A stretch of DNA of 64,000 bases from Dehalococcoidia bacterium (GTDB taxonomy: Bacteria; Chloroflexota; Dehalococcoidia; Lucifugimonadales; Lucifugimonadaceae): assembly GCA_022824185.1 (NCBI GenBank), contig JAJEAU010000016.1:1-64000 (forward strand), in the 5' to 3' direction. The notes under the pieces were generated by a model. The model searched no databases. It saw nothing but the letters and a program-made list of their open reading frames with translations, and was not told the DNA's origin. The position numbers and the translations under genes were made by a program. Numbering within the stretch: position 1 is the first letter of the stretch; each line of letters begins with the position of its first letter. Positions 1 to 64,000 of the stretch are shown one piece after another.

Positions 1-114
1 TATTCTCGGCGTGCGTTTCACCTGTCCTCTCTAGGTAGTGACGGGCTCCGTCGGCGAGCGGTGAAAACCGCCCCGAGCACCCCCGTCCGCAGACCATTCA
101 TCAATCAATTACTC

Positions 115-230
115 ACAACTTGCCAAAAGGTGCGCATCCTGTCGGCGCGGCGAGCTTCTGGGCGCTCTTGAGGTAAAAAGCCTGTTGAGCGCTTGTTTTA
201 GTTTTAACGTACGTAGTGCGATCTTGTCAA
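115..230 (-). promoter_or_regulatory. Promoter plus leader, copy A of a duplicated block
   Basis: Reading the minus strand, a consensus TTGACA (225-230) is followed by a 17-nt spacer and TTAAAA (202-207), a good sigma-70-type promoter pointing toward position 1. The 116 nt from 230 down to 115 align along their whole length with 51916-51801 in the same orientation, including the -35 box, a CGCACTAC motif in the spacer, an ACAAGCG motif and a downstream GCCCAGA motif. The two copies need small indels that change the reading frame, so the conserved part behaves like promoter and leader rather than coding sequence. What it transcribes lies mostly outside the window. Confidence 0.55.
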
Positions 231-290
231 GGGGGTTGGTGGAGATTGCCTGAGAGGTACGGATGAGGTGATGTGAGCTGATGGCATCCT

Positions 291-350
291 TCTGGCCCCG
301 CTCCACCCCGGCCCTCACCCTAGCCCTCTCCCGCCCAGCGGGAGAGGGGA
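291..350. repeat. REP-like palindromic repeat, copy 1 of 3
   Basis: A 60-nt unit that differs from 52006-52065 at one position and resembles 55021-55070. It contains a perfect 11-bp stem, CCCTCTCCCGC, a 3-nt loop and the complementary arm. It lies between genes and has no T tract on the plus strand, so it looks like a dispersed intergenic palindrome rather than a dedicated terminator. The short minus-strand reading frame running through it is not considered a gene. Confidence 0.85.
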
Positions 351-588
351 CACGGTACTGTGGAAGATACGGTACTGCGGAAGACACGGTACTTCGGGAT
401 TGGGGTTTTAGTTGGTGGGTCTGGGATTGGTGATGGGTGGTGGGTTGGTTGAGTTTGCCTTGTTGTTCCGTCTGCCCACTCTGGGGGTTCTCGCTACACG
501 GTGGCGTTTGTGACGCTTGGGGTGTCGGTTGTGTGCCTTTGCGTTGGGGCGAAGGGGGTTTGGTGGTGGGTTTAGACTTTGGGGTGTT

Positions 589-1119
589 ATGGATAGGTAT
601 GTTGCGTTTTTGCGGGGGATGAATGTTGGGGGTAGGCGGATTAAGAATCCGGAGTTGTGTGCGGTTTTTGAGGGGATGGGGTTTGTGGGGGTTTCGGCGT
701 TTTTGGCTAGTGGGAATGTTGTTTTTGAGGGGGATGGTGGCGTTGAAGCGGGGACGGTTGAGGATGGTCTGAGGGAAGCACTTGGGTATGAGGTGCCGGT
801 GTTTTTGAGGTCGGCGGATGAGGTTCGAACGGTGGCGGGTTATGAGGCGTTTGAGGGTTTTGATGGGGAAAGGGATGGGAAGTTGCAGGTTGTGTTGCTG
901 TCGGAGGTGCCGAGTGAGGAGGCTCGGGATGCGGTGATGGCGTTGTCGGGGGATGGGGATATGTTGGAGGTTGTAGGTCGGGAGATGTATTGGTGGCCGA
1001 AGGGGAATTTGTCGGATTCGGGGTTGGGTCTGAAGGCGGTTGAGGAGGTTTTGGGGGTGTTTACGGTTCGGACAAAGGCGACGGTTGAGAGGTTGGCGAA
1101 GCGGTTTTTGGTCGGGTGA
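589..1119 (+). CDS. DUF1697 family protein
   Basis: A 176-aa protein. The N-terminal MDRYVAFLRGMNVGG followed by an FLASGNVVFE segment is the hallmark of DUF1697 proteins, small cytoplasmic alpha/beta proteins of unknown function. The ATG at 589 is chosen over an in-frame upstream start at 517 because the family begins at this point and the upstream codons look non-coding. The coding strand is rich in G and T, as in many genes here. It stands alone, about 240 bp from the convergent phosphatase gene. Family assignment is firm; the function is unknown. Confidence 0.85.
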   Translation: MDRYVAFLRGMNVGGRRIKNPELCAVFEGMGFVGVSAFLASGNVVFEGDGGVEAGTVEDGLREALGYEVPVFLRSADEVRTVAGYEAFEGFDGERDGKLQVVLLSEVPSEEARDAVMALSGDGDMLEVVGREMYWWPKGNLSDSGLGLKAVEEVLGVFTVRTKATVERLAKRFLVG

Positions 1120-1356
1120 TGAAGCGGTAGATCAGGCCTGGGTTGTGTCGCAATCGTTCAACGCTGTGTGGGGTTGGTGACGTCGGTGTTGGGGCGCTTA
1201 TTAAAGCCTTTTTGATAGAGCGCGGCGTTATTAAAGCTAATGGCCGAATGCTTTAACAAGGCGCGCGTCGATTCTTAAGGGTAGTCCGCCCAAGTGGATC
1301 TCACGTGTGGCTCGTGTATCTTGGCAACGGACTCTTGGCGCGTCGCGAATTACGAG

Positions 1357-1929
1357 TTACGGGTGCCAAATTCTCTCGAAGGCGAAGCGTCCGTGATCCG
1401 TCTGCTGGAGGAGGTATGCGTCTGGGTTTGTCAGGGATTGCCATCCTTGGAACCCGAACGATTGGTCGATGGAATGCAGGAGAATGGCGAGAAGGTTGCC
1501 GTGAGTGACGAGTACGGGCAAAGATCGATCTTGCGTCAGGATGTCGTTCAGGGCTGATCGGGATCGTTCGAGGACTTCTAAGGCGGATTCGCCGCCGGGT
1601 GCACGGGTTTTGGGATCGGCGAAAGAGTCGCGAATGACTTGCTGCCAGTTTTCGATAGGATCGGCGGAGAGAGTGCGCTCGTTGAGTCGATGATCGACGT
1701 GGATGGGGAGATTGTTCTGATCGGCGAACGGTTTAATGGATTGCTGCGCTCGGAGGTATTCACTGGCGGTGATGTGGTCGACTGGATATTGGGACAGGAA
1801 GTTGGCTAGGGATTGGGCTTGACGGTGGCCGGTTTCGGTCAATGGCGCGTCTGGTTCTTGCCCCGTGGCTTGGCAATGGCGGATGAGGATCAGGCTCCTC
1901 GATTCGGGTTTTGGTTGACTAGATTTCAA
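1357..1929 (-). CDS. Histidine phosphatase family protein (phosphoglycerate mutase-like)
   Basis: A 190-aa cytoplasmic protein. LILIRHCQATG near the N-terminus is the RHG-type motif carrying the phospho-accepting His, with Cys in place of the usual Gly. LTETGHRQAQSLA follows, ERTLS probably supplies the acidic residue, and THGNLLAILLH carries the second catalytic His. These residues fit a branch-1 histidine phosphatase, most likely acting on a small phosphorylated metabolite. The start is TTG at 1929; no ATG is available upstream of the motif. The PIN gene upstream on the same strand is 57 bp away, so cotranscription is possible. The substrate cannot be told from sequence. Confidence 0.85.
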   Translation of the reverse strand: MKSSQPKPESRSLILIRHCQATGQEPDAPLTETGHRQAQSLANFLSQYPVDHITASEYLRAQQSIKPFADQNNLPIHVDHRLNERTLSADPIENWQQVIRDSFADPKTRAPGGESALEVLERSRSALNDILTQDRSLPVLVTHGNLLAILLHSIDQSFGFQGWQSLTNPDAYLLQQTDHGRFAFERIWHP

Positions 1930-1985
1930 TGGGTCAGATTGTGGTTGAGATCATATGGAGACCAAGCGCGGAACGGGAGGGTAAG

Positions 1986-2408
1986 TTACGAGTTGATGAT
2001 TTGGATGTGGTTGGTGAAGCGTTGGAAGTCGGCGGTGTTGAAGGTTAGGAGTTGGGATTCTCCGTGGGCCAACATGGTTGCGACGATGTTGGCATCGTGG
2101 ATTTGGCGTCCGCCGATGGGAGTTTCACGGCAGAGCTGGATGAGGGTGTCGGTGACTTGAGGACCGTCTTCTAGGATTTCGAAGGTTTGGAGGAAGTTTT
2201 CGGCGTCATCGAGGGCTTGTTCGAGTGTGATGGGGTCTCTCCAACTCTGAGGTCTCGTGACTGCTGCGAGGTATTCGCGGACAATCTGTCGGCTGATTCT
2301 CAATGGTTCCTTGTTGTCGAGAGCGATCTCGATCCTGTTTCTGGTTGTCCGATGGTTTGGAGTTTCTGGGACCTGCATATAGATCAGCGCGTTGGTGTCG
2401 ATGAACAT
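1986..2408 (-). CDS. PIN-domain ribonuclease, VapC-like toxin
   Basis: A 140-aa protein opening with MFIDTNALIY, the first acidic motif of PIN nucleases, with later acidic positions in IHDANIVATM and FNTADFQRF. PIN proteins of this size are usually metal-dependent RNases that act as toxins. It starts 6 bp after the stop of the DUF7662 gene on the same strand, the arrangement of a toxin-antitoxin operon. Toxicity and target are inferred; the domain call is sound. Confidence 0.85.
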   Translation of the reverse strand: MFIDTNALIYMQVPETPNHRTTRNRIEIALDNKEPLRISRQIVREYLAAVTRPQSWRDPITLEQALDDAENFLQTFEILEDGPQVTDTLIQLCRETPIGGRQIHDANIVATMLAHGESQLLTFNTADFQRFTNHIQIINS

Positions 2409-2414
2409 CGCGTT

Positions 2415-2822
2415 TCAGATCCTGTCGGGGTAGAGTTCTTCTCGCGTGAAACTCGGCACGTCGGGCCACTCGCCTACGCTGCGGGGAGGCAGGATTTCGT
2501 CGAGGCTTGGGCGCTTGGGTTCGTCTTCTGGTTCTTTTGGTTTGAGGGACAGGGATTGGGAATTCAGGTTTACGTCGGAGGTGTCCCATCCGGCGGCGTT
2601 CCATGCGAGGGCTTGGCTGTGTCCGTTGCCGTTGCGCTGGTTGGACCACCAGGGGCGATGGAGGCGTGCGGATCGAGGGAGTTCGAAGCCTAGGATGGAT
2701 TCGATTTCTTGGAAGGTGGTCTGCCATTCGCGCCGGGGGCGAGATTGGAGGTGGTTGTAGAGGCGGCGGTATTTTCCGCGGCTTGCCATTTTTCGGTATT
2801 CGAGTTCGCGGTTGATGGTCAT
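2415..2822 (-). CDS. DUF7662-type protein, putative antitoxin of the PIN gene
   Basis: A 135-aa protein. Its N-terminal half contains KYRRLYNHLQ, a segment ending in FELPRSARLHRPWWSN, then the ALAWNAAGWDT stretch. This matches a small family (DUF7662) of probable DNA-binding proteins often seen beside toxin-like genes. The C-terminal tail is Pro/Glu/Lys rich and probably flexible. As first gene of a two-gene unit with the PIN gene 6 bp downstream, the antitoxin or autoregulator role is inferred from context. The ATG at 2822 is the natural start. Confidence 0.65.
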   Translation of the reverse strand: MTINRELEYRKMASRGKYRRLYNHLQSRPRREWQTTFQEIESILGFELPRSARLHRPWWSNQRNGNGHSQALAWNAAGWDTSDVNLNSQSLSLKPKEPEDEPKRPSLDEILPPRSVGEWPDVPSFTREELYPDRI

Positions 2823-2848
2823 GGGGGATTGTGGGAGGGCGAGGTTTT

Positions 2849-2868
2849 GTTAGTTAGTTAGTTAGTTT
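2849..2868. repeat. GTTA tetranucleotide tract
   Basis: Four perfect GTTA units followed by GTTT, in the 86-bp gap between the start of the DUF7662 gene and the end of the lipoprotein gene. Such short tandem tracts can vary by slippage. Here it sits upstream of the toxin-antitoxin-like pair on its coding strand, so a change in copy number could alter the leader. Only the tract itself is seen. Confidence 0.8.
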
Positions 2869-2908
2869 CAATGATATCGATCGAAGCGGGGAGTCGTTGT
2901 TGGGTTGA

Positions 2909-4699
2909 TCAAGGCGCTGTGAAGATTTCGAGGTTTCGGCTTTGGGCTGCTTGGCGGTCGGGATATGTTCCTTCGCCGTCGTAAGTGACGTTTTCGATGC
3001 CTAGTTTGGCCATGTCTTCGATGGAGAATGTCCAGCCTTGGAATAGGCGCATGGGCAGCCCGTCGTCTTCGTAATCGACGCCGATGAAACCGTAGACTAG
3101 AGCGTCGTCCTTGATGCCGGTGGTTTCGAGGAACCATCGTTCTTGTTTGATCTCATCGCTGACGAAACCTGCCAACCCTTGGATTTGCTCGTCTAAACCC
3201 TGTTCCTCGCCGTGTGTGGCAATGACCAACTCTCCGCGATCGACCCGGCGTTTCATTGCTTCTTCAATCGTGAGACCCAGTGCCTGGGCTTCGAATTCTT
3301 CACTCTGACGAGAGCCGTACCAGCCGACGAGTGCGGATTCTTCGATGAATTTGTTTTTGCCGGCGGTGAAGATGTAGTTTGCGCAGACGTGGAAGCACGA
3401 TTCATCAACGATGACGTCAATTTCGTTGTCGTGGACCCATAGTCCGATAAGAGTTGCCATTTCCAAGATGCCTTCGTCCGACGTGATCCTGAGAGTGGTG
3501 ATTCCGCTTTCTTTTCCTCGGATCGCGTTTAACAACCGGGAGTAAGCGTCGTAGTCGATGAAGCCATTGATGGTGACGGTGTCATCTTCGACGGATATCG
3601 AAGCTGGATCAGGCTCGACCCAAAATCCGAATTCTGAGTCTGGATCTGGCGTTGGTGTCGGTGTGCTCCCCGGAGGCGGAGTGGGCGTTGGTAGCGGTGT
3701 CGGGACGACGGCGGGCGGGACGGTGTCATCTGGGACCTCGAAGACCGCGACGGGGAAGTTTCGGAGGGCTTGTTCGCTTGGGTATGTGCCTTCACCTTCA
3801 TAGGTCACGTTATGGACGCCGAATTTGGCCATGTCTTCGATGGAGAAGGTCCAGCCGCCATATTCGGTTTGTTCAATCATGTAGTAATCGAACTGGTCAG
3901 GCAAGAAACCGTAGTTCATGAGGTAAAGGTTGACGCCGATGGTGTCTAAGAACCGTTGTTCGCCATCGTCGCCTTCTGCGTCCATCGCCAAAATAGAGGC
4001 GACAAAACCTTCTTTGGTTTCGCCGGTCGGAGTTTCTCCCCATTCCTTCATTTCGTCGTAGTCGCGGGCGTAGAGCTCGGGGATGGAGATCCCATATCCG
4101 GCTGCGATGAACGGGTCCTGTTGGTCCGAACCGTGCCATCCGACGATTGCGTCTTTGCCTATGATCTTGTTTTTACCGGCGGTGAAGATGTAGTTGGCGC
4201 ATGAAGAGAAGCATGCTTCGTCGACGATGACGTCGATTCCGTGTTCGAAAATCCATTCGCCAATCATGATGCCCTGATCCGTGATTCCTCCGGGGGAGTT
4301 CATGCGGATGGTGGTGATTTGATCTTCTTTGCCTCGGACGGCGACGAGGAAATCTCGGTAAGTCGAAAATTCGATATCCCCCTCGAAAATGATTGTGGAA
4401 CCTTCGACCGTTATGATTGCCGGATTCGGTACGTACCAGTTGATGCCTTCTTCGTAGGGTGTCGGAGTCGGTTTTGGAGTTTCGGTCGGGATTGCGGTTG
4501 GGGACGGGGGAGGTGTACTAGTCGATGTTGGGGCGACGGTTGGAGTTGGGATTGGGCTGGGAGTTTGTGTTGGAATCGGGGTAGCCGTTGGTTCGGGAGT
4601 AGGAGTCGGGGCGGATTGAGTGCATGCGACTGCGATTATGAAGGTAAGAAGGCACAAGCCGAGGGCAGTGCTGACAAAATTCGAAGTTGACTTCGGCAT
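2909..4699 (-). CDS. Lipoprotein with two ClpP/crotonase-like domains, the second degenerate
   Basis: A 596-aa exported protein. Residues 1-26 form a signal peptide ending at a lipobox-like Cys26. A Thr/Pro-rich linker follows (about 27-82), then domain 1 (about 86-322), a second Thr/Pro linker (about 326-354) and domain 2 (about 357-596). Domain 1 has SPGG (135-138), C163-F-S-S-C167 and WHGS (188-191), resembling secreted ClpP/crotonase-fold proteins of the COG3904 type in which a Ser in the CxSxC segment is the likely nucleophile. Domain 2 has SDEG, C-F-H-V-C and WYGS at the same places, so it has lost the Ser and the His. The two domains also share GGWTFSIEDMAK-like and EGTYP segments. Domain 1 may be a peptidase; domain 2 looks like a binding or structural copy. 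Confidence 0.75.
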   Translation of the reverse strand: MPKSTSNFVSTALGLCLLTFIIAVACTQSAPTPTPEPTATPIPTQTPSPIPTPTVAPTSTSTPPPSPTAIPTETPKPTPTPYEEGINWYVPNPAIITVEGSTIIFEGDIEFSTYRDFLVAVRGKEDQITTIRMNSPGGITDQGIMIGEWIFEHGIDVIVDEACFSSCANYIFTAGKNKIIGKDAIVGWHGSDQQDPFIAAGYGISIPELYARDYDEMKEWGETPTGETKEGFVASILAMDAEGDDGEQRFLDTIGVNLYLMNYGFLPDQFDYYMIEQTEYGGWTFSIEDMAKFGVHNVTYEGEGTYPSEQALRNFPVAVFEVPDDTVPPAVVPTPLPTPTPPPGSTPTPTPDPDSEFGFWVEPDPASISVEDDTVTINGFIDYDAYSRLLNAIRGKESGITTLRITSDEGILEMATLIGLWVHDNEIDVIVDESCFHVCANYIFTAGKNKFIEESALVGWYGSRQSEEFEAQALGLTIEEAMKRRVDRGELVIATHGEEQGLDEQIQGLAGFVSDEIKQERWFLETTGIKDDALVYGFIGVDYEDDGLPMRLFQGWTFSIEDMAKLGIENVTYDGEGTYPDRQAAQSRNLEIFTAP

Positions 4700-5050
4700 A
4701 ACGGCTCCTGAAAGTTGGTCGATGATTGTAACGAAATCAATCTACGAGCGATTTTCGGGTACGGATTGGGTTGGGATCGTGCGCGAAACGTAATAGATAC
4801 GCAATATCAGTACGGTGGCTTTTGATTGGGATCGCCATCTGATTGTTGCCAATTCGAACTTGAACGGTGAAGGGGATTGAGACAGTGTGACCGGAGCAGG
4901 TTGAGGGAGGCGGTTGGGTTTAAGGCTCGTTGATCCTCGTGGCGATCATGGGGTGCTGTCAGGGAGGATGTTGCGGTGAGTTGGTTTTCGGCTTTGATTC
5001 GGATTCTGGGTTGTGTTTAGGTGTTAGTTTGGTATTTAGGACGGTGTTTC
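4700..5050. other. Intergenic region between divergent genes
   Basis: About 350 bp separates the start of the ClpP-like lipoprotein gene from the start of the secreted protein gene at 5051. It must hold the promoters of both. I see no convincing -35/-10 pair, operator palindrome, RNA gene or reading frame here. AGGACGG just before 5051 is a plausible ribosome binding site. Confidence 0.5.
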
Positions 5051-7480
5051 ATGTTGGGTAATCTGATTTCGGTACAAAAAGGTCTTTGGGCGATTGCGCT
5101 GCTCGCGATCGTTCTGATGGCATCGGCGTCTGTGGACGTTGATGTCGTCGCCCAATCGAGCCCGCGGGCGTCGCACGAGATATTCAGTCTGGAGAATGAC
5201 GGCAAAGCTCGCGTTAAGGTGTCTTTGGAACTGCCTGAGAGGTTCATCGGCGTGGAGGGAGCACCGATTGCTCTGGCGGAGTGCGGCGAAGGGGAGGTCT
5301 GCTATCACGGTTTACTGTCGGTGGTTGAAGAGCCGGGTCGAGGTCTGGTGGGTTCTTTCTGGGCATTGCTGCCGCCTGGCGAGAGTGAGATGGACGTTGC
5401 GGTCAAGGCCTTTCAACGCGATGGGTCGGCGATGAACTACTCGCTTTAGGATTATCTGGTGCCGGTGCCGGATGCCGATCCGCTGGACGTCGAGTTTGAC
5501 GGTTATCAGGTATCGGGCATCCACGACGATGGGACGGTGGACTTGAGACTGGATTTCACATTGCGTCGACCGGATGCTTGGCCGATCTCGGAAATCGGCG
5601 CTATCGCCACCTGCGAACAATCGACCATTGATAGATGCGCTGCTGTCGAGACGCTTGAGCCGGGTTGGGAGTTCGGCGACGGCGATGCGAACCAGGAGAT
5701 CAGGTGGCGTCCGACACTATTCGGTGTGCCAACGGGGAGTGTGCGGATCTCCTCGACTTTCTTCCCGAATCACGGCATATGGTCGGGGCCACCAAGGACG
5801 GCAGGGATATACGACATTGAGGTCGAGACTTCGGGTGACGTAGAGGAGTTGATCAATCCGAATGTCGAGTGGAGCGTGACGTCGACCGAAGTGAAGGGTT
5901 ATCACATGGACGGCGCGGCGCTTGTTGATTTGACGTTGTCGGCACGGCATTTCGATGACGTTGGTTTGGTAGATGATGAAGTAGCCGGTGTCTGTTTGAC
6001 GGGTCATGGTGACTTTGACGACAAATGCCAATCTCTGTCGGATCCTGTGCCAATCAGGTTGGGTTCGACGGCATCTTCGGTGGTGATTCCGGAGTTGCGA
6101 CTGCCCCCTGGCCAGCTTCCCGTGGTGGTCTTTGCCGGGGGTGCGACGGGGAGGGCTGAGGTTGAGGTTGAGGAACGCTTCATCATGCCTCGGGAAATGT
6201 GGGACTGTTTCCTCGACGACGAAGGTATCCCGGAAGTTGAGGCGTTCTTAGGTTTTCAATCGTGTAGCGGATTCTCGGAGCCGACAGTTCGAAAATGGGT
6301 CTTGGACACGGTCAACGCCTATCGAGAAGGGCATCCGCTGTATGTCAGAGTTTTCGATGAAGTGGTGGAGACGATCGGAGGTTTGACCGGGATCGAGTAT
6401 GTGTTGGTTGACGACGTGGAAAAGGCACACGTCGAGGCGTATGTCGGTCATGAAGGTCACCCGCGCGTGCTCGAAGTTCTAGGTGAGGAATGCAACGATT
6501 TTCTGTATTGCAGCCACTCGTACTCGACGACCGACGCATTCCACTCTGTGGATCGCGGGATTATCGGGCTCCGGTACTACCCTCAGGTCATAAACGGAGA
6601 ACCGTCGATTGTGGAAGGGCTGTTGAGAGCGATATTGACCTACGAGGCACTCCAAGTCTTCATTCCCGTCGGACCACAGGATCGGCCGTTTCTGCAGGGC
6701 TTGCGCAACCCTGCGACGATGGTGCGGGATCACGATGCCACAATGTTCCGGCTGATCTACTCGCCCGAGGCCGTTCCCGGGACTGATTTCAGTGACCTCA
6801 GGGATCTGGTGGTTTTCGAGGAGGACACGATTGACTATCAACGTCTGCTCCCGCCGATCGATCTGCTCGCGTTCAAAATGGCGAGGGCACACTATGAGGC
6901 CGGAAGCATAACGGTAGACATGATCGGTTCGGACGTGCGCGGCAGAGCCACGATCCCCGGCACACGACTCACAGCGCAATTCGCCGACTTTCTCGGTTAT
7001 GAAAGCCAGAAGATAAAGTTCACCACTGAAAGCTGGCGATCGATCATATTTGGGTTTGATCAAGAGTCCTGGTCGTCCGCAGGTGGAAGGTGGACGAGGA
7101 GTGACGCCCACACGGGTAGAGGGCGGCGATATCGCGATGAGTTGAAGTTCGACTTTCCGCTAGCCGACCCCACTAGGCTGATTTACGCCGAGACCCGATG
7201 GGCATTCTCCAGTGATCTGACGGTGAATTCTCAAGGCAAGTTCGTGTACCGTGCTGAACACATGGATACCTCATCGATTTGGCCCAATCCCGATTTCGAA
7301 ATAGTGATAGACCCTGAGACCTACCTCGTAGAGTCGTACACAGTGACTTGGTACTTCGATGCGAACGACGACTCGCGTCTGCCTTACCGCGTTGAGGCGA
7401 CGGTGCTGGAATATGGAGCGGAGTTCGAGATACCGGACGAGATCCAAAGCGGTTCGGAGTATCTGTCTGAGGGGGAGTAA
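5051..7480 (+). pseudogene. Large secreted protein gene split by an in-frame TAG
   Basis: The ATG at 5051, preceded by AGGACGG, begins a signal peptide with the hydrophobic run LWAIALLAIVLMASA. The frame runs to a TAG at 5447-5449 and continues in the same frame with no shift through about 675 more codons to 7480. The sequence on both sides reads as one beta-rich extracellular protein. The second part could restart at a GTG at 5459 but would lack any export signal. The full product would be about 809 aa. Near the end, a segment with FTTESWRSIIFGF and ETRWAFSSDLTV recalls lipoprotein-carrier-like beta folds, weakly. TAG ends other intact genes here, so recoding is not general. A nonsense mutation, readthrough or a sequence error are all possible. 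Function unknown. Confidence 0.7.
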
Positions 7481-7499
7481 CTGGCTAGAGGCTCGAGTC

Positions 7500-8369
7500 T
7501 CAGCGCGCGGGGATAATGAATCCAACGGTTACGGCGGTACCCGCGTCTCCGTAAGCGAGGATCGAAATTGGTGTTCCGGTGGCGTACAGATCGACTGGGA
7601 TTTGGTATTGGGCCACGAATGCGCCGCTCTCATTTGATCGAGCTGCGTTTTCGAATGGAGGTTCAGGAGATCCTACCGTCAAGAACGAGACGTTTTCTCC
7701 AGGGTGGAACCCTGAACCCAGCAAATCAAACGTGTATACCGAAATGTCCACTATCGTTACGCCACCTTGAGGGTTAGAGACTTCTTGCTCAACCCCAATA
7801 AACTGGCTCTCGATGATTTCAAGTCTGGCGGGATTGGGTGGTTGAGCAGGTCCAGCGGGACCAGGAGGTCCCGTGTCGCCCTGTGGGCCAGGCGGACCGG
7901 ATTCACCTGGTGCACCCTGAGAACCGGGAGGACCCTCTGGGCCAGTTGGGCCAATTGGGCCTTGTTGACCGGTTTCGCCTTGTTCACCGCGCGGCCCTGC
8001 AGATCCTTGCGGGCCAGTAGCGCCGGTGTCGCCTTTCGCACCTTGAGGGCCTTCGGGCCCCTGTGGTCCGACTGGCCCGGTATCGCCTTTGGGGCCAGCA
8101 GGTCCCTGCGCTCCGGGTTCACCGGTGTCGCCTTTTTGACCTGTTGCGCCTTGAGGGCCGATCTCACCTGGATCACCTTTGGGGCCGGCCGGACCGGTTT
8201 CGCCCATTGCGCCGGTTTGCCCTTGCGCACCCGTTTGTCCTGCATCGCCTTCCGAGCCTGAGCAACCGAGGGCAAACAACATAGTCGTCGCACTAGCGAC
8301 GCAGATAACGGCAATCGTGCGGAGTGTCGCCCGTGAAGTATTTGCCTTTGTAAACATCCTGAGGTCCAT
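7500..8369 (-). CDS. Collagen-like lipoprotein
   Basis: A 289-aa exported protein. A signal peptide ends in LFALGCSG, a lipobox with Cys. It is followed by about 135 residues of uninterrupted Gly-X-Y triplets ([20 protein letters not shown] and similar), the collagen triple-helix pattern, then a C-terminal domain of about 110 residues ([17 protein letters not shown] onward) that looks beta-rich. Bacterial collagen-like proteins sit on the cell surface and act in adhesion or as stalks. The start could be Met1 (8369) or Met5 (8357). It is convergent with the amber-split gene. Low-complexity DNA here could be prone to repeat expansion. Confidence 0.9.
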
Positions 8370-8554
8370 GTCACATTCAAACTTCTTGCATCAAATCGAT
8401 TCAAGACTGAGTCGTTTTGTACAGACGCCCGCGCACTAGAGTGATCTTACGGTTCATAGTGAGAGTCTAACGTTGAAGGGTGAGTTTCGAATGTTCTCCG
8501 AAAAGTTTGGGTTGGCGATTGGAAACTTGGTCTTCGGATCGAAGTGTCGTGAGG

Positions 8555-10240
8555 TCAGGTCGGCAGGAGGCCGTCCTGCGGCGTTGCCCACGGCAGTTTG
8601 GTTGTGAATGTGAATTGGGGAGCACGCGGCATTTTTAGGTCGTGGACGGGGACATCGATGAGGACCGGGGCGTTTAACTCCAGTGCTTTAGGGATGAGCG
8701 TGGCGAGATCATTGGGGTGAGAGGCGCGAAGTCCGATTGCGTTGAAGGATTTGGCGAAGTCGATGAAATCGGGGTTGTGCAGGTCGGTTTCGTAGGTGCC
8801 GTCGAAGACCTCGGCCAAGTCTCGGTCAACGTTTCCATACGAGTCGTTGTTGAATATGACGGTTACGACGTTGATGCCGTATCTGACTGCGGTGGCGAGT
8901 TCGGAGGCGTTGAACATGAAGCCGCCGTCGCCGGTCATGCAGATGACTGGTCGGTCGGGTTGGGCAATCTTGGCTCCCAGCGCGGTGGGGAAAGAGGAGC
9001 CGAGGTTGAAGGCGTATCCTGAGTCGAAGTAGGTCTTGGGTTGATTGACTTTATAGTGGGTTCTGGCGTACCAACCGAACTGGGTGACGTCCCATGAGAT
9101 GAAGGTGTTTTCAGGGATTGCAGCTTGGATGTTCTCGAGGATTTCGTATGGTGGATCGTCTAGCCGTTGATCGTAGTGAGAAATGAGGTTTCGAGCGGCG
9201 GTGACGGCTGCTGCAGGAGATGGTCGGTTTCCGGCTCCGGCTTCGACCAGATATGGGATCAGAGCTTCGATGGTGGCCTTCGCGTCGCCGTGCAATGGCA
9301 CCGTGTTGGACTGAATGCGGGTTAGGTCGCGGTCGTCGATATTGATGTTTATTAGCGTCGACGCTTCGCCAGCCGGGTTGCCAAGTGAGAAGCGTGCGCC
9401 GATGCCTATGACTACGTCAGCGGACTGCATGACCTCGAAGAGTTGGTTCATCGAAGGTTGCTCAGCCATGGGACTGAAGCATGATCCGTATGAGAGAGGA
9501 TGGTTGTCCGGTATGGTTCCCTTGCCGCTGTTGGAAGTTACGACGGGGATGTTTGTCGCCTCGGCCAGATTGACGAGAGCCTTTTCGGCATCGGCAATCG
9601 CTACGCCTCCTCCGGCGTAGATGAGCGGCAGGCGGGCATTTGTGATGATGTCGGCCGCTTCGCGTAGCTGCTCTGGGCTCGGCACGATGCGTGAGATGCG
9701 GGCTGGTTGACGCAGGACCACTTCTTCGCGTTCGACTCCGGTTTCGGGCGGCATTTCAATCAGGACGGGGCGAGGTCGGCCTGTCCGCATCTGCCTGAAA
9801 GCTTCAAATACAGCGTCAGGGACGTCTCTGGGTCTCGTGACTCTCGTGCGCCACTTGGTTACGGGATTGAGCACACTGGCTTGATCGAAGACTTCGTGGA
9901 TGCTTCCGATGTCTTTGTCGATCAAGGCGCGTGGGATTTGGCCCGCGACGAGCAGCACGGGTGAGTTGCGGGCGAATGCGTTTGCGACACCGGATGCGGC
10001 GTTGTAGAGACCGACGCCGGGGACGACTAGTGCGACGCCTGGCTTGCCGGATGCCCGGGCGTAGCCGTCGGCCATGTACGTGGTGGCCTGTTCGTGGCGC
10101 GTCGTGACCATTCGAATGCTTGGCTCGTCGCGCAGTGCAGCAACGATGCCGTAGATCTGGATGCCGGGGATTCCGAACACCACTTCCACGCCCTCGTTGA
10201 CGAGGGATTTGACGAGGGCTTCACCGCCGCTGATCTTCAT
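8555..10240 (-). CDS. Thiamine-diphosphate-dependent enzyme, acetolactate synthase/decarboxylase-like
   Basis: A 561-aa cytoplasmic enzyme with the three-domain plan of the ThDP decarboxylase/acetolactate synthase family. The N-terminal domain has VTTRHEQATTYMADGYAR, which carries the catalytic Glu. A middle Rossmann-like domain covers roughly 190-330. The C-terminal domain has GDGGFMFNASELATAV and a downstream NNDSYGN, the GDG-NN ThDP/Mg motif. Length is normal. It faces the catabolic run starting at 10430 across a 189-bp gap, so it probably acts on a 2-oxo acid or acyl-CoA in the same pathway. Lack of a regulatory subunit nearby argues against biosynthetic IlvB. Exact substrate unknown. Confidence 0.85.
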   Translation of the reverse strand: MKISGGEALVKSLVNEGVEVVFGIPGIQIYGIVAALRDEPSIRMVTTRHEQATTYMADGYARASGKPGVALVVPGVGLYNAASGVANAFARNSPVLLVAGQIPRALIDKDIGSIHEVFDQASVLNPVTKWRTRVTRPRDVPDAVFEAFRQMRTGRPRPVLIEMPPETGVEREEVVLRQPARISRIVPSPEQLREAADIITNARLPLIYAGGGVAIADAEKALVNLAEATNIPVVTSNSGKGTIPDNHPLSYGSCFSPMAEQPSMNQLFEVMQSADVVIGIGARFSLGNPAGEASTLININIDDRDLTRIQSNTVPLHGDAKATIEALIPYLVEAGAGNRPSPAAAVTAARNLISHYDQRLDDPPYEILENIQAAIPENTFISWDVTQFGWYARTHYKVNQPKTYFDSGYAFNLGSSFPTALGAKIAQPDRPVICMTGDGGFMFNASELATAVRYGINVVTVIFNNDSYGNVDRDLAEVFDGTYETDLHNPDFIDFAKSFNAIGLRASHPNDLATLIPKALELNAPVLIDVPVHDLKMPRAPQFTFTTKLPWATPQDGLLPT

Positions 10241-10429
10241 TTTCTGCCCATTCCTTACCGACTAATCTAATGGCATTTAGACGGCATTTAGATTGCGTTT
10301 AGCATTTTATCGGGAGTCGATCAGATCGAGTCGTGGGACCGGTCGAGTATTTTGGATATAGTCATCATTGGCGAAGGGTTAGGTTGCCTTCCGCTGCTTC
10401 CAGTGAGATTGAACCGAGGAGATTGGATT

Positions 10430-10753
10430 ATGAAGCGAGTTGGGTTCTTGATGAAGATCAAGCCAGAGGTGATGGAGGAGTATACGCATCACCACGCGAA
10501 TGTGTGGCCGGACATGCTGGAGGCTCTGCGCAAACACGGGTGGAGGAACTACAGCATCTTCGCCAAGGATGATGGGACGCTGTTCGGGTATGTAGAGGTG
10601 GATGACACGTTTGAGAAGGCGCTGGATGGGATGGCAGGCGAGGAGGTGAATGATCGGTGGCAGGAGTTCATGGCTCCGTATTTCGAGATTCCGGAAGGGG
10701 CTCGGGCTGATCAGATGATGATTGAGTTGACGCAGGTCTTTTACACGGACTGA
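10430..10753 (+). CDS. L-rhamnose mutarotase family protein
   Basis: A 107-aa protein. MKRVGFLMKIKPEVMEEY, a following HHHANVWPDM and the later NYSIF segment match the RhaM/DUF718 family, small dimeric ferredoxin-like enzymes that interconvert sugar anomers. The His near 22 and the Trp/Asp segment are the family's active-site region. The ATG at 10430 is preceded by GAGGAGA. It heads a plus-strand run with the amidohydrolase 23 bp downstream. No rhamnose isomerase or kinase is near, so the substrate may be another sugar or an acid. Confidence 0.85.
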   Translation: MKRVGFLMKIKPEVMEEYTHHHANVWPDMLEALRKHGWRNYSIFAKDDGTLFGYVEVDDTFEKALDGMAGEEVNDRWQEFMAPYFEIPEGARADQMMIELTQVFYTD

Positions 10754-10776
10754 TTGTCCTGAGATTGGAGATTGAG

Positions 10777-11688
10777 ATGGCTCTGCCGCCGTTCATCGAT
10801 ACGCATCACCACCTTTGGGACTTGGAGAACAACCCGTATCCGTGGTTGACGGAGGGTATCGACCACTTTGTGGGTGACTACTCGATATTCCGCCGTACTT
10901 ATCTGATTTCGCATCTGCATGAAGATGCGGAAGGGTTGCCGCTGGTGAAGTCGGTGCATGTTCAGGCGGAGTGGGATCACGAGGCTGATCCGGTTGGTGA
11001 GACGGCTTGGTTGCAGTCGGTGGCGGATTCAGAGGGTTCGCGTGGGATGCCTCATGCGATTGTCGGGTTTGCTGATTTGTCTCAGCCGGACGCGCCGGAT
11101 TTGGTTGCTCGCCACGCGACACATGCGAATTGGCGCGGGATTCGGCACATGTTGAATTGGGCTGAGGATCCGAAGTGGCAGTTCACGGATCGGAACGATT
11201 TGATGACCAATGCTGATTGGCTGAGGGGATATCGGTCGTTGGCGGAGCATGGCGGGTCGTTTGACCTGCAGGTTTGGCCGTGGCAGTTGAAGGATGCGGC
11301 GGATCTGGCGAATCGGATCCCGGAAGTGCCGATTGTGTTGGATCACACTGGTATGCCGCGGGATTGGGATTGTGCTGGCGTCGAGGTGTGGCGCGATGGA
11401 ATGAGGGCTTTAGCGGACACCGAGAATGTGTCGGTGAAGATATCGGCGCTGGGGATGTTTTCGGGAGAGTTTTCGGCGGATCGAATCAAGCAGTGGGTGT
11501 TGGACACGATCGAGATCTTCGGGGTCGACAAGTGCATGTTTGCTTCGAACTACCCGGTGGATATGCTCTTCAGCTCGTATCGTGCGATCTGGGAGGCGTA
11601 TGACGAGATCACGATGGCGGCGGGATTTTCGGATGGTGACCGTGAGAAGCTGTTCAGAACGAACGCCGAAAGGTACTACCGCGTGTGA
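10777..11688 (+). CDS. Amidohydrolase-2 family metal-dependent hydrolase (COG3618-like)
   Basis: A 303-aa TIM-barrel hydrolase. FIDTHHHLWDL near the N-terminus is the first metal-binding HxH segment. VLDHTGMP and KCMFASNYPVDML carry the later His and Asp positions of the 2-pyrone-4,6-dicarboxylate lactonase/fucono-lactonase group. Such enzymes usually open lactones or hydrolyse carboxyl substrates. The ATG at 10777 follows GGAGATTGAG; a TTG at 10765 is possible but overlaps that site. Its partner, a mutarotase-like gene just upstream, suggests a sugar-acid lactone as substrate. Confidence 0.85.
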   Translation: MALPPFIDTHHHLWDLENNPYPWLTEGIDHFVGDYSIFRRTYLISHLHEDAEGLPLVKSVHVQAEWDHEADPVGETAWLQSVADSEGSRGMPHAIVGFADLSQPDAPDLVARHATHANWRGIRHMLNWAEDPKWQFTDRNDLMTNADWLRGYRSLAEHGGSFDLQVWPWQLKDAADLANRIPEVPIVLDHTGMPRDWDCAGVEVWRDGMRALADTENVSVKISALGMFSGEFSADRIKQWVLDTIEIFGVDKCMFASNYPVDMLFSSYRAIWEAYDEITMAAGFSDGDREKLFRTNAERYYRV

Positions 11689-11774
11689 AATCGGCGACAT
11701 GAATTTCGTAATGTTTAAGGCACTATGGCCTGCGCATTGACTTTGAGGCCTTGTTAACGAGGAGAAAGAAACTG

Positions 11775-12074
11775 ATGACGGTTGCACATCTGCGGACATA
11801 CACGATCAACTCTGGGATGATGGATTCTTGGTTGAAGCTTTTCGATGAGACGCTGGTCGATGTGATGGCGGGATTCGGGATGAAGGCGGAGACGGTCTGG
11901 GTGAATGAAGAGGAGTCGCAGTTCATCTGGATCCGATCTTATGGCGAGTCGATGGATGAGCTTGAGGCCAAAGAGGCGGCGTTCTACGGATCCGAGTGGT
12001 GGGAAGAGAACATGCCGCTAGTGCGAGGTCATCTGGCGCACCGCGACATCAAGTTGATCAAGTCGGTGGACTGA
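11775..12074 (+). CDS. NIPSNAP family protein
   Basis: A 99-aa protein with the dimeric alpha/beta barrel pattern of NIPSNAP: HLRTYTINSGMMDSWLKLF, then an EESQFIWIRSY core strand and a basic C-terminus. These small proteins accompany catabolic gene sets, but their role is not established. The ATG at 11775 has AGGAG upstream. It lies in the plus-strand run between the amidohydrolase and the HsdR_N-like gene, which it overlaps slightly. Confidence 0.8.
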   Translation: MTVAHLRTYTINSGMMDSWLKLFDETLVDVMAGFGMKAETVWVNEEESQFIWIRSYGESMDELEAKEAAFYGSEWWEENMPLVRGHLAHRDIKLIKSVD

Positions 12075-12577
12075 CGTCGCCGACTCTTGCCGGCAAGCTA
12101 ATCGCCGAGGTATCGTCGGCGCGGACCGAGCAGTTCGATCTGCTGGGTACGGATAAGAGCGTTTCGCGGACGTTCTTGGTGTTGGTGGTGCCGGTGTTGA
12201 ATCTGCTGGGCTGGCGGGTGAGCCACCCGGAGTTTTGGTTTATTCCGTCGACGATGGATGATGCTGACGCTCGGATGTTGCATTCGCTGAGGTCGTATGC
12301 GGTTCCTGATCGGACGCTGGCGGTCGTTGAGACGCGGGCGTTAGGGACGGATATCGTCGGTGGGATTGAGTTCCATCTTCAACGATGCATCGATAATGGG
12401 GTTGCGATCTTTGCCATCACCGATGGTCGGTACTGGCATCTGTATCCGATTGTCAGCGGGGTTACACCCGGGGCGCCTGCCGCGGAGTGCGATTTGTTCA
12501 GCAACGACGAGCGCGACGTTTCAGCGATGAGTATGCTGGTTTGTCGGACGTCGGCGTTTCAGGACGTCGTTGATTAG
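12071..12577 (+). CDS. Protein resembling the HsdR N-terminal nuclease fold, catalytic Lys absent
   Basis: About 168 aa. FLVLVVPVLNLLGWRVSHPEF, then AVVETRALGTDI, and FAITDGRYWHLYPI follow the layout of type I restriction HsdR N-terminal domains (a GW start, an E-x-K strand, a (T)NGxxWxLY strand). The E-x-K has become E-T-R and no clear upstream catalytic Asp is seen, so it is probably not an active nuclease. No ATG is available. The frame is open from a GTG at 11996 inside the preceding gene; a CTG at 12071 overlaps its TGA. The start is therefore uncertain. It sits in a catabolic run with no other restriction gene. Confidence 0.5.
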   Translation: MTSPTLAGKLIAEVSSARTEQFDLLGTDKSVSRTFLVLVVPVLNLLGWRVSHPEFWFIPSTMDDADARMLHSLRSYAVPDRTLAVVETRALGTDIVGGIEFHLQRCIDNGVAIFAITDGRYWHLYPIVSGVTPGAPAAECDLFSNDERDVSAMSMLVCRTSAFQDVVD

Positions 12578-12605
12578 ACGGATAGTCCGAAGGGAGATAG
12601 AGACG

Positions 12606-13319
12606 ATGGCGAATCTTTCGAATTGCAAGGCTCTGACGTTTGATTTGTTCGGTACGGTTCTGGATCTGGGCGGTAGTCTGACGCCGTTTATCGCGGCGTT
12701 CATCGCGGGGCGCGGCGAGGAGGATCGAGTAGACGCGTCGGCGTTTTGGGCGGAGTTGCGACATCGTCAGCGGATCGAGCAGTATCAGGATTCGCTGGTG
12801 GAGTTGGGGCACACGGGATATCTGGAGACTGCTCAGAAGGCTTTCGTGTATGTTGCGAGGCTGAATGACCTGGATCCGACAGCCGAGGAGGTTGAGGCGT
12901 TTATGGCGGGTTGGCAGGTGTTGAACCCATTCGAGGACTGTCTACCGGGATTGGATCGGCTGGCGGAGAAGTTTGGTTTGGTGGCGCTTTCGAATGGCAA
13001 TCCTTGGTTCTTGGACCATCTCGTTGAGAATCGGATCGGGTTTGATTTCGATGCGGTGATCTCGGTCGAGGTTGCGGGTGCGTTCAAGCCGCATCCGGGG
13101 GTTTATCGGAGCGCGGCTCGGCTGTTGGACAATGAGCCGGGGGAGTTGATTATGGTGTCGTCGAACTCGTTCGACGTGATGGGTGCGAGGACTTGCGGGT
13201 TGAGGGGGATCTATGTGAATCGGTACGGTTTGCCGTTTGAGGACACCGACAAGCGGTATGAGCCTGATTTGACGGTGGCGGATTTTGGCGAGATGGCTGA
13301 TGCGTTGCTCGGGAAATGA
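12606..13319 (+). CDS. HAD hydrolase, (S)-2-haloacid dehalogenase type
   Basis: A 237-aa cytoplasmic enzyme. LTFDLFGTVLDLGG has the nucleophile Asp13. ALSNGNPWFL is motif II, FKPHPGVYR carries the Lys, and SSNSFDVMGARTCGL closely follows the SSNAxDxxGA signature of L-2-haloacid dehalogenases. These enzymes hydrolyse 2-halo acids through an Asp ester. The ATG at 12606 is preceded by AAGGGAGATAG. The FlK-like thioesterase gene follows after 13 bp. The dehalogenase role is likely but many relatives act on other substrates. Confidence 0.85.
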   Translation: MANLSNCKALTFDLFGTVLDLGGSLTPFIAAFIAGRGEEDRVDASAFWAELRHRQRIEQYQDSLVELGHTGYLETAQKAFVYVARLNDLDPTAEEVEAFMAGWQVLNPFEDCLPGLDRLAEKFGLVALSNGNPWFLDHLVENRIGFDFDAVISVEVAGAFKPHPGVYRSAARLLDNEPGELIMVSSNSFDVMGARTCGLRGIYVNRYGLPFEDTDKRYEPDLTVADFGEMADALLGK

Positions 13320-13332
13320 AAGGTGATGCGTC

Positions 13333-13707
13333 GTGGTTGATCTATCAGAGACAGTACGGCCGGGGCTGAGGCACGAGCGGGAGTGGGTAGTCGAGGATTC
13401 GATGCTCTATTCGCCGGGTGGTGATCCTTCGCGGGCCACGTTGTCGAGTCCGTCGATGATCAACGAGTTGGAGACGACGGCGATGCTGGGGTTGGATCAT
13501 CTGCTGCCGGATGGTGGGTTCACGGTTGGATTTCATGTGGACGTGAAGCATGTCGCTCCTGCGCCGCCGGGTGCGAGGATGCGGACGACGGCGGAGCTCC
13601 TAGAGGTGGATGGGACGCGGTTCCGGTTTCACGTGGAGGCGCATGATTTGCACAGCGGTAAGCTGATCGGGATCGGTACGCACCGGCGTGCGGCGATTTT
13701 TCCGTGA
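13333..13707 (+). CDS. FlK-like hotdog thioesterase
   Basis: A 124-aa hotdog-fold protein. MINELETTAML lines up with the segment of fluoroacetyl-CoA thioesterase FlK that carries its catalytic Glu. FHVDVKHVAPAPPGARM matches the catalytic His region, and GIGTHRRAAIF matches the conserved C-terminal GTHxRA segment. These enzymes hydrolyse toxic acyl-CoA esters. The gene starts with GTG at 13333 and lies 13 bp after the haloacid-dehalogenase-type gene; together they suggest handling of a halogenated acid. The exact acyl group is not visible. Confidence 0.75.
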   Translation: MVDLSETVRPGLRHEREWVVEDSMLYSPGGDPSRATLSSPSMINELETTAMLGLDHLLPDGGFTVGFHVDVKHVAPAPPGARMRTTAELLEVDGTRFRFHVEAHDLHSGKLIGIGTHRRAAIFP

Positions 13708-13720
13708 GGTTTGTCGGTGG

Positions 13721-13780
13721 ATGCCGGCCTGCGCCGGGATGTCGTGAGTAGATCCGATGGATTTCGGCCTGCGCCGGAAT
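13721..13780. repeat. Two palindromic repeat units, 40-nt period
   Basis: Two 20-nt units at 13721-13740 and 13761-13780, sharing CGGCCTGCGCCGG with only a few differences. Each is an imperfect inverted repeat, CCGGC/GCCGG-like. They lie between the convergent FlK-like and M50 genes and could end transcription from both sides, though no T tract follows. They resemble dispersed intergenic palindromes. Confidence 0.7.
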
Positions 13781-13816
13781 GACGGGCGGTGGGCAATGTC
13801 GCCGAGGTATGCGCGG

Positions 13817-14968
13817 TCAGGCTTGGTTGGGGCCGGTCGCGGAGTCGGACGTCCATTGATGGGCGTCAGCTAGGTTGGCCTCGGATACGGTGCCCATGAG
13901 GTAGCCGTTTTCGTAGACGAGGAGGATGTCGATGCCGCGTTTGGCGAGAAGCTCTCTTGCAACCGCTAGGTCGGCGTCGGGTTCGATGGCGAATGTGGAT
14001 ACGTGATGTGCAACGTCTGCGACGGTGAGGCCTGAGCCTTGATTCTGGGTTAGGCCGAGGGTTGTCACGTCTCGCATTGAGATCATGCCGGTGACGCTTC
14101 CGTTGGTGATGACTGGGATCGAGACGTCGGGACGGATGGAAAGTACGTTGCGGACGGCTGCGTCGAGAGGAGTGGAGGCGTTGAGGGCTGTTGGGACGGC
14201 GGACATTATTGATCGGACTGGGATGCCTGTGGATCGTTCACCTTGGCGGTCGCGACTTGCCATTTTGGTTTCGGCGGTGGAAGCCGGGAGGATGAACATT
14301 GCGATGACGATGAGCCAGAGGCCGTTTGAGAGGTCGCGGCTCGTGAGCATCATGTAGACGCCGGCGAGGATCAGACCGATGGCGAGGATCTGCCCTGCCC
14401 GTCCGGCCACGCGGGTGGCGAAGTTGCGGTTTCGGGTGAGGACCCAGACTACGGCTTGGAGGACTCGTCCTCCGTCGAGCGGTATTCCTGGGAGCATGTT
14501 GAAGATTGCGAGGGCGATGTTCTGGAGTCCGATGTAGAAGAGGATGCCTTGGAGCATTGCCGCACCGCCGGTGGCGAAGGGATCTCGGTAGATGAAGTAG
14601 AGAAGCGCAGACACAATGCCAATCGCCAGCGACATTGCCGGTCCGGCGGCGGCGATGAGGAAATCGTGAGATGCCTTGGACCGGAGTTCTCGGATCAGGC
14701 TGACGCCGCCGAAGATCATGAGGGTGATCGATGCGACTGAGTAGCCGAGGCGTTTTGCGGTCAGGGAGTGGGCGAGTTCGTGGGCGAGGACCGATATGAA
14801 CAGGCAGATGGTGATGGTGGCCGCGATTATCCACTCTTGCGTCTCGGTTAAGCGGAGGTTGATGAACGGTAGCCCGCCGGATGCGATGATCATCGTGATG
14901 AGGGCGAATCCGATGAGCCACGACCAGTGGACGCGGATGGGGATGTCGAATAGTTCGCCGATGCGCAT
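13817..14968 (-). CDS. Site-2 protease (M50) with C-terminal CBS domains
   Basis: A 383-aa integral membrane protease. HELAH at 63-67 is the zinc site inside a hydrophobic segment. NMLPGIPLDGGRVLQ supplies the third ligand motif (LDG). About five further hydrophobic stretches lie between 15 and 225. The last 130 residues contain two CBS motifs (IMSAVPTALNAST and a VAHHVSTFAIEPD segment), so the protease is probably gated by a nucleotide or similar ligand. Substrates of this group are often membrane-bound anti-sigma factors; none is visible here. A 181-bp gap separates it from the DUF4160 gene. Confidence 0.9.
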   Translation of the reverse strand: MRIGELFDIPIRVHWSWLIGFALITMIIASGGLPFINLRLTETQEWIIAATITICLFISVLAHELAHSLTAKRLGYSVASITLMIFGGVSLIRELRSKASHDFLIAAAGPAMSLAIGIVSALLYFIYRDPFATGGAAMLQGILFYIGLQNIALAIFNMLPGIPLDGGRVLQAVVWVLTRNRNFATRVAGRAGQILAIGLILAGVYMMLTSRDLSNGLWLIVIAMFILPASTAETKMASRDRQGERSTGIPVRSIMSAVPTALNASTPLDAAVRNVLSIRPDVSIPVITNGSVTGMISMRDVTTLGLTQNQGSGLTVADVAHHVSTFAIEPDADLAVARELLAKRGIDILLVYENGYLMGTVSEANLADAHQWTSDSATGPNQA

Positions 14969-15149
14969 GATGATTAGTGTTTGGGACGAGCGGGAAGATT
15001 AGTGGCGATGCGTTTTCTACGCGGCGCCTTTCTTTAGATACGTTCTTTGAGGGGAATCATATCTGCTTGGTGTTAGGGAACACCCAATCAATTGCGTTGC
15101 GCCGCGTGAGTGCTTGAGGCGTCGATCCCAAACTCACCCAATTTCGGGT

Positions 15150-15404
15150 CTAGGGTTCTATACGGCCGGCGCTTTGGTTGTTGCGGATTCGATCCCAAGC
15201 TTCATGCAACTCGGGGTTGCGTTTGCGGATCCACGCCAACAACTGTCGCCGTTTCCTCGAAGGAAAATGTCCGCGCGTGACCTCGATTGGGTTTAATGAG
15301 ACTCTGACATCGAATTCGGCATATTCAGCGTGGATGTGGGGTGGATCATGATCATTTAAGTGCATCAAAACTGTAATTCCGTCAAACCTGCAAAGTTCAG
15401 GCAT
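15150..15404 (-). CDS. DUF4160 family protein
   Basis: An 84-aa protein. MPELCRFDGITVLMHLNDHDPPHIHAEY is the signature of DUF4160. The HDPPHIHA segment could bind metal. It overlaps the end of the DUF2442 gene by 8 bp on the same strand. The pair DUF2442-DUF4160 recurs in bacterial genomes and is often listed among possible toxin-antitoxin modules, though the function is not settled. Which partner would be toxic is unknown. Confidence 0.85.
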   Translation of the reverse strand: MPELCRFDGITVLMHLNDHDPPHIHAEYAEFDVRVSLNPIEVTRGHFPSRKRRQLLAWIRKRNPELHEAWDRIRNNQSAGRIEP

Positions 15405-15684
15405 GTGTCACCGGTTCAAGAGACTTCAAATCAGCCTCCTCAATAGGAACACCAGTGATTTCGAAATAAAACGGTTCGGGGCATAGGTCTAATTCACCCA
15501 CCCAGATATAGTTGCCCGAGTCAGATATTCGAGCGTCTTCAAAAGACTTTCGGTCGTCCCAAGTCTGGAATACACCACCACGGTCACGCAAAGAAGTCAA
15601 GTCGATTTCGCCTTCAACACCATCTGAAAATTCCACCCAGATGCGGTAACCATCGAGGGCTTTGACTGCTACCGGCTTAATCAT
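15397..15684 (-). CDS. DUF2442 family protein
   Basis: A 95-aa protein with VKALDGYRIWVEFSDGVEGEIDL, the DUF2442 N-terminal pattern in which a strand-turn-strand fold resembles small RNA- or DNA-binding domains. It is the first gene of a two-gene minus-strand unit with DUF4160. The ATG at 15684 is preceded on the coding strand by a purine-rich AAAGGACTT. Codons look less G/T-rich than in neighbouring genes, consistent with a mobile module. Confidence 0.85.
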   Translation of the reverse strand: MIKPVAVKALDGYRIWVEFSDGVEGEIDLTSLRDRGGVFQTWDDRKSFEDARISDSGNYIWVGELDLCPEPFYFEITGVPIEEADLKSLEPVTHA

Positions 15685-15769
15685 TTTTAAGTCCTTTCAG
15701 TGATGAGTTCATTCTACGATAGTCGTTAGTCTGAAGTCTGGGACGCCATCGAGTAATCCATACACGAAC

Positions 15770-16735
15770 ATGCCAGCCATCGAATCCTTCGACACCACGA
15801 TCGCAGCCGCGCGCCGCGCTGGCGTGCGGTTTGATGATGCGCGTGCGCCATCGACTCATCGGATCGAGCATGATGATGGGTTTGAGTTGAACTTCATCGA
15901 CTGGGGCGATGAGACGGGTCAGAAGCCGACGATCATCTTCATCCATGGGTTTCTTCAGCAGGCCCGGACTTGGGATTTCACGTGTTTGGCGCTGCGGTCC
16001 AGGTTTCGGTGCATATCGCTGGATTTGAGGGGGCATGGGGATAGCGGGAGGCCGAAAGGTCCGGACTATACGACGCATTACTATCAGTCTGATCTGCGGC
16101 GGTTGATTGACCACATGACGCGGGAGATGGGGATCGATCGGTTTGGGCTTTGTGGGTTGTCTCTTGGAGGGCATCAGTCTTACATCTACGCTTCAGAGCA
16201 TCCGGAGGTTGTGGATGCGGTCGTGGTTGTGGATGTTGCGCCGGAGACGAATCGGCAGGCTAGTCGGGGGATCAATCGGTATATTTCTGCGCTTCCTAAG
16301 GACGGACCGTTTGAGGATCTAGTCGAAAAGGTAGCTAAGATGAGTCCGATGCGGAACCGCGATGCGGTCAGGGGTTCGTTGTTGCGGGCGACGAGGGTTA
16401 AGAAGGACGGCGGTTGGGAGTGGAAGCATGATCCGCGATTGCTCGAACATCATCGTCCGAGTTACACGTCGGACGAGTATTGGGCCGCGTTGGGGAAGGT
16501 AGTGTCGCCGACGCTGTTTGTGCTGGGCAAGAATTCGAAGTTGGTGACGTCGGACACGGTTCGGCGGATGGTTGAGTTGGTGCCGGGGAGTTCGGCGAGT
16601 TACGTTCCGAACGCTAGCCACCGAGTTCCGGGGGATAATCCAGTTGGGTTTATTCAGGCTGTCAAGCCATTTCTGGAGCGTTACGTGGTCGAGAAGATCG
16701 TAGAAGGTGACAACGTCAACCAAGCGCCGACCTAA
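15770..16735 (+). CDS. Alpha/beta hydrolase
   Basis: A 321-aa enzyme with the alpha/beta hydrolase fold. IIFIHGFLQQARTW is the oxyanion-hole HG segment, SLDLRGHGDSGRP follows, GLSLGGHQSY is the nucleophile elbow with Ser, and NASHRVPGDNP carries the catalytic His. The usual acid strand reads FVLGKNSKLVT, where an Asp would normally be, so the acid may sit elsewhere. It overlaps the first MFS gene by 29 bp, implying cotranscription; the carrier may import the hydrolase's substrate. Confidence 0.85.
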   Translation: MPAIESFDTTIAAARRAGVRFDDARAPSTHRIEHDDGFELNFIDWGDETGQKPTIIFIHGFLQQARTWDFTCLALRSRFRCISLDLRGHGDSGRPKGPDYTTHYYQSDLRRLIDHMTREMGIDRFGLCGLSLGGHQSYIYASEHPEVVDAVVVVDVAPETNRQASRGINRYISALPKDGPFEDLVEKVAKMSPMRNRDAVRGSLLRATRVKKDGGWEWKHDPRLLEHHRPSYTSDEYWAALGKVVSPTLFVLGKNSKLVTSDTVRRMVELVPGSSASYVPNASHRVPGDNPVGFIQAVKPFLERYVVEKIVEGDNVNQAPT

Positions 16736-18044
16736 GGTTTTCTACGGATGGTGGATCGTCATCGGGAGCGGGACGGTCCAGTTTTTCACCTCCGCGGTTT
16801 TTTGGCGCGGGTTTCAGGCTTATGTTGATCCGGTTCTTCGTGCGTTCCCGGGATGGGGATCGGGCGTGTTTGGGACTGCGATGGCAATCCAGCGAGCCGA
16901 GAGTTCGCTGATAACGCCGTTCGTCGGGGCGGCGATAGATCGTTTCGGGCCCAGGCCGGTGTTGGCTTTCGGAGCGTTTACGACGGGTTGCGGTTTCATT
17001 CTCATGAGCCAGGTGCAGGAGTTGTGGCATTTCTACGCGGTGATGCTCGTGTTGGGGATCGGGTTGTCGTTTGGGGAGTTCATCGTGTTTGTGGCGACGG
17101 TGGTGAACTGGTTCGTGCGATATCGGTCTAGTGCGCTTGCGGCTTTCATGACGTTTTCGGCGATGGGGGCGGTAGCGTTGCCGTTGCTTGTCTGGTTGAT
17201 CTCGACGTTTGGTTGGCGGACGGTGATGGTCGGCGTTGGGATCGGGTTTTGGGTGATCGCTGTCCCGGCTGTGTTGTTGTTGCGCCGTCGACCCGAAGAC
17301 TACGGGATGCGACCAGACGGAGATGGTGAGCCTCCCGGTTCGATGGTGGATCCCGGTCGTGGTTCGCTCCGGCGACCGCCCGAGGTATCGATCGGCATTC
17401 GGGAGGTGTTGCGTCTCCGGGCATTTTGGCAGATCGTCATTGCCGTGAGCATTGGCGAGGTGGTTGCGATGTCGAATCTGTATCACCTCCCGGCGCTGCT
17501 CGAGTATGAGGTGGATCTCTGGTTGGCATCGGTCGCTGCGGGTGCTGTTGCGATCGGCGATGTGTCGGGGCGTGTAATCGTCGGGTTGATCGGAGATCGT
17601 TTCAGGTTGAAGAATCTCTTGGCGACTGCCCTCTGGATTCAGGCCGTGGGGGTGACGTCGCTGGTGCTCATCAACTCCGACATTTTGGGTGTGAGTTGGG
17701 GTCTCGTTCCGATGCCTCTGTTTGTGCTGTGTTCGGGTTTGGGATTTGGCGCGTCGATACCGCTTCGGCTCGCGATTCTTGCGGATTACTTCGGGAGGCG
17801 GAGCTATGGGACGCTCGTTGGGACGGCGAGTTCGATCAGTTCGTTGTCGGTGACCTGCGGATTGTTGTTCATAGGATTCATGTCAGATTTCACAGATTCC
17901 TACAGGCCGGGCTACATGGTTTTGGCGGTTCTGCTGTTGCCGGCGGTGCCGCTAACTTTGCTACTCGAGTCGCCGCGCCGGGTTGCTGCGAAGGTTCGAC
18001 AGACGGCGCGCATGAGAATGAGACGATTAGCATTACGGCAGTGA
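16707..18044 (+). CDS. MFS transporter, oxalate/formate- or monocarboxylate-type, paralogue 1
   Basis: A 445-aa inner-membrane carrier with 12 predicted segments. The N-terminus KVFYGWWIVIGSGTVQFF and the AVFWRGFQAY and GMRPDG segments are shared with the carrier at 19572. The FYGWW opening is typical of OFA/MCT-like MFS proteins that move carboxylates. GTG at 16707 is the only start between an upstream stop and the conserved FYGWW. It overlaps the hydrolase gene. Two further MFS genes follow in the same orientation. Confidence 0.85.
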   Translation: MTTSTKRRPKVFYGWWIVIGSGTVQFFTSAVFWRGFQAYVDPVLRAFPGWGSGVFGTAMAIQRAESSLITPFVGAAIDRFGPRPVLAFGAFTTGCGFILMSQVQELWHFYAVMLVLGIGLSFGEFIVFVATVVNWFVRYRSSALAAFMTFSAMGAVALPLLVWLISTFGWRTVMVGVGIGFWVIAVPAVLLLRRRPEDYGMRPDGDGEPPGSMVDPGRGSLRRPPEVSIGIREVLRLRAFWQIVIAVSIGEVVAMSNLYHLPALLEYEVDLWLASVAAGAVAIGDVSGRVIVGLIGDRFRLKNLLATALWIQAVGVTSLVLINSDILGVSWGLVPMPLFVLCSGLGFGASIPLRLAILADYFGRRSYGTLVGTASSISSLSVTCGLLFIGFMSDFTDSYRPGYMVLAVLLLPAVPLTLLLESPRRVAAKVRQTARMRMRRLALRQ

Positions 18045-18054
18045 AGCATTTTCA

Positions 18055-19428
18055 TTGCGAAAATTGAATTCCTCCAAGACCACATCACCGCCCGAACCGG
18101 AGTCAACCACAACCGGGACGGTCGCAACCAAACCTAAGCGCTTCTACGGATGGTGGATACTGGTCGGCGCCGCTGCGCTCTCATTCGTTGCAGCCTTGGC
18201 GTCTCTAGATGAATTAGCGTCCTTTAGCGAGGCCATAACGGATTCGCTCCTCGAAGCCGATCCTCTCAATCGCGTTGCCAGCTACGGGTCCATCCTCGCC
18301 ACTTTGGTCGCGGGATTGGTCATCGCCCCAGTTGTCGGATTTTTGCTCGATCGATACGACCCGCGGCCCGTGACGCTGTTCTGTGTCCTGGTTGCCGGCA
18401 CCATGCTTCTTCTGATCACCCTAGTTCAAAATGATCTGCAAATGCACGCCGCGTTGTGGATCATCAGGGCCAGTATCTTTTCAATCACAAGTGTCGTCTT
18501 GGTGGTCACGCTCGGCAAATGGTTTGTTCGTAGTCGCGTTCTGGCGTTTGCAATCATTTGGGCATGTCCAGTTTTCGCATCGATGTTTTACCGTGACACG
18601 ATTTTCGTTATCGACGAATTCGGATGGCAAACCACGACGATCGTTGCTGGTGTCACGTTCTTGATAGTTGGGATCCCGGTCGCTCTGATGATGCGCCGCC
18701 AACCCGAAGACAATGCCCTACTTCCTGGCGGTGCCAGAGAGAAAGGAGATCACCACAATCGTCTGCGCCCAGAAATCTTTGCCACCGCACGTTCAGCCAT
18801 TCGAATCCCCGCGTTCTGGCAAATCGCGTTGGCCATCGGCTTGGTCCCTGTAGCATTGACCGCGCAGCCGCACGATATCAGTAACGTCGTCGGCATATAC
18901 CTCGTGCGATTGTTCGACATATTGCGTATCTCGTTCTTGGCATTGTTTCTGGCCACAGCTGGGATCGTAGCCGTCGGGTTCATCAGCCTGCGCCTTGACA
19001 AAAGGGTTGTGCTCTTAGCGTCCTTCGCCTCAGCGATTGTCATATACGCCGCGTCCATCGTTAGCCACATGGTTGATGGCTTTTCCTATGGATTACCGGT
19101 GTTTTTTGTCTTATATGTCATCAGTTTCGTCGCTCAGCCGGCAATTGTGTTCATTCCGTTCGCGCTCCTTGCCGACCTTCTTGGCCGACGCAACTATGGC
19201 GTTGTCCTCGGAATGACAATTGCCGTCCATACTGCCGTAACATATCTCTTCCGCAGCTTGCCCTTCTACATGAGCGAAATCGGAGGTGGCGAACTCGCGC
19301 AATTCGGTCTGGGAATGACTGCGTTATTGATCGCCGCAATCCTCGTTTTGAAAGTGGAACCGCAATCTCGAGTCGCGGCCAGAATCCGACTTCTGAATCG
19401 TCGGCAAAAACGTCGCCTCACGCCGTGA
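18055..19428 (+). CDS. MFS transporter, divergent paralogue 2
   Basis: A 457-aa, 12-segment membrane protein that also opens with RFYGWWILVGAAALSF after a hydrophilic tail, and has the RRQPEDNALLPGG loop equivalent to RRPEDYGMLPDG in its neighbours. Otherwise it is much less similar to the flanking paralogues, and its codons favour C-ending triplets more than theirs. The start is TTG (18055 or 18064), 11-20 bp after the previous stop. A separate origin of the middle gene is an inference from the composition. Confidence 0.8.
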   Translation: MRKLNSSKTTSPPEPESTTTGTVATKPKRFYGWWILVGAAALSFVAALASLDELASFSEAITDSLLEADPLNRVASYGSILATLVAGLVIAPVVGFLLDRYDPRPVTLFCVLVAGTMLLLITLVQNDLQMHAALWIIRASIFSITSVVLVVTLGKWFVRSRVLAFAIIWACPVFASMFYRDTIFVIDEFGWQTTTIVAGVTFLIVGIPVALMMRRQPEDNALLPGGAREKGDHHNRLRPEIFATARSAIRIPAFWQIALAIGLVPVALTAQPHDISNVVGIYLVRLFDILRISFLALFLATAGIVAVGFISLRLDKRVVLLASFASAIVIYAASIVSHMVDGFSYGLPVFFVLYVISFVAQPAIVFIPFALLADLLGRRNYGVVLGMTIAVHTAVTYLFRSLPFYMSEIGGGELAQFGLGMTALLIAAILVLKVEPQSRVAARIRLLNRRQKRRLTP

Positions 19429-19571
19429 CGTCCCCTCAATTTGCCGCCAAACCGCATCCATTCACGTGATTCCCGCATCATCCGCGAGATATCCTAACTC
19501 GCGCATCAGGGGTAGCTGCTGTTCCATCGAACGCGCCCTGGACTTCGTTCTGAAAGAGATTCTCGGGAGCC

Positions 19572-20912
19572 ATCGTTTCGCCTAAAAATTCTCCAACCAA
19601 GATCTTTTACGGATGGTGGATCGTTTTTGGCGGCGGATTCATGCAGTTCTACACGTCTGCGGTGTTTTGGCGTGGCTTCCAGGCGTTTGTCGAACCGATC
19701 CTGAGTACGTTCACGGGCTGGAGCTCGGGTGCGTTTGCGGCTGCGATCTCTTTGCAGCGGGGCGAAAGCGGGTTGATATCTCCGTTCGTGGGGGTCATGC
19801 TGGACCGATTTGGTCCGAAACGGGTGATGTTCTTCGGGATTGCCGTGACTGGCGCTGGGTTTGTGATGATGAGCCAGATGCAGACACTGTGGCATTTTTA
19901 CGCCGCGATACTGCTGCTCTCGCTGGGGATGTCGTTTGGGACCTTCATCGTGTTTGTGGCGACGGTAGGGAATTGGTTCGTGCGTCGACGTGCGAAGGCG
20001 TTGTCGATGCTGATGACGTTTTCCGCGGTGGGGGCGTTTGTGTTGCCGTTGATCGTATGGTTGATTGAGGTTTTCGGTTGGCGAGCGGTGTTGCTTTGGA
20101 TTGGTGTCGGGTTTTGGGTATTCGGGTTGCCAGTCGCGTTGATGATGCGTCGGCGGCCCGAGGACTACGGGATGCTGCCGGACGGTGAGGCGGATGTGGA
20201 TGCAGGCTCGTCGGCCGGTGAAGGCGGGAGGTATCGACGTCGGGTGCGGGAGGTTTCGATTGGTGTGCGCGAGGTGCCGAGGCTTAGGGCGTTTTGGCAG
20301 TTGGCGATTGCGGTGAGTCTGGCTCAGCTGGTGAGTTCGACGAACCTGTTTCACCTGCCAGCGTTGCTGGAGTACGACTTGGGCATCTGGCTAGCGTCGA
20401 CTGCGGCAGGTGCGGTTGCGATTGGGGATATCTTGGGACGTGTGAGCATCGGGTTTATCGGGGATCGGTTCGACAAGCGGTTGATTCTGACGTTGGCGTT
20501 TTTGATTCAGATGGCGGGGGTCGGTGCACTGGCGATGATCAACTCGGACTACTTCGGGGTTTCGTGGGGACTGATTCCCTTGCCAGTGTTTGTGCTTGGG
20601 TTTGGGTTGGGTTTTGGCGCGTCGATTCCGCTGAGATTGGCGATATTGGCGGACTATTTCGGAAGACGGAGTTACGGATCGGTGGTTGGCATCGCAAGTT
20701 CGGTGAGTGCGATATTTGGTGTGGCGGGTCCGTTGTTTGTTGGGTTCATGTATGACTTCACGGATTCATACAGGCCTGGGTATGCAGTGATGGCCTTGAT
20801 GCTTTTGCCCGCTTTGCCGCTGACGATGACGCTGGAGTCGCAAGCCCGGGTTGCTGCCAAGGTGCGGCAGGCTACCAGGAGTCGCGTCCGGGGTTTGGCG
20901 ACGGGGCGTTGA
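19572..20912 (+). CDS. MFS transporter, paralogue 3, no canonical start codon
   Basis: Very similar to the carrier at 16707: FYGWWIVFGGGFMQFYTSAVFWRGFQAF and RRRPEDYGMLPDG segments, 12 hydrophobic stretches. The conserved N-terminus lies upstream of the first ATG (19641). Between the in-frame TGA at 19551 and the FYGWW codons there is no ATG, GTG or TTG. The only plausible start is ATC at 19572, just after a GGGAG, which gives the paralogue's length of N-terminal tail. Starting at 19641 would cut into the first membrane helix. Either a rare ATC start or a damaged start codon is implied. Confidence 0.75.
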   Translation: MVSPKNSPTKIFYGWWIVFGGGFMQFYTSAVFWRGFQAFVEPILSTFTGWSSGAFAAAISLQRGESGLISPFVGVMLDRFGPKRVMFFGIAVTGAGFVMMSQMQTLWHFYAAILLLSLGMSFGTFIVFVATVGNWFVRRRAKALSMLMTFSAVGAFVLPLIVWLIEVFGWRAVLLWIGVGFWVFGLPVALMMRRRPEDYGMLPDGEADVDAGSSAGEGGRYRRRVREVSIGVREVPRLRAFWQLAIAVSLAQLVSSTNLFHLPALLEYDLGIWLASTAAGAVAIGDILGRVSIGFIGDRFDKRLILTLAFLIQMAGVGALAMINSDYFGVSWGLIPLPVFVLGFGLGFGASIPLRLAILADYFGRRSYGSVVGIASSVSAIFGVAGPLFVGFMYDFTDSYRPGYAVMALMLLPALPLTMTLESQARVAAKVRQATRSRVRGLATGR

Positions 20913-21018
20913 GCGGTTCGTATGTGCCTGTCTGTAAGGGCGTTTATTGTCGTGCTGTTAAGATGATTTTTCGGATTCCAAACTAAATTCGCAACCGAAT
21001 CAGGGGTAACGTCAAGCA

Positions 21019-22209
21019 ATGCCGGGCAACATAATTCTTCCACAATGGGGCATGGGTATGAACGAAGGGCAAGTGGTTCGGTGGCTAAAAACCGTGGGCG
21101 ATCCTGTGGTGAAGGGTGAGCCGTTGGTTGAGATCGAATCGACCAAGGTGAGTGCGGAGGTCGAAGCGACGGCGGACGGAACGTTGGGTCGGATCATGGT
21201 TGAAGAGGGAAAGACGGTTCCGGTAGGTACGGTATTGGGGATGTTGCTGATGGCTGGTGAGAGTGATACCGATCTTCCGGAGGAAGAGGCGCCAAAGGAG
21301 CGCAGATCGAGGAATGGTGCTGCGACTCGTCGGGCGGCGCGTGCAGGTAGGTCCGGTGGCCGACTCGTTGTGACTCCGAGGGCACGACGTTTGGCAAGGG
21401 AGTTGGATGTTGATTTGGACAGCATCACCGAAGGATCTGGTCCGAGCGGTCGCGTGACAGAGGATGATGTTCGGGCCGCTGCGGGCGGTGGTACTGCGGG
21501 ATCTGATGACGCGATGTCTGTGAGCAGAACGATTCCGCTGACTGGGATGCGTGGCACGATCGCCAAGAGGATGTCGGCGAGCGCTTCAGCGGCGCTGGTT
21601 ACGCTGAACACGACGGGCGATGTCACGGAGGCTGTGGCTATGCAGCGTAGATTGACGCGCGAGTGGCGTCGGAGTCGGGTCAGGCCGCAGTATCAGGACC
21701 TCGCGATAGCGGCGACGGTCAAGGCGCTCGGGGACCATCCGTTGGCGAATGCGCATATTACCGATACCGAGGTCAAGATTTACGACACGGTCAATCTTGG
21801 ATTTGCGCTTGCGGTGCCTGATGGGTTGGTGGTGCCCGTTATCCGGGACGCCGAGACGAAGTCGCCATTGGAACTTGCGATGGCGGTTCGGGATTTGGTC
21901 AGGAAGTCGAAGTCAAATGAGTTGCGCGTTGCCGAGTTGACGGGCAGCACGTTCTCGCTGACCAATCTGTCGACTTACGACGTAGAGAACTTCACGCCGT
22001 TGATCAATCCGCCAGAAGTCGGGATTTTGGGTGTTGGACGAGTTGTTGAGCAGCCTGCCGTTTCGAAGTCGGGTGAGATTGAGGTGCGGTCGGTAGGGTA
22101 CTTCTCGTTGACGTTTGACCACCGTGCTTGGGATGGTGCTCCGGCGGCGGAGTTCCTGCAGTCGGTGGTTAAGAATTTGGGTGAGCCTGGTTGGATGGCG
22201 GGGGGATAG
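21019..22209 (+). CDS. Dihydrolipoamide acyltransferase (E2) of a 2-oxo acid dehydrogenase complex
   Basis: A 396-aa protein with three domains. The N-terminal lipoyl domain carries Lys43 in EIESTKVSAEVEA. The peripheral subunit-binding domain (about 113-153) has VTPRARRLARELDVDL and GPSGRVTEDDV. The catalytic domain begins about 175 with PLTGMRGTIAKRM and ends with DHRAWDGAPAAEF, the His/Asp active site. The enzyme passes acyl groups to CoA. No E1 or E3 gene lies nearby, so partners must be elsewhere. It uses ATG at 21019 and is followed after 7 bp by the GNAT genes. Confidence 0.9.
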   Translation: MPGNIILPQWGMGMNEGQVVRWLKTVGDPVVKGEPLVEIESTKVSAEVEATADGTLGRIMVEEGKTVPVGTVLGMLLMAGESDTDLPEEEAPKERRSRNGAATRRAARAGRSGGRLVVTPRARRLARELDVDLDSITEGSGPSGRVTEDDVRAAAGGGTAGSDDAMSVSRTIPLTGMRGTIAKRMSASASAALVTLNTTGDVTEAVAMQRRLTREWRRSRVRPQYQDLAIAATVKALGDHPLANAHITDTEVKIYDTVNLGFALAVPDGLVVPVIRDAETKSPLELAMAVRDLVRKSKSNELRVAELTGSTFSLTNLSTYDVENFTPLINPPEVGILGVGRVVEQPAVSKSGEIEVRSVGYFSLTFDHRAWDGAPAAEFLQSVVKNLGEPGWMAGG

Positions 22210-22216
22210 CTAGGCA

Positions 22217-22786
22217 ATGGACGAGCCGATCGTAATCCGGACCGAGCGGCTCTTGCTTCGGCCATTCGAGATTGAGGATGCCGAAGATGTTCTCGCTTAC
22301 GCGAGTGATGTGGAATGGTCTCGGTTTTTGCCGATGCCGGATCCCTACACGATTAAGGATGCGAAGGAGTTCGTGACCAAGCGGACGTTAGGTGGGCGTG
22401 GCAATCGGCTGAGTTTCGCGATCGAGTTCGAAGGTTCAGTTGTCGGTTGTATCGAGGTGGGGCATGAGGTGCTGATTTCGGTTGCGTCGATCCATTACGC
22501 GATTGCGCGTCGGTGTTGGAATAAGGGGTTGACGACGGAGGCGGCGCGTGCGGTTGTGGATTGGGGATTCGAGGAACTGGAGTTGGCGAAGGTCTATTCT
22601 TGGGCGGATGTCGAGAATGTCGCGTCATGGCGAGTGATGGAGAAGATTGGCATGACGCTGGAGGGCACTTTGCGAAGTCAGGGGGTCAATCGCGGCGTGC
22701 GTCAGGATTATCACTACTACGGCATTTTGCGGAGTGAATGGGAGAGCGAACCTGGTTACGCAGGCCGAGGAATGGCGGAGGGATAG
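22217..22786 (+). CDS. GNAT acetyltransferase, RimJ/RimL-like, tandem copy 1
   Basis: A 189-aa acetyltransferase. IRTERLLLRPFEIEDAEDVLAY is the N-terminal signature. The acetyl-CoA binding part includes ARRCWNKGLTTEAARAVVDWGF, and SWRVMEKIGMTLEGTLR is the family's end motif. The ATG at 22217 is 7 bp after the E2 gene. It is the first of three tandem homologues of nearly equal length. RimJ/RimL relatives acetylate protein N-termini or small amines; the substrate cannot be told. Confidence 0.9.
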   Translation: MDEPIVIRTERLLLRPFEIEDAEDVLAYASDVEWSRFLPMPDPYTIKDAKEFVTKRTLGGRGNRLSFAIEFEGSVVGCIEVGHEVLISVASIHYAIARRCWNKGLTTEAARAVVDWGFEELELAKVYSWADVENVASWRVMEKIGMTLEGTLRSQGVNRGVRQDYHYYGILRSEWESEPGYAGRGMAEG

Positions 22787-22793
22787 CGGCTTC

Positions 22794-23363
22794 GTGACCG
22801 TTCCGACGACGCTACGTACCCGACGTTTAGTGTTGCGTCCATTCGAGCCCAATGACGTCGAGGACGTGCTCGCCTACGCGAACGATCCGGAGTGGTCCCG
22901 CTTCCTGTCTGTGCCGAGGCCGTACTCCATTGAGGATGCCCGCGAGTTCGTCGATCGCAGCGTATCGATCGATTGGCAGGAGGAACCGGCTTTCGCGATC
23001 GAGTATGACGGGGCAGTTGTCGGTGGCATTGGTTTCCACATCGATTCACCGAATTCCAGGGGAATGTTGGCTTATTCGATAGCGCGCGCTTACTGGAACC
23101 AAGGGCTGATGACCGAAGCTGCGGCGGCCGTTGTCGATTGGGGCTTTGACCAACTCGGATTGGCTAAGATCTACTCCTTCGCCGATGTCGAAAATGTCGG
23201 CTCTTGGCGCGTGATGGAGAAAGTCGGCATGACGCGTGAGGGCACATTGCGTAGCCACGGTCTATTGAGGGGCGTGCGTCAGGATTTTCACTCCTACGGC
23301 ATTTTGCGGAGTGAGTGGGCCGGCGACTTTGATCCTCCACCCCAGCGGGTAACTGCGGGATAG
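22794..23363 (+). CDS. GNAT acetyltransferase, tandem copy 2
   Basis: A 189-aa homologue of its neighbours: TLRTRRLVLRPFEPNDVEDVLAY, ARAYWNQGLMTEAAAAVVDWGF and SWRVMEKVGMTREGTLR. GTG at 22794 is chosen because it gives the same N-terminus as the two sister genes and has GGAGGG about 10 nt upstream. A longer frame from 22734 would run far into copy 1. The central region between the conserved blocks is the most different part, suggesting a changed substrate. Confidence 0.88.
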   Translation: MTVPTTLRTRRLVLRPFEPNDVEDVLAYANDPEWSRFLSVPRPYSIEDAREFVDRSVSIDWQEEPAFAIEYDGAVVGGIGFHIDSPNSRGMLAYSIARAYWNQGLMTEAAAAVVDWGFDQLGLAKIYSFADVENVGSWRVMEKVGMTREGTLRSHGLLRGVRQDFHSYGILRSEWAGDFDPPPQRVTAG

Positions 23364-23370
23364 TGCCTCT

Positions 23371-23919
23371 ATGACTCCTCCTACGACGCTACATACCCGA
23401 CGATTAGTGTTGCGGCCATTCACGATTGAGGATGTGAACGATGTCTTCGAATACGCGTCAGATACCGAATGGTCGAGGTTTGTTCCGGTCGCGAGTCCCT
23501 ACACCATTAAGGATGCGGAAGAGTTCGTGACTCGTCAGATGTTGAAGCGTTGGGATGAAAAACCCAGGTTTGCGGTTGAGCTCAATGGCGTCGTTGTTGG
23601 CAGCGTCAAGTTGACGATCGAAAAATCGCTCGAGATCGCATCGTTGCGATACTCGATCTCTCGTCCGTGCTGGAACCAAGGATTGACGACCGAGGCCGTG
23701 GCGGCTGTGGTGGATTGGGGGTTCGATGATATTGGACTGCAGAAGGTCTATGCTCGGATGGACGTTGAGAACATCGGGTCTTGGCGTGTGATGGAGAAGA
23801 TCGGCATGATCCGCGAAGGGACGTTGCGAAGTCACGGCGTCAATCGAGGGGTCCGTTACGACATCCATTACTACGGCATTTTGCGGAGTGAGTGGGAGAA
23901 GCGCCGTGATTTGATTTAA
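23371..23919 (+). CDS. GNAT acetyltransferase, tandem copy 3
   Basis: A 182-aa homologue: TLHTRRLVLRPFTIEDVNDVFEY, SRPCWNQGLTTEAVAAVVDWGF and SWRVMEKIGMIREGTLR. The ATG at 23371 is 7 bp after copy 2. All three copies keep the acetyl-CoA binding segment and the C-terminal RxDxHxYGILRSEW-like end (copy 2 reads QDFHSYGILRSEW), so all may be active. The spacing indicates a single operon from the E2 gene onward. Confidence 0.9.
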   Translation: MTPPTTLHTRRLVLRPFTIEDVNDVFEYASDTEWSRFVPVASPYTIKDAEEFVTRQMLKRWDEKPRFAVELNGVVVGSVKLTIEKSLEIASLRYSISRPCWNQGLTTEAVAAVVDWGFDDIGLQKVYARMDVENIGSWRVMEKIGMIREGTLRSHGVNRGVRYDIHYYGILRSEWEKRRDLI

Positions 23920-23965
23920 AGTTGGTTGGCAATCCGACATTAGACCAGCCTAAGAGGTTTGAAAG

Positions 23966-24928
23966 TTGAAAGCAGAAAATATCCGAGAATGGTTGTGCGG
24001 ACCTATGGTCGCGGTGGCGACTCCGTTCAACGAGGACTACTCCCTCGACCTCGATTCTCTGTATACGAACATTCGATTCATGGTCGAGAACGGGGTCCAC
24101 ACAGGGCAAGGTTCGTTGCTGGTCGGCGGTGCCGGTGGTGAGCACCCGACGATGAATGTTGAGGAGCGTAAGGCGGTGATGACGACGGCGATGGAGGCCG
24201 CTAATGGCGAGGCTCCGGTGCTGACGAGCGTTCAGCATACGGATTACCGGGTGATCATCGAGTTGGCAAATCATGCTCATGAGGCGGGTCTAGGAGGCGT
24301 TCAGGTCGGGCCGACGTATTACTACGAGCCGACAGAGGGCGATGCGTACCGACTTTTCGAGCTAGTCAATCAGGAGTCCGATGCGACGATCATGATCTAC
24401 CACACATGGTGGGAAGGTCTGACGATGAGTCTGGGTTTGTTAAGCGACCTAGCCGATCTCGATAACGTGCGAGCGTTGAAGTGGTCTGCACCTAACGATG
24501 CGCTTTACAAGGATGGACTGTGGGAACTTGCGGACCGGTTGGTCTGTATCGACAACTCGGGTCAGCAGATCTTCAGTCACATCATGGGTGCTCGTGGTTT
24601 CATCACTCACCTCAGCGGTTTCTGGCCTCAATATCCGGCGGAGATTTGGAATCTGTTGGAGCAACGTGACTACGAAGCGGCGAGGCAGCGGTTGGCGGAT
24701 TTCAAGTGGAAGTGGACGAAGTGGCGAGCCGACGTGGCAGCACGAACGGGCGGCGAGGGTCCGTTCATCAAATCCGCGATGGAGGCTGTCGGCTTGAAGG
24801 TCGGGCCGCCGCGGCCGCCTTCGGTTCGAGCTCCGCAGCAGATGATGGACGAGTTGGAAGTGTTGCTCGATGAGTGCGGTGTTCCCCGGCTGACCGAGCG
24901 GCACGGCGGGGCAATGGCAGCGGGTTAA
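23966..24928 (+). CDS. Dihydrodipicolinate synthase/N-acetylneuraminate lyase family aldolase
   Basis: A 320-aa TIM-barrel aldolase. GPMVAVATPFNEDYSLDLDSL is the N-terminal signature. GSLLVGGAGGEHPTMNVEERKAVM matches the GTTGE region. IMIYHTWWEG holds the Tyr and VRALKWSAPND the Schiff-base Lys. The GTTGE element reads GGAGGE, so it is not a standard DapA and probably a catabolic aldolase or dehydratase for a keto-acid. The start is TTG at 23966. A hairpin follows the gene. Confidence 0.85.
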   Translation: MKAENIREWLCGPMVAVATPFNEDYSLDLDSLYTNIRFMVENGVHTGQGSLLVGGAGGEHPTMNVEERKAVMTTAMEAANGEAPVLTSVQHTDYRVIIELANHAHEAGLGGVQVGPTYYYEPTEGDAYRLFELVNQESDATIMIYHTWWEGLTMSLGLLSDLADLDNVRALKWSAPNDALYKDGLWELADRLVCIDNSGQQIFSHIMGARGFITHLSGFWPQYPAEIWNLLEQRDYEAARQRLADFKWKWTKWRADVAARTGGEGPFIKSAMEAVGLKVGPPRPPSVRAPQQMMDELEVLLDECGVPRLTERHGGAMAAG

Positions 24929-24954
24929 CTCCGCCTCAGACCATGTGATTGGTC

Positions 24955-24975
24955 GCCCGCTTTTCGCGGGTTTAA
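24955..24975 (+). terminator. Possible intrinsic terminator after the aldolase gene
   Basis: CCCGC (24956-24960), a TTTTC loop and GCGGG (24966-24970) form a perfect 5-bp stem followed by only TTTA. It lies 27 bp after the aldolase stop. The weak T tract makes termination efficiency uncertain. Confidence 0.45.
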
Positions 24976-25037
24976 CGACTTGTGCGTGCTACGATTAGGT
25001 TCGTAGTTGGTCGCTTATTGATTTGTTTGGAGGAATG

Positions 25038-25391
25038 ATGTTAGCGACGGATCATATCGAGACTGCACGTCAGTTTTTGGCGGATGCTGATCGGGAGTAT
25101 GAGGCTGGAGACATTCTTCAGGCCTCGGAGAAGCTGTGGGGTGCAGCTTCGCATGTAGTGATCGCGGAGTTTAAGGATCGCGGAGTCGCGCATCGGACGC
25201 ATCGTTCGTTGGTTGAGGGTGTCGACCGGCTTGCCGAGGAATGGGAGATCCCGATATTGTCGGAGTGGTTCACCTCAGCTGAAGGACTGCATCGTAATTT
25301 CTACAACGGGGATTTGGATGACTGGAACTATGAGCGTCATCGGCTCCGGGTGCATTGGTTTGTCAACAAGATGCTGGAGTTGACGGAGTAA
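25038..25391 (+). CDS. PaREP1/HEPN-like small helical protein, copy 1
   Basis: A 117-aa protein predicted to be all helix: ATDHIETARQFLADADREY, DILQASEKLWGAASH and a C-terminal helix HWFVNKMLEL. The ASEKLWGAASH segment and length resemble PaREP1/HEPN-type proteins, helical RNA-associated or nucleotide-transfer-partner proteins. No canonical HEPN RxxxxH motif is clear. ATG at 25038 follows AGGA at 25031-25034; an ATG at 25035 is too close. Its first 123 nt are about 93% identical to those of the next gene. Confidence 0.6.
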   Translation: MLATDHIETARQFLADADREYEAGDILQASEKLWGAASHVVIAEFKDRGVAHRTHRSLVEGVDRLAEEWEIPILSEWFTSAEGLHRNFYNGDLDDWNYERHRLRVHWFVNKMLELTE

Positions 25392-25393
25392 GT

Positions 25394-25750
25394 ATGTTAG
25401 CAACGGATCATATCGACACGGCACGGCAGTTTTTGGCGGATGCTGATCGGGAGTATGAATCTGGAGACATTCTTCAGGCTTCGGAGAAGCTGTGGGGTGC
25501 GGCTTCGCACGCGGTTGTTGCCGAGATGCAAGCGCGGGATATTGACGCGAATGGGCATCGGAAGGTCAAGCGGTTTGTGCAGGAACTGTCGGAAGAGCTT
25601 GACGATCCGTTGGTCTACTCGCTATTCAAGCACGCTGAAACGTTGCACGTGAACTTCTACCACGGGTTCTTGAGCGAGGAGAATTTCGAGGAGCACCGCG
25701 AGTTGGTGCGTCGCTTCGTTAATCAGATGTTGACGATCGCGGCGAATTAA
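25394..25750 (+). CDS. PaREP1/HEPN-like small helical protein, copy 2
   Basis: A 118-aa tandem homologue of the preceding gene, starting 2 bp after its stop. Residues 1-41 are nearly the same (ATDHIDTARQFLADADREY, DILQASEKLWGAASH). The rest is related but clearly diverged (LHVNFYHGFLS against LHRNFYNGDLD). It overlaps the end of the convergent S9 peptidase gene by 4 bp. The pair probably forms a heterodimer or two specificities of one module; this is inference. Confidence 0.6.
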   Translation: MLATDHIDTARQFLADADREYESGDILQASEKLWGAASHAVVAEMQARDIDANGHRKVKRFVQELSEELDDPLVYSLFKHAETLHVNFYHGFLSEENFEEHRELVRRFVNQMLTIAAN

Positions 25751-27705
25751 TCGAGATTCTTCACTTCCACGGTGTCCTCTGGGATGCTGTCGGCGGGTTC
25801 GAAGCCTAGGACTTTGCCATAGAAGAGGAGTTCGGCTTGTTGGGCTCGGATGATGTTGGCGGCTTGGCGGAAACCGTGTTGCTCGCCGGGGAAGCCGATG
25901 TAGGCGTATGGGAGGCCTTTGGATTCGAGGGCGTTGACCATGATCTCCGCTTGGGATGGCGGGACGATTTCGTCTTCCAGTCCTTGGAGGATGATCATGG
26001 GTGTGGCGAGTTGATCCATGAAGTTGATGGCTGACCGGTCGTGGTAGCGCTGAGCTTCCTGTGGGTAGGGGCCGACGAGCGAGTCTAAGTACCGAGATTC
26101 GAATTTGTGGGTGTCGCCGATGAAGACCATGAGATCGGCGATGCCGTACAGGGCTGCTCCGGCGGCGAAGAAGTCGTGGAAGGTGAGGGCGTTGATGGTG
26201 GTGTAGCCACCGGCGGATCCGCCTCGGATGATGACGCGGTCTTTATCGACCAGGCCTTCGTCGATGAGGTGTTGGGCGGCTGCGATGCAGTCGTCGGTGT
26301 CGTAGATGCCCCATTTGCCTTTTAGGGCGTCGCGGTATTCCTTTCCGTAGCCGGAGGAGCCTCGGTAGTTGACATCGACGACTGCGAAGCCTCGGCTTGT
26401 CCAGTAGTGGGTCGAGAGGTCTAGACCGGTGCCGGATGCGGAAGTCGGTCCGCCATGGCAGATGGTTACGAGGGGTGGGAGTTCGTCGTCAGGTGCGGCG
26501 AAGTCTTTGTTTGTGGGCTCGTAGTAGAAGGCGTGAGCTTGGCCGTTGTCGGTTGTCGGGAAGACGATGTGATGGGGAGACGAGAGGTAGCCGCGATCGA
26601 TCGAGACGTCGCTCGGGGCGTAGATTGTCGTGCAGCGCTCGGTTTCGATGTCGAGGCTTAAGATCGCCGGTTCTGCGGTCGGGGACGCTCCGACGAAGAG
26701 GATCGATGTGGCGTCAGGGCCGACGGTGACGGATCCGATTTCGCTGTAGTGCACGGAGATGCTGTGTGGGAGGTGATGGGACTCGGTGTCGAGGATTTGG
26801 ATTTGGCCGTCTCTCAACCCTCCTTTTCCGAGTGCGATTCGGTGGTCTGGCAGGTGGGCGTATGAGGTGAAGGCGAACTGCCAATCGGGTCGGCCGTGGT
26901 CGGTGTCTTCGTGTCGGAGGTTGACGGGTTCGCCGTCTAGCCAGGCGTGGATGTTCCACCAGCCGGAGCGGTCGGTGACGAAGTGTAGGAGTCCGTTGGG
27001 TCCCCACGTAGGCTGGACGATGCTCTCGTCGTTTTCGCCGACGATCGGTGCGGTGGTGCTGACTGTTGCGTCATCGTGGTTGAAAGATCCGGAGACGAGG
27101 GTGTTGCCGTCCCAGGGCATGTTGGGGTGGTCCCACTCGGTCCATGCGATGCCGTCGTGGGTGGAACAGGCGCGTGGTGCGCAGTAGAAGTCTCTGCCGG
27201 AGGCGATTGTCTTCTGCTCGCCTGTTGCGGTGTCGATGGCGGCGATTTCGTTCGTCGCTTCGGTGCCGTCTTGGTGGTGAGTCTCGCGGACGCAGAGGAG
27301 GTATTTGCCGTTTGGCGTGATCGTGAGATCGGCGTAGCGTATGGAACGTGCGAAGGGAGGTTCGGCGGTCAACGGGCGGGGTTTGCCACCGTCGATCTGC
27401 GAGTAGATGCGCTGATCTTCCCAGTTTGCGAAGTAGACGGTTCGGTTGTGTGCGGTATAAGAACCGCCACCGTATTCGTGGACGGCGTTGCGGGCGTTGA
27501 AGGGTGCTGGCGTGAGGTCTTCGATCAAGCCGTCGGCGGATCGGCGCATGATGACGATGCGCCCGGCCTCGGCGGGTCGGGCGTCTAGCCAGTAGATGTC
27601 GGAGCCATCGACTTTGATCTCGTTGAGTCGGCGCTTGCCTCCGCTGATGAGCATTTCAGCGGTGATCGGTGACTTCCAGGAGCCGTAGGGAGCTGTTGTG
27701 GTCAT
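25747..27705 (-). CDS. Prolyl oligopeptidase family (S9) peptidase
   Basis: A 652-aa protein with a beta-propeller-like N-terminal two thirds and a C-terminal alpha/beta hydrolase. GGSAGGYTTINAL carries the Ser, ILQGLEDEIVPPSQAEIM the Asp and GEQHGFRQAANI the His. NYRGSSGYGKEYRDALKGKWG is the typical run before the nucleophile. No signal peptide is seen, so it should act in the cytoplasm on short peptides or esters. The ATG at 27705 is preferred to an upstream in-frame ATG at 27741. It ends in a 4-bp convergent overlap with the small helical gene. Confidence 0.9.
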   Translation of the reverse strand: MTTTAPYGSWKSPITAEMLISGGKRRLNEIKVDGSDIYWLDARPAEAGRIVIMRRSADGLIEDLTPAPFNARNAVHEYGGGSYTAHNRTVYFANWEDQRIYSQIDGGKPRPLTAEPPFARSIRYADLTITPNGKYLLCVRETHHQDGTEATNEIAAIDTATGEQKTIASGRDFYCAPRACSTHDGIAWTEWDHPNMPWDGNTLVSGSFNHDDATVSTTAPIVGENDESIVQPTWGPNGLLHFVTDRSGWWNIHAWLDGEPVNLRHEDTDHGRPDWQFAFTSYAHLPDHRIALGKGGLRDGQIQILDTESHHLPHSISVHYSEIGSVTVGPDATSILFVGASPTAEPAILSLDIETERCTTIYAPSDVSIDRGYLSSPHHIVFPTTDNGQAHAFYYEPTNKDFAAPDDELPPLVTICHGGPTSASGTGLDLSTHYWTSRGFAVVDVNYRGSSGYGKEYRDALKGKWGIYDTDDCIAAAQHLIDEGLVDKDRVIIRGGSAGGYTTINALTFHDFFAAGAALYGIADLMVFIGDTHKFESRYLDSLVGPYPQEAQRYHDRSAINFMDQLATPMIILQGLEDEIVPPSQAEIMVNALESKGLPYAYIGFPGEQHGFRQAANIIRAQQAELLFYGKVLGFEPADSIPEDTVEVKNLD

Positions 27706-27909
27706 GGTGTGGGGTGTGATTCGGGTTATAGGTCCAGTCAAAGATTGTATTTATGAGACCTAGAGAGACGTTAAAGGTGAGTGAAATCGTCGGTTGGGGA
27801 CGAGTTGAACTCGCTGTTGGGGATTGGATTGAGGAAAGATTTTGGTCGGTGTTAACGTGTTGTTGGATTCGAGGAGAATCGACGCAGGTGAGTAATTGAA
27901 GATGAGAAC

Positions 27910-30828
27910 ATGATCGATCAGTCGCGGCATACCGAACCTACAGCGAACGCTGCTTTGGGGCGAGCGCTTACGGGTATGTTGCCTGCGTACCGAGTTAGAC
28001 ACGAGGACACTGGTGTGATCGTGGGAGGTGCGGGGCTGCATCCGGACATTCTGATCACGGCTTCGGATCGGGCACCGGTCGTGATTGAGGCCGAATATGA
28101 TCCTGCAAATTCGGTTGAGGAAGATGCTCGGGCACGTCTCGGGCTGACGGTACAGGATGGTCACAGACGGATTGAGACGGCGATTGCGTTGCGCTATCCG
28201 GACGCGTTGAGGTATGGGGATGATCTCGGCGATGACGTGCGCAATGCGCGATTTTCGTACGCTGTGCTTTACGAAAACGGTGAACGCTTTCCTGCGTCTG
28301 GCTGGCTGGAAGGGTCGTGTGAGGATGTTGCCGATATGGTGCGGCTGGTGTCGGTGCCGCAGAGCGCGGTGAATGAGGCGTCAGACCATTTGGAGCTGGG
28401 TATCGAGACCGCGGCTGATCGTCTCAACGAGATTTCGGAGTTGCGTCCGAACGTGGCGAACGAGATATCTCGTCTGCTTGGGATGTCGAATGTTCACCAG
28501 ACGCGTCGGATGGCATGTGCGATATTGGCGAACGCGATGGTGTTTCACGACCGTGTTGCGGACATGCACGATGGGATTAGCCATCTCCACATGGTTTGCG
28601 GTCCGGAAGTCGCGAATCCTCAGGCGGCGACGCTGGCTTCGTGGCGTGAGATTCTGGAGATCAACTACTGGCCGATCTTTGCGATTGCGCGGGATATTCT
28701 CAGTCGGATGTCGCCAGGGGATGCGGCTCGGATTCTGCGGGTGTTGCGCGAGACTGCGGGTAACGTGTCGGCCACGGGCGCGACGATTGCGCATGATCTG
28801 ACGGGGCGGATATTCCAACGTCTGATAGCGGACCGCAAGTATCTTGCGACGTTTTACACGTTGCCCGCGTCGGCAGCATTGCTAGCTCGTTTGGCGGTGT
28901 CGAAGATGCAGGGCGTCGATTGGTCGGATGCCGAGGCGATCGGGAATCTGCGGGTGGGAGATTTCGCCTGCGGCACGGGAGCTTTGCTGGCGGCGGTGTA
29001 CGAGCAGTTTGCGACTCGGCATGAGAATGCTGGTGGAAGGTCCGAAGATTTGCACCGCATGATGATGGAGGAGGTGCTCTACGGCTGTGATGTGATGCCG
29101 TCGGCGATCCACATCACAGGCGCGACGTTGTCAGGGGTGCACCCGAATGTTCATTTCGGCGGATCGCGGCTTTACACGTTGCCGTATGGTCGTCAGCGCG
29201 ATGGATCGGTGGCTATCGGTTCGTTGGAGTTGCTGCAGTCTTCGTCGGTGATGTCGTTGATGAACACCACCGATCCGGCGTTGAGGACTGGAAGCGCGGG
29301 CGAGGAGACGGCGTCTTCGATCGTTGTGGATGTTCCGGATGAGGGATTTGATTTGGTGATCATGAATCCGCCGTTTACGCGGAATACTGGACAAGAAGGG
29401 GAGCATATCGGGACTGCGAATCGTGCGTTTGCCGCATTCCAAGCGACGGATGCCGATCAGCGCGCGATGGGTTCTCGCATGAAAACACTTCAACGCGGTA
29501 CGCAAGCGCACGGCAACGCGGGCATTGCTTCGGCGTTCGCTGCTTTGGCGAACTTGAAACTCAAGCAAAACGGAGTGCTTGCTCTGGTTTTGCCATTGAC
29601 TGTTGCGACAGGCGCTTCTTGGACCAAAGTTCGTGAAATGTTGGTAGCTAATTATGTCGACATTTCAGTTCTGAGTATCGCGGCGAATGGTCGAAATATG
29701 TCTTTTTCTTCTGACACCGGCATGGGCGAGTGCCTGATCATCGCGCGCAAAATGAGGAAACACGGGACACACTCAAAACGCGCAGTTTTTACTTCGACTC
29801 GTCGGCGTCCAGACGATTTTGCCCAATCTGCCATCATTGCCCGGACAATTGATCGTAACGTCTCGTCAGTGAGGAAAGTTGAAGATGGGCCATATGGTGG
29901 CACTCGCATCGAGATCGGGGATGAACTTGTTGGCGAAATGCTCTCGAATTCGTATTCGTCGAACTCGGCACCTTGGCCCACGGTGCGATTGGCAGATGCG
30001 GCGGTTGCCCAAGCGGCGAATTCATTATCGACCTCGCGGCTTTGGCTTCCCGGCATGGCTAGTGCGATTGATTTGAATATGTCGCAGTTAGGGAATGTCG
30101 GCACTATGGGACACTACCATGCGGACATCAATGGTCCGGTGCCTCGCGGGCCATTCGACAAGTCATCCGCCAGTCCGACAGCGACCTATCCGTCCTTGTG
30201 GAATCACGACGCGAAAAACGAGACGCGGATGGTCTGCCAGCCCGACTCGCAACTCATCGTCAGGCAGGGCATGGAAAACAAAGCTGGATTAGTCTGGAGG
30301 TCCGCTAGTCGATCGCACCTCAACTCGGAGTTTACGTTTGGGTCCCAAGCCTTGGTGGTGGCGTTTACAGAACAAGTTTCGGCTGGCGGTAGGGTTTGGC
30401 CAAATGTGAAGTTTGAATATGCCGATTTCGATTACAGCTTCGCAATATGGGCTAACTGTACGCTTGGACTGCTGTTGTATTGGTGGCACTCAAGCCGTCA
30501 GCAGTCCAGCAAAGCAAGCATAAGGAATACGGTGGCTCCGAATCTGCCAATCCTGGATCTGCGCGCACTCAGCGATGAGCAACATGCGATTGCACGGCAA
30601 ATCTTCGACGATTTTAGGGAACTAGAGTTGAAGCCGGCCTATCTCGCAGATGCCGATTACAATCGTGCCGTGTTAGATCAACTTGTCGTCTGCGAACTGT
30701 TGGGGTTCGACAATGAGGTCTACGAAGGCGTGCGGCGGTTGGCAGCTAAGTGGTGTGCCGAGCCTTCGGTGCATGGAGGTAAGGCGCGACCAAGAGGCGC
30801 AAGGCTGGTGGTCAACCTCGATGAGTGA
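27910..30828 (+). CDS. Adenine-specific DNA methyltransferase with N-terminal PD-(D/E)xK-like segment
   Basis: A 972-aa protein. Near the N-terminus, HPDILI (44-49) and VVIEAEYDP (57-65) look like the PD...ExE strands of a restriction-type nuclease. The methyltransferase core has VGDFACGTGALLAAV (about 347-360) as SAM motif I and LVIMNPPFTR (about 481-490) as the NPPF catalytic motif of N6-adenine enzymes. The last 400 residues probably hold target recognition. This is the plan of type IIG or solitary defence methylases. No separate restriction, helicase or specificity gene is adjacent. From about 29.6 kb the codon choice drifts toward A/T, suggesting a transferred or mosaic gene. Nuclease activity is inference. 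Confidence 0.75.
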   Translation: MIDQSRHTEPTANAALGRALTGMLPAYRVRHEDTGVIVGGAGLHPDILITASDRAPVVIEAEYDPANSVEEDARARLGLTVQDGHRRIETAIALRYPDALRYGDDLGDDVRNARFSYAVLYENGERFPASGWLEGSCEDVADMVRLVSVPQSAVNEASDHLELGIETAADRLNEISELRPNVANEISRLLGMSNVHQTRRMACAILANAMVFHDRVADMHDGISHLHMVCGPEVANPQAATLASWREILEINYWPIFAIARDILSRMSPGDAARILRVLRETAGNVSATGATIAHDLTGRIFQRLIADRKYLATFYTLPASAALLARLAVSKMQGVDWSDAEAIGNLRVGDFACGTGALLAAVYEQFATRHENAGGRSEDLHRMMMEEVLYGCDVMPSAIHITGATLSGVHPNVHFGGSRLYTLPYGRQRDGSVAIGSLELLQSSSVMSLMNTTDPALRTGSAGEETASSIVVDVPDEGFDLVIMNPPFTRNTGQEGEHIGTANRAFAAFQATDADQRAMGSRMKTLQRGTQAHGNAGIASAFAALANLKLKQNGVLALVLPLTVATGASWTKVREMLVANYVDISVLSIAANGRNMSFSSDTGMGECLIIARKMRKHGTHSKRAVFTSTRRRPDDFAQSAIIARTIDRNVSSVRKVEDGPYGGTRIEIGDELVGEMLSNSYSSNSAPWPTVRLADAAVAQAANSLSTSRLWLPGMASAIDLNMSQLGNVGTMGHYHADINGPVPRGPFDKSSASPTATYPSLWNHDAKNETRMVCQPDSQLIVRQGMENKAGLVWRSASRSHLNSEFTFGSQALVVAFTEQVSAGGRVWPNVKFEYADFDYSFAIWANCTLGLLLYWWHSSRQQSSKASIRNTVAPNLPILDLRALSDEQHAIARQIFDDFRELELKPAYLADADYNRAVLDQLVVCELLGFDNEVYEGVRRLAAKWCAEPSVHGGKARPRGARLVVNLDE

Positions 30829-30833
30829 GGTGT

Positions 30834-31139
30834 TTAGTCGAGACCCATGTCGAAGCCGATCTGCTTTTCGGTCTTCTTAGGGATGCTGTTGATGAGATCG
30901 GCGAGGCTCTTCTCATACCTCGCCTTGGCCTCAGCCTCGAGCACTTTGCTTTCTTCCATTCGAATTTGGAGTTTGGCTTTGCAGTCGGCGCAGAGGTCAA
31001 ATGCGATCTTGGAGATGACATTGCCATCGTCATCAACCTGACCGATTGCGCCGCGGGTTGGAATCTCGACACCGCATCCGCGGCAGGGGGCGATGATCGT
31101 CTTATCGCCGACGCTGGAAATCTGTGAATCGTTCGACAT
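30834..31139 (-). CDS. Small zinc-ribbon protein, copy 1
   Basis: A 101-aa protein. IIAPCRGCGVEIPT and LCADCKAKL form a Cys4 zinc ribbon. A charged helix (VLEAEAKARYEKSLADLINSI) follows and the C-terminus is KKTEKQIGFDMGLD. The ATG at 31139 is chosen because the upstream extension lacks similarity to the twin gene. It is convergent with the methylase gene, 5 bp apart. Function unknown; the ribbon plus helix could bind nucleic acid or a protein partner. Confidence 0.75.
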   Translation of the reverse strand: MSNDSQISSVGDKTIIAPCRGCGVEIPTRGAIGQVDDDGNVISKIAFDLCADCKAKLQIRMEESKVLEAEAKARYEKSLADLINSIPKKTEKQIGFDMGLD

Positions 31140-31221
31140 ATGTCTCAAGGGTACCATCGATTCGAGTTGGAAATCGCCCTCGATTATCGATGCCTAAGCC
31201 GAACAATGATTGATGTCGGCA

Positions 31222-31533
31222 TCAATCGAGACCCATGTCTAGACCGATCTGCCTTTCGGTCTTCTTTGGGATGCTGTTGATGAGATCGGCGAGGGATTTC
31301 TCGTATCTTGCTTTGGCCTCGGCCTCACGAATCTTGCTTTCTGCTACCCGTTTTTCGAGTTCGATTTTGCAGTCGTCGCATTGGTTGAACGACATCACGA
31401 TCGTCGAGTTGCCTTCCTTATCGTAAGCCCGCATCACGTCACGAGGATGGGAAGGGATACCGACACCGCATCCACGGCAGGGGGCGACGATGGATTCGTC
31501 CGAAAGGTTGGGTGTTTTCGACTCTGTAGCCAT
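31222..31533 (-). CDS. Small zinc-ribbon protein, copy 2
   Basis: A 103-aa homologue of the next gene on the same strand, with IVAPCRGCGVGIPS, QCDDCKIEL and a C-terminus almost identical to its twin (KARYEKSLADLINSIPKKTE and the final QIGLDMGLD). The middle strands between the Cys pairs differ, so the pair is not brand new. The ATG at 31533 begins the region of similarity. The conserved 33-residue tail is the most constrained part and is probably a binding surface. Confidence 0.75.
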   Translation of the reverse strand: MATESKTPNLSDESIVAPCRGCGVGIPSHPRDVMRAYDKEGNSTIVMSFNQCDDCKIELEKRVAESKIREAEAKARYEKSLADLINSIPKKTERQIGLDMGLD

Positions 31534-31582
31534 TGGTATTAAGGGTAAGGGCAGTATCGCGTTCTGGGTTGGCTCAAGCCCC

Positions 31583-32974
31583 TCACTCAACCCCCCGCTC
31601 CGCCAAAAACGCCTCAAAATCACCATAGTCGTTGATCGATTGGAGAGTTTTGACTAGCTGCCCGGCGTTGGGGCTTTGTTGGCGGAGTTCGTAGATTTGG
31701 CGGGCTAGGGGGCTTGTGGAGGATGGGGAGTCGGCGTAGGTTCCGTGGAATGCGAAGTAGGCTTGGTTGATTTTGCGGATGTTGTGTCCGTTTTCGACTA
31801 GGGTTTGGCGTCGGGATTCCATGTAGGTCTCGGCTTCGGCGATCTTGCCTTCGGTCAGGAGGGCTTCCGCTTCGATTCGAGTTTCGTGGAGGAACTGACG
31901 GGGGTCGAAGGACTCGTCTGCCTCGTCCTCGTCGTCGAGGTCGGGGATGTATGGGGGTTCAAGGGTCGGAATGTCTTTGCCGGTGAGCTGGTTGTAGACG
32001 GTGCGACCCACTTCTTTGCCGAATAGATTGGCCAAGGTTTCGTTCAGGGATGTCATGTCGGCGTTGGCCCAGTAAGCTCGTCCCAAGGGATGGAATATGA
32101 GGTAGGCGTGGAGCCATTCGTGGGCGGAGACTTCGAGGAGCGATTGAAGACTATAGTCGGATGGGACCAGGTTCGGGTAGGAGGCCAATCCGCCAGTGGG
32201 TAGGACGACGGTGGAGAGGTCGGCGCGATCGAATATCTGGGTCTCCATTTGGAGTTTTTCTTGCTCGGTGAGCTCGGGTTGGAGGAGTCGGACGGAATGG
32301 CGTTCGATCTTGTCACGAGGTGAGGTCACGAGGACATGCGGGGTGTCGTCGATGCGGAAGTCGACGGGAGGCCAGATGAATTCGCCGTCTTGGTTAAGAC
32401 CGATGTTGATGATTTCAGTGGAGATGGCGGCTTCGAGGAGCTCTTCGACGGCATCTCGGATCTGGTTTCGCTCGGCGATCAGATTGTCGATGTGGGTCTG
32501 GTGGATCCCAACGGAGATTTCGTCGTTTCGTGCGAGGGCCAGGCGTAGGCTTTCCCGAGCGCGGCGGAGTTCGCGGGCGAGGTCTGGGTAGCGATCGAGG
32601 TAAGCGTTGCGCTCGTCGGTGTCGATATCGGTCCACGGAAGAGACGAGTAGATGCGGTGTGCCCACTTTGCAGGCAGGTTCGCGACCTCAAAGGAGGTGA
32701 GGTTGTAGCCGAAACCGGCGGTGGCGATCTCTTCGGGCTGGAGGACGCGTCGGTCGCCGGAGTGGAGGATGATGACGACGAAGCCGAGGGCGGCGAGGAT
32801 GGCGATGGGAACTTGGTAGGTTAGACGGACGCAGGTGCGTCGGATGCGACCGCGTCGGGCTTGACGCTGGCGACGACGTCGGACGATTTCGTGGTACCCG
32901 CGACCGCTGCGCGTTCGGAGGTCGCGCAGTCGGCGTAGGGTCAGCCAGCGGGTTATGTTGCGAAGGGGACGCAT
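31583..32974 (-). CDS. Membrane-anchored HExxH protein, probable zinc metallopeptidase
   Basis: About 463 aa. A strongly Arg-rich N-terminal tail (about 1-48) precedes one membrane segment (about 55-71, PIAILAALGFVVIILH), so the tail should stay in the cytoplasm and the rest outside. HEWLH (285-289) is a zinc-peptidase motif, with a candidate third ligand Glu at about 312 in SLNETLANLFG. A helical region (about 110-185) lies between. The family is not one I can name. The start at 32974 is preferred; the frame extends to 33082 without a clear ribosome site. Confidence 0.65.
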   Translation of the reverse strand: MRPLRNITRWLTLRRLRDLRTRSGRGYHEIVRRRRQRQARRGRIRRTCVRLTYQVPIAILAALGFVVIILHSGDRRVLQPEEIATAGFGYNLTSFEVANLPAKWAHRIYSSLPWTDIDTDERNAYLDRYPDLARELRRARESLRLALARNDEISVGIHQTHIDNLIAERNQIRDAVEELLEAAISTEIINIGLNQDGEFIWPPVDFRIDDTPHVLVTSPRDKIERHSVRLLQPELTEQEKLQMETQIFDRADLSTVVLPTGGLASYPNLVPSDYSLQSLLEVSAHEWLHAYLIFHPLGRAYWANADMTSLNETLANLFGKEVGRTVYNQLTGKDIPTLEPPYIPDLDDEDEADESFDPRQFLHETRIEAEALLTEGKIAEAETYMESRRQTLVENGHNIRKINQAYFAFHGTYADSPSSTSPLARQIYELRQQSPNAGQLVKTLQSINDYGDFEAFLAERGVE

Positions 32975-33189
32975 GGGAACAATGATGCTAACGGTGTTTG
33001 GGAACAATGATCGCCATGATTCGGAATGATGTGGATTATGGGGTGTTGGAGAAATGACCCCCTGCATCGCTTTGCTCCACACAAAAGCGACGGGTGGTCA
33101 AGGCATACACAGTCTCATTTTGGTGTCGGATGGTGTAAGTTAGTTTCATGTACGACGTTAGAGCCACGTGAATACGTTGGAGGTCAATT

Positions 33190-34041
33190 TTGAGCATCGC
33201 GGTAGTAACTGACAGCACGGCAGATATCCCTTCGGGTCTTGCTGAGGAGTATGGGTTGACGATCGTTCCGGCGTTCGTTAGGTTCGGTGATAACGAGTAT
33301 CGGGATCGCGTGGACATTGGGATCGAGGAGTTCTACGGTCGGTTGGCGCGCGACAAGGATGTGTTCCCTACTACGTCGCAACCGTCGCCGGGGGATTTTA
33401 AGACGGTCTACGATGAGTTGCTCAAGGAGCACCACCAGATCGTATCGATCCATATCTCATCGGCGGTGAGCGGCACGTATGCTTCGGCGGTTGCGGGAGC
33501 GGCGCAGTCAGACGAGAGCGGTGAGCGGATCAAGCACGTCGACTCGCGTGCGGCGTCAATGGCCACGGGTTGGTTGGCGATAGCGGCTCAGAAGGTGATC
33601 AATGACGGCGGAAGTCTGACCGATGCGGTATCGGAGGCTCGGAACTTGGTGCCCCGAGTGCTGTTTGCTGGGACGCCGGATTCATTGGAATATCTGAAGC
33701 GCGGTGGGAGACTGAAGGGTGCGCAGGCATTGATGGCGGGGATACTGAATATCCGGCCAGTGTTGGCGATCGTGGACGGCGAGGTCGAGGTTATAGCCAA
33801 ACCTAGGTCGCATCGCCGGGCGATGTCGAAGTTGGTCTCGGAGGTTGTGGATGCGCATGCTCCGTTGACGAATCTGGCGGTCATGCATACCGATTCGACG
33901 TCGCAGGGCGAGGCTGAGGAACTGCTGGCAGAGTTGAAGGGTGGAGTTCAGGAAGGCGGTATGGCGATTACAGCCAACGTCGGTCCCGCAATCGGGTCGC
34001 ACCTGGGTACCGGAACAGTTGCGCTAGGGGTTTCCTGGTAG
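33190..34041 (+). CDS. DegV family fatty-acid-binding protein
   Basis: A 283-aa protein. IAVVTDSTADIPSGLAEEYGLTIVP is the DegV N-terminus, TSQPSPGDF is the conserved fatty-acid-contact region, and HISSAVSGTY and LEYLKRGGRL follow the family. DegV/FakB proteins bind a fatty acid for phosphorylation by a FakA kinase, which is not in this window. The start is TTG at 33190, with GGAGG 7 nt upstream. The gene is divergent from the HExxH gene. Confidence 0.92.
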   Translation: MSIAVVTDSTADIPSGLAEEYGLTIVPAFVRFGDNEYRDRVDIGIEEFYGRLARDKDVFPTTSQPSPGDFKTVYDELLKEHHQIVSIHISSAVSGTYASAVAGAAQSDESGERIKHVDSRAASMATGWLAIAAQKVINDGGSLTDAVSEARNLVPRVLFAGTPDSLEYLKRGGRLKGAQALMAGILNIRPVLAIVDGEVEVIAKPRSHRRAMSKLVSEVVDAHAPLTNLAVMHTDSTSQGEAEELLAELKGGVQEGGMAITANVGPAIGSHLGTGTVALGVSW

Positions 34042-34099
34042 GTTCTGGCCTGAAATCACGCGTCGCTAATCAGATGCACTTGCGTGCGAGAGCGACGAG

Positions 34100-34876
34100 C
34101 TAGCTCAGGGCCTCAAACCAACCTAACGAGTCTTCGGTCCGTGCCGAAGGGTAGTATTCCGCGCCGGCCCAACCTGTATATCCAACCTCATCCATCATCT
34201 CGAAGATGAAGCCGTAGTTGATTTCGCCGGTGCCGGGTTCGTTGCGACCCGGAGTATCTGCGAACTGAACGTGCCCGATCCTGGGCAGCAGCTCCGTGAA
34301 AGTCTCCGCTAAACGGCCTTCCATGATCTGCATGTGGTAGAAGTCGTACTGCAGCATCACGTTGGGGTGGCCAGCGTCGTCGATCGCTTGGATCCCCGCG
34401 GCTGAGGTCGATATCAAAAAGCCGGGTTGGTCTTGCGTGTTGATCGGTTCGATGAATGCCTTTACACCGACCTTCGCCAACTCGTCGGCTGCGAAACGCA
34501 GGTTGTCGATGTAGGTTTTGTACGCGACCTCTGGGTCTAATCCGTCGGGTAATGGTCCGACACCCGTATTCACGCCAATGCAGCCGAGCCCGGATGCGTA
34601 TTTGGTTCCGAGTTCTACGGCCTCTTGGTAAAGACCAACCTTGTCGGGTTGGAGCGGTAGATTGTTTGCCCCGGTCTCGGGATCTGCGACCGGCAGGTTG
34701 ATGATTACGTGCTTCAGGCCGTTGCGTTCGAGCCGCTCCTGAATTGCCTCGACGGGCTCGGAGTACGGTGCCTGCACCTCCACACCCTTGAAACCCGCCC
34801 GGGCTGCGGCATCGTATCGGTCAAGCAGTTCATATTCGTTGAACATGAACTGGATGTTCGCGTTGATCTTCGGCAT
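34100..34876 (-). CDS. hyi: Hydroxypyruvate isomerase-like TIM-barrel protein
   Basis: A 258-aa sugar-phosphate isomerase/epimerase-fold protein. NIQFMFNEYELLDRYDAAARAGFKGVEVQ is the typical N-terminus of Hyi. FIEPINTQDQPGFLI has the catalytic Glu and metal site, and GWAGAEYYP the second Glu. The enzyme interconverts hydroxypyruvate and tartronate semialdehyde in glyoxylate metabolism. Other genes of that pathway are not adjacent. A short hydrophobic reading frame lies 29 bp upstream on the same strand. The assignment to Hyi rather than another isomerase is likely but not certain. Confidence 0.75.
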   Translation of the reverse strand: MPKINANIQFMFNEYELLDRYDAAARAGFKGVEVQAPYSEPVEAIQERLERNGLKHVIINLPVADPETGANNLPLQPDKVGLYQEAVELGTKYASGLGCIGVNTGVGPLPDGLDPEVAYKTYIDNLRFAADELAKVGVKAFIEPINTQDQPGFLISTSAAGIQAIDDAGHPNVMLQYDFYHMQIMEGRLAETFTELLPRIGHVQFADTPGRNEPGTGEINYGFIFEMMDEVGYTGWAGAEYYPSARTEDSLGWFEALS

Positions 34877-34905
34877 GATTGGTGCCGTCGCCTGATTGGC
34901 CCCGC

Positions 34906-34989
34906 TTAAATCGGGTCGATGTTGGCGACCGCAATGCCTATGGCGATCGCGGACAGCAACACGAGAGAGATCATGAGGACTATCGACAT
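34906..34989 (-). CDS. Possible 27-aa single-span membrane peptide
   Basis: ATG to stop in 28 codons. The product has one hydrophobic segment (IVLMISLVLLSAIAIGIAVA) and ends NIDPI. It lies just upstream of the hyi gene on the same strand. There is no good ribosome binding site, so this may be chance. It is recorded because short membrane peptides are easily overlooked. Confidence 0.25.
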   Translation of the reverse strand: MSIVLMISLVLLSAIAIGIAVANIDPI

Positions 34990-35116
34990 ATTGCGGCTTC
35001 GCTTTACGTTCTAGGTCTAGAATTGATGGTTGCAGCGTCGACGATCAAGGCTGCTCGATTGTCCGACGCCCAATCTTGCATGATAAATGCTACCGATCGA
35101 TGCGTGAGAAGACCCG

Positions 35117-35557
35117 ATGCGACTAGAAGAAATAATGACCTCGCCGGTTCTCACGATCACAGCCGATCTCAGCGTCGCCGACGCCGCAAGGCGGATGCGG
35201 GACAATGATGTTGGCTCGTTGGTGGTCGTCACTCGGGGTGTGGTGGAAGGCATCATCACGAGCTGGGATGTTGCCGTCGGATGCGTGGGCGCAGGTGAAG
35301 ACCCTGCTATGTCGCCCATATTGCTTCATATGAGCAGCCCGGTTCACACCGCTCGGCCGGATACCGACGTAGTTGAAGCGGCGCGTGTGATGTCGCAGCG
35401 CCGGATCTCGCGACTACCGGTTGTGGATACCGATGGTTCGCCGGTGGGGATCGCCACGTTCTCCAACATCAGCCGGGTCATGCAGCAGTTAGCCAGCGAT
35501 ATATTCTCCGGTTGGGACCGCACGCCGGTATCCGTGACCGTCACACGAGACCTGTAA
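35117..35557 (+). CDS. CBS-pair domain protein
   Basis: A 146-aa protein made of two CBS motifs: EIMTSPVLTITADLSVADAARRM with DVGSLVVV, and HMSSPVHTARPDTDVVEAARVM with RISRLPVVD. CBS pairs bind adenine nucleotides and act as sensors. No other domain is fused. It ends 4 bp before ffh, so both are probably transcribed together, an uncommon pairing. The ATG at 35117 starts directly at the first CBS strand. Confidence 0.9.
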   Translation: MRLEEIMTSPVLTITADLSVADAARRMRDNDVGSLVVVTRGVVEGIITSWDVAVGCVGAGEDPAMSPILLHMSSPVHTARPDTDVVEAARVMSQRRISRLPVVDTDGSPVGIATFSNISRVMQQLASDIFSGWDRTPVSVTVTRDL

Positions 35558-35561
35558 TCTC

Positions 35562-36905
35562 ATGTTCGAAACTCTCTCAGAACGTCTGAACTCGGCCCTT
35601 GGCACCCTCACGGGTAAAGGTCGGTTATCGGAAAAGGACATCGAGGGCGCGCTTCGGCAGGTTCGTATGGCGCTGCTCGAGGCCGACGTTGATTTCAAAG
35701 TCGCGCGCAGCTTCGTGGCCAAGATCCGGGAGGAGGCACAGGGCGAAGCCGTTGTCAAGTCTTTGACACCCGGGCAGACCGTGGTGAAGATCGTGCAGGA
35801 CAATCTCGTCGAGATCCTGGGCGGTGAGAGCGCACAACTTGAGCGCGGGGAAACTCCACCTAGCGTGATCATGCTTGTCGGTCTGCAAGGTGCCGGGAAG
35901 ACTACCGCCGCCGCGAAACTTGCTCTCCACATCAGACGCGAGTGGAAGCAGGATGTGATGATCGCCGCGTGTGACTTGCAACGCCCTGCTGCGGTGGAGC
36001 AAGTGGTGACCTTGGGGCGTCAGATCGATATTCCCGTCTACAACGAGGATGTCCGGAAGTCCACGCCGATCAAAGTCGCAAAAAACGCGCTGGATCGCGC
36101 CAAACGGGACGATACGCGCTGGCTGATCCTCGACACGGCAGGCCGTTTGGCTATCGACGATGACCTGATGAAGGAGCTCGAGGAGGTCAAATCGGCTGTC
36201 AACCCGGTAGAGACCTTCCTCGTCGTCGATGCGATGACGGGTCAGGACGCGGTTAATTCGGGCTCTGAATTTAACCGCCGCATCGGCCTGACGGGCATGT
36301 TGCTGACAAAGATTGATGGTGATGCGCGCGGTGGCGCGGCGTTGTCGATGAAGTCGGTGACTGGCCTCCCAGTGAAGTTCGTCGGCGTTGGGGAACGTCC
36401 GGAACAGCTCGAGGCTTTTCACCCTGAGCGGATGGCGCAACGGATTCTTGGGATGGGTGATGTTACGACTCTCATCGAAAAGGCCCAACGCGAGATCGAC
36501 GAGGACGAAGCCAAACGCCTTGAGGGGCGTCTACGCCGCAACGAGTTCGACCTGAACGACATGCTGGACCAGTTCCGTTCGATTCGTCGAATGGGTCCGT
36601 TGTCGGAGGTGTTTGGGATGATCCCGGGTCTTGGCGGGATGATGGCCAACCGGATGCAGAACGTCGATGAGAAGCGGATGTCGCAGGTCGAGGCGATCAT
36701 TCTTTCGATGACCCCTCAAGAACGCGCCAATCCCCGGCTCCTGAATGGTTCACGTCGACGGCGTGTGGCGAATGGTTCGGGCACCTCTCCCTCGCAGGTC
36801 AACCAACTTTTGAACCAATACCGTCAGATGCAGAAGATGATGAAACGCATCAGCGGTCCCGGAGGTGAACGGGCACTTCAGAACATGATGCAGGGGATGA
36901 GGTAA
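35562..36905 (+). CDS. ffh: Signal recognition particle protein Ffh
   Basis: A 447-aa SRP GTPase. Helical N domain (1-90), then the G domain with GLQGAGKTTAAAKLA (P-loop), DTAGR and TKIDGDARGG, and a Met-rich M domain (about 300-447) ending in MKRISGPGGERALQNMMQGMR. The M domain has the signal-sequence and SRP RNA binding parts. The length is normal. It guides ribosomes making membrane proteins to FtsY; neither ftsY nor the SRP RNA gene is seen here. The ATG at 35562 is 4 bp after the CBS gene stop. Confidence 0.97.
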   Translation: MFETLSERLNSALGTLTGKGRLSEKDIEGALRQVRMALLEADVDFKVARSFVAKIREEAQGEAVVKSLTPGQTVVKIVQDNLVEILGGESAQLERGETPPSVIMLVGLQGAGKTTAAAKLALHIRREWKQDVMIAACDLQRPAAVEQVVTLGRQIDIPVYNEDVRKSTPIKVAKNALDRAKRDDTRWLILDTAGRLAIDDDLMKELEEVKSAVNPVETFLVVDAMTGQDAVNSGSEFNRRIGLTGMLLTKIDGDARGGAALSMKSVTGLPVKFVGVGERPEQLEAFHPERMAQRILGMGDVTTLIEKAQREIDEDEAKRLEGRLRRNEFDLNDMLDQFRSIRRMGPLSEVFGMIPGLGGMMANRMQNVDEKRMSQVEAIILSMTPQERANPRLLNGSRRRRVANGSGTSPSQVNQLLNQYRQMQKMMKRISGPGGERALQNMMQGMR

Positions 36906-36914
36906 ACGCCCAGT

Positions 36915-37601
36915 TTAGCCGCGCACCGACTTCAGTCTGTCTCGGAGCACCCGGACACCGGCGTCGATCCCGTCGGGGTGGGAAAAGATGCCTGACCCGG
37001 AGATGAAGGTGGTTGCACCCGCCTCTAGGGTGGATCCGATTGTCTGGGACTTGATCCCGCCATCGACTGCGATCTCGCAATCGTTTTCGGGTCGAGCCGA
37101 CAACATCATCGAAAGCGCCTCCGTGATCTTCGGCAGCGTGTCGGGTAGGAATTCCTGACCGCCGAACCCCGGTTCAACGGTCATGATGAGCACGCGTCGG
37201 ACACGGTCTGCGACGCTTCGGAGCGATGACACGGGGGTTCGCGGACGGATTGCGACGGCTGGTTGCGCACCGGCTTCGAGGATCACGTCGATGGTTTCGT
37301 CGACGTCGGCTATCCCCTCGATGTGGATCGTGATTATGTCGCCGCCTGAGGATGCGTATACCGGGATCAGGCGCTCGGGCGAACGTTGCATGACGTGAAC
37401 ATCGATAGGTTTCGTCGCATACCGGTTTACAGCTTCGAGGACGGGTGGTCCGAACGTGAGGTTTGGGACGAAGTGACCGTCCATCACGTCGAAATGGAAT
37501 TCGTCCACTCCGGCGCGTTCTGCGGATTTGATTGACTCGGCGAGATATCCGAAATCGGCGGAAAGGAGCGATGCGGATATCTTGGCCCGATTAGCAGTCA
37601 A
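36915..37601 (-). CDS. rpe: Ribulose-phosphate 3-epimerase
   Basis: A 228-aa TIM-barrel enzyme of the pentose phosphate pathway. KISASLLSADFGYLAES is the N-terminal signature. FHFDVMDGHFVPNLTFGP carries metal ligands, VHVMQRSPER has the His, VEPGFGGQEF and IAVDGGI carry the phosphate site and second Asp. TTG at 37601 overlaps the TGA of the upstream HEAT-repeat gene, indicating translational coupling; longer starts would run through that gene. It is the last gene of a minus-strand operon. Confidence 0.93.
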   Translation of the reverse strand: MTANRAKISASLLSADFGYLAESIKSAERAGVDEFHFDVMDGHFVPNLTFGPPVLEAVNRYATKPIDVHVMQRSPERLIPVYASSGGDIITIHIEGIADVDETIDVILEAGAQPAVAIRPRTPVSSLRSVADRVRRVLIMTVEPGFGGQEFLPDTLPKITEALSMMLSARPENDCEIAVDGGIKSQTIGSTLEAGATTFISGSGIFSHPDGIDAGVRVLRDRLKSVRG

Positions 37602-38716
37602 TTGGTGTTTGAATCTCGGAAGAACTCTTCGGATTCCAGATAGTCTTCGTAGTCCTCGCCGATGTCTTCTGGTGCCACGGGCACATCGACCTCTTGGCCT
37701 TCGGGAGTGACGTTCGCCCAACCTTCTTCCGTCGGTGCGTCGTATCGAGCGAGGTCGCGGTTGGTGCCCCGTGCGGACGCAGGGACCCCGAACAATCCGC
37801 GTTCGATCATTGCGGGCGAAACCGCGTAGATGAGTTCGTCGTCCGCTTTGAGAGCGTCGATCGCTGCTTGGGCTAGTTGTTGGACCTCAGGTTCGCTGCT
37901 TGAGACGGCGAGTTCGAGCATCTCTCGAGCTTGGGCGGTGCCGATTTCTTCGAGGGCTTTGACGGTCGCCATCTGGACTGCCAAGACATGGTCGTCGAAG
38001 AGTTCGGAGAGGCTCTCGACATCGTCATCCTGTGCGATTTTGCCGAAAGCTAGCACCGCGGCGATGCGGATCGCGCTGTTGTCGCTGTAAAAGGCGTCCT
38101 CGATGGTTGGGAGCCAAGAGCGGTCGTTGGTCTCGCCCATCGCGGTCAACACGTCGGACATCAACGGGCCTACGCCGATGGCTTCGTCGAACACCGTGTC
38201 GATCAGATCGGCGACGTCATCGTCTCGCAACGCCGAAAGTGCTATCAACGCTTTTCCACGAACGATTGGTTCGTCGATGTCGATCACCTCACGCAGTGCC
38301 GATTTCACGCGGCTCAATATCGTAGCGGGGATCTTGCGCGACTGTGATGGATCGCCGAACGCATGGAGAGCGACCGCGGCGGTGGCTCGGATCGCCGCAA
38401 TCTCGTCCTGCTGAAGCACGGTCAACAAGGTCTGCGCGGTGGCGATACTGCCGCCATTGGCCAACGCGAGGATGCTTTCGAGGCGGATTTGAGGGTTCGG
38501 GAACGTTGTTGCGGCCCTGAAGATCGATTCGAACTCGAAGGAGGGGTCGGTTTCAGCCACACGTCGCAGCTCGTTGACCGTGTTGATCGCTTCCTCGATG
38601 GGCAACTCTCGCCATGCGCCGACGATTGCCGATGCGCGTCGATCGTCGACACCAGAAATCTCGCGGAGCAGCTCCGCGATTTGCTCGTCGGTGGGTTGTT
38701 GGTTCTCGGTCGACAA
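37598..38716 (-). CDS. HEAT-repeat protein
   Basis: About 372 aa. A short N-terminal helix region (LSTENQQPTDEQIAELL) is followed by repeated helical pairs between about 50 and 290. Examples are RLESILALANGG, IRATAAVALHAFGD, VRGKALIALSAL, IRIAAVLAFGKIA and VQMATVKALEEIG. HEAT-like repeats serve as scaffolds. The acidic C-terminus (EDIGEDYEDYLESEEFF) is probably flexible. TTG at 38716 is chosen, 18 bp after the PmbA gene. In an operon with TldD/PmbA and rpe; the partner is unknown. Confidence 0.75.
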   Translation of the reverse strand: MSTENQQPTDEQIAELLREISGVDDRRASAIVGAWRELPIEEAINTVNELRRVAETDPSFEFESIFRAATTFPNPQIRLESILALANGGSIATAQTLLTVLQQDEIAAIRATAAVALHAFGDPSQSRKIPATILSRVKSALREVIDIDEPIVRGKALIALSALRDDDVADLIDTVFDEAIGVGPLMSDVLTAMGETNDRSWLPTIEDAFYSDNSAIRIAAVLAFGKIAQDDDVESLSELFDDHVLAVQMATVKALEEIGTAQAREMLELAVSSSEPEVQQLAQAAIDALKADDELIYAVSPAMIERGLFGVPASARGTNRDLARYDAPTEEGWANVTPEGQEVDVPVAPEDIGEDYEDYLESEEFFRDSNTN

Positions 38717-38733
38717 TGTTGGTTCGGTTGGGA

Positions 38734-40062
38734 TTACTGGGATACCGCTACTTCGACGCCTCTGGTGAGGACCCACGGGAGCGATCGGGTGCCCCACACG
38801 GTTTCCGGCTGTTCGCTGATCTTGTCGACGTTGTTCAGGGTTTCGTAGACATTGCCGGAGATCATGGTGTCCTTGACTCGCCCGACGATCTCGCCGTCTT
38901 CGATGAGGAAGCCAAGCGAGAGGTTTGCTCGGAAGTCGCCGCCGAGTTCGTTGCCCTGGCCTGCTCCGAGGAGTTGCTCAACTAGGATGCCCTGTTTGAT
39001 GCCGTCGAACATTGCGTCGTTTGGCGTTTCGCCACCTTCCATGGTGACGTATGAGGTGCTAGGCGAGGGAGTTGTGGCGACGCTTCGCATTCCACATCCG
39101 GTCGAGTCTTGGCCGACCTCGCCGGCTGTCTGAAGATCGAGGAATGGTTCGCCGACGACTCCGTTTCGGACGAAGTCTAAGGGTCTTGAAGGGATGCCTT
39201 CGTCATCCATGGCGCGGGATGCTGGTGTCATGGGGTGGAGCGGGTCGTCTGTGATCGAGATCCGCTCGTCAAGCATCTTTTCGCCCCAACGGTCGATCAA
39301 CGGCGAAGAGCCGGTCGCCACGTTCTTGCCGTTGAAGCCTGAGAGAAGGGGCGGCAGGAAGGTGCCGTTGAAGCCGACGGGCGAGAAGAGGACCGGGATG
39401 TCTTTGCCGCTGGGGGCGTCCAATATGTTCTGGGAGTTGCGGAGTTTGGTGAGCAGCCTGTTCACGATCCTGTCGGCATTTGGTTCGTCGACCGGTCCGG
39501 TCAATACGATGCCGTCCCAGATGCTCAGCATGTCGGTGCCGCGGATGAGTTCGACACCCATGTAGAAGCTGCAGGACGTGTGGGAGTGTGCGACATCGAC
39601 GCCCTTAGAGTTGAGCAATCGCTGTTGGCCGGAACTCACGCTGAAGTCCGCCGCGCACAACGCTTCGGGGAATTCGCTGAGGATCGCGTCGATTGCCGAA
39701 CGACCGAAAGACAGAAGCTGGTCGTCAGTGACGCTGTAGGTGGCGTCGTCGACCGTTTCGACAGAGGGGTAGTCCGAAGCGGTCGGGAATTGGAACTTGG
39801 CTTCCGCGCCGAACTCGGATAGCGCGTTGGTGCGATCGACCAATTCGTCGATCTTGTCTTCGTCCGTGGTGGATGAGAAACCTATCCGCCCGTCTCCGTT
39901 GATGATCCGGAGCGCGATACCGGAAGATTGACTCTGTCCGATGTTCTTTGGGCGGTTTGCCTCGAACTCGACGTGACGCCGTTCGGACGAGACTGCGAAT
40001 ACCTCGGCGTTCTTATGCGCGGAGGTTGCGAGGTCGAGAAGGTGTTCGTGGTTTGCTGCCAA
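38734..40062 (-). CDS. pmbA: TldE/PmbA family protein
   Basis: A 442-aa member of the TldD/PmbA family. It lacks the HExxxH zinc motif and carries the family's conserved end, GGDFRANLSLGFLIEDGEIVGRVKDTMISGN. In known systems TldD and TldE form a heterodimeric zinc protease in which TldD holds the metal and TldE binds substrate. The upstream gene is the matching TldD, 51 bp away. The complex trims modified peptides such as microcin precursors or degrades unfolded peptides. Confidence 0.88.
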   Translation of the reverse strand: MAANHEHLLDLATSAHKNAEVFAVSSERRHVEFEANRPKNIGQSQSSGIALRIINGDGRIGFSSTTDEDKIDELVDRTNALSEFGAEAKFQFPTASDYPSVETVDDATYSVTDDQLLSFGRSAIDAILSEFPEALCAADFSVSSGQQRLLNSKGVDVAHSHTSCSFYMGVELIRGTDMLSIWDGIVLTGPVDEPNADRIVNRLLTKLRNSQNILDAPSGKDIPVLFSPVGFNGTFLPPLLSGFNGKNVATGSSPLIDRWGEKMLDERISITDDPLHPMTPASRAMDDEGIPSRPLDFVRNGVVGEPFLDLQTAGEVGQDSTGCGMRSVATTPSPSTSYVTMEGGETPNDAMFDGIKQGILVEQLLGAGQGNELGGDFRANLSLGFLIEDGEIVGRVKDTMISGNVYETLNNVDKISEQPETVWGTRSLPWVLTRGVEVAVSQ

Positions 40063-40113
40063 GCGGTTTGTCTCCAGAGGGAATTGCGTAGTGAGTGTTG
40101 GTTTTGGAGGTGT

Positions 40114-41490
40114 TTAAGCCCCGGAGATGAGGCAGTTGCGGATTCGGATGTGCGGACTGCCGGTTCCCACCGGGAGTGGCATCTGCCCGCCTTTGCCGCA
40201 ACCGCCGCCTTGGTTGAAGCCGCGGTCGTTGGCGACTGCGTCGACATTTTCGAGGGTTTCGAAGAGGTTGCCGGAGAGCATTACAGGGCGGACGGCTTCT
40301 TGGACTTCGCCGTTTCGGATCATGTACGCCTCGCCGGAGGAGAAGGTGAACATCTCGTGCTGGGTCATTCCGCCGTACCAGTTTTTGACGTATACGCCGT
40401 CTTCGACACCCTCCAGCAGATCGTCGAAGGTTGCCTCTCCGTTTTCGATGAAGGTGTTGGTCATGCGGACGATCGGGGGGAAGCGGTAATTGATGGCTCT
40501 GGCGTTTCCAGTGGGAGCTTCGCCGGTTTTTGCGGCGGTTTCACGTGAGTGGAGACGTCCCACGAGGACGCCATCTCGGACGAGAGGTGTGAGCGCGCTG
40601 GGGGTTCCTTCGTCGTCGTATTTGTAGCTGCCTCTCATGCCGGGTTGTGCGGCTCCGTCGGTGAAGTTGAGGTGGTCGCCGCCGAATTTGCGGCCCATGT
40701 ACATCAACTCTTTGAGCTTGTCGTTCTCGTAGACGTTGTCGGCTTCTGAGAGGTGTCCGAATGCTTCGTGCACGAAGACGCCTGCGAGCACGGGATCGAG
40801 GATCACGGTTCGCTGACCGCCGGTCAGCGGTTTCGCTTTCAACAAACCGACTGCGCGTTCCGCGGCTTCGGCAACCTGCTCATCGAGACCTTCAAAGAGG
40901 CCGTAATCGCCGAGGGCGCCGATGCTGAAACCTGCCTGCTGGACGTCGGCACCGTCTCGTGCTTGTGCGGATATGCGACAGATCGCATGGACGACTTCCT
41001 GCTCGATATAGGTGCCGTCTGTGTTGCCGAACGCTACTTTGCGAGAGTTGTCGCCGTAGATGATGTCGGAGCTGACGATCCCGGGTTGCTTCCAGACGAT
41101 GTCGTTGTAATGATCTGCGAGTCGCGTCTTCTCGTTGAGGGAGATTTCGCGAGGGTCTTTCACGATGACTGGTTCGACGATGTCTACGTGTGGTTCGACC
41201 TCGGCGAGCATCGTAGTTTCGCCATTGTTGCCTGACGCGAGACTTCGAGCTTGGTTGGTGGCGGCTTTGACTCGGGATGGCAGGTCGGCAAGGTCGTTGA
41301 AGCTTGCGAATCCCCATGAGCCGTTGACGCACGCACGCACGGCTCCGCCCTTGCCACTCGTCATGTTGATGTCATCGAGGGATTTGCCGCGGTAGGTTAG
41401 GCGAGTCGAATCGGATTCTTCCAAACGAACCTCGCAGTAATCTGCTGTGTGACCCGTCAAGGCGTCTTCGATGAGGGATTGGTATGTCAT
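40114..41490 (-). CDS. tldD: TldD family metallopeptidase
   Basis: A 458-aa protein. VFVHEAFGHLSEADNV contains the HExxxH zinc motif of TldD. The family end, YMIRNGEVQEAVRPVMLSGNLFETLENV, is also present. It is the first gene of the minus-strand operon tldD-pmbA-HEAT-rpe. The ATG at 41490 lies within the upstream region of the divergent folC gene, so the two share a promoter region of under 100 bp. Substrate unknown. Confidence 0.92.
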   Translation of the reverse strand: MTYQSLIEDALTGHTADYCEVRLEESDSTRLTYRGKSLDDINMTSGKGGAVRACVNGSWGFASFNDLADLPSRVKAATNQARSLASGNNGETTMLAEVEPHVDIVEPVIVKDPREISLNEKTRLADHYNDIVWKQPGIVSSDIIYGDNSRKVAFGNTDGTYIEQEVVHAICRISAQARDGADVQQAGFSIGALGDYGLFEGLDEQVAEAAERAVGLLKAKPLTGGQRTVILDPVLAGVFVHEAFGHLSEADNVYENDKLKELMYMGRKFGGDHLNFTDGAAQPGMRGSYKYDDEGTPSALTPLVRDGVLVGRLHSRETAAKTGEAPTGNARAINYRFPPIVRMTNTFIENGEATFDDLLEGVEDGVYVKNWYGGMTQHEMFTFSSGEAYMIRNGEVQEAVRPVMLSGNLFETLENVDAVANDRGFNQGGGCGKGGQMPLPVGTGSPHIRIRNCLISGA

Positions 41491-41583
41491 GTGTCGGGTT
41501 TACAGGTGAATGGGTTGCGTTTCGGCGCGGATACCTTCATCGTATCAATCGCCGAGTCGGTGCCGAACGATACCCTTAGCACC

Positions 41584-43125
41584 ATGTCGGATAGTGCCCA
41601 CGCGAGCTACATGGCGGCCGTGAATCGGTTGCTATCGCTTGCGGATTTCGAGCGGAAATCGCGTGCCAACCAGCCGCCCGATTGGCATCTGCGGAGAGTC
41701 GAACGGTTGATGGAGATGTTGGGTGATCCGCATCTTGCGACGCCGGTGGTGCATGTCGCAGGTTCGAAGGGCAAGGGGAGCACTTGCGCGATGGTGGCGG
41801 CGGGTTTGCAGGCTGCGGGTTTGAGGACCGGGTTGTTCACGTCGCCGCACCTGCACTCATTCACGGAGCGGATCAAGGTTGACGGTCAAAACATCAGCAA
41901 ATCGGACTTCGTTGATCTGATCGATGAGTTGTGGCCGTTGGTTTCTGAGATCGAGCATCAAGGGGATCTGGGCGTGGTGAGCGTGTTCGAGATGCTGACG
42001 GCGATGGCGTTCGTGCATTTTCGTCGTGTAGAAGCGGATTTTGCGGTTATCGAGACAGGGCTGGGCGGGCGATTGGATGCGACCAATGTCGTCGATCCGG
42101 AGGTGGCGGTGATTACTCCGATAAGCCTGGACCACGTCAGGGTTTTGGGCGACACGATATCTTTGATCGCTGGCGAGAAGGCCGGGATCATCAAACCTGG
42201 GCGACCGACTGTTGTCGCGAAAAATCATGCAGCGGCATGGCGGGTGATCCGTGAACGGGCTAGGGAAGTTGGTTCCGAACTCATCGGTGCTTGCGCTTCG
42301 GTGCCGTTGCTGCGTACTTGTGATGGTGGGATGGATGACATGCGCCACAAGTTTGTTCTGGGGCGATGGCGACCGTCGGCCGCTTTGGTTTCGGAATCGG
42401 CGCTGAGAACGCCGCCCGATCCAGGATGGTGCGACATTGAGGTGCGTAGCTCGTTGCTGGGATCGCACCAGGTGGACAACGCGCGGACGGCTGCGGCGAC
42501 GTTGAGCGTTTTGTACCAGACCGGTCACTCGTTCGATGTCAATGCCGCGATCCGGGGCATCGGAGACGCTAACTGGCCCTGCAGGTGCGAGGTGTTGAAG
42601 CTGGATGGATGGCCCCTTTTCGTATTGGACGGGGCGCATAACGATGCATCACTCAAGGCGTTGTGGGAGACGTTGGAGTCTCTAGGCGTCGCGGTTGGCG
42701 GAGGCAGGACGAATGGGCGAAGCGGCGCCGGGGAATCGAGGCCGTATGTCTTGGTGATCGGGGCTACCGAGGGCCACGAGTTCGAGGCGATGGCTCGGGA
42801 GCTTGCGGCATCGGCGGCTCATACCATTGCGACGCAGTCTCGACATCCAAAGTCTTCGCCTGCGCAACGATTGGCCGACACAGGGAGGCAGCACGGCATC
42901 GAGATTTCAACTCAAACCAGTGTCGAAGCGGCATTGCTGGAGGCAAAGCGGGTTTCCAAAGGACGTCGAGGGATTGGGCTGATCGTGGTTACGGGGTCCT
43001 TGTTCGTGGCGGCAGAGGCGCGGGAGTATCTCCTAGGCATCGAGCCCGAGATGTACGACGATCTGAAGCAGCCGTATATGTTGGCCTATGAGGACAGCGA
43101 TGCGTGTGAAGGTAAAATCGAGTAA
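41584..43125 (+). CDS. folC: Folylpolyglutamate synthase / dihydrofolate synthase
   Basis: A 513-aa Mur-ligase-type enzyme. VVHVAGSKGKGSTCAMVAAGL is the ATP-binding P-loop, LFTSPHLHSFTERI and VIETGLGGRLDATNVV are the family motifs, and ITPISLDHVRVLGDT carries the folate-region His. It adds glutamate to folates. The ATG at 41584 gives the normal N-terminus; the frame extends upstream to 41449 over the tldD start and is unlikely to be translated. The length exceeds the usual 430 because of inserts around 255-300 and 400-420. Confidence 0.92.
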   Translation: MSDSAHASYMAAVNRLLSLADFERKSRANQPPDWHLRRVERLMEMLGDPHLATPVVHVAGSKGKGSTCAMVAAGLQAAGLRTGLFTSPHLHSFTERIKVDGQNISKSDFVDLIDELWPLVSEIEHQGDLGVVSVFEMLTAMAFVHFRRVEADFAVIETGLGGRLDATNVVDPEVAVITPISLDHVRVLGDTISLIAGEKAGIIKPGRPTVVAKNHAAAWRVIRERAREVGSELIGACASVPLLRTCDGGMDDMRHKFVLGRWRPSAALVSESALRTPPDPGWCDIEVRSSLLGSHQVDNARTAAATLSVLYQTGHSFDVNAAIRGIGDANWPCRCEVLKLDGWPLFVLDGAHNDASLKALWETLESLGVAVGGGRTNGRSGAGESRPYVLVIGATEGHEFEAMARELAASAAHTIATQSRHPKSSPAQRLADTGRQHGIEISTQTSVEAALLEAKRVSKGRRGIGLIVVTGSLFVAAEAREYLLGIEPEMYDDLKQPYMLAYEDSDACEGKIE

Positions 43126-43173
43126 TTGACACCCTACGATGGCATCATGTAGGACGATGGAGGGAACCGCTAA

Positions 43174-43353
43174 ATGCGTAGTTTGTCAAGATTCGTGGGA
43201 TGGGGTGGGGTTGCACTACTCATGCTCAGTTTCGCTACATGCTTCGGCGGTGCTGATGACGATTTCTGGAGCATCTTAGGAGCTCTGGGTTTGATTGCAA
43301 TCTTTCTCGGAGTTTTCTTGGCAGTGATTGCGAATATGTTCTCGAAAGACTGA
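43174..43353 (+). CDS. Small membrane protein, 59 aa
   Basis: ATG at 43174 has GGAGGG at the right distance upstream. The product has two hydrophobic segments (GWGGVALLMLSFATCF and ILGALGLIAIFLGVFLAVIA) linked by an acidic turn GADDDFW, and ends NMFSKD. It lies 8 bp before a DUF805 membrane protein gene and probably is cotranscribed with it. No family is recognised. The good ribosome site and tight spacing make it a likely real gene. Confidence 0.7.
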   Translation: MRSLSRFVGWGGVALLMLSFATCFGGADDDFWSILGALGLIAIFLGVFLAVIANMFSKD

Positions 43354-43361
43354 AACTGGCG

Positions 43362-43790
43362 ATGACTGAAGCACTTCATCACTTCTTCATCCCGTCTGGG
43401 CGCATCGGACGGAAAACATGGTGGATGAGCATGATTGCTCTGATTGTTGGGACGACTGTCTTGGACCTTGCTGTATGGATGTTGGAAGGGGTATATCGTG
43501 GCATTCCGACGGACATGTTTTACGTGAACTTATGGGTGCAAGGATTCTCACCGCACTTCTGGTGGTCTCCGTATATCTCCTTGGTGTTGGTGGCTTGGAG
43601 TGGTTTCGCAATCAACACCAAGCGCTTCCACGACCACGACAAGTCGGCTTGGTGGAATCTCATCAACCTCATATATTTCGCCGGTGTTCTCGTCGGGTCT
43701 TTATGGTTGGCGGTTTTGGGATTGCTCGTCCAGTCGGCGATGCTGGGATTCTTCGCGGGCGATGACGTTGCGAATAAATACGGAGACTGA
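43362..43790 (+). CDS. DUF805 family inner-membrane protein
   Basis: A 142-aa membrane protein. FIPSGRIGRKTWWMSMIAL is the DUF805 opening (R-x-x-RxxW). TKRFHDHDKSAWWNLI matches the conserved R-HDxxKS-WW segment. About three to four hydrophobic helices are present. Function unknown. Start ATG at 43362, 8 bp after the 59-aa gene; fabF follows 2 bp after its stop. Confidence 0.88.
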   Translation: MTEALHHFFIPSGRIGRKTWWMSMIALIVGTTVLDLAVWMLEGVYRGIPTDMFYVNLWVQGFSPHFWWSPYISLVLVAWSGFAINTKRFHDHDKSAWWNLINLIYFAGVLVGSLWLAVLGLLVQSAMLGFFAGDDVANKYGD

Positions 43791-43792
43791 CC

Positions 43793-45061
43793 ATGAGCAG
43801 ATTAGCATATCCGGACGAACGCAGAGCAGTTATAACCGGCATGGGTGCGATGACGTGTTTGGGCAAGTCGCCGGAAGAGTTTTGGACGAATCTGAAGGAC
43901 GGTGTTTCGGGCGCGCGGCCGATGTCGGTCATCGACCCGACTCCGTTTCCGTGCAAAGTCTCGGGCGAGGTGCAGGATTTCGATCCGTCAGAGGGAGGGC
44001 TGATCCACCGCAGGGAGGCGCGTAGGATGGGTCGGTTCTCGCAGTTTGCGGTTCATGCATCGCATCAGGCGATCAAAGATGCGGGGTTGGATTTGGATGC
44101 CGAAGATCGGGAGCGCGTAGGGATTTTGATCGGAAGCGGCGCGGGCGGTTTGCCGGAGACTGACGAACAGTCGAAGGTGATGAACCGACGCGGGGCTTTG
44201 CGGGTCAGTCCGTTCTATATTCCCGTCATGCTGGTGAATATGTGCTCGGCGAACGTTAGTCGGGTGTTTGGCTTGCTCGGGTACACGAACACTTGCGTGA
44301 CGGCCTGTGCGGCGAGCACGCAGGCGATCGGCGAGGCGGTGGAGGTTATCCGTCGCGGTGCTGCGGATGTGATCCTGACGGGCGGAGCCGAAGCGGGTAT
44401 CTGCGAACTCGGGATGGGAGGCTTCTCGACGATCCATGCACTATCTACGAGGGACTGCCCTCCTGAGGAGGCTTCACGGCCGTTCGACTCGGACCGCGAT
44501 GGGTTTGTGCCTGCGGAGGGATCGGCGATGTTTGTGATGGAGAGTCTCGAGCACGCGAAGGCGCGGGGGGCGAATATCTACGCCGAGGTTACTGGTTGGG
44601 GGGTGTCGTCGGACGCGTTTCATCTGGTGCAACCTCACGACGAAGGCAAGGGTGCGGCGTTGGCGATCAAGCTGGCGTTAGCTGATGCGGGGCGGAACGT
44701 CGAGGATATCGATTACATCAATGCTCACGGGACGTCGACGCCGTTGAACGACAAGTCTGAGACGTTAGCAATCAAACGTGCTTTCGGCGATCACGCATAC
44801 AACGTTCCGGTGAGCAGCACGAAGTCGATGATCGGGCATTCGCTGGGGGCTTCCGGTTCGATGGAAGCCTTGGCCTGCATCGGGAGCATCCGGGATCAGG
44901 TATTGCATCCGACGATCAATCTGGACACGCCGGATCCTGAGTGTGATCTGGACTACATCCCGAATGTTGCCCGCGAGACGAAGGTTGAAGTGGCGTTATC
45001 GAACAGTTTTGGGTTTGGTGGTCAGAATGCTTGTTTGGTTATTGAGAAGTTCGACGGTTGA
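43793..45061 (+). CDS. fabF: Beta-ketoacyl-ACP synthase II
   Basis: A 422-aa condensing enzyme of fatty acid synthesis. CVTACAASTQAIGEAVEVI has the nucleophile Cys; INAHGTSTPLND and STKSMIGHSLGASG each carry a catalytic His. RRAVITGMGAMTCLG is the N-terminal signature. ATG at 43793 has GGAG 7 nt upstream. No acpP or other fab genes adjoin. It probably elongates acyl chains in the cytoplasm; a role in secondary metabolism is less likely given the full-length standard form. Confidence 0.93.
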   Translation: MSRLAYPDERRAVITGMGAMTCLGKSPEEFWTNLKDGVSGARPMSVIDPTPFPCKVSGEVQDFDPSEGGLIHRREARRMGRFSQFAVHASHQAIKDAGLDLDAEDRERVGILIGSGAGGLPETDEQSKVMNRRGALRVSPFYIPVMLVNMCSANVSRVFGLLGYTNTCVTACAASTQAIGEAVEVIRRGAADVILTGGAEAGICELGMGGFSTIHALSTRDCPPEEASRPFDSDRDGFVPAEGSAMFVMESLEHAKARGANIYAEVTGWGVSSDAFHLVQPHDEGKGAALAIKLALADAGRNVEDIDYINAHGTSTPLNDKSETLAIKRAFGDHAYNVPVSSTKSMIGHSLGASGSMEALACIGSIRDQVLHPTINLDTPDPECDLDYIPNVARETKVEVALSNSFGFGGQNACLVIEKFDG

Positions 45062-45110
45062 CAGACCTGCGAATGCGTAGCGTCAGTCTTTTTTAGTGAA
45101 TTGGATTTAA

Positions 45111-45680
45111 TTGGTGAAGAAACGGATTGCAGCTCTTTTCGACGGCATGAACATGTATCACCACGCTAGGAATGCGTTTGGTGACCGGGATGGTCGTTAC
45201 GATCCGGTGAAGTTGGCTGAAGCCGTGGCCCAATTAGCAGGGTACGAGTTGGTTGCGACGCGCTTCTACGTCGGCGTACCGCCATCGAATCGACATAGAA
45301 AACTGTATGGATATTGGAACGCCAGGCTTTCCGCAATGGAGCAAAACGGTGTGTCTGTGTTTCGAGGATCCATCAATTACGCTGGCGGGACTGGGCAAGA
45401 AAAAGGCGTCGATATCCGGATTGCACTTGATGCCATCCAATTGGTTCTAGACGAATCTTGCGACGCAATAATCGTTTTCAGCACCGATCAAGACTTTCAA
45501 CAGATCAGACCGACTGCGTTGCGGGTTGCACAAAAGTTGGGAACGCAGATACGCATCAAGTCCAGTTTTCCGCGGACTTCTAGCTACTTCGTCAGAGGCA
45601 TTGAAGGGACGGATTGGGTGCCCTTCGGGCCGCAAACCTATCGGTTGAGTCTGGATCCGAAAAACTACTGGCCAAAATAA
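45111..45680 (+). CDS. NYN domain (LabA/DUF88-like) protein
   Basis: A 189-aa PIN-like nuclease-fold protein. IAALFDGMNMYHHARNAFG has the first acidic site (FDGxN). EKGVDIRIALDAIQLVLD and AIIVFSTDQDFQQI carry the second and third. NYN proteins are predicted RNases. TTG at 45111 or GTG at 45114 is the start. The region has a less G/T-biased codon use than fabF. A strong promoter and small RNA follow on the same strand. Confidence 0.88.
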   Translation: MVKKRIAALFDGMNMYHHARNAFGDRDGRYDPVKLAEAVAQLAGYELVATRFYVGVPPSNRHRKLYGYWNARLSAMEQNGVSVFRGSINYAGGTGQEKGVDIRIALDAIQLVLDESCDAIIVFSTDQDFQQIRPTALRVAQKLGTQIRIKSSFPRTSSYFVRGIEGTDWVPFGPQTYRLSLDPKNYWPK

Positions 45681-45704
45681 GAGTTGTCGCCAGGTTCAAC
45701 TCTC

Positions 45705-45733
45705 TTGCGCGGAGAGTTAACCGGTGCTAAAAT
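45705..45733 (+). promoter_or_regulatory. Extended -10 promoter upstream of a candidate small RNA
   Basis: TTGCGC (45705-45710), 17-nt spacer and TAAAAT (45728-45733), with TG one base before the -10 box (extended -10). It lies 25 bp after the NYN stop, inside which a GTT-AACTCTC/GAGAGTT-AC inverted repeat also falls. No coding region follows on this strand; a terminator ends about 85 nt later. Confidence 0.6.
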
Positions 45734-45739
45734 CAAGGT

Positions 45740-45818
45740 TGATACTCCCCCGGGGTGGCAGCCACGGCAAACCTAACAAGGAATGTCGGCGGTGATGAAC
45801 GCCGGGGGTTCCTTTTTT
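45740..45818 (+). ncRNA. Candidate intergenic small RNA, about 80 nt
   Basis: Bounded by the promoter at 45705-45733 and a strong intrinsic terminator at 45778-45818. No reading frame of use lies in it and the next gene is on the opposite strand. Inside is a GTGG-CAG-CCAC hairpin (45755-45765), and CCCCCGG (45747-45753) can pair with CCGGGGG (45802-45808). The second pairing would break the terminator stem, so two exclusive folds are possible. No known RNA family was recognised; tmRNA, SRP RNA and c-di-GMP motifs do not fit. Confidence 0.5.
45778..45818 (+). terminator. Strong intrinsic terminator
   Basis: AAGGAA (45778-45783) pairs with TTCCTT (45809-45814) and CGGCG (45787-45791) pairs with CGCCG (45800-45804), with a GTGATGAA loop, followed by a run of six T (45813-45818). 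It ends plus-strand transcription 11 bp before the end of the convergent enolase gene. Confidence 0.85.
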
Positions 45819-45828
45819 GTTTCCAGAC

Positions 45829-47031
45829 TCACCAACTCGGCACGTCTTCCCGTTCGATTTTGTCGGGGTCGAGGTCCATGCCGACGCCGGGTTCGGTTGG
45901 GATGGCGATGTGACCGTTTACGGGGTTTATGGGGTTGGCTAGGAAGTGTTGGTGGACTTGGTTCCACTTGATTAGGAACTCTTGGTAGGGCGTGTGGATC
46001 GGCGATTGGGTTACGGAGACGTGGATGCCGGCGGGTGAGGAGTGACCGTGCGGAATTGTGATGAGATCGGCGGCGGTTGCGACGGCCATGATCTTCAGGG
46101 TCTCGGAGATGCCGCCCGCCCAGTAGATATCAGGTTGGAGGATGTCGAGGGCTTCGGCGTCGATGAAGCGTTTGAAGCCCCATCGGGTGTATTCGTGTTC
46201 GGCGCCGGAGATTGGAATGTTGGTCTTCTCGCGGATCTTGCGGTAGGAGTCGATGCGGTCTGGCATGGCGACTTCCTCGAGCCATCGGGGTTGGCAGTCC
46301 TCGATTGCCGAGGCGAGTTTGACGACGTAGTTGACGTCCATGGCCTGCCAGCAGTCGAGCATTATGTCGTAGCCTTCGCCGACGGTGTCTCGGAGGGTTT
46401 CGACCATTGCGACATTGGTCTTGAATCCGTCGTGGCCAGACATCGGGCCGTGGCGGAAGAACCATTTCTGGGCGGTGTAGCCGAGGGACTTGGCCCATGC
46501 GGCGCGCTCGCGGACTAGGCCGATGTCGGTTACGTTGAAGCCGAGCATGGAGGCGTAGGCGGGGACTTTGTCGCGGGTCGGGCCTCCGAGGAGGGTATAG
46601 ACCGGGACGTTGAGGACGCGGCCTTTAAGGTCCCAAAGGGCGCAGTCGACGACGGAGATTGCCATCATCGCCTGTCCGTGCCGACCGTGGACCTGGGATC
46701 GGTGCATGATGTCCCACAGAAACTCGGTGGCGAGCGGGTCGCGGTTGAGGAGGAGCGGGGCGAGTTGTTTCGCAACTAGGTAGGCGACGGTCTCCTCGAC
46801 GGGGCCACCGATGCCGATTGCGCCGTCGTCGGTCTCGATCTGGATGAAGTAGGCGTCGTGCTCCATGCGGTTTGCGTCGGATTGGTCGGTGACGACGTTG
46901 GTTCGACGCTTGGAGCCTCGGAACTCTTCGTAGACGTCGAGGGGCATGACGAGGCGGTCTTCCCAGAACTCGCCTTTGGTTTCGATGGTTCCGTGGAGAT
47001 GTCGGATTCTGACGTTGGAGATTTTGGACAT
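45829..47031 (-). CDS. Enolase-superfamily acid-sugar dehydratase, rhamnonate dehydratase-like
   Basis: A 400-aa MR/MLE-type enzyme. The metal ligands appear as Asp in IMLDCWQAMDVNY, Glu in WLEEVAMP and Glu in SGAEHEYTR. QKWFFRHG is the KxK-type region, and IPHGHSSPAG carries the second-half His. The DVNYVVKLA, DILQPDIYWAGG and PVNGHI segments are close to those of L-rhamnonate dehydratases. The enzyme should remove water from an acid sugar. The rhamnose-mutarotase-like gene is 35 kb away, so a shared pathway is only a possibility. Start ATG at 47031. Confidence 0.88.
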   Translation of the reverse strand: MSKISNVRIRHLHGTIETKGEFWEDRLVMPLDVYEEFRGSKRRTNVVTDQSDANRMEHDAYFIQIETDDGAIGIGGPVEETVAYLVAKQLAPLLLNRDPLATEFLWDIMHRSQVHGRHGQAMMAISVVDCALWDLKGRVLNVPVYTLLGGPTRDKVPAYASMLGFNVTDIGLVRERAAWAKSLGYTAQKWFFRHGPMSGHDGFKTNVAMVETLRDTVGEGYDIMLDCWQAMDVNYVVKLASAIEDCQPRWLEEVAMPDRIDSYRKIREKTNIPISGAEHEYTRWGFKRFIDAEALDILQPDIYWAGGISETLKIMAVATAADLITIPHGHSSPAGIHVSVTQSPIHTPYQEFLIKWNQVHQHFLANPINPVNGHIAIPTEPGVGMDLDPDKIEREDVPSW

Positions 47032-47048
47032 TTGAAGAGTTCTCGGGG

Positions 47049-47672
47049 TTAGGTGTCGGATTGTTGTGGTTGGTTGCGGATTCGTTCGAGTTCGGTTTTT
47101 GCGCGTCTCGATTTTCTAATCAGGTAGAAGGTGACGCCTAAGAAGGCGATGGAGACGAAGACCCACAGGATGGTGCCGACTACTAAGTTGTCGCCGCCTC
47201 TCGCGCGTCCGAAGACCTCGGTGGCCAAGATCAGGGTTTCTTCGCCTAGTTCATGATGATCGACCACGACGTCGATTGCCCACACGCCGGCTTCTTCGAT
47301 CTCGAGCCTAGCGACGTAGTACTCGCGGTCGTCTGGCGAGTTGAGTGCTGGCGCTACCTGCCTCTCGCCGTGTTCCGATGGTGATGCGTAAACCTTGATG
47401 ATGGCGTCGGGGACGTTGGCTCCGGTCTCACGTTGATGGACCTGGACGGCGTAGGAGATGGAGCCGATGATCGCTCGTTCGGGCGATTGGTGGACGACGA
47501 TGCGATAGTTGCCGACGTCTTCATCGGCGACGACAGTGAACGGGCCGGATGTGAAGATCAACGGTTGAGCGAGGACGGTGACGCTGGTAAGGAGGGTGGC
47601 GACGACTACAGTCAGCAGTGCGCCGATGCGGAGAAAAACGCTGCTCGAAGTTGAAGTCAAGGAGGATTGCAT
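47049..47672 (-). CDS. Secreted, membrane-anchored beta-domain protein (YtkA/FixH-like)
   Basis: About 207 aa. A signal-like segment (FLRIGALLTVVVATLLTSVTVLA) precedes an extracellular beta-rich domain of about 130 residues (NYRIVVHQSPERAIIGSISY to AGVWAIDVVVDHHE), then a C-terminal membrane helix (ILWVFVSIAFLGVTFYLI) and a basic tail. The AGVWAIDV strand recalls YtkA-like domains. The ATG at 47672 is preferred to 47693 or 47795, since it has a purine-rich AGAAGTGAG upstream and starts just before the signal peptide. Function unknown. Confidence 0.6.
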   Translation of the reverse strand: MQSSLTSTSSSVFLRIGALLTVVVATLLTSVTVLAQPLIFTSGPFTVVADEDVGNYRIVVHQSPERAIIGSISYAVQVHQRETGANVPDAIIKVYASPSEHGERQVAPALNSPDDREYYVARLEIEEAGVWAIDVVVDHHELGEETLILATEVFGRARGGDNLVVGTILWVFVSIAFLGVTFYLIRKSRRAKTELERIRNQPQQSDT

Positions 47673-47783
47673 CTCACTTCTAAGATACTGCATGGCGATG
47701 TTGGTCGGCGATGCTGGGGCCGGTGCGAGAGATGGATGTAAGATATGCCCAGCAACTTGAACATGGACGGGGTTATCAAGGTC

Positions 47784-48722
47784 ATGACACATCACAAACC
47801 ATTGGCGGGAAGGGCTGGTATTGTCACTGGGGGTGCGCTTGGGATCGGTGGCGGCACGGCGCGTCGATTGGCTTCGGATGGGGCTGAGATCCTAGTTGTG
47901 GACATCGTGGAGGATGCGGCGCAGAGGAATGTCGAGCGGATCAAAGACGCGGGCGGGACGGCGAGTTACATGGTCGGGAATGTGGCTCAGGAGGATGTTG
48001 CTAAGGCGATGGTGGAACGGTGTGTGGATGAATATGGGCGGTTGGACATTTTGGTTCAGAACGCTTACGGAGGAGGCGCAGGCAGTGATGGCTCGGCGGT
48101 TGATGTCGAACCTGATGCCTGGAGATCGGGAATGGACTTGCTCGTTGGGGCGCAGTTCTTGGGTGCGAAGTATGGGGTGCCGGCGATGGAGGCATCGGGG
48201 CATCCAGAGACGTTCGAGATCCCTGAGTGGAAGGGTGCCGGTCGGCGGCATGGTAATCCGCCAAAGATGGAGGTGGGGCGGATCGTGAACATCTCTTCGG
48301 TGCACGGTCTGTTGCAGGCGCCGAGGGCGTTGGTGTATGAAGCAGGCAAGGCGGCGGTTGTGGGATTAACTCGGCAGATGGCTGTCGATTTCGGACCGCT
48401 GGGTATCACGGTGAATGCGATCGCGCCGGGGCATATCGTGACGGAGCGCGGTGAGGCGATGTGGGCGGAACTCGGCAATGATGCCGGGTTCGGGCTGTTT
48501 GAGAGGCACTATCCGGTTCGGCGGACAGGGGTCCCGACGGATATTGCCAATGCGATCGCGTTTTTGTGTTCTCCGGATGCGTCGTTCATCACTGGTGTCG
48601 TGCTGCCGGTCGATGGCGGGATGTCGATCCAGTTGCAGGAGAACATCGTGATGCATACGAAGGATTACATCGTCGAGAACCCCGATTTGAGGACGCATTT
48701 CGATAGCCGTCGGCAGGGCTAA
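47784..48722 (+). CDS. Short-chain dehydrogenase/reductase
   Basis: A 312-aa NAD(P)-dependent oxidoreductase. GIVTGGALGIGGGTARRLA is the cofactor loop, NISSVHGLLQAP has the catalytic Ser and YEAGKAAVVGL the Tyr-Lys pair. AINGxxPGH-type NAIAPGHIVTERG follows and a longer C-terminal tail than usual (MHTKDYIVENPDLRTHF). ATG at 47784 is chosen; frames from 47745 or 47763 lack ribosome sites. It is divergent from the beta-domain gene. Substrate unknown; proximity to the acid-sugar dehydratase hints at sugar acids. Confidence 0.88.
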   Translation: MTHHKPLAGRAGIVTGGALGIGGGTARRLASDGAEILVVDIVEDAAQRNVERIKDAGGTASYMVGNVAQEDVAKAMVERCVDEYGRLDILVQNAYGGGAGSDGSAVDVEPDAWRSGMDLLVGAQFLGAKYGVPAMEASGHPETFEIPEWKGAGRRHGNPPKMEVGRIVNISSVHGLLQAPRALVYEAGKAAVVGLTRQMAVDFGPLGITVNAIAPGHIVTERGEAMWAELGNDAGFGLFERHYPVRRTGVPTDIANAIAFLCSPDASFITGVVLPVDGGMSIQLQENIVMHTKDYIVENPDLRTHFDSRRQG

Positions 48723-48730
48723 GAGACGTA

Positions 48731-49522
48731 TCAGATCAGGCTGACCTCGTCGCCGATGTGGATGGTGCCGGGGTTTTTGGCTTCGATGGAGATGGCGAAC
48801 TGGGGTTGGTCTTGCCCGATGATGCGGGTTAGGGTGCCCATGACGTCGATGTCGCGTTGGGCGGTTTGGGGGTCGACGTGGGTGGCTAGGCAACGGGTTA
48901 CTGTCTTGCGGACGCGGAATTGAATTTGACCGATCTGGATTCTGCCACCGACCCATGTGAGTTCTTGCCAAGGTGCCGCTCCTTGGATGGCGATGTTGGA
49001 TCGGAAGCGGAGTTCGGAGAGCTCGGACAGGTCGGCGGCTTTGGCGAGGTCAGATAGGGACTCTCGGGAGTGGAGGGTTGTGAGTCCGGCGGCGGTGTCG
49101 TGAAATCGTCCGTGAGTGCCGTTGCCAAGAAGGCGTAGGGGGAGTTGGCGTCGGTTAAGGGCAGATGGGGTGTCGGCTAGGGATGAGTACCAATCGTTGA
49201 AGTGTTGCTCGATGCGGAGTCGGTCGCCGGGTTCGTCGATGCTGCCTTCGATCGGTATGTCGGAATCTGGTAGGCGGATCCAGAGGCGGCGCGACGTTGG
49301 TTCGAAGCCGCAGGAGAGGTTGGCTAGGTCAGGCGAGTGTTGGAGGGAGGCGAACCAGGTTTTCTGCTTCCAGCTCGTGTCTTCGGGTGGACCTGCGTCG
49401 TTGAAACGGAAGCCTAGGACGCGGTCGCCGACTACTCGACCGTCTTCGGCGATCTCGATGGAATCGCAGGGTTCGGCCGGGAGGGATTTGATGGGATGGC
49501 GGTAGAGGGCTACGACTTGCAT
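48731..49522 (-). CDS. MOSC domain protein
   Basis: A 263-aa protein. An N-terminal MOSC beta-barrel (VVALYRHPIKSLPAEPC, VVGDRVLGFRF) and a C-terminal MOSC domain (ELRFRSNIAIQ and VRKTVTRCLATHVDPQT) are both present; the Cys in TRCLAT is the conserved molybdenum-cofactor-associated residue. These resemble amidoxime-reducing or YcbX-like proteins that use molybdenum cofactor. No electron-transfer domain is fused. It sits on the minus strand 4 bp after the MFS gene's stop. Confidence 0.9.
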   Translation of the reverse strand: MQVVALYRHPIKSLPAEPCDSIEIAEDGRVVGDRVLGFRFNDAGPPEDTSWKQKTWFASLQHSPDLANLSCGFEPTSRRLWIRLPDSDIPIEGSIDEPGDRLRIEQHFNDWYSSLADTPSALNRRQLPLRLLGNGTHGRFHDTAAGLTTLHSRESLSDLAKAADLSELSELRFRSNIAIQGAAPWQELTWVGGRIQIGQIQFRVRKTVTRCLATHVDPQTAQRDIDVMGTLTRIIGQDQPQFAISIEAKNPGTIHIGDEVSLI

Positions 49523-49526
49523 GGCA

Positions 49527-50759
49527 TCATATTTTCACTCGTCTGAATGCTATCCAAATGGCGACGTCGTAGGCGAGTTTCAGCGTTCCTGAGACGATCC
49601 ATGGAGTTGTGGTGACTGCTCCTGCCCAGAGCCAGCCGGTTACGGTGGCGGAAGGGATACGTCCGAGGCCACGCCCGAGGTTGGCGGATCCTGCCATGAT
49701 CGGGTGCTCGTCGGGTTCGGTGATGCCCATCATGTAAGCCTGTCGGGTGGGGACGTCCATCTCGTCGAAAAGGGAGCGGAGGAGCCAGAGGGCGATGGCG
49801 ATGATGACGGTCGGGGCAAAGGCGAAGAGGATGAGGGCGATGTTGGAGATGACTTGTGTGAAGACGAGGGTGTTGAGGAGTCCGAGGCGTTTTGCGACGG
49901 CTGGGGCAAGGGCGAGGGAGATCATGTTGAGGGCTTGTGCGGCGATGATCAGAGCAGCGATGGCCGCGGCGGAGAGTCCGAATTTGGTGAATAGCCAGAA
50001 GCTGAGGAAGGATTCGAAGATCATGCCTCCGGCGAATGAATCGACGGCGAAGAGGCCGGAGAGTTTGAGGATCGGTTTTCGGTCTCGGGCTTTGAATGGA
50101 TTGACGAGGAAGGGTTGGTCTTGCTCGTGTTGGGTTGGCGAGTTGGTCTTTGAAGAGAGGAATAGGTAGACGAGGGAGGCGATGATGTGAAGGGCGACGT
50201 ATAGCCAGAGGAGGGTGTGGTAGGCGTCGGTGGGGTTCCAGTCGAGGGTTTCGATGAGCAGTGTGGACAGACCGGCTAGGAGCGCTCCGGTTGCGCGTCC
50301 GGCGGCGGACGCGATGGTGAGGATGGAGTAGGCTTTCGTGCGGTTTTCCTGTGGAATGACGGCGGCGATGCCGGTTTGTTCGAGTTGGGTCATGGCTCCC
50401 CAGTGGGCTCCGCTGGCGGCGTAGGAGCCGAAGAAGCCGCCGATGATCAGGAGCCAGAAGCTATCTGTGGAGATGAGGACGACGCCTGCGATGCCTGTGA
50501 TGAGCATGTTGGCGACGGCCCATGTTCGATTTGAGATGGCCCGGTTGGTGAGCATGACGACGAGGGAGAGGAGGAAGCCGCCGGCGAGAGATGCTCCGAA
50601 GATGATGCCGATTTGGGTGTTGGAGACGCCGATGTGGGCGAGGTAGATGACGGCGAGGGCGGCCATGAGCCATTTCGCAGCATCACGGATGAAGCGTCCG
50701 GCGTAGAAGAGGTAGGGGTCGAAGGATGGGCCGCGGGTGGCGGAGATGGTTGACGCCAT
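49527..50759 (-). CDS. MFS transporter
   Basis: A 410-aa, 12-segment carrier. FYAGRFIRDAAKWLMAALAVIYLAHIG is the first part, and LFDEMDVPTRQAYMMGITEPDE is the cytoplasmic loop of a family seen in several MFS permeases. ATG at 50759 is chosen; the frame is open upstream to 51113 but that part (many Lys/Ser/Gln codons over T-rich DNA) is unlikely to be protein. The downstream MOSC gene is 4 bp away and probably cotranscribed. Confidence 0.85.
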   Translation of the reverse strand: MASTISATRGPSFDPYLFYAGRFIRDAAKWLMAALAVIYLAHIGVSNTQIGIIFGASLAGGFLLSLVVMLTNRAISNRTWAVANMLITGIAGVVLISTDSFWLLIIGGFFGSYAASGAHWGAMTQLEQTGIAAVIPQENRTKAYSILTIASAAGRATGALLAGLSTLLIETLDWNPTDAYHTLLWLYVALHIIASLVYLFLSSKTNSPTQHEQDQPFLVNPFKARDRKPILKLSGLFAVDSFAGGMIFESFLSFWLFTKFGLSAAAIAALIIAAQALNMISLALAPAVAKRLGLLNTLVFTQVISNIALILFAFAPTVIIAIALWLLRSLFDEMDVPTRQAYMMGITEPDEHPIMAGSANLGRGLGRIPSATVTGWLWAGAVTTTPWIVSGTLKLAYDVAIWIAFRRVKI

Positions 50760-50768
50760 TAAGGCAAA

Positions 50769-50792
50769 GCGGCATGGCCGCGTTTCTTTTTT
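50769..50792 (+). terminator. Terminator-like hairpin 1 (plus strand)
   Basis: GCGGC, an ATG loop and GCCGC (50769-50781) followed by GTTTCTTTTTT. It points along the plus strand although no plus-strand gene precedes it closely. It lies 9 bp upstream of the minus-strand MFS start. Confidence 0.6.
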
Positions 50793-50847
50793 GGGGGAGG
50801 AGGAGGAAGAGGGGACTTCGACGTTGACGATGGGGAATGATTTTAAT

Positions 50848-50870
50848 GCCGCGTGGCGGCTTTTCTTTTT
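50848..50870 (+). terminator. Terminator-like hairpin 2 (plus strand)
   Basis: GCCGC, a GTG loop and GCGGC (50848-50860) followed by TTTTCTTTTT. The stem arms are complementary to those of the hairpin at 50769, so the two could also pair with each other. Same orientation, 79 bp apart. Confidence 0.6.
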
Positions 50871-50899
50871 GCTAGGAGGGGGCGGATAGGTTTGGAAGC

Positions 50900-50950
50900 G
50901 TTGTCTGAACTGGGATTTTTGGGATTGGGGGGATTTTTGGGATTTTGTTG
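50900..50950 (+). repeat. 51-bp direct repeat, copy 1
   Basis: Identical over 51 nt to 51920-51970, exactly 1020 bp downstream. Inside, GGATT recurs every 9 nt (50913, 50922, 50931, 50940). The flanks outside the 51 nt are unlike each other. Confidence 0.9.
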
Positions 50951-51087
50951 TTGGTTGTTTGGGGGATTGGTTTTTATTTAGACGCGTTGAAACGTCCGGG
51001 GTTGCCGAACGTGGGCGCTTGGAGCGTCGGGCTTGTCGGTCTTGTTTTTTAGTTTTTTTGGTTTTGCTTATTTGGTAGCTTTGGTTT

Positions 51088-51206
51088 GGGACTTGGTCCC
51101 GGTTGACGTGCATGGGCGGTTTTTAGGTCCGCCCATGGCGTCGGGGTCCCCATTGTCCGGAAGGACATTGCCCTCGCGAGCGAGGGAAACCCGAGGGGTC
51201 GGGTTT
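51088..51206. other. Array of perfect hairpins, possible structured RNA or protein-binding site
   Basis: Consecutive stems: GGGAC-TTG-GTCCC (51088-51100); GACG plus CATGGGCGG (51105-51119) pairing with CCGCCCATG and CGTC (51129-51142); GTCC-GGAA-GGAC (51155-51166), a GNRA-type tetraloop on the plus strand; CCCTCGC-GA-GCGAGGG (51171-51186); AAACCCGA-GGGG-TCGGGTTT (51187-51206). A further CGCCGG/CCGGCG stem lies at 51323-51343. Such density is not expected in coding DNA. Which strand is transcribed is not certain; the promoter at 51911 would give the minus strand. Confidence 0.55.
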
Positions 51207-51800
51207 TCGAGGAATCGCCGCGGTGTAAAAACCGGTGGACTTTGGTCTCGACTGTCGTCTTGACCTTGGTCCTTCGGGCGAAAAATACTTAACTCATTGA
51301 AAAAGTCGAGCGTTGCCGACGTCGCCGGACCGACGGCCCGGCGTGCGGTCAGTGGAAACATCCCGCACGCCATCATTTGGTTCTTGCCCCGCATTAGCGC
51401 TCTGATCTCCCCGCACGACGAAGCGGTTCTGATCTGTTTCGGATAAGAGAAGACCTCGTCCAGGCCTTGAATGGTGTCGAATCCTCGCGGCAGCTTCGCT
51501 CCCGCGTCCCTATTTTGTCTCGCGAACAAAGGTAGGGTTCGTCCATCTGGCTCGTGTTGCGGCTTAAGCAGTATATCGCCGCGCCTGAACCTTGCAGCTA
51601 CATCCTTCTCCATAACCGGGTTTGTGACCGCGTTGCTCCATGCTCCAGGAGACTTAGACGGGCACCGTCGCGATCGGCGCGCAGTTGTACATCGGGCCTT
51701 GCACCTCGGGGTTCTACACCTCCGGCCTCGGGGCTCTTTCTGCACTTTCGCGCTTCTCATGTGTGATACGCCTCGCGGTTTCATGTCACTTCAATCGACG

Positions 51801-51916
51801 ACAACTGCTGCCAAGTCGCGATCCTCGGCGGCGGCGATCCTCTGGGCGTTGTTTCCCTCGCGATGCGGGTTGAACGCTTGTTGTTAACAGTAACAGATGT
51901 AGTGCGTGCGTGTCAA
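51801..51916 (-). promoter_or_regulatory. Promoter plus leader, copy B of a duplicated block
   Basis: Minus-strand TTGACA (51911-51916), a spacer with the CGCACTAC motif, and TACTGT (51887-51892) as a weaker -10 at 18-nt spacing. The block is the same length as copy A (115-230) and aligns along it. It abuts the second 51-bp direct repeat. It would drive transcription into the hairpin-rich block. Confidence 0.5.
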
Positions 51917-51919
51917 GAT

Positions 51920-51970
51920 GTTGTCTGAACTGGGATTTTTGGGATTGGGGGGATTTTTGGGATTTTGTTG
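51920..51970 (+). repeat. 51-bp direct repeat, copy 2
   Basis: Identical to 50900-50950, with the same 9-nt periodic GGATT. It starts 4 nt after the TTGACA of promoter block B. Confidence 0.9.
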
Positions 51971-52005
51971 GTTTGGGTGATGTGTGGGGTGGGCTGGGGA
52001 GGGCG

Positions 52006-52065
52006 TCTGGCCCCGCTCCGCCCCGGCCCTCACCCTAGCCCTCTCCCGCCCAGCGGGAGAGGGGA
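52006..52065. repeat. REP-like palindromic repeat, copy 2 of 3
   Basis: The 60-nt unit matches 291-350 at 59 positions, with the same 11-bp perfect stem. As in the first copy it follows the promoter-leader block in the same order and orientation. Confidence 0.85.
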
Positions 52066-52094
52066 TTTGTCCATAGTCGATGTGGGAGTTTCGA

Positions 52095-52964
52095 CTAGGT
52101 TCGAAGTTTGGATCGGATGGATTTTTCGAATTCGGTAATCGTGACTGGGGTGCCGCCCGTCAGACCTTCGGTAGCTCGTTCCAAGGTAGTCACGTGGACT
52201 TTGTGTGGGGTCAGATTGAAGGGCTCGCCGGATGCGGATTGTTCAAATTTGACGGTGAACCAAGCGATGTCACCGCTAGAGAGATCGTCGACAGTTTCCA
52301 TGTGCCCCAACGAGTCGTAGAAGTGCTTGTCAACGACGACGACCATTTTCTTCCCCCAGCGACGGAGAGTCGGGACTTTGATCTGCAGTTGGGGCATGAG
52401 GCGCTTGGGGCCGCTACTACGATAGTCTGGTCGTCTGCTGTGACTTGGGAATGGTGGTCGTGCGCCTTGCCGTGAAAGGACGTTTCGGAACTCCTCGGAC
52501 ATGCTTCTTCCGGAGAAGTAAACCGCTTGGATTTCTACGGCGCACCAATTGAATGCAGCGGCGTCGGATTTTCCGTTGGTGAGAACCATGTCGATGCGTC
52601 CGACGTGGGATTGGGTGTCTGGAGACTTGAGGAACCCGATTTCAGTGGCGATCTCGGGCTTGGGCGTTCCCAAAACCGTTTCGCCGATCCACTTGAATAT
52701 GGTCATATCTTCCTCGAAGCGCCGAGGGCAGAGTATCCTCAAACCGTCTTCGGGGCCTCGGATCTCATTGATTTCACCGGAGACGTTTTCGTACAACCGG
52801 AACGAGCAGACTCCACCCCGTTTGCTACATGGACCGCCGCCGATTCGGAACGGGCACGGGTGGTTCGAGTCGTCCTGTGCAAATTGTCGACGTTGCTTCC
52901 GCGGTAGTTCTAGGTAGGAGTGGCCATACCACTCACCAATACCAAAGCGTCGATTAGGGCTCAC
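52095..52964 (-). CDS. NotI-family restriction endonuclease
   Basis: A 289-aa protein. IGEWYGHSYLEL opens it. Cys37, Cys46, Cys53 and Cys79 (HPCPFR, GPCSKRGGVCSF, LRILCPRRF) form a four-Cys metal site like the one in NotI. The nuclease core has Asp125 in GRIDMVLTNG and Glu144-Ile-Gln146 in CAVEIQAVYFSG, the D...ExQ version of PD-(D/E)xK that NotI uses. GTG at 52964 overlaps the TGA of the methylase gene, so the two are translationally coupled. Target site cannot be read from sequence, but an 8-bp GC-rich site is possible by family. Confidence 0.75.
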   Translation of the reverse strand: MSPNRRFGIGEWYGHSYLELPRKQRRQFAQDDSNHPCPFRIGGGPCSKRGGVCSFRLYENVSGEINEIRGPEDGLRILCPRRFEEDMTIFKWIGETVLGTPKPEIATEIGFLKSPDTQSHVGRIDMVLTNGKSDAAAFNWCAVEIQAVYFSGRSMSEEFRNVLSRQGARPPFPSHSRRPDYRSSGPKRLMPQLQIKVPTLRRWGKKMVVVVDKHFYDSLGHMETVDDLSSGDIAWFTVKFEQSASGEPFNLTPHKVHVTTLERATEGLTGGTPVTITEFEKSIRSKLRT

Positions 52965-53929
52965 GACAAGAGCTCGTGCGAGGTAATCAGAAGTTCGTAC
53001 ATGATTTCGTGATGGGTGTTTTTCATAGCGACTTTGGCGAGACGGAACTGTCGGTTTTTCGCCATTGCGACAACTTCTCGGTTTTCGTCGTAGGTCATCA
53101 TGAACTGGCCACGGACTTCAGACATTTGGTCAAAAAGGGCCTGATGATCGATTTCGTTGAAGTTGTAAAGGCGTTTTCCGGCGCGTTTTCCTGCAACGGT
53201 GTACGGAGGATCGATGAAGAAGACAGCGTCTTGTTTGTCTTTGTATCGTTCGACTACGTTGAGTCCGTCGTCCTGAATAAAATCGAAGCGGGAGGCGTGT
53301 CTACCGATCGCGCGTATTCTCTCTGCGATGGTATTGGCGTACCAACGCGATGCGAGACCTTTGCCGTTCTCGCCGCTGTTCATCTTGGAGGCTCCTTTGG
53401 CGATGATTCCTCCCCGATTGATCCGGTTTTTTAACAGCGTGTTGAAGGCGAGGTCTAACTCGTCCAGCGGTTCTTTATTGAATGCACGGCGCACATTTGA
53501 CGGCGTGGGGACGAACCGTTCGACCCTTGCCGCCAGTTCATCAGCGTCTTCGAAAATGCGGGTCCATAGGTTAGACAGCTCGGGATCGATTTCACAAAGC
53601 ACGGCGTTGTCTACTAGGCCGTCCATAACTGCGGTGAGTGATGCAGTAGCGCCACCCGCGAATGGCTCGATGAATAGGACAGGGCGTTTGGGTAGATTTG
53701 CGAGCCAGTGGCGAATTTGCGGGACCAACCATGTTTTGCCCCCTGGGTAGCGCAATGGACTGCGTTGGGGTACCGAGCTGACATTGACGACTCGGTTTGA
53801 GAGGATCGGTATGGTGGAAAGGGTGTTGGTTTGGTCTCTTGTGTCGCCGAGGTTGACCGTTAGCTCTCGGTTTTCGTCGAGAGATGGCAGCCGTTGTTGT
53901 TTTCCTGGTTTAGTCGGGTTTAATGTCAT
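52961..53929 (-). CDS. Adenine-N6 DNA methyltransferase, Dam/D12 class
   Basis: A 322-aa protein. After a hydrophilic N-terminal tail (about 1-52), PLRYPGGKTWLVPQIRHWL and FIEPFAGGATASLTAV are the SAM motifs of the D12 class and AVFFIDPPYTVAG is the catalytic DPPY. It should protect host DNA from the NotI-like nuclease whose gene overlaps its end by 4 bp. Start ATG at 53929; no clear ribosome site, so a later start near the YPGGK core is possible. Confidence 0.88.
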   Translation of the reverse strand: MTLNPTKPGKQQRLPSLDENRELTVNLGDTRDQTNTLSTIPILSNRVVNVSSVPQRSPLRYPGGKTWLVPQIRHWLANLPKRPVLFIEPFAGGATASLTAVMDGLVDNAVLCEIDPELSNLWTRIFEDADELAARVERFVPTPSNVRRAFNKEPLDELDLAFNTLLKNRINRGGIIAKGASKMNSGENGKGLASRWYANTIAERIRAIGRHASRFDFIQDDGLNVVERYKDKQDAVFFIDPPYTVAGKRAGKRLYNFNEIDHQALFDQMSEVRGQFMMTYDENREVVAMAKNRQFRLAKVAMKNTHHEIMYELLITSHELLS

Positions 53930-54111
53930 ACGGGGTGTAGGATTCGTCGAGAAGGTGATTTTGTTACTGCTATTCTAAGGGGATTCTTGGACTTAGTCGA
54001 AGCGAAATGGCGGTATTTTGGCCATGACGCCCGACGATGGGCCGAACAGATACCGTTTTCGCGTCCTTAAAGTCTTGGACGAACAGGAAAGTTAGTTTTG
54101 TTGTGAATCGC

Positions 54112-54936
54112 TCAGTGTTGGCAGTTGGGGCAGTGGTAGGCGGTTCTGCCGGAGATTTTGGTGTTTTTGGTGGGTTGGTGGCAGGTTGAGCAGGGGGAGT
54201 TGGGGGTTCGGATGATTCGCATTCGGTCGTCGTAGGCGTCTACTACGTAGGGGCTGCCGTCTTCGGAGGGGTGGGTTGTGATGTGGTTGATGGCTCGGTT
54301 TAGGGATTTGATGATGTTGGTGTGGAGTTGGGTTAGGCGTTGGGTGCTGATGCGGTTGGTTCGACGGAGGGGGGAGATGCCGGTGCGGTGGAGGGATTCG
54401 TCGGCGTAGATGTTGCCGACTCCGGCGATGATGGATTGGTCGAGGAGGGCCGGTTTGATGCGGAGGCGGCGGGATCGTAGGCGTGTGGCGAAGTCGGTGG
54501 GAGTGATGTCCCATGGTTCGGGGCCTAGGTTTGGGTAGGCGAGGGAAGGGTCGTCTAAGGCCCATAATTTGGCCCAGCGTCGGTAATCGTTTAGCTCGAT
54601 GCGTCGGGTGTCGTCGAGGAAGATTGCGGCTCGGCGGTATCGGACTGGGGGATCGGAGAGATTTCGGACGTGGAGGGATCCGGTCATTCCCATGTGTAGG
54701 ACTAGATGAGATTGAGTATCTTGTTGATCGGAGAGAGTTGAGACTATGTATTTGCCGCGTCTGGTGATGTTTTTGATGCGTTTGTGGGAGATGCGGTTGG
54801 CGAAGGATTCGATGTCGTTGGCTGGTACGACTATGGAGTCTGGCCATCCGATTTCGACGCGCTGGATGGTTGCGTTGGGGATTTTTTGGTCGATGAGGTA
54901 GCGTTTGATGGATTCGACTTCGGGGAGTTCGGGCAT
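54112..54936 (-). CDS. mutM: Formamidopyrimidine-DNA glycosylase
   Basis: A 274-aa base-excision repair enzyme. MPELPEVESIKRYL has the N-terminal Pro2 and Glu3 of the active site. LHMGMTGSLHV, AGVGNIYADESLHRTGISPL and a C-terminal Cys4 zinc finger (CSTCHQP...YHCPNC) are all present. It removes oxidised purines. ATG at 54936 gives the obligatory MPELPE; the frame upstream is not used. The gene stands alone after the R-M pair. Confidence 0.95.
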   Translation of the reverse strand: MPELPEVESIKRYLIDQKIPNATIQRVEIGWPDSIVVPANDIESFANRISHKRIKNITRRGKYIVSTLSDQQDTQSHLVLHMGMTGSLHVRNLSDPPVRYRRAAIFLDDTRRIELNDYRRWAKLWALDDPSLAYPNLGPEPWDITPTDFATRLRSRRLRIKPALLDQSIIAGVGNIYADESLHRTGISPLRRTNRISTQRLTQLHTNIIKSLNRAINHITTHPSEDGSPYVVDAYDDRMRIIRTPNSPCSTCHQPTKNTKISGRTAYHCPNCQH

Positions 54937-55020
54937 GGGGACTATATGGTAGACCCTGTTTTGCTGGGGAGTCGTGAGGTTTGGGGGTGGTGGTTGTTTG
55001 CGGTGCCCCGCCCGTTTGTC

Positions 55021-55070
55021 CGCCCCGGTCACCCTCACCCTGGCCCTCTCCCGCTGAGCGGGAGAGGGGA
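55021..55070. repeat. REP-like palindromic repeat, copy 3 of 3 (diverged)
   Basis: About 50 nt with the CACCCTGGCCCTCTCCCGC arm, loop TGA and GCGGGAGAGGGGA arm. The stem is intact though the loop and flanks differ from copies 1 and 2. It lies between mutM and the efflux operon. Confidence 0.8.
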
Positions 55071-55133
55071 TTTTATACGCGGTGGGTGAAGGTGTTAGTT
55101 ATTGGTCCGCGTTTCTTTAGATGGAGTCCACGG

Positions 55134-55182
55134 GCGGGTCACAGACCCGCCTCTACCGGCCTCGGATGCCGGAGGCGGTTTT
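55134..55182 (+). repeat. Overlapping palindromes, terminator-like
   Basis: GCGGGTC-ACA-GACCCGC (55134-55150) overlaps a second stem in which CCGCC (55147-55151) pairs with GGCGG (55174-55178), enclosing CCGGC/GCCGG and followed by TTTT (55179-55182). The two share bases and cannot both form. It lies beyond the end of the efflux operon on the other strand. Confidence 0.65.
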
Positions 55183-55188
55183 GCCGTC

Positions 55189-56280
55189 TTACGGGAGGAG
55201 GGATTCGGGGCCGATTGTTAGGTTGTTTGGTGGGCTGGCGCCGAAGGCTATTGCGGCCATGCCTTGGGTGATGTCGGAGATGGTGCCTGGGTTGGTGGTG
55301 ATGATGTTGGAGTCTTCGTTTGCGGTTAGGCGGAGGGTGCCTTGGGTTGTTTCTACGGAGATTTGTTGATCGTCAATTTCGGCGATTGTGCCGTCAATGA
55401 CTGAGATATTCGTGGTCGTGTCGCCTGCTCCGCGGGCACCAACGACTGTGCCCCTGAATCCTCCATAACCGCTGCTTTGGGGCAGTTGATCTGATAAGAC
55501 ATTGAGGTTGAGGATGAAGATTCGGCCGCCCTCGCCTCTTTGGACGGTTCCGGCTACGTTTGTGCCCACGGAGAGGTCGGCGGGGGTTAGTTGGGTGATG
55601 ACGTTGATGTTGGTATCGTCGGTGACTTCGATGTCGGTGGATAGGCCGCTGTCGTCGTTGTGGTCGATGGTGACGGTTGAGCCGGAGATAGCGGAGATTG
55701 TGCCTTGGGTTGGAGGAGCGCCGAAACCTCTGCCCTGCCCGCCGCCGGGGACTTCGATGCCGGCTTCGGCGAGGAGTTCCTGCATGAGTTCTTGCATACG
55801 GGCTTGATCCTGTTGAGTGATGTTGCCTGATTGGGCTTTTTGCATGAGTTCGGCGAGTTCGGGGTTTTCGGCTATGGCTTCCTGGATGGCCTGGAAGTTG
55901 GCGGCACCGGGTCCGGCGCCGTCGAACCTGCCGCCGCGACCATCTCGGGTGGCTGGTGCGCCTTGTACGCTCTCGGTGGCCGGGTCGGTGATTGTGGTGG
56001 TTTGGGTTTCGGCCTCTGGCTCAGGGGGTTCGTCTTGGGATGAGCTGACTTCCGGGGCTTTGGTTGGTTCAGCCGGTTCTGCGGTGGGCGTTGGTTGGGC
56101 GGTTTCGCGGGAAAGGGCCTCGTTGCGAGTTGAAGGCGTGGGGAGATCAGATTGGGAGGCCACGGGGACGGTTTCTTCGGAGGTATCGTCAGAAGGTCCG
56201 AGGACTAGGATCGCGACGGCGGCGATTGCGATGCCGATGATGACGGCGGCGGTCAGGAGGATTGCGAAGGGGTTTTTCAT
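55189..56280 (-). CDS. Membrane-anchored beta-rich protein, DUF5666-like
   Basis: A 363-aa protein. An N-terminal membrane segment (about 7-27) is followed by an acidic, Thr/Pro/Glu-rich linker (about 30-110), a Gln/Ala-rich helical region with IQEAIAENPELAELMQKAQSGN (about 130-170) and two to three beta repeats such as GTISAISGSTVTIDHN and GTIAEIDDQQISVETT, which look like DUF5666 small barrels. It is the last gene of the efflux operon, 16 bp after the permease. It may be an extracytoplasmic partner of the exporter. Function not established. Confidence 0.6.
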   Translation of the reverse strand: MKNPFAILLTAAVIIGIAIAAVAILVLGPSDDTSEETVPVASQSDLPTPSTRNEALSRETAQPTPTAEPAEPTKAPEVSSSQDEPPEPEAETQTTTITDPATESVQGAPATRDGRGGRFDGAGPGAANFQAIQEAIAENPELAELMQKAQSGNITQQDQARMQELMQELLAEAGIEVPGGGQGRGFGAPPTQGTISAISGSTVTIDHNDDSGLSTDIEVTDDTNINVITQLTPADLSVGTNVAGTVQRGEGGRIFILNLNVLSDQLPQSSGYGGFRGTVVGARGAGDTTTNISVIDGTIAEIDDQQISVETTQGTLRLTANEDSNIITTNPGTISDITQGMAAIAFGASPPNNLTIGPESLLP

Positions 56281-56296
56281 GTGAGGGTGGCTCTGG

Positions 56297-57496
56297 TTAT
56301 TCGTATCTGAGGGCTTCGATGGGGTTTAGGCGGGCGGCTCTTACTGCGGGGTAGATGCCGAAGAAGAGGCCGACGGCTACGGATACGATGAGGGCGATGA
56401 GCGGGATGTCGTTGGTCACTCGGGTGTTCCACTCTGCGCCAATGAGGAAGCGTCCGTCGATGACGGTTGCGAGGGTGATGCCTGCGACGACTCCGATGAT
56501 TCCGCCGCCAAAGGTGAGGAATACGGCTTCGGTGACGAACTGGGCGACGATGTCGCGTCGTTTTGCGCCCATGGCTTGTCGGATGCCGATCTCACGGGTG
56601 CGCTCGGTTACGGATACGAGCATGATGTTCATGATTCCGATGCCGCCGACGAGGAGCGAGATTCCTGCCACTGCACCTAGGAAGACTACGAGGGTCTGGT
56701 TGGTCTCTTCAAACGTGTCAAGGATCTCTTGCTGGTTGAAGACGGTGAAGTCGTCGGCGTCGGTGAGACGGTGGCTCAATCGGAGGACGGTCTCGATCTC
56801 CTCGATGGCTTGGTCTACCGAATCGACGTCGCTGGCTTGGACCGAGATCTGTTCGACGCTGATGTTGCCGCCGGGGATGCGCTGTCCGGATAGGCGGTAG
56901 TAGGCGGTTGTGATGGGGATCAAGGCTTGGTCGTCCATAGAACCGAAGCCGGTTTGGGATGCGAGGACGCCGACGACTCGGAACCGTCGACCATTGATGC
57001 GGACTTCTGCGTTAGTCGGGTCTTGGTTTCCGAAGAGGTCTTCGGAGATTTGGGATCCGAGGACGACGACTTCGGCGCGTGATTCGACGTGGGGTGCTCC
57101 GATAAAGGTGCCGGTCGCCATTTCGAGGTTGCGGACCTGCAGGAACTCGGGGGTTACGCCGTTGACGGGTGCTTGTGTGGTGTTGTTATTGATGTGGATG
57201 GTGCCGAAGGTGCCGATTTGTGGGGCGACGGCTTTGATGGAGGGGGTGTACAGCGGGTCTCCGAGGGCGTCGACGTCGGCGAGAGTCAGTGGTGCGCCGG
57301 TCGGGACGACGGTCAGGAGGTTGCTTCCGAGACCTTGTATCAGCTCGGTTATGCGGTCTGTGGAGCCTCGTCCGATGGACATTAGGGTGATGACGGAGCA
57401 TACGCCGAGGACGATGCCTAGTAGGGCGAGGGCCGCGCGGAGTCGGTTGGATGAGAGGGAGTAGAGGGAGGTTCGGATTATGTCTAGGGGGGACAT
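56297..57496 (-). CDS. MacB-like ABC transporter permease
   Basis: A 399-aa membrane protein with one N-terminal helix, a large extracytoplasmic domain and three C-terminal helices, the MacB/FtsX plan. ALAALLGIVLGVCSVITLMSIGRGST-like opening, then GGIGIMNIMLVSVTERTREIGIRQAMGAKRRDI is the conserved coupling loop. The ATPase gene is 9 bp upstream and the adaptor gene precedes that. Substrate unknown; related systems export antibiotics, lipids or peptides. Confidence 0.9.
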   Translation of the reverse strand: MSPLDIIRTSLYSLSSNRLRAALALLGIVLGVCSVITLMSIGRGSTDRITELIQGLGSNLLTVVPTGAPLTLADVDALGDPLYTPSIKAVAPQIGTFGTIHINNNTTQAPVNGVTPEFLQVRNLEMATGTFIGAPHVESRAEVVVLGSQISEDLFGNQDPTNAEVRINGRRFRVVGVLASQTGFGSMDDQALIPITTAYYRLSGQRIPGGNISVEQISVQASDVDSVDQAIEEIETVLRLSHRLTDADDFTVFNQQEILDTFEETNQTLVVFLGAVAGISLLVGGIGIMNIMLVSVTERTREIGIRQAMGAKRRDIVAQFVTEAVFLTFGGGIIGVVAGITLATVIDGRFLIGAEWNTRVTNDIPLIALIVSVAVGLFFGIYPAVRAARLNPIEALRYE

Positions 57497-57505
57497 TGTT
57501 GGGGT

Positions 57506-58375
57506 TCAGTCTGAGCGGTGATCTCCGACAGCGACTGTCGCAGAACCTTGGATGTCGCCGGCATCAACCTTGCCCCTCGGCTCCACCCGCATGCCCCTGC
57601 GATCTCGCTTCGCTCGCTCGCGTCCCCTTTCGCCACCGAAAGGGGACGATTCGTCCGCACTACGCGCCCCATTTGGTTCGTCGGCGATGATGTGGCCGTC
57701 GGATAGGGTTATGACGCGGTCGGCTCTTGCGGCTACGTCTTGTTCGTGGGTTACTACGATTACGGTGATGCCGTTTTGGTGGTTTAGGTCGGAGATGATG
57801 TTTAGGATTTCGGCGGTGTTGGAGGTGTCTAGGTTTCCGGTGGGTTCGTCGGCTAGGAGGACGGAGGGTTCTTTGACGAGTGCTCGTGCGATGCCGACGC
57901 GCTGTTGCTGGCCGCCGGAGAGTTCGGTTGGTCGGTGGTCCATGCGGTCGGCGAGGTTTACGAGTTCGAGGGCGTTTTCGGCGCGTTGGCGTCGGTTTGG
58001 CCAGTGGCCGTACATCATGGGTAGTTCGACGTTTGCGAGGGCCGTTAGACGCGGGAGAAGGTTGTGGGTCTGGAAGACGAAGCCGACTTTTCGGCTGCGG
58101 ATGTCGGCTAGGCGGTCGTTGGACATCGATTCGACTGCTTGGCCGTCGATTTGGTAAGTGCCTTGGGTGGGGACGTCTAGGCATCCGATGATGTTCATGA
58201 GGGTTGACTTGCCGGAGCCGGATGCGCCCATGATGGCGACGTATTCGCCGTCGCTGATGTCTAGTGAGACACCATCTAAAGCGCGGACTTGGATGGTTCC
58301 GTCGCCCATCTCGTAGATCTTCGTGACGTCGCGGATCTGGATTACGGGGGCGTCGTTGGCGGAAGTTGCGGGCAT
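57506..58375 (-). CDS. MacB-like ABC transporter ATPase with palindrome-encoded tail
   Basis: A 289-aa ATPase. Walker A GASGSGKST, signature LSGGQQQRVGIARAL, Walker B VLLADEPTGNL and the H-loop in VVTHEQD are complete. The conserved part ends near residue 232. About 57 further residues (SSPFGGERGRERAKRDRRG and beyond) are Arg/Gly rich and are encoded across a perfect DNA palindrome at 57622-57647, so they look like a captured repeat element. It pairs with the permease gene 9 bp downstream. Confidence 0.9.
   Translation of the reverse strand: MPATSANDAPVIQIRDVTKIYEMGDGTIQVRALDGVSLDISDGEYVAIMGASGSGKSTLMNIIGCLDVPTQGTYQIDGQAVESMSNDRLADIRSRKVGFVFQTHNLLPRLTALANVELPMMYGHWPNRRQRAENALELVNLADRMDHRPTELSGGQQQRVGIARALVKEPSVLLADEPTGNLDTSNTAEILNIISDLNHQNGITVIVVTHEQDVAARADRVITLSDGHIIADEPNGARSADESSPFGGERGRERAKRDRRGMRVEPRGKVDAGDIQGSATVAVGDHRSD
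57622..57647. repeat. Perfect palindrome inside the ATPase gene
   Basis: GTCCCCTTTCG, loop CCAC and CGAAAGGGGAC form an 11-bp perfect stem. It lies in the part of the ATPase gene that extends past the conserved domain. It probably came from a dispersed intergenic palindrome. Confidence 0.85.
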
Positions 58376-58385
58376 GGTGTGCGGT

Positions 58386-61300
58386 TTAGTTCCCGCCGCG
58401 TGGTGGTCCGCCGCCGAAGGCCCGGATCGCTCCGAACCCGCCGAACTGGCTGGTGTCGGATCCGACTACGGTCATGAGTATGGTCTCGCCTTCTGATACG
58501 CCGTCTTCGATGACGGTCCAGAAGTCGTCGGAGATGCCGAGGGTCACGCTGCGATGTTGGAGGCTGCCGTCCTCGTTTGAGATGAGCAGAATCGGGTCGT
58601 TGACGGATCCGAAGAGCGCTTGGATGGGGACAAGGAGCTTGTCGGTCTGCTCTCGGATGATCACCTCTGCGACGGCGCTGAGGCCTTCGGGTAGTTGGGT
58701 TCCGGCGGGTTGTTCGGTCTGGATGGTCACTGGGTAGGTGACGACGCCCTGCTCAGATTCGCCGAAGGTTGCGATGTCGGAGATGTTGCCGATGAGTGGT
58801 TCGTCGCCGAGAGCTTCGAGTTCGATGGATGCGGGGTCGCCGACTTGGAGGAACAGGACATCGACTTCGTCGACGGTGCCGGAGATTTCGACGATCGAGG
58901 GGTCGGCGATGACGACGGCCGGGTTGTTGGGGTTGGCGGTTTGGCCTTCTTCAACTGGTATGTTTGCGATTACGCCGTTGAATGGTGCGATGATCTGTGT
59001 GCCTTCGGTTGCGGCGATGGCAGTTGCGAGTTCCTCGCGGGCGGTTGCGACTTCGGCGCGTCGGAGGGCTACGGTGGCGGGATCGGGGTTGATCAGGGAT
59101 TTGAGATCATCCTCGGCTGCGTTTAGGTTGGCTCTGGATAGGACGATTTCCTGTCGGGCGAGTTCGATGTCGGCTGGATGGGGCGAGATTAGGTCTTGGA
59201 AGGCAGTTAGTTTGTCGGCGAGTTCCTGTCTGGCGGAGGCGAGTTCGGATTGGGCGAGCCCGATTTCGATTTGGTCGCCGTTGACCAGGGCGTTTAGATC
59301 GTCGGTTTTGAGTTGGAGGTCGGCTTTGGCTGCGTTGATCTGCTGGTTGAGGACGATTAGGTCGGGGGATTCGAGTTTTTGGAGTTGGTTGAGGTCGTTG
59401 AGGGCTTTGATGACGGCGGTTTCCGCAATCTTCGCGTTGGCGTTGGCGATGGCGATGTCTTCTTCGGATGGGCCGGCTTCGATTTCGGCTAGAGAATGCT
59501 CGGAGTCGGTGAGGTTGGTCTGGGCGACCTTGAGTGATTCTCGGGCGACTGCCAAGGCCTGTTCGGCTTCTAGGCGTTGGGATTCGAGTTGGGGTTCTAC
59601 GCGTTCGAGTTCTTCTAGGAGGGAGTCGCGTTTGTTTTGGGCATCTACGAGCGTGTAGGAGGCGACCTCGGCTTTGGCGAAGAGGTCTTTGAGGGTTTCG
59701 GCGTCGGTTGGGGTCAGTGCTTCTTCGAGTTGTTCTTGGAGGTCTTCGAGTTTGGATTTGGCGTTGTCGGTGGCGTCTTCGGCGTTGTCGAACTGCTGGG
59801 TGTAGTCGAGCATGGCGGTGTCGTATGCCTCGGTCTTGAGGAGGAGGTCGTCCCACGCGTTGTCGAAATCGAGGTTGACGCAGGTCAGATTGGCGCTTTG
59901 TTCGTCGTCTTCGCAGTTGAAGCGGAGTTGATCGCCGAAGAATTGCGCCCAGTTGGTGGTGACGACTTCGTCCCAAGGCGTCTGCGGGTTGTCGACGACG
60001 TTATTGGCCGGGTCATCTTCGCGTCGGGGGTCGAGTGAACCGTAGAGCGGGAGCGGAGCGAGCAGTTCGGCGGGGGTGGCACCGATGTCGGCGAAAATCT
60101 CTTCTGGGGATGCTCGCCATTCGTAGCTTGAGATGTCCATTCCTAGCCACATGTAGAACATGTCGCGGTATCTGTTGCGTGCTTCGTAGAGGTCGGATTT
60201 GAGGGTCCTTGTTTCGGCGTCGGTCTGGATTTCTAGTCTTCGGAACTGGTTTTGGGCGACTTCGACGTCTTCCTCGGCTTCAGTGATCTCGGTCCGGAGG
60301 TCTGCCACCTCGTCTTCATCGAAGGGTTTTTGGGCGTCGGAAAGTGCTTCTTGAGCGTCGGAATGTGCGATAGCGGCGGCGGCGAGGTCAGCTTCGGCTT
60401 TGGCGATCTCGAGTTTTTTACTGGTGATCTGGTCGCCGGCGTTTTCGGTCGCGTTGTGGAGGTCGATTTCGGCGTCGGTTACGGCGGACCTGGCTTCGAC
60501 AAGGGCTAGTCTGGCTTTGGCGACGTCGAGGTCTGCTTGGGCTCGGGCCGATTCGTCGATGGTGGTTGTGTCTTCGAGAGTTTCGAGAGCTTCGTTGCGG
60601 GATTTGATTGCCTCGGCGACGGTAAGTTCGGCATCGGTGAAGGTGGTGCCGTCGAGGCCTGCGAGATCGGTGAGCTCGTCAAGGAGGTCGTCGAGAGTTT
60701 GCTCGGCCTCTGCGACGGCGAGTTTTGCGTTTTCGATGACTGATGCAGAGGGGTTTTGGAGATCGGCGAGCTTATCGGTCGCTTGGTCTACAGCTGCTTT
60801 GGCTTCCGCGACGTCTAGTTCGGCGGTTGCGATGTCAGTTGCGGAGGGTTCGATGAGGTTGGCGAGGGATTCTTCGGCGTCTGTGATGGACTGGTAGGCG
60901 GTAAGGACATTGAGGGTTGCTTCGCCGATGGTTTGTTCATCCGGGTTGATGAGTTCGTCAAGATTTTCTTCGGCATCTTGGAGCGCGACGGATGCGGATT
61001 GGAGGTTTTGTCCGGCGGTTACGATGGCCTCGGGTTCGAGTGACATTAGGACATCGCCTCGGGAGACGAAGTCGCCGACCTCTACCTCGAAGGCGTCGAT
61101 AGTCCCCGTTGTTCCGAATGAAAGGCGCTCTCGGTTTGCGTATTCGAGGGTTCCGTTCACCGAGACGGAGTTGACGAGATCGCCGCGACGGATGGTGAGG
61201 AGTTGAGTTTCGGCGTTTTCGGACACTCCGTATTCGGCGAGAACGGAGTCAAACGTTGATTCGCCTCCGAGGAGATCTTCGGCGTATGGGTAGATGTAGA

Positions 61301-61664
61301 ACGTGCCGACGAAAGCAACTATGGGGACCCCGACGAGGACTGCGGCGGCGATTGCCCATTGCCTGGGAGTGATCTCGCCTAAGTTATCGGAGAGCGATTG
61401 GCGCAGGTCGTTGAGGAGGCTGGTCATGCGTGAAGACGGTTGGGAGATGGAGGGATCCTGATTGATCGCCTGAGATTGCGATACGTCCTCTTTGGGTTGC
61501 GCGGATGTGTCCGGCGTCGATGATTGGGGAGTCGCGGTTGGTGCGGCGGCTTGGTCTTCGGGGGCGATTTGGCCGCGGCGATGTCTTCTGCCGGTCATCA
61601 GGAAGAAACCTAGCAGGCCTGCAATCGAGCAGTTAGTCCAGTGGCTTCGCTTGGGGGATGGCAT
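58386..61664 (-). CDS. Very long HlyD/MacA-type efflux adaptor
   Basis: A 1092-aa protein. One membrane segment (about 103-125) precedes a barrel-sandwich half (SVSVNGTLEYANRERLSFG, IDAFEVEVGDFVSRGDVLMSLEPE). An Ala/Glu/Leu-rich coiled-coil region of about 750 residues (about 200-930) follows, interrupted by a Trp/Tyr/Cys-containing insert (about 500-615). The second sandwich half comes next (IIAPFNGVIANIPVEEGQTA), then the barrel and membrane-proximal parts (LLVPIQALFGSVNDPILLI) and a Gly-rich end. MacA itself is about 370 aa, so the coil is unusually long. It is the first gene of a minus-strand operon. The first 22 residues may not be translated; a start at 61598 is possible. Confidence 0.8.
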   Translation of the reverse strand: MPSPKRSHWTNCSIAGLLGFFLMTGRRHRRGQIAPEDQAAAPTATPQSSTPDTSAQPKEDVSQSQAINQDPSISQPSSRMTSLLNDLRQSLSDNLGEITPRQWAIAAAVLVGVPIVAFVGTFYIYPYAEDLLGGESTFDSVLAEYGVSENAETQLLTIRRGDLVNSVSVNGTLEYANRERLSFGTTGTIDAFEVEVGDFVSRGDVLMSLEPEAIVTAGQNLQSASVALQDAEENLDELINPDEQTIGEATLNVLTAYQSITDAEESLANLIEPSATDIATAELDVAEAKAAVDQATDKLADLQNPSASVIENAKLAVAEAEQTLDDLLDELTDLAGLDGTTFTDAELTVAEAIKSRNEALETLEDTTTIDESARAQADLDVAKARLALVEARSAVTDAEIDLHNATENAGDQITSKKLEIAKAEADLAAAAIAHSDAQEALSDAQKPFDEDEVADLRTEITEAEEDVEVAQNQFRRLEIQTDAETRTLKSDLYEARNRYRDMFYMWLGMDISSYEWRASPEEIFADIGATPAELLAPLPLYGSLDPRREDDPANNVVDNPQTPWDEVVTTNWAQFFGDQLRFNCEDDEQSANLTCVNLDFDNAWDDLLLKTEAYDTAMLDYTQQFDNAEDATDNAKSKLEDLQEQLEEALTPTDAETLKDLFAKAEVASYTLVDAQNKRDSLLEELERVEPQLESQRLEAEQALAVARESLKVAQTNLTDSEHSLAEIEAGPSEEDIAIANANAKIAETAVIKALNDLNQLQKLESPDLIVLNQQINAAKADLQLKTDDLNALVNGDQIEIGLAQSELASARQELADKLTAFQDLISPHPADIELARQEIVLSRANLNAAEDDLKSLINPDPATVALRRAEVATAREELATAIAATEGTQIIAPFNGVIANIPVEEGQTANPNNPAVVIADPSIVEISGTVDEVDVLFLQVGDPASIELEALGDEPLIGNISDIATFGESEQGVVTYPVTIQTEQPAGTQLPEGLSAVAEVIIREQTDKLLVPIQALFGSVNDPILLISNEDGSLQHRSVTLGISDDFWTVIEDGVSEGETILMTVVGSDTSQFGGFGAIRAFGGGPPRGGN

Positions 61665-61737
61665 GAAAAATGCGTCGGGAACTGGAGATTAGGGTAACCT
61701 TATCCGCGCGCGACGGTAATCGGAGAGAGGCATTGCG

Positions 61738-62778
61738 ATGGTAGAGCAGAGACCAGCACGGGACTACGATATTCGGTTTGGGCATGGGCTGTTGAAGGCG
61801 GACTCGGCCAAATGGGGGCGTTACGTGGTGATAACGACGCCATCAGCTTGGGAGGCGGCGAAGGACGAGTTGGATCATCCGCCAGCGGGTGTCGGGCTCA
61901 ACGAGTGGTTGGATCGGGAGCATTTGATCGAAGTGTCGGATTCGCTGCCGGATGATGTTGAGTTGGTTGTCGGGCTTGGAGCTGGCAGGGCTTTGGACCA
62001 TGCGAAGCTGGTGGCGCACCGGAAGGATGTTCCGTTAATCCAGGTTCCGACAGTTGTTTCGACGGGTGCGATCATTCATGGCTTCGTGGCAAATTGGGAT
62101 GGTCGGCAGATTATCGGGCAGTTGGTGGTGGTGAACTGCGAGTATGTGCTGGTGGATTACGACATCGTGTTGAAGGCGCCGGAGCGGTTGAACACTGCTG
62201 GCCTGGGCGACGTGTTGTGCGGGTACGCGGGGATTTCGGAGTGGCGGCGTTCGGCGGCGTTGGGTAAGACCGAGCCGGTGGACTCTGAGGTGACGGGGCG
62301 TGCCGAGGAGCTGTTTGAGCGGATCATCACCGATTTTCCAGCATCACTGGACGAGGATGGCGAGATGACGCCGAGATCTGTGGAGGTCATCATGAACGCG
62401 GTTCAAGACCGCGATGATGCTGTGGTTAGGGATGAACGTGCGCCGGGTGCGGACCACTCGTTCTGTTTTGCGATCGAGATTGCGAACGATAAGTACTGGA
62501 TCCATGGTGAGACGTGCGCGCTTGGGGCGGTGATCATCGCTTGGCGGACGGATCAGAGTCCCGAGACGCTGGTCGGGTGGCTCGACATGTGCAAGGTTCT
62601 ATGGCGACCTTCGGATCTTGTGATCACGAAGGAGGAGTTCGAGGGCGCGATTGCGGCGTGGCCGAAGTGGATGGGCGATGGCACTGAAGGCAAGCCGGCA
62701 TCGCCGTCGATTGTGGTACAGGAGCCGATGACGCAGGAGGAGATGGATGGTTGTTGGGATTGGTTGAATTCGAACTAG
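61738..62778 (+). CDS. Iron-containing alcohol dehydrogenase family, glycerol-1-phosphate dehydrogenase-like
   Basis: A 346-aa enzyme. LVVGLGAGRALDHAKL is the NAD-binding loop. NTAGLGDVLCGYAGISEW has the metal Asp, ADHSFCFAIE and WIHGETCALGAVIIAW supply His ligands. The overall motifs fit the G1PDH/AraM-glycerol dehydrogenase group. The usual Asp in the PTxxSTDA segment reads PTVVSTGA, so substrate binding may differ. ATG at 61738 follows GGAGAGAGGC. It is divergent from the adaptor gene. Confidence 0.75.
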   Translation: MVEQRPARDYDIRFGHGLLKADSAKWGRYVVITTPSAWEAAKDELDHPPAGVGLNEWLDREHLIEVSDSLPDDVELVVGLGAGRALDHAKLVAHRKDVPLIQVPTVVSTGAIIHGFVANWDGRQIIGQLVVVNCEYVLVDYDIVLKAPERLNTAGLGDVLCGYAGISEWRRSAALGKTEPVDSEVTGRAEELFERIITDFPASLDEDGEMTPRSVEVIMNAVQDRDDAVVRDERAPGADHSFCFAIEIANDKYWIHGETCALGAVIIAWRTDQSPETLVGWLDMCKVLWRPSDLVITKEEFEGAIAAWPKWMGDGTEGKPASPSIVVQEPMTQEEMDGCWDWLNSN

Positions 62779-62851
62779 ACGATCTGACGAATGAAATAAC
62801 AGACCTGAAGAGGCCAGTCGCGTTCTTGGCACAGATTTTTGAGAGAACGGA

Positions 62852-63562
62852 ATGACATCTTCACGCTTTGACAGATTGTCGATCGCAGTCACCGGAACAC
62901 TGAGCCACTTCACCCGACGGCAAGCAATAGACGCGATCGAAAAACATGGCGGTCGTTTCGCAAAAGGGGTGTCCACTCAGACGAGTTACCTGGTCGCTGG
63001 CTCGGGCGGAGGATCGAAACTTGCCAAGGCAAGGAAACTGAATGTTCCCATCATTGACGAGGACCGTTTCATTAGTTTGCTAGGAGGCGAATTGGGTGAC
63101 ATCCCCGAGCCCAATGCGCCAACGACTTACGATTTCGAAGCCGAACTTGACACCGTCGTCGAAGGCAATGATGGTGTCAGCTTGTGTTCGCAATGTGGCT
63201 CCGTGGAGTTGGTCAAATTCACGCACGAATTTGACCAAGACCCGATTTGGGTTTGCGAGGGCACACATACGACGGCTGCCCGGCACGTGCTCTACCAATT
63301 GGGGTACGAACCAGCAGAGTGGTCGTACAGCGGTAATACACATCGAGTTGGACGAGGTTGCGGCCGCGACGAGACATCCACCACGGTCTTGGAAGAGGAA
63401 GTCACCTGCACAGCCTGCCTAGGTAGACTAGATGGTGCGGTCCATCTCCCAAATGATTCATTCGAACCAGTGTGCAATGTCGCCCATATTCACCAGGTTC
63501 GGTTGACGATGGATCCGGTCCGTTTGACCTGCCCTACGTGCCGAGAATTTGCGGAACAATGA
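62852..63562 (+). CDS. BRCT domain protein with C-terminal zinc-binding Cys clusters
   Basis: A 236-aa protein. Residues 1-75 form a BRCT domain (LSIAVTGTLSHFTRRQAIDAIEKHGGRFAK, TSYLVAG, AKARKLNVPIIDEDRFISLL). The C-terminal half has Cys pairs LCSQCGSVEL, VTCTACLG and LTCPTCREF, which should bind zinc. BRCT modules bind DNA ends or phosphoproteins and act in repair. The joining of BRCT to this Cys-rich part is not one I know. The codons are less G/T-rich than in the neighbouring dehydrogenase. The next gene overlaps its stop. Confidence 0.75.
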   Translation: MTSSRFDRLSIAVTGTLSHFTRRQAIDAIEKHGGRFAKGVSTQTSYLVAGSGGGSKLAKARKLNVPIIDEDRFISLLGGELGDIPEPNAPTTYDFEAELDTVVEGNDGVSLCSQCGSVELVKFTHEFDQDPIWVCEGTHTTAARHVLYQLGYEPAEWSYSGNTHRVGRGCGRDETSTTVLEEEVTCTACLGRLDGAVHLPNDSFEPVCNVAHIHQVRLTMDPVRLTCPTCREFAEQ

Positions 63563-64000
63563 TGAACCCAGATGTAATTCAAAAACCAACGTGCCAGTCG
63601 TGCATTTCCGAATTGGTGGAAATGTGGAATGGCAGTCAGCAAATCATGGTCTGCCCTGAACCGCACGCCGTGGAGACCCGCGATCGATACTCTTCTAGGG
63701 GTTTCGTCATGCTAGGCGAGCCACCGCCGATGCACAGAATGTTTGATCGGTGCCGTTATGACGGGCCTGCTACGTTTTGGGAAGACGACGTGACTTGCTT
63801 AAGGTGCCGAGGTTGGCAACAAGCTCAAAAGAAACCTAATGATGATGTCACGCACATTGAAATCAACATGAACGCGCGTCTTCGTAGGGAAGCAGTCGTA
63901 TGCGCCGTTGATGGCGGAAGGCAAACGAAACGTGGGAACCCAGTCTCGCACACACTGTGCGGAAAAACCCTTGACAAGGCTCGCCAGCGAGTGGCTTCAC
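63559..64000 (+). CDS. Cys-rich, probably zinc-binding protein, cut by window end
   Basis: Open from ATG at 63559 (overlapping the TGA of the BRCT gene as ATGA) to the window end, at least 147 codons. It has PTCQSCISEL, VCPEPHAVE, VTCLRCRGW and single Cys later in VVCAVDGG and LCGK. The pattern resembles the Cys-rich half of the preceding protein, so the two may work together. The 3' end is outside the window. No family recognised. Confidence 0.6.
   Translation, partial: MMNPDVIQKPTCQSCISELVEMWNGSQQIMVCPEPHAVETRDRYSSRGFVMLGEPPPMHRMFDRCRYDGPATFWEDDVTCLRCRGWQQAQKKPNDDVTHIEINMNARLRREAVVCAVDGGRQTKRGNPVSHTLCGKTLDKARQRVAS

Follow-up and report, generated by a model that had tools for sequence, protein, structure and literature searches.

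A haloacid-dehalogenase-type gene and an FlK-like thioesterase gene as neighbors from probably separate gene groups in a SAR202 lineage

The run of genes at positions 8555 to 13707 of the window (the whole 64,000-nucleotide stretch that was analyzed, from a marine SAR202/Dehalococcoidia genome), proposed in an earlier note to be a catabolic island, is not a unit: for the most part, three ordinary groups of genes have met there by chance. On the basis of gene identities, catalytic residues, gene neighborhoods and a tree of the haloacid dehalogenase type II (HAD) proteins, we consider it probable that three modules, serving the metabolism of sugars, 2-oxoacids and acyl thioesters, have come to adjoin one another in a single lineage. 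Profile matches confirmed the presence, positions and identities of all the genes that the earlier note had named, and the gap between HAD and the FlK-like gene is 13 bp, as it had reported. The features are as follows:

8555..10240, minus strand: ThDP-dependent acetolactate-synthase-like enzyme (nearest NCBIfam PRK08266, 529.5 bits; cut-off 571)
10430..10753, plus strand: L-rhamnose mutarotase (RhaM) family (PF05336, 101.3 bits; TIGR02625, 76.8 bits, under the cut-off of 99.6)
10777..11688, plus strand: Amidohydro_2 lactonase-type hydrolase (nearest named family L-fucono-1,5-lactonase, 97.7 bits; cut-off 400)
~11775..12074, plus strand: NIPSNAP-family small protein (PF07978, 26.1 bits; cut-off 22.3)
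12092..12577, plus strand: additional open reading frame of ~160 codons without a clear ATG, conserved in close relatives
12606..13319, plus strand: haloacid dehalogenase type II, HAD (TIGR01428, 126.3 bits against a cut-off of 125.4, which is passed narrowly)
13333..13707, plus strand: FlK-family hotdog thioesterase (PF22636, 81.1 bits; cut-off 27)
13817..14968, minus strand: M50 site-2-protease-like peptidase with a CBS domain
21019..22209, plus strand: dihydrolipoamide acyltransferase (E2), which in SAR202 usually shares an operon with HAD

The open reading frame at 12092..12577 is a member of the run that the earlier note had overlooked; it is 75–83% identical in all five close relatives, and a Pfam search gave no meaningful match, the single match lying far under the cut-off. 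A restriction-type domain, an impression from the sequence only, found no support in Pfam. The ThDP enzyme was left out of the island because the window-type gene recurs in only one of the five close relatives (L003) and because L152, where the sugar module also has a ThDP homologue nearby, carries one of a different subfamily (PRK06154, 688.7 bits; 29% identity to the window's enzyme).

The earlier note had proposed looking for the same gene set elsewhere, and conservation of the set did not extend beyond the lineage: the mutarotase, lactonase, NIPSNAP, HAD and thioesterase genes occur together in 5 of 80 HAD loci, exclusively in close relatives. At E ≤ 0.01, none of the remaining 75 HAD loci contained an FlK homologue, and at least 800 bp of sequence was available 3′ of HAD in 72 of them. 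Across an order-wide sample, 29 genomes encode both a HAD orthologue and an FlK homologue, the two being adjacent in one, the window's own. Within the lineage the adjacency is kept in all six genomes, with a gap of 13 to 28 bp, and the two genes may be cotranscribed and may have acquired a joint role there. We regard as unlikely the reading that they form a newly arisen operon, cooperating in short-chain acyl/2-hydroxyacid metabolism independently of halogens. The short spacing and co-orientation retained in the lineage and the E2 gene 7.7 kb downstream of the pair are consistent with it, but most of the surrounding genes, those flanking the pair included, are likewise conserved in these genomes, so that the linkage carries little information and is weak evidence for a joint role.

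The usual setting of HAD is a pyruvate-dehydrogenase-type operon with the order E1alpha-E1beta-HAD-E2-(NAD-kinase-like), found at 33 of the 80 loci when an operon locus is defined by E1beta no more than 1.5 kb upstream of HAD, E2 no more than 4 kb downstream of it, or both. In the HAD tree, the window-type proteins form a single clade (100/99) beside 20 operon HADs (96/75), and the enclosing clade of 33 rows is made up of 25 operon, 6 window-type and 2 other HADs. Together, the tree and the neighborhoods place the descent of the window HAD in the pyruvate-dehydrogenase-type operon. In the window genome itself, E2 stands apart from E1alpha and E1beta, which lie at 97215-99237 on the same contig, outside the window. 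Relatives 56–63% identical to HAD also occur, in other neighborhoods, on contigs labelled Poribacteria and Planctomycetaceae. A literature search found no published report of the HAD/pyruvate-dehydrogenase operon, and an earlier report may exist.

HAD carries a complete L-2-haloacid dehalogenase catalytic set (Asp13, Thr17, Arg52, Ser129, Asn130, Lys161, Tyr167, Ser185, Asn187 and Asp190). The catalytic residues of that family, which we take to be, in L-DEX numbering, Asp10, Thr14 and Arg41 (positions kept in 79 of 80 relatives, one row being gapped), Ser118, Asn119, Lys151, Tyr157 and Asp180 (80 of 80), Ser175 (77 of 80) and Asn177 (76 of 80), are thus conserved well beyond the window. L-DEX YL (PDB 1jud) shares the fold family and all ten catalytic positions with the window HAD, but differs in that the latter has Phe for Tyr12, Tyr for Phe60, Phe for Trp179 and Ile for Leu45, and in that SAR202 HAD genes usually adjoin 2-oxoacid dehydrogenase genes. 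Judged by its sequence, HAD is an L-2-haloacid-dehalogenase-type hydrolase with putative halide release from 2-haloacids. There is a substantial chance, somewhat short of even, that in the cell it is not a dehalogenase and applies the same active site to another 2-substituted acid (an epoxy acid, a cyclic amino acid or other). Among its PDB neighbors, epoxide/cis-epoxysuccinate hydrolases tie with the best haloacid dehalogenase (~75 bits each) and L-azetidine-2-carboxylate hydrolase also appears, while the conserved place in a pyruvate-dehydrogenase-type operon suggests a metabolite of central metabolism over a pollutant. Such an enzyme would deliver its 2-hydroxyacid product close to the 2-oxoacid dehydrogenase complex, a proposal limited to HAD that does not conflict with the three modules. 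Against it, the whole L-2-haloacid dehalogenase residue set is retained, and those 76 relatives have Asn at the Asn177 position where the aligned epoxide hydrolases have His.

Compared with the sequence and structure of FlK, the thioesterase keeps the Glu/His pair (Glu47 and His73) and the fold, as the earlier note had anticipated. FlK of Streptomyces cattleya (PDB 3kv7/3p2q) has the same hotdog fold (Z 16.8-17.7, 114–116 aligned residues, rmsd 2.2–2.4), and Ser39, Glu47, Gly66, His73 and Arg119 of the window protein align with FlK Thr42, Glu50, Gly69, His76 and Arg120, the last four positions being kept. Thr42, Glu50 and His76, presumably the catalytic residues of FlK, become Ser/Glu/His, in which the Ser is a conservative change. 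Unlike FlK, the window protein lacks the segment with Phe33 and Phe36, which is also missing from all 34 aligned relatives, and has no adjoining fluorometabolite genes. As we take the Phe33/Phe36 lid to be what gives FlK its fluorine selectivity, and its segment is absent, specificity for fluoroacetyl-CoA is not expected. The PDB titles among the structure matches list an F36A mutant of FlK; the search does not discriminate fluoroacetyl specificity, since FlK ties with thioesterase-like proteins without a stated function (2q78, 3qoo and 2cwz are as close). Within its family, the FlK-like gene belongs to a fabI neighborhood: it lies directly 3′ of fabI in all three other same-family genomes that have it, and the window genome carries its fabI (80% identical) on a different contig. 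The M50 peptidase gene is also downstream of the FlK-like gene in three other family genomes, in one with an intervening gene. Outside the family its neighbors vary, with fabI not among them.

The mutarotase and lactonase genes are linked widely in the order: 14 of 31 genomes have RhaM within 5 kb of a lactonase homologue. An SDR gene often lies between them: of the 14 loci fetched, 6 had the order RhaM-SDR-lactonase, and the lactonases there are only ~32–35% identical to the window's. Both window proteins fall under the NCBIfam equivalog cut-offs, and we take the lactonase to be a member of COG3618. Profile searches found no sugar dehydrogenase, dehydratase or aldolase among the genes of 8555-13707. 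The pair matches the non-phosphorylative routes for rhamnose and fucose that have been proposed in SAR202 (Lim et al. 2023, PMC10444878): COG3618 is among the SAR202 paralog sets assigned there to sugar and lactone degradation, and stimulation of growth by rhamnose, fucose and their lactones is reported. As in those L-rhamnose/L-fucose pathways, the lactonase family adjoins a mutarotase here, and mutarotase-SDR-lactonase occurs in related loci; unlike them, the window pair comes without the dehydrogenase, dehydratase or aldolase.

The breakdown of a halogenated or toxic 2-substituted acid that the earlier note had envisaged, in which HAD would take off the halogen while the thioesterase hydrolyzes the toxic CoA ester as protection, is highly improbable. 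Its enzymatic premises held, in that HAD has the dehalogenase catalytic set and the thioesterase has the FlK catalytic residues, and the 13 bp spacing stays short in relatives. A natural cluster of similar logic, made up of fluoroacetate dehalogenase, FlK, aconitate methyltransferase and CrcB, is described from Caballeronia sp. S22 (PMC11812338), where, as here, a dehalogenase gene is near an FlK-family gene. However, the S22 locus has aconitate methyltransferase and CrcB, whereas the window thioesterase is missing the lid residues and the CrcB fluoride exporter of the window's own genome is on another contig. That this genome encodes the exporter at all counts somewhat against three separate modules, although 10 of 14 control genomes have one as well. 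No Rfam family reached threshold in the window, leaving a fluoride-response context without local support. The adjacency of HAD and FlK is, moreover, confined to one lineage, and the HAD, FlK and sugar genes of relatives trace to different partners, so the island failed as a conserved unit and in the residues for FlK selectivity.

For the three modules favored here, we infer substrates, reaction steps and the absence of a pathway common to HAD and FlK; the steps follow the known mechanisms of these enzyme families. The RhaM-type mutarotase and fuconolactonase-like lactonase would serve non-phosphorylative deoxysugar (rhamnose/fucose-type) oxidation, the mutarotase interconverting sugar anomers and the lactonase opening a lactone made by a dehydrogenase encoded elsewhere. 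In HAD, Arg52 would hold a 2-substituted carboxylic acid for attack at C2 by Asp13, and water would then free the 2-hydroxyacid. The FlK-fold thioesterase would hydrolyze some short acyl thioester via Ser39, Glu47 and His73, without fluoroacetyl-CoA specificity.

The analysis does away with a dehalogenation island that was tempting but unsupported, and returns its genes to their usual partners; the by-product of interest is that, across SAR202, a dehalogenase-type gene is conserved within a pyruvate-dehydrogenase operon. It is a doubtful idea that this hydrolase is a vertically inherited, standing part of the operon, turning 2-haloacids (or a natural 2-substituted acid) into 2-hydroxyacids beside the entry to acetyl-CoA; if true, cleaning up organohalogen acids or feeding on them would be part of central metabolism in a wide marine clade. 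The better question raised is why an intact haloacid-dehalogenase active site adjoins E1/E2 2-oxoacid dehydrogenase genes across many SAR202 genomes.

The window lies at bases 1-64000 of contig C15 in a SAR202/Dehalococcoidia genome of 2.54 Mb (G000). Every gene named in the earlier note, which had proposed a single island for the breakdown of a halogenated or toxic carboxylic acid, was found there, with the 13 bp spacing between the dehalogenase-type (HAD) and FlK-like genes. The genes that concern us are:

10430-10753 (+), mutarotase family gene (RhaM)
10777-11688 (+), Amidohydro_2 gene (lactonase)
~11775-12074 (+), NIPSNAP gene
12092-12577 (+), extra ORF between NIPSNAP and HAD, without a clear ATG or family
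12606-13319 (+), haloacid dehalogenase type II gene (HAD)
13333-13707 (+), FlK-family thioesterase gene (FlK)

The ORF ending at 12577 is kept in 5/5 close relatives at 75-83% identity; its central part, by eye only, looks like a restriction-enzyme N-terminal domain. The window also holds a lipoprotein-like protein (7500-8369) whose long repeats are collagen-like, of the Gly-X-Y type, tandems of three MFS-type transporter genes (16707-20912) and three related acetyltransferase-like genes (22217-23919), and, 3' of FlK (13717-13790), a GC-rich motif, ggcctgcgccgg, in two near-copies, possibly a dispersed palindromic repeat.

Of 214 relatives confirmed on genome contigs, the best 80 gave the loci at which HAD neighborhoods were compared. 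The window's gene set recurs at five of the 80, in one lineage only (HADs 78-92% identical to the window's), and the proposed island is not conserved beyond that lineage. At the other 75, searches for FlK, RhaM, lactonase and NIPSNAP homologues found none (E ≤ 0.01); in 72 of these, 800 bp or more of sequence follows HAD. The locus is best read as three modules side by side. Caballeronia sp. S22 has a genuine cluster of dehalogenase and FlK genes (PMC11812338), with companions (aconitate methyltransferase, CrcB) that the window locus lacks.

The FlK-like protein matches PF22636 (81.1 bits), and in a structure comparison with its AlphaFold2 model (pLDDT 95.2) FlK chains are among the top hits, level with the thioesterase-like proteins 2q78, 3qoo and 2cwz, for which no function is stated. 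A separate Foldseek search placed FlK first. In the alignment, FlK Glu50, Gly69, His76 and Arg120 are kept in the window protein and 34/34 relatives, including the Glu/His pair whose absence would have refuted the earlier note's proposal; the Thr42 position is Ser in the window protein (relatives: Ser 8/34, Thr 26/34). Phe33 and Phe36 of FlK are linked to fluorine selectivity, and the segment holding them is absent from the window protein and all 34 relatives aligned. The window thioesterase is without one feature of the fluoroacetyl specialist.

Among 118 genomes of the order, FlK matches occur in 51 and a HAD orthologue (≥200 bits) in 44. Both occur in 29, and only in the window's genome are they adjacent; the other 28 carry them on one contig (five genomes, smallest distance ~33 kb, in G094) or on different contigs (23). 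In the family's three other FlK genomes (G086, G107, G114), FlK comes immediately 3' of a gene for an enoyl-ACP reductase of FabI type (family searched for the G086 protein, the other two being its homologues), with M50 and MFS genes beyond; fabI of G000 is on contig C17. Outside the family (19 loci), FlK neighbors varied, with no HAD within the stretches examined.

In the same sample, the lactonase has homologues in 31/118 genomes (E ≤ 1e-40) and RhaM in 38/118 (E ≤ 1e-8), and RhaM lies within 5 kb of the lactonase in 14 of the 31, the window's own included. The order RhaM-SDR-lactonase was found at 6 of 14 loci examined, from 12 of the 14 linked genomes (G000 and G056 left out) and from G074 and G107, in which the two genes are not linked. 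For SAR202, Lim et al. 2023 (PMC10444878) proposed non-phosphorylative pathways for rhamnose and fucose; they place COG3618 among the participating paralog sets and report growth stimulation by rhamnose, fucose and their lactones. A role for 10430-11688 in a pathway of this type is most likely.

The window HAD passes TIGR01428 narrowly (126.3 bits, cut-off 125.4), and its nearest relatives are labeled Dehalococcoidia, SAR202 or Chloroflexi, the basis on which G000 is placed in this group. Aligned to L-DEX YL (sequence checked against 1jud), it has every catalytic position. Among the best 80 of 214 relatives, Asp10, Thr14 and Arg41 are kept in 79 (the remaining row has a gap), Ser118, Asn119, Lys151, Tyr157 and Asp180 in all 80, Ser175 in 77 and Asn177 in 76. 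HAD phosphatases carry Asp two residues after the nucleophile; dehalogenase-type chemistry is a well-supported prediction for the window protein because this residue is Phe.

At 33 of these best 80 loci, E1beta lies ≤1.5 kb upstream and/or E2 ≤4 kb downstream of HAD, typically with a NAD-kinase-like gene next and often gyrB (named from sequence, not by family search) nearby. At L008-L044 and L068, HAD sits between E1beta and E2 of a SAR202 pyruvate-dehydrogenase-type operon, often with the NAD-kinase-like gene and a lipoprotein-like gene without a Pfam match. L029, L038 and L040 are on contigs labeled Proteobacteria, their HADs nested among Chloroflexota HADs, through either transfer or binning error; L029 has the gyrB-E1-HAD order. 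At 22 of the 80 loci, all labeled Poribacteria (within L049-L082), a Gfo/Idh/MocA oxidoreductase gene is directly upstream instead, and the order sulfotransferase-Gfo/Idh/MocA-HAD is kept; this arrangement is a second conserved context of the HAD family.

In the HAD tree, the six HADs from loci with the window's gene set form a single clade (support 100/99), whose sister group is a set of 20 operon HADs (96/75), and a 33-row clade holds both (25 operon, six window-type, two other rows). The corresponding operon genes of G000 are:

C15:97215-99237, E1alpha/E1beta, near gyrB; E1beta 79% identical to that of L008
21019-22209, E2 acyltransferase, in the window; same contig as the E1 genes but apart from them

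The E1 genes are followed downstream by a Fur-like and a CDF gene, with no HAD at this locus. The simplest reading is that HAD departed from the E1/E2 operon in the window's lineage. What merits following up is the dehalogenase-type HAD conserved within pyruvate-dehydrogenase-type operons.

Follow-up and report, generated by a model that had tools for sequence, protein, structure and literature searches.

What is the dense run of hairpins at 51088-51343 in the 64,000-nucleotide stretch of Dehalococcoidia DNA analysed here (the window)? The first-pass annotation suggested a possible structured RNA, perhaps the end of a transcript from a promoter at 51911, or else a protein-binding array of palindromes. 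The run itself is confirmed by direct reading and an inverted-repeat search, which find five stems in a row at 51088-51206: a small GGGAC/GTCCC hairpin (51088-51100, minus strand), GACG..CATGGGCGG/CCGCCCATG..CGTC (51105-51142, earlier described as a 13-bp stem and containing a bulge), GTCC-GGAA-GGAC (51155-51166), CCCTCGC/GCGAGGG (51171-51186), and AAACCCGA/TCGGGTTT (51187-51206). It is likewise confirmed by a shuffle test, in which the predicted fold of 51080-51380 beats 100 of 100 dinucleotide shuffles on both strands (z of -3.7 on the plus strand and -4.2 on the minus strand). Two details of the original description change. The stem with the GGAA tetraloop is present at 51155-51166, but on the minus strand, which we infer to be the transcribed one, the loop would read UUCC in RNA. 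A hairpin is also present at 51323-51343, but it represents the conserved 7-bp hairpin of 51315-51338 read in a shifted register.

Comparison of related copies indicates that the hairpin cluster forms the 3' tail of a putative minus-strand RNA gene of about 0.9 kb. The whole element, from promoter to 3' box, spans 50981-51916 (minus strand), its left boundary being defined by the junctions of copies C12 and L036 and its right boundary by the point at which shared sequence ends at TTGACA. The repeat is thus about 0.94 kb long, with a predicted transcript of about 900 nt. Copies start, in minus-strand orientation, with a TTGACA promoter and finish with a subfamily-specific hairpin followed by AACRCGYC. 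In the window copy the -35 box TTGACA lies at 51911-51916, and most copies with enough upstream DNA have TTGACA/T/C at this position upstream of module 2. After a 17-nt spacer, the -10 position (51888-51893) reads TTACTG, while most sister copies of subfamily 1 have TTGACA-N17-TTAATA; with this degenerate -10 sequence, the promoter of the window copy may be weak. The promoter of the element was absent from the output of a simple promoter scan. At the other end lie a 3' hairpin (50992-51012), replaced in other subfamilies by a hairpin of different sequence at the same place, and the 3' box CAACGCGTC (50981-50989; AACRCGYC, also given as AACGCGYC). The 3' hairpin is not followed by a long U run, and termination there may fail. 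On sequence grounds only, the element has the promoter and 3' end signal of a structured noncoding RNA gene, and we infer its transcription from the promoter-like sequence. The position of the cluster in the 3' tail, together with the promoter at 51911-51916 and the 3' hairpin and box at 50981-51012 that are common to the copies, supports the proposal that these hairpins are the end of a transcript from 51911.

Between its two ends the element appears to consist of a folded core closed by a long-range helix, P1, and a tail that tolerates insertions. The 5' strand of P1, GAGGATCGCCGC (51831-51842), is predicted to pair with the 3' strand GCGGCGATTCCTC (51209-51221), an assignment derived from the RNAalifold structure of another subfamily and from a cognate-pair test. 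The same test places a second helix, P2, whose 5' strand (51811-51824) pairs inside the region 51238-51259 in the cognate duplex. Module 1 (51546-51605), with the arrangement GGATGTAGCTGCAAGGTTC-hairpin-CACGAGCCAGA, is kept in subfamilies 1 and 2 of the window's own genome and is recognisable in other subfamilies; its hairpin covaries, being GCGGC/GCCGC in the window copy versus GGGGC/GCCCC in the congener G006. A variable region (51472-51545) separates module 1 from core 2. It is missing in copies C10 and C18, contains palindromic inserts elsewhere, and carries long inserts in copies of G004 and G005; in one G005 copy (L081, G005:883000-884600), short tandem-like repeats, CCGTCATTACCGACGAG, run through it. 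Module 2 (51298-51431) is a core with five predicted helices and provided the basis of the search models R1 and R2. It contains the 7-bp hairpin at 51315-51338, the conserved loop of which is GUCUGGCRA, with a C variant in the window copy. All of these features were assigned on the minus strand.

Evidence for a folded RNA comes from the pattern of substitutions among copies. RNAalifold analysis of 23 copies of module 2 yielded helices with compensatory changes. In the structure named for the A2 module, 94.6% of cells are paired and changes on both sides occur in 10 of 24 pairs (44 such cells); slid partners are only 26-52% paired, and none of 500 shuffles is as good, although relatedness among copies inflates shuffle statistics of this kind and weight was therefore put on agreement between separate subfamilies. 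Among 41 distinct sequences of the main subfamilies, the 7-bp hairpin is 97.2% paired, with 42 double-change cells and again no equal among 500 shuffles. A separate group of 12 sequences, from subfamilies of G003, G004 and G005, also gave many covarying pairs in RNAalifold, with the whole core closed by P1. Furthermore, when 18 representatives were compared, the 5' and 3' strands of P1 and P2 paired better with their own partners than in permuted combinations (0 of 20,000 permutations). Covariation thus goes beyond the controls, in the manner of a structured noncoding RNA gene, and these compensatory changes in homologues support the proposed structured RNA as far as sequence can. We conclude that the element probably represents a multicopy family of structured noncoding RNA genes, with a probability of roughly 0.88, a figure that does not cover any role in trans.

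Two explanations that dispense with such an RNA were considered. The hairpins could be incidental to a real protein gene, since all six subfamily-1 copies of the window's genome keep the minus-strand frame at 51068-51784 open. Divergence among these copies is nevertheless even over the codon (7.7, 8.0, and 6.7% at positions 1, 2, and 3), without excess at the third position, and six of seven homologues in G006 contain 4-9 stops in this frame, while covariation tracks base pairs rather than codons. A protein gene is accordingly rejected as exceedingly improbable. The first-pass annotation had staked its RNA reading on compensatory changes in homologues and on this frame not being conserved as protein; the changes are present, the frame is unconserved, and the RNA reading survives. 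Alternatively, REP-like palindromes might merely have clustered at this locus without being part of any larger RNA. A palindromic repeat at 51148-51206 does account for three of the reported hairpins, and GGGCGG..CCGCCC at 51105-51142 is a second one, both on the minus strand in the 3' tail beyond P1. A motif of the first is also found on its own between genes in four congeners (G001, G002, G004, and G005), and by exact pattern in only three of six subfamily-1 copies. A palindrome related to the second stands alone both within the variable region of L132 and upstream of a copy in G006; other copies have similar palindromes in the variable stretch that separates module 1 from core 2. The earlier notion of a palindrome array therefore holds partly and in another sense, in that short interspersed palindromes account for two of the stems, and one of these is found on its own in intergenic DNA. 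These palindromes are, however, inserts in a far larger element whose core covaries without them, and the C18 copy lacks the first repeat, so that a palindrome cluster with no larger RNA is highly improbable. The high density of hairpins is instead attributable to peripheral regions that tolerate insertions and accumulate small palindromes.

The copies form a family of many members and several subfamilies that, as far as searched, is confined to one genus. The window's own genome (G000) holds five more copies that are nearly full in length, at about 91% identity, together with diverged copies that have the ends and a few internal modules in common. All seven genomes examined of the genus, the window's and six congeners, carry the element; we take these genomes to be those of SAR202 bacteria, most of them from sponges. 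The closed genome G005 (OX638325) has 17 matches, and the fragmented genomes G000 and G006 have 25 and 29, respectively, partial copies at contig ends included. Many contigs of G000, G002, and G006 are cut off within nearly identical copies of a single subfamily, which shows that the draft assemblies break at the element. No convincing match was found outside the genus among 250 genomes of the order, nor did an exact-pattern scan that covered 84,980 species reveal a convincing member there; one degenerate pattern caught only the three subfamily-2 copies, since its spacing fitted no others. Several candidates were set aside. Matches of R1 and R2 in other genera of the family or order (E 0.002-0.09) looked like chance in those inspected. 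In a genome of another family of the order (G153; L235, 1080-1140), the hairpin GCUUAUG-GUCUGGCAA-CAUGAGC fits the conserved loop, but reading of the DNA around it revealed no other module, and the sole exact-pattern match outside the Chloroflexi lies inside a putative helicase-like (Cas3-like) coding sequence.

What these RNAs might do is a separate question, to which the distribution of copies between species is relevant. Copy locations differ between species; G004 and G005 have at least five sites in common, and several flanks common to different species hold elements of different subfamilies. At a 2-hydroxyacid dehydrogenase gene, G005, G006, and G000 each carry a co-oriented element, of three different subfamilies, while G004 has both flanks, about 135 bp apart, and no element between them, an empty site. 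The interiors of L140 and L142 are 99% identical, and their promoters, P1 strands, and tails differ. We read this pattern as spread by insertion together with gene conversion between copies. The element could accordingly be a selfish mobile one, whose folded RNA or single-stranded DNA would serve its own spread by means of an enzyme encoded elsewhere. Multiple copies, sites that differ between species, the one empty site, near-identical copies at contig ends, and conserved end motifs all agree with this explanation, as do restriction to a genus and recent homogenisation. It is nonetheless rather unlikely. Aligned ends revealed no terminal inverted repeats or target-site duplication, although at the empty site the flanks have diverged too far for a duplication to be delimited. 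No associated gene came to light, species retain elements at orthologous positions, and covariation in many helices, with a promoter in most copies, exceeds the needs of a passive element.

The neighbouring genes bear on a second possibility, that the element is a very large 5' regulatory leader of the downstream gene, acting for instance through control of read-through. In the window, a co-oriented gene for an MFS-like transporter (49527-50759, minus strand; identified by sequence) starts 221 nt after the element; it has orthologues in all six congeners, and the DNA beyond it in the congeners contains no element where readable. In 27 cases the downstream gene, identified by Pfam, by tblastn to a neighbour's orthologue, as the conserved MFS gene, or as 16S rRNA, runs in the same direction as the element, and in seven it is opposed (convergent), or about 21 versus 6 when evident orthologues are collapsed by hand (hand-computed two-sided binomial, about 0.006). 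In one case (L154, G006:C18:51800-54200) the element stands directly upstream of a co-oriented 16S rRNA gene. The bias, and the co-oriented elements of three subfamilies at the dehydrogenase gene, favour a role in cis. Against it, there are the seven convergent cases, and the downstream genes are unrelated (polA, rpsP, acetyl-CoA synthetase, an rRNA operon, a glycosyltransferase, and others), so that the element is not always found co-oriented upstream of a gene of related function. In addition, the G005 dehydrogenase gene keeps a conserved promoter-like stretch after the element, and the RNA has its own terminal hairpin and box. We therefore regard a cis-acting leader as unlikely. The orientation bias may reflect a role in cis, or it may have arisen because the element inserts next to a dispersed repeat which is itself found upstream of promoters. 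Such a 48-bp repeat (..ATCCCAGTTCAGACAAC) is located at 51920-51967, just upstream of the element's promoter, and a second identical copy lies beyond its 3' end at 50900-50947. Relatives of this repeat immediately precede many element promoters, as well as some gene promoters, in congeners, and another dispersed repeat, CTGGCCCCGC..CCCTCACCCTAGCCCTCTCCCGCCCAGCGGGAGAGGGGA (52010-52065 in the window; L028-L033), follows it at several copies. Farther upstream, 52095-53929 holds an adjacent pair of minus-strand open reading frames, the second resembling a DNA adenine methylase, and possibly a restriction-modification pair.

Our first choice among the roles, held tentatively and at somewhat less than even odds, is an ornate RNA acting in trans. 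The RNA would be transcribed and act as a folded molecule, in a ribonucleoprotein or as a self-assembling RNA in the manner of OLE, ROOL, and GOLLD, and several redundant copies would be kept and partly homogenised by gene conversion. This role is preferred because most copies with readable upstream DNA keep the promoter and because the core is under base-pair constraint whatever the neighbour. A little more speculatively, the family could be a new class of large structured bacterial RNA, whose paralogues swap interiors by gene conversion at fixed sites and serve a new function in SAR202, for example as a self-assembling or ribonucleoprotein particle; none of the papers searched describes an RNA of this kind from SAR202. 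Few large ornate RNAs are known from bacteria, and what they do is poorly understood. With 17 copies in one closed genome, many subfamilies, and strong covariation, the family offers an unusually rich alignment from which to solve the fold and makes a clear target for sponge metatranscriptomics, and it would exemplify a bacterial family of large RNA genes evolving by concerted exchange between dispersed copies.

Among known systems, OLE, ROOL, and GOLLD are the nearest in kind, although membership in them fails on the Rfam models and, for ROOL and GOLLD, also on the phage and tRNA context. Rfam gave no family match over the whole window at the gathering threshold, or for elements of several subfamilies at E values up to 0.5-5, and the covariance models of GOLLD, ROOL, and OLE gave none. 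Matches to CRISPR-DR29 and mir-2545 fell far below the gathering score, and an SSU rRNA match in L154 reflects the genuine 16S gene that follows the element. REP/BIME-type repeats resemble the two hairpin units in being short, palindromic, dispersed, and intergenic, but here they sit within an element ten times as long, one with a promoter and a covarying core. In being a large folded RNA present as a dispersed repeat, the element also resembles ORF-less group II introns and other non-autonomous mobile RNAs. Unlike such introns, the element is intergenic and no splicing from a gene was seen, and Rfam models detected no catalytic core of a group I or II intron at E values up to 0.5-5. GOLLD RNAs exceed 800 nt in many members and are highly structured and noncoding, of unknown function, with one conserved and one less conserved region (PMC12286853). 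The element, too, is large, highly structured, and noncoding, with one conserved and one less conserved region; it differs in lacking an Rfam match and in occurring in many copies per chromosome. ROOL RNAs, of about 0.6-0.9 kb, have elaborate helices, no protein product, and no known function, and are encoded in phages or prophages near tRNA islands (PMC12286853). That setting belongs to ROOL and was not encountered here: the 29 element loci scanned held no tRNA genes, and viral contigs, plasmids, and phages gave no match, which distinguishes the element from GOLLD as well. In its length, elaborate helices, and lack of a protein product, the element nevertheless resembles ROOL. Finally, OLE is an ornate RNA of about 600 nt from Gram-positive extremophiles or anaerobes that works with named Oap proteins and has its own gene on the bacterial chromosome (PMC9723947, PMC12286853). 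Such hosts and the Oap partners are features of OLE, whose Rfam model the element does not match, but the element is likewise ornate and likewise has a chromosomal gene of its own.
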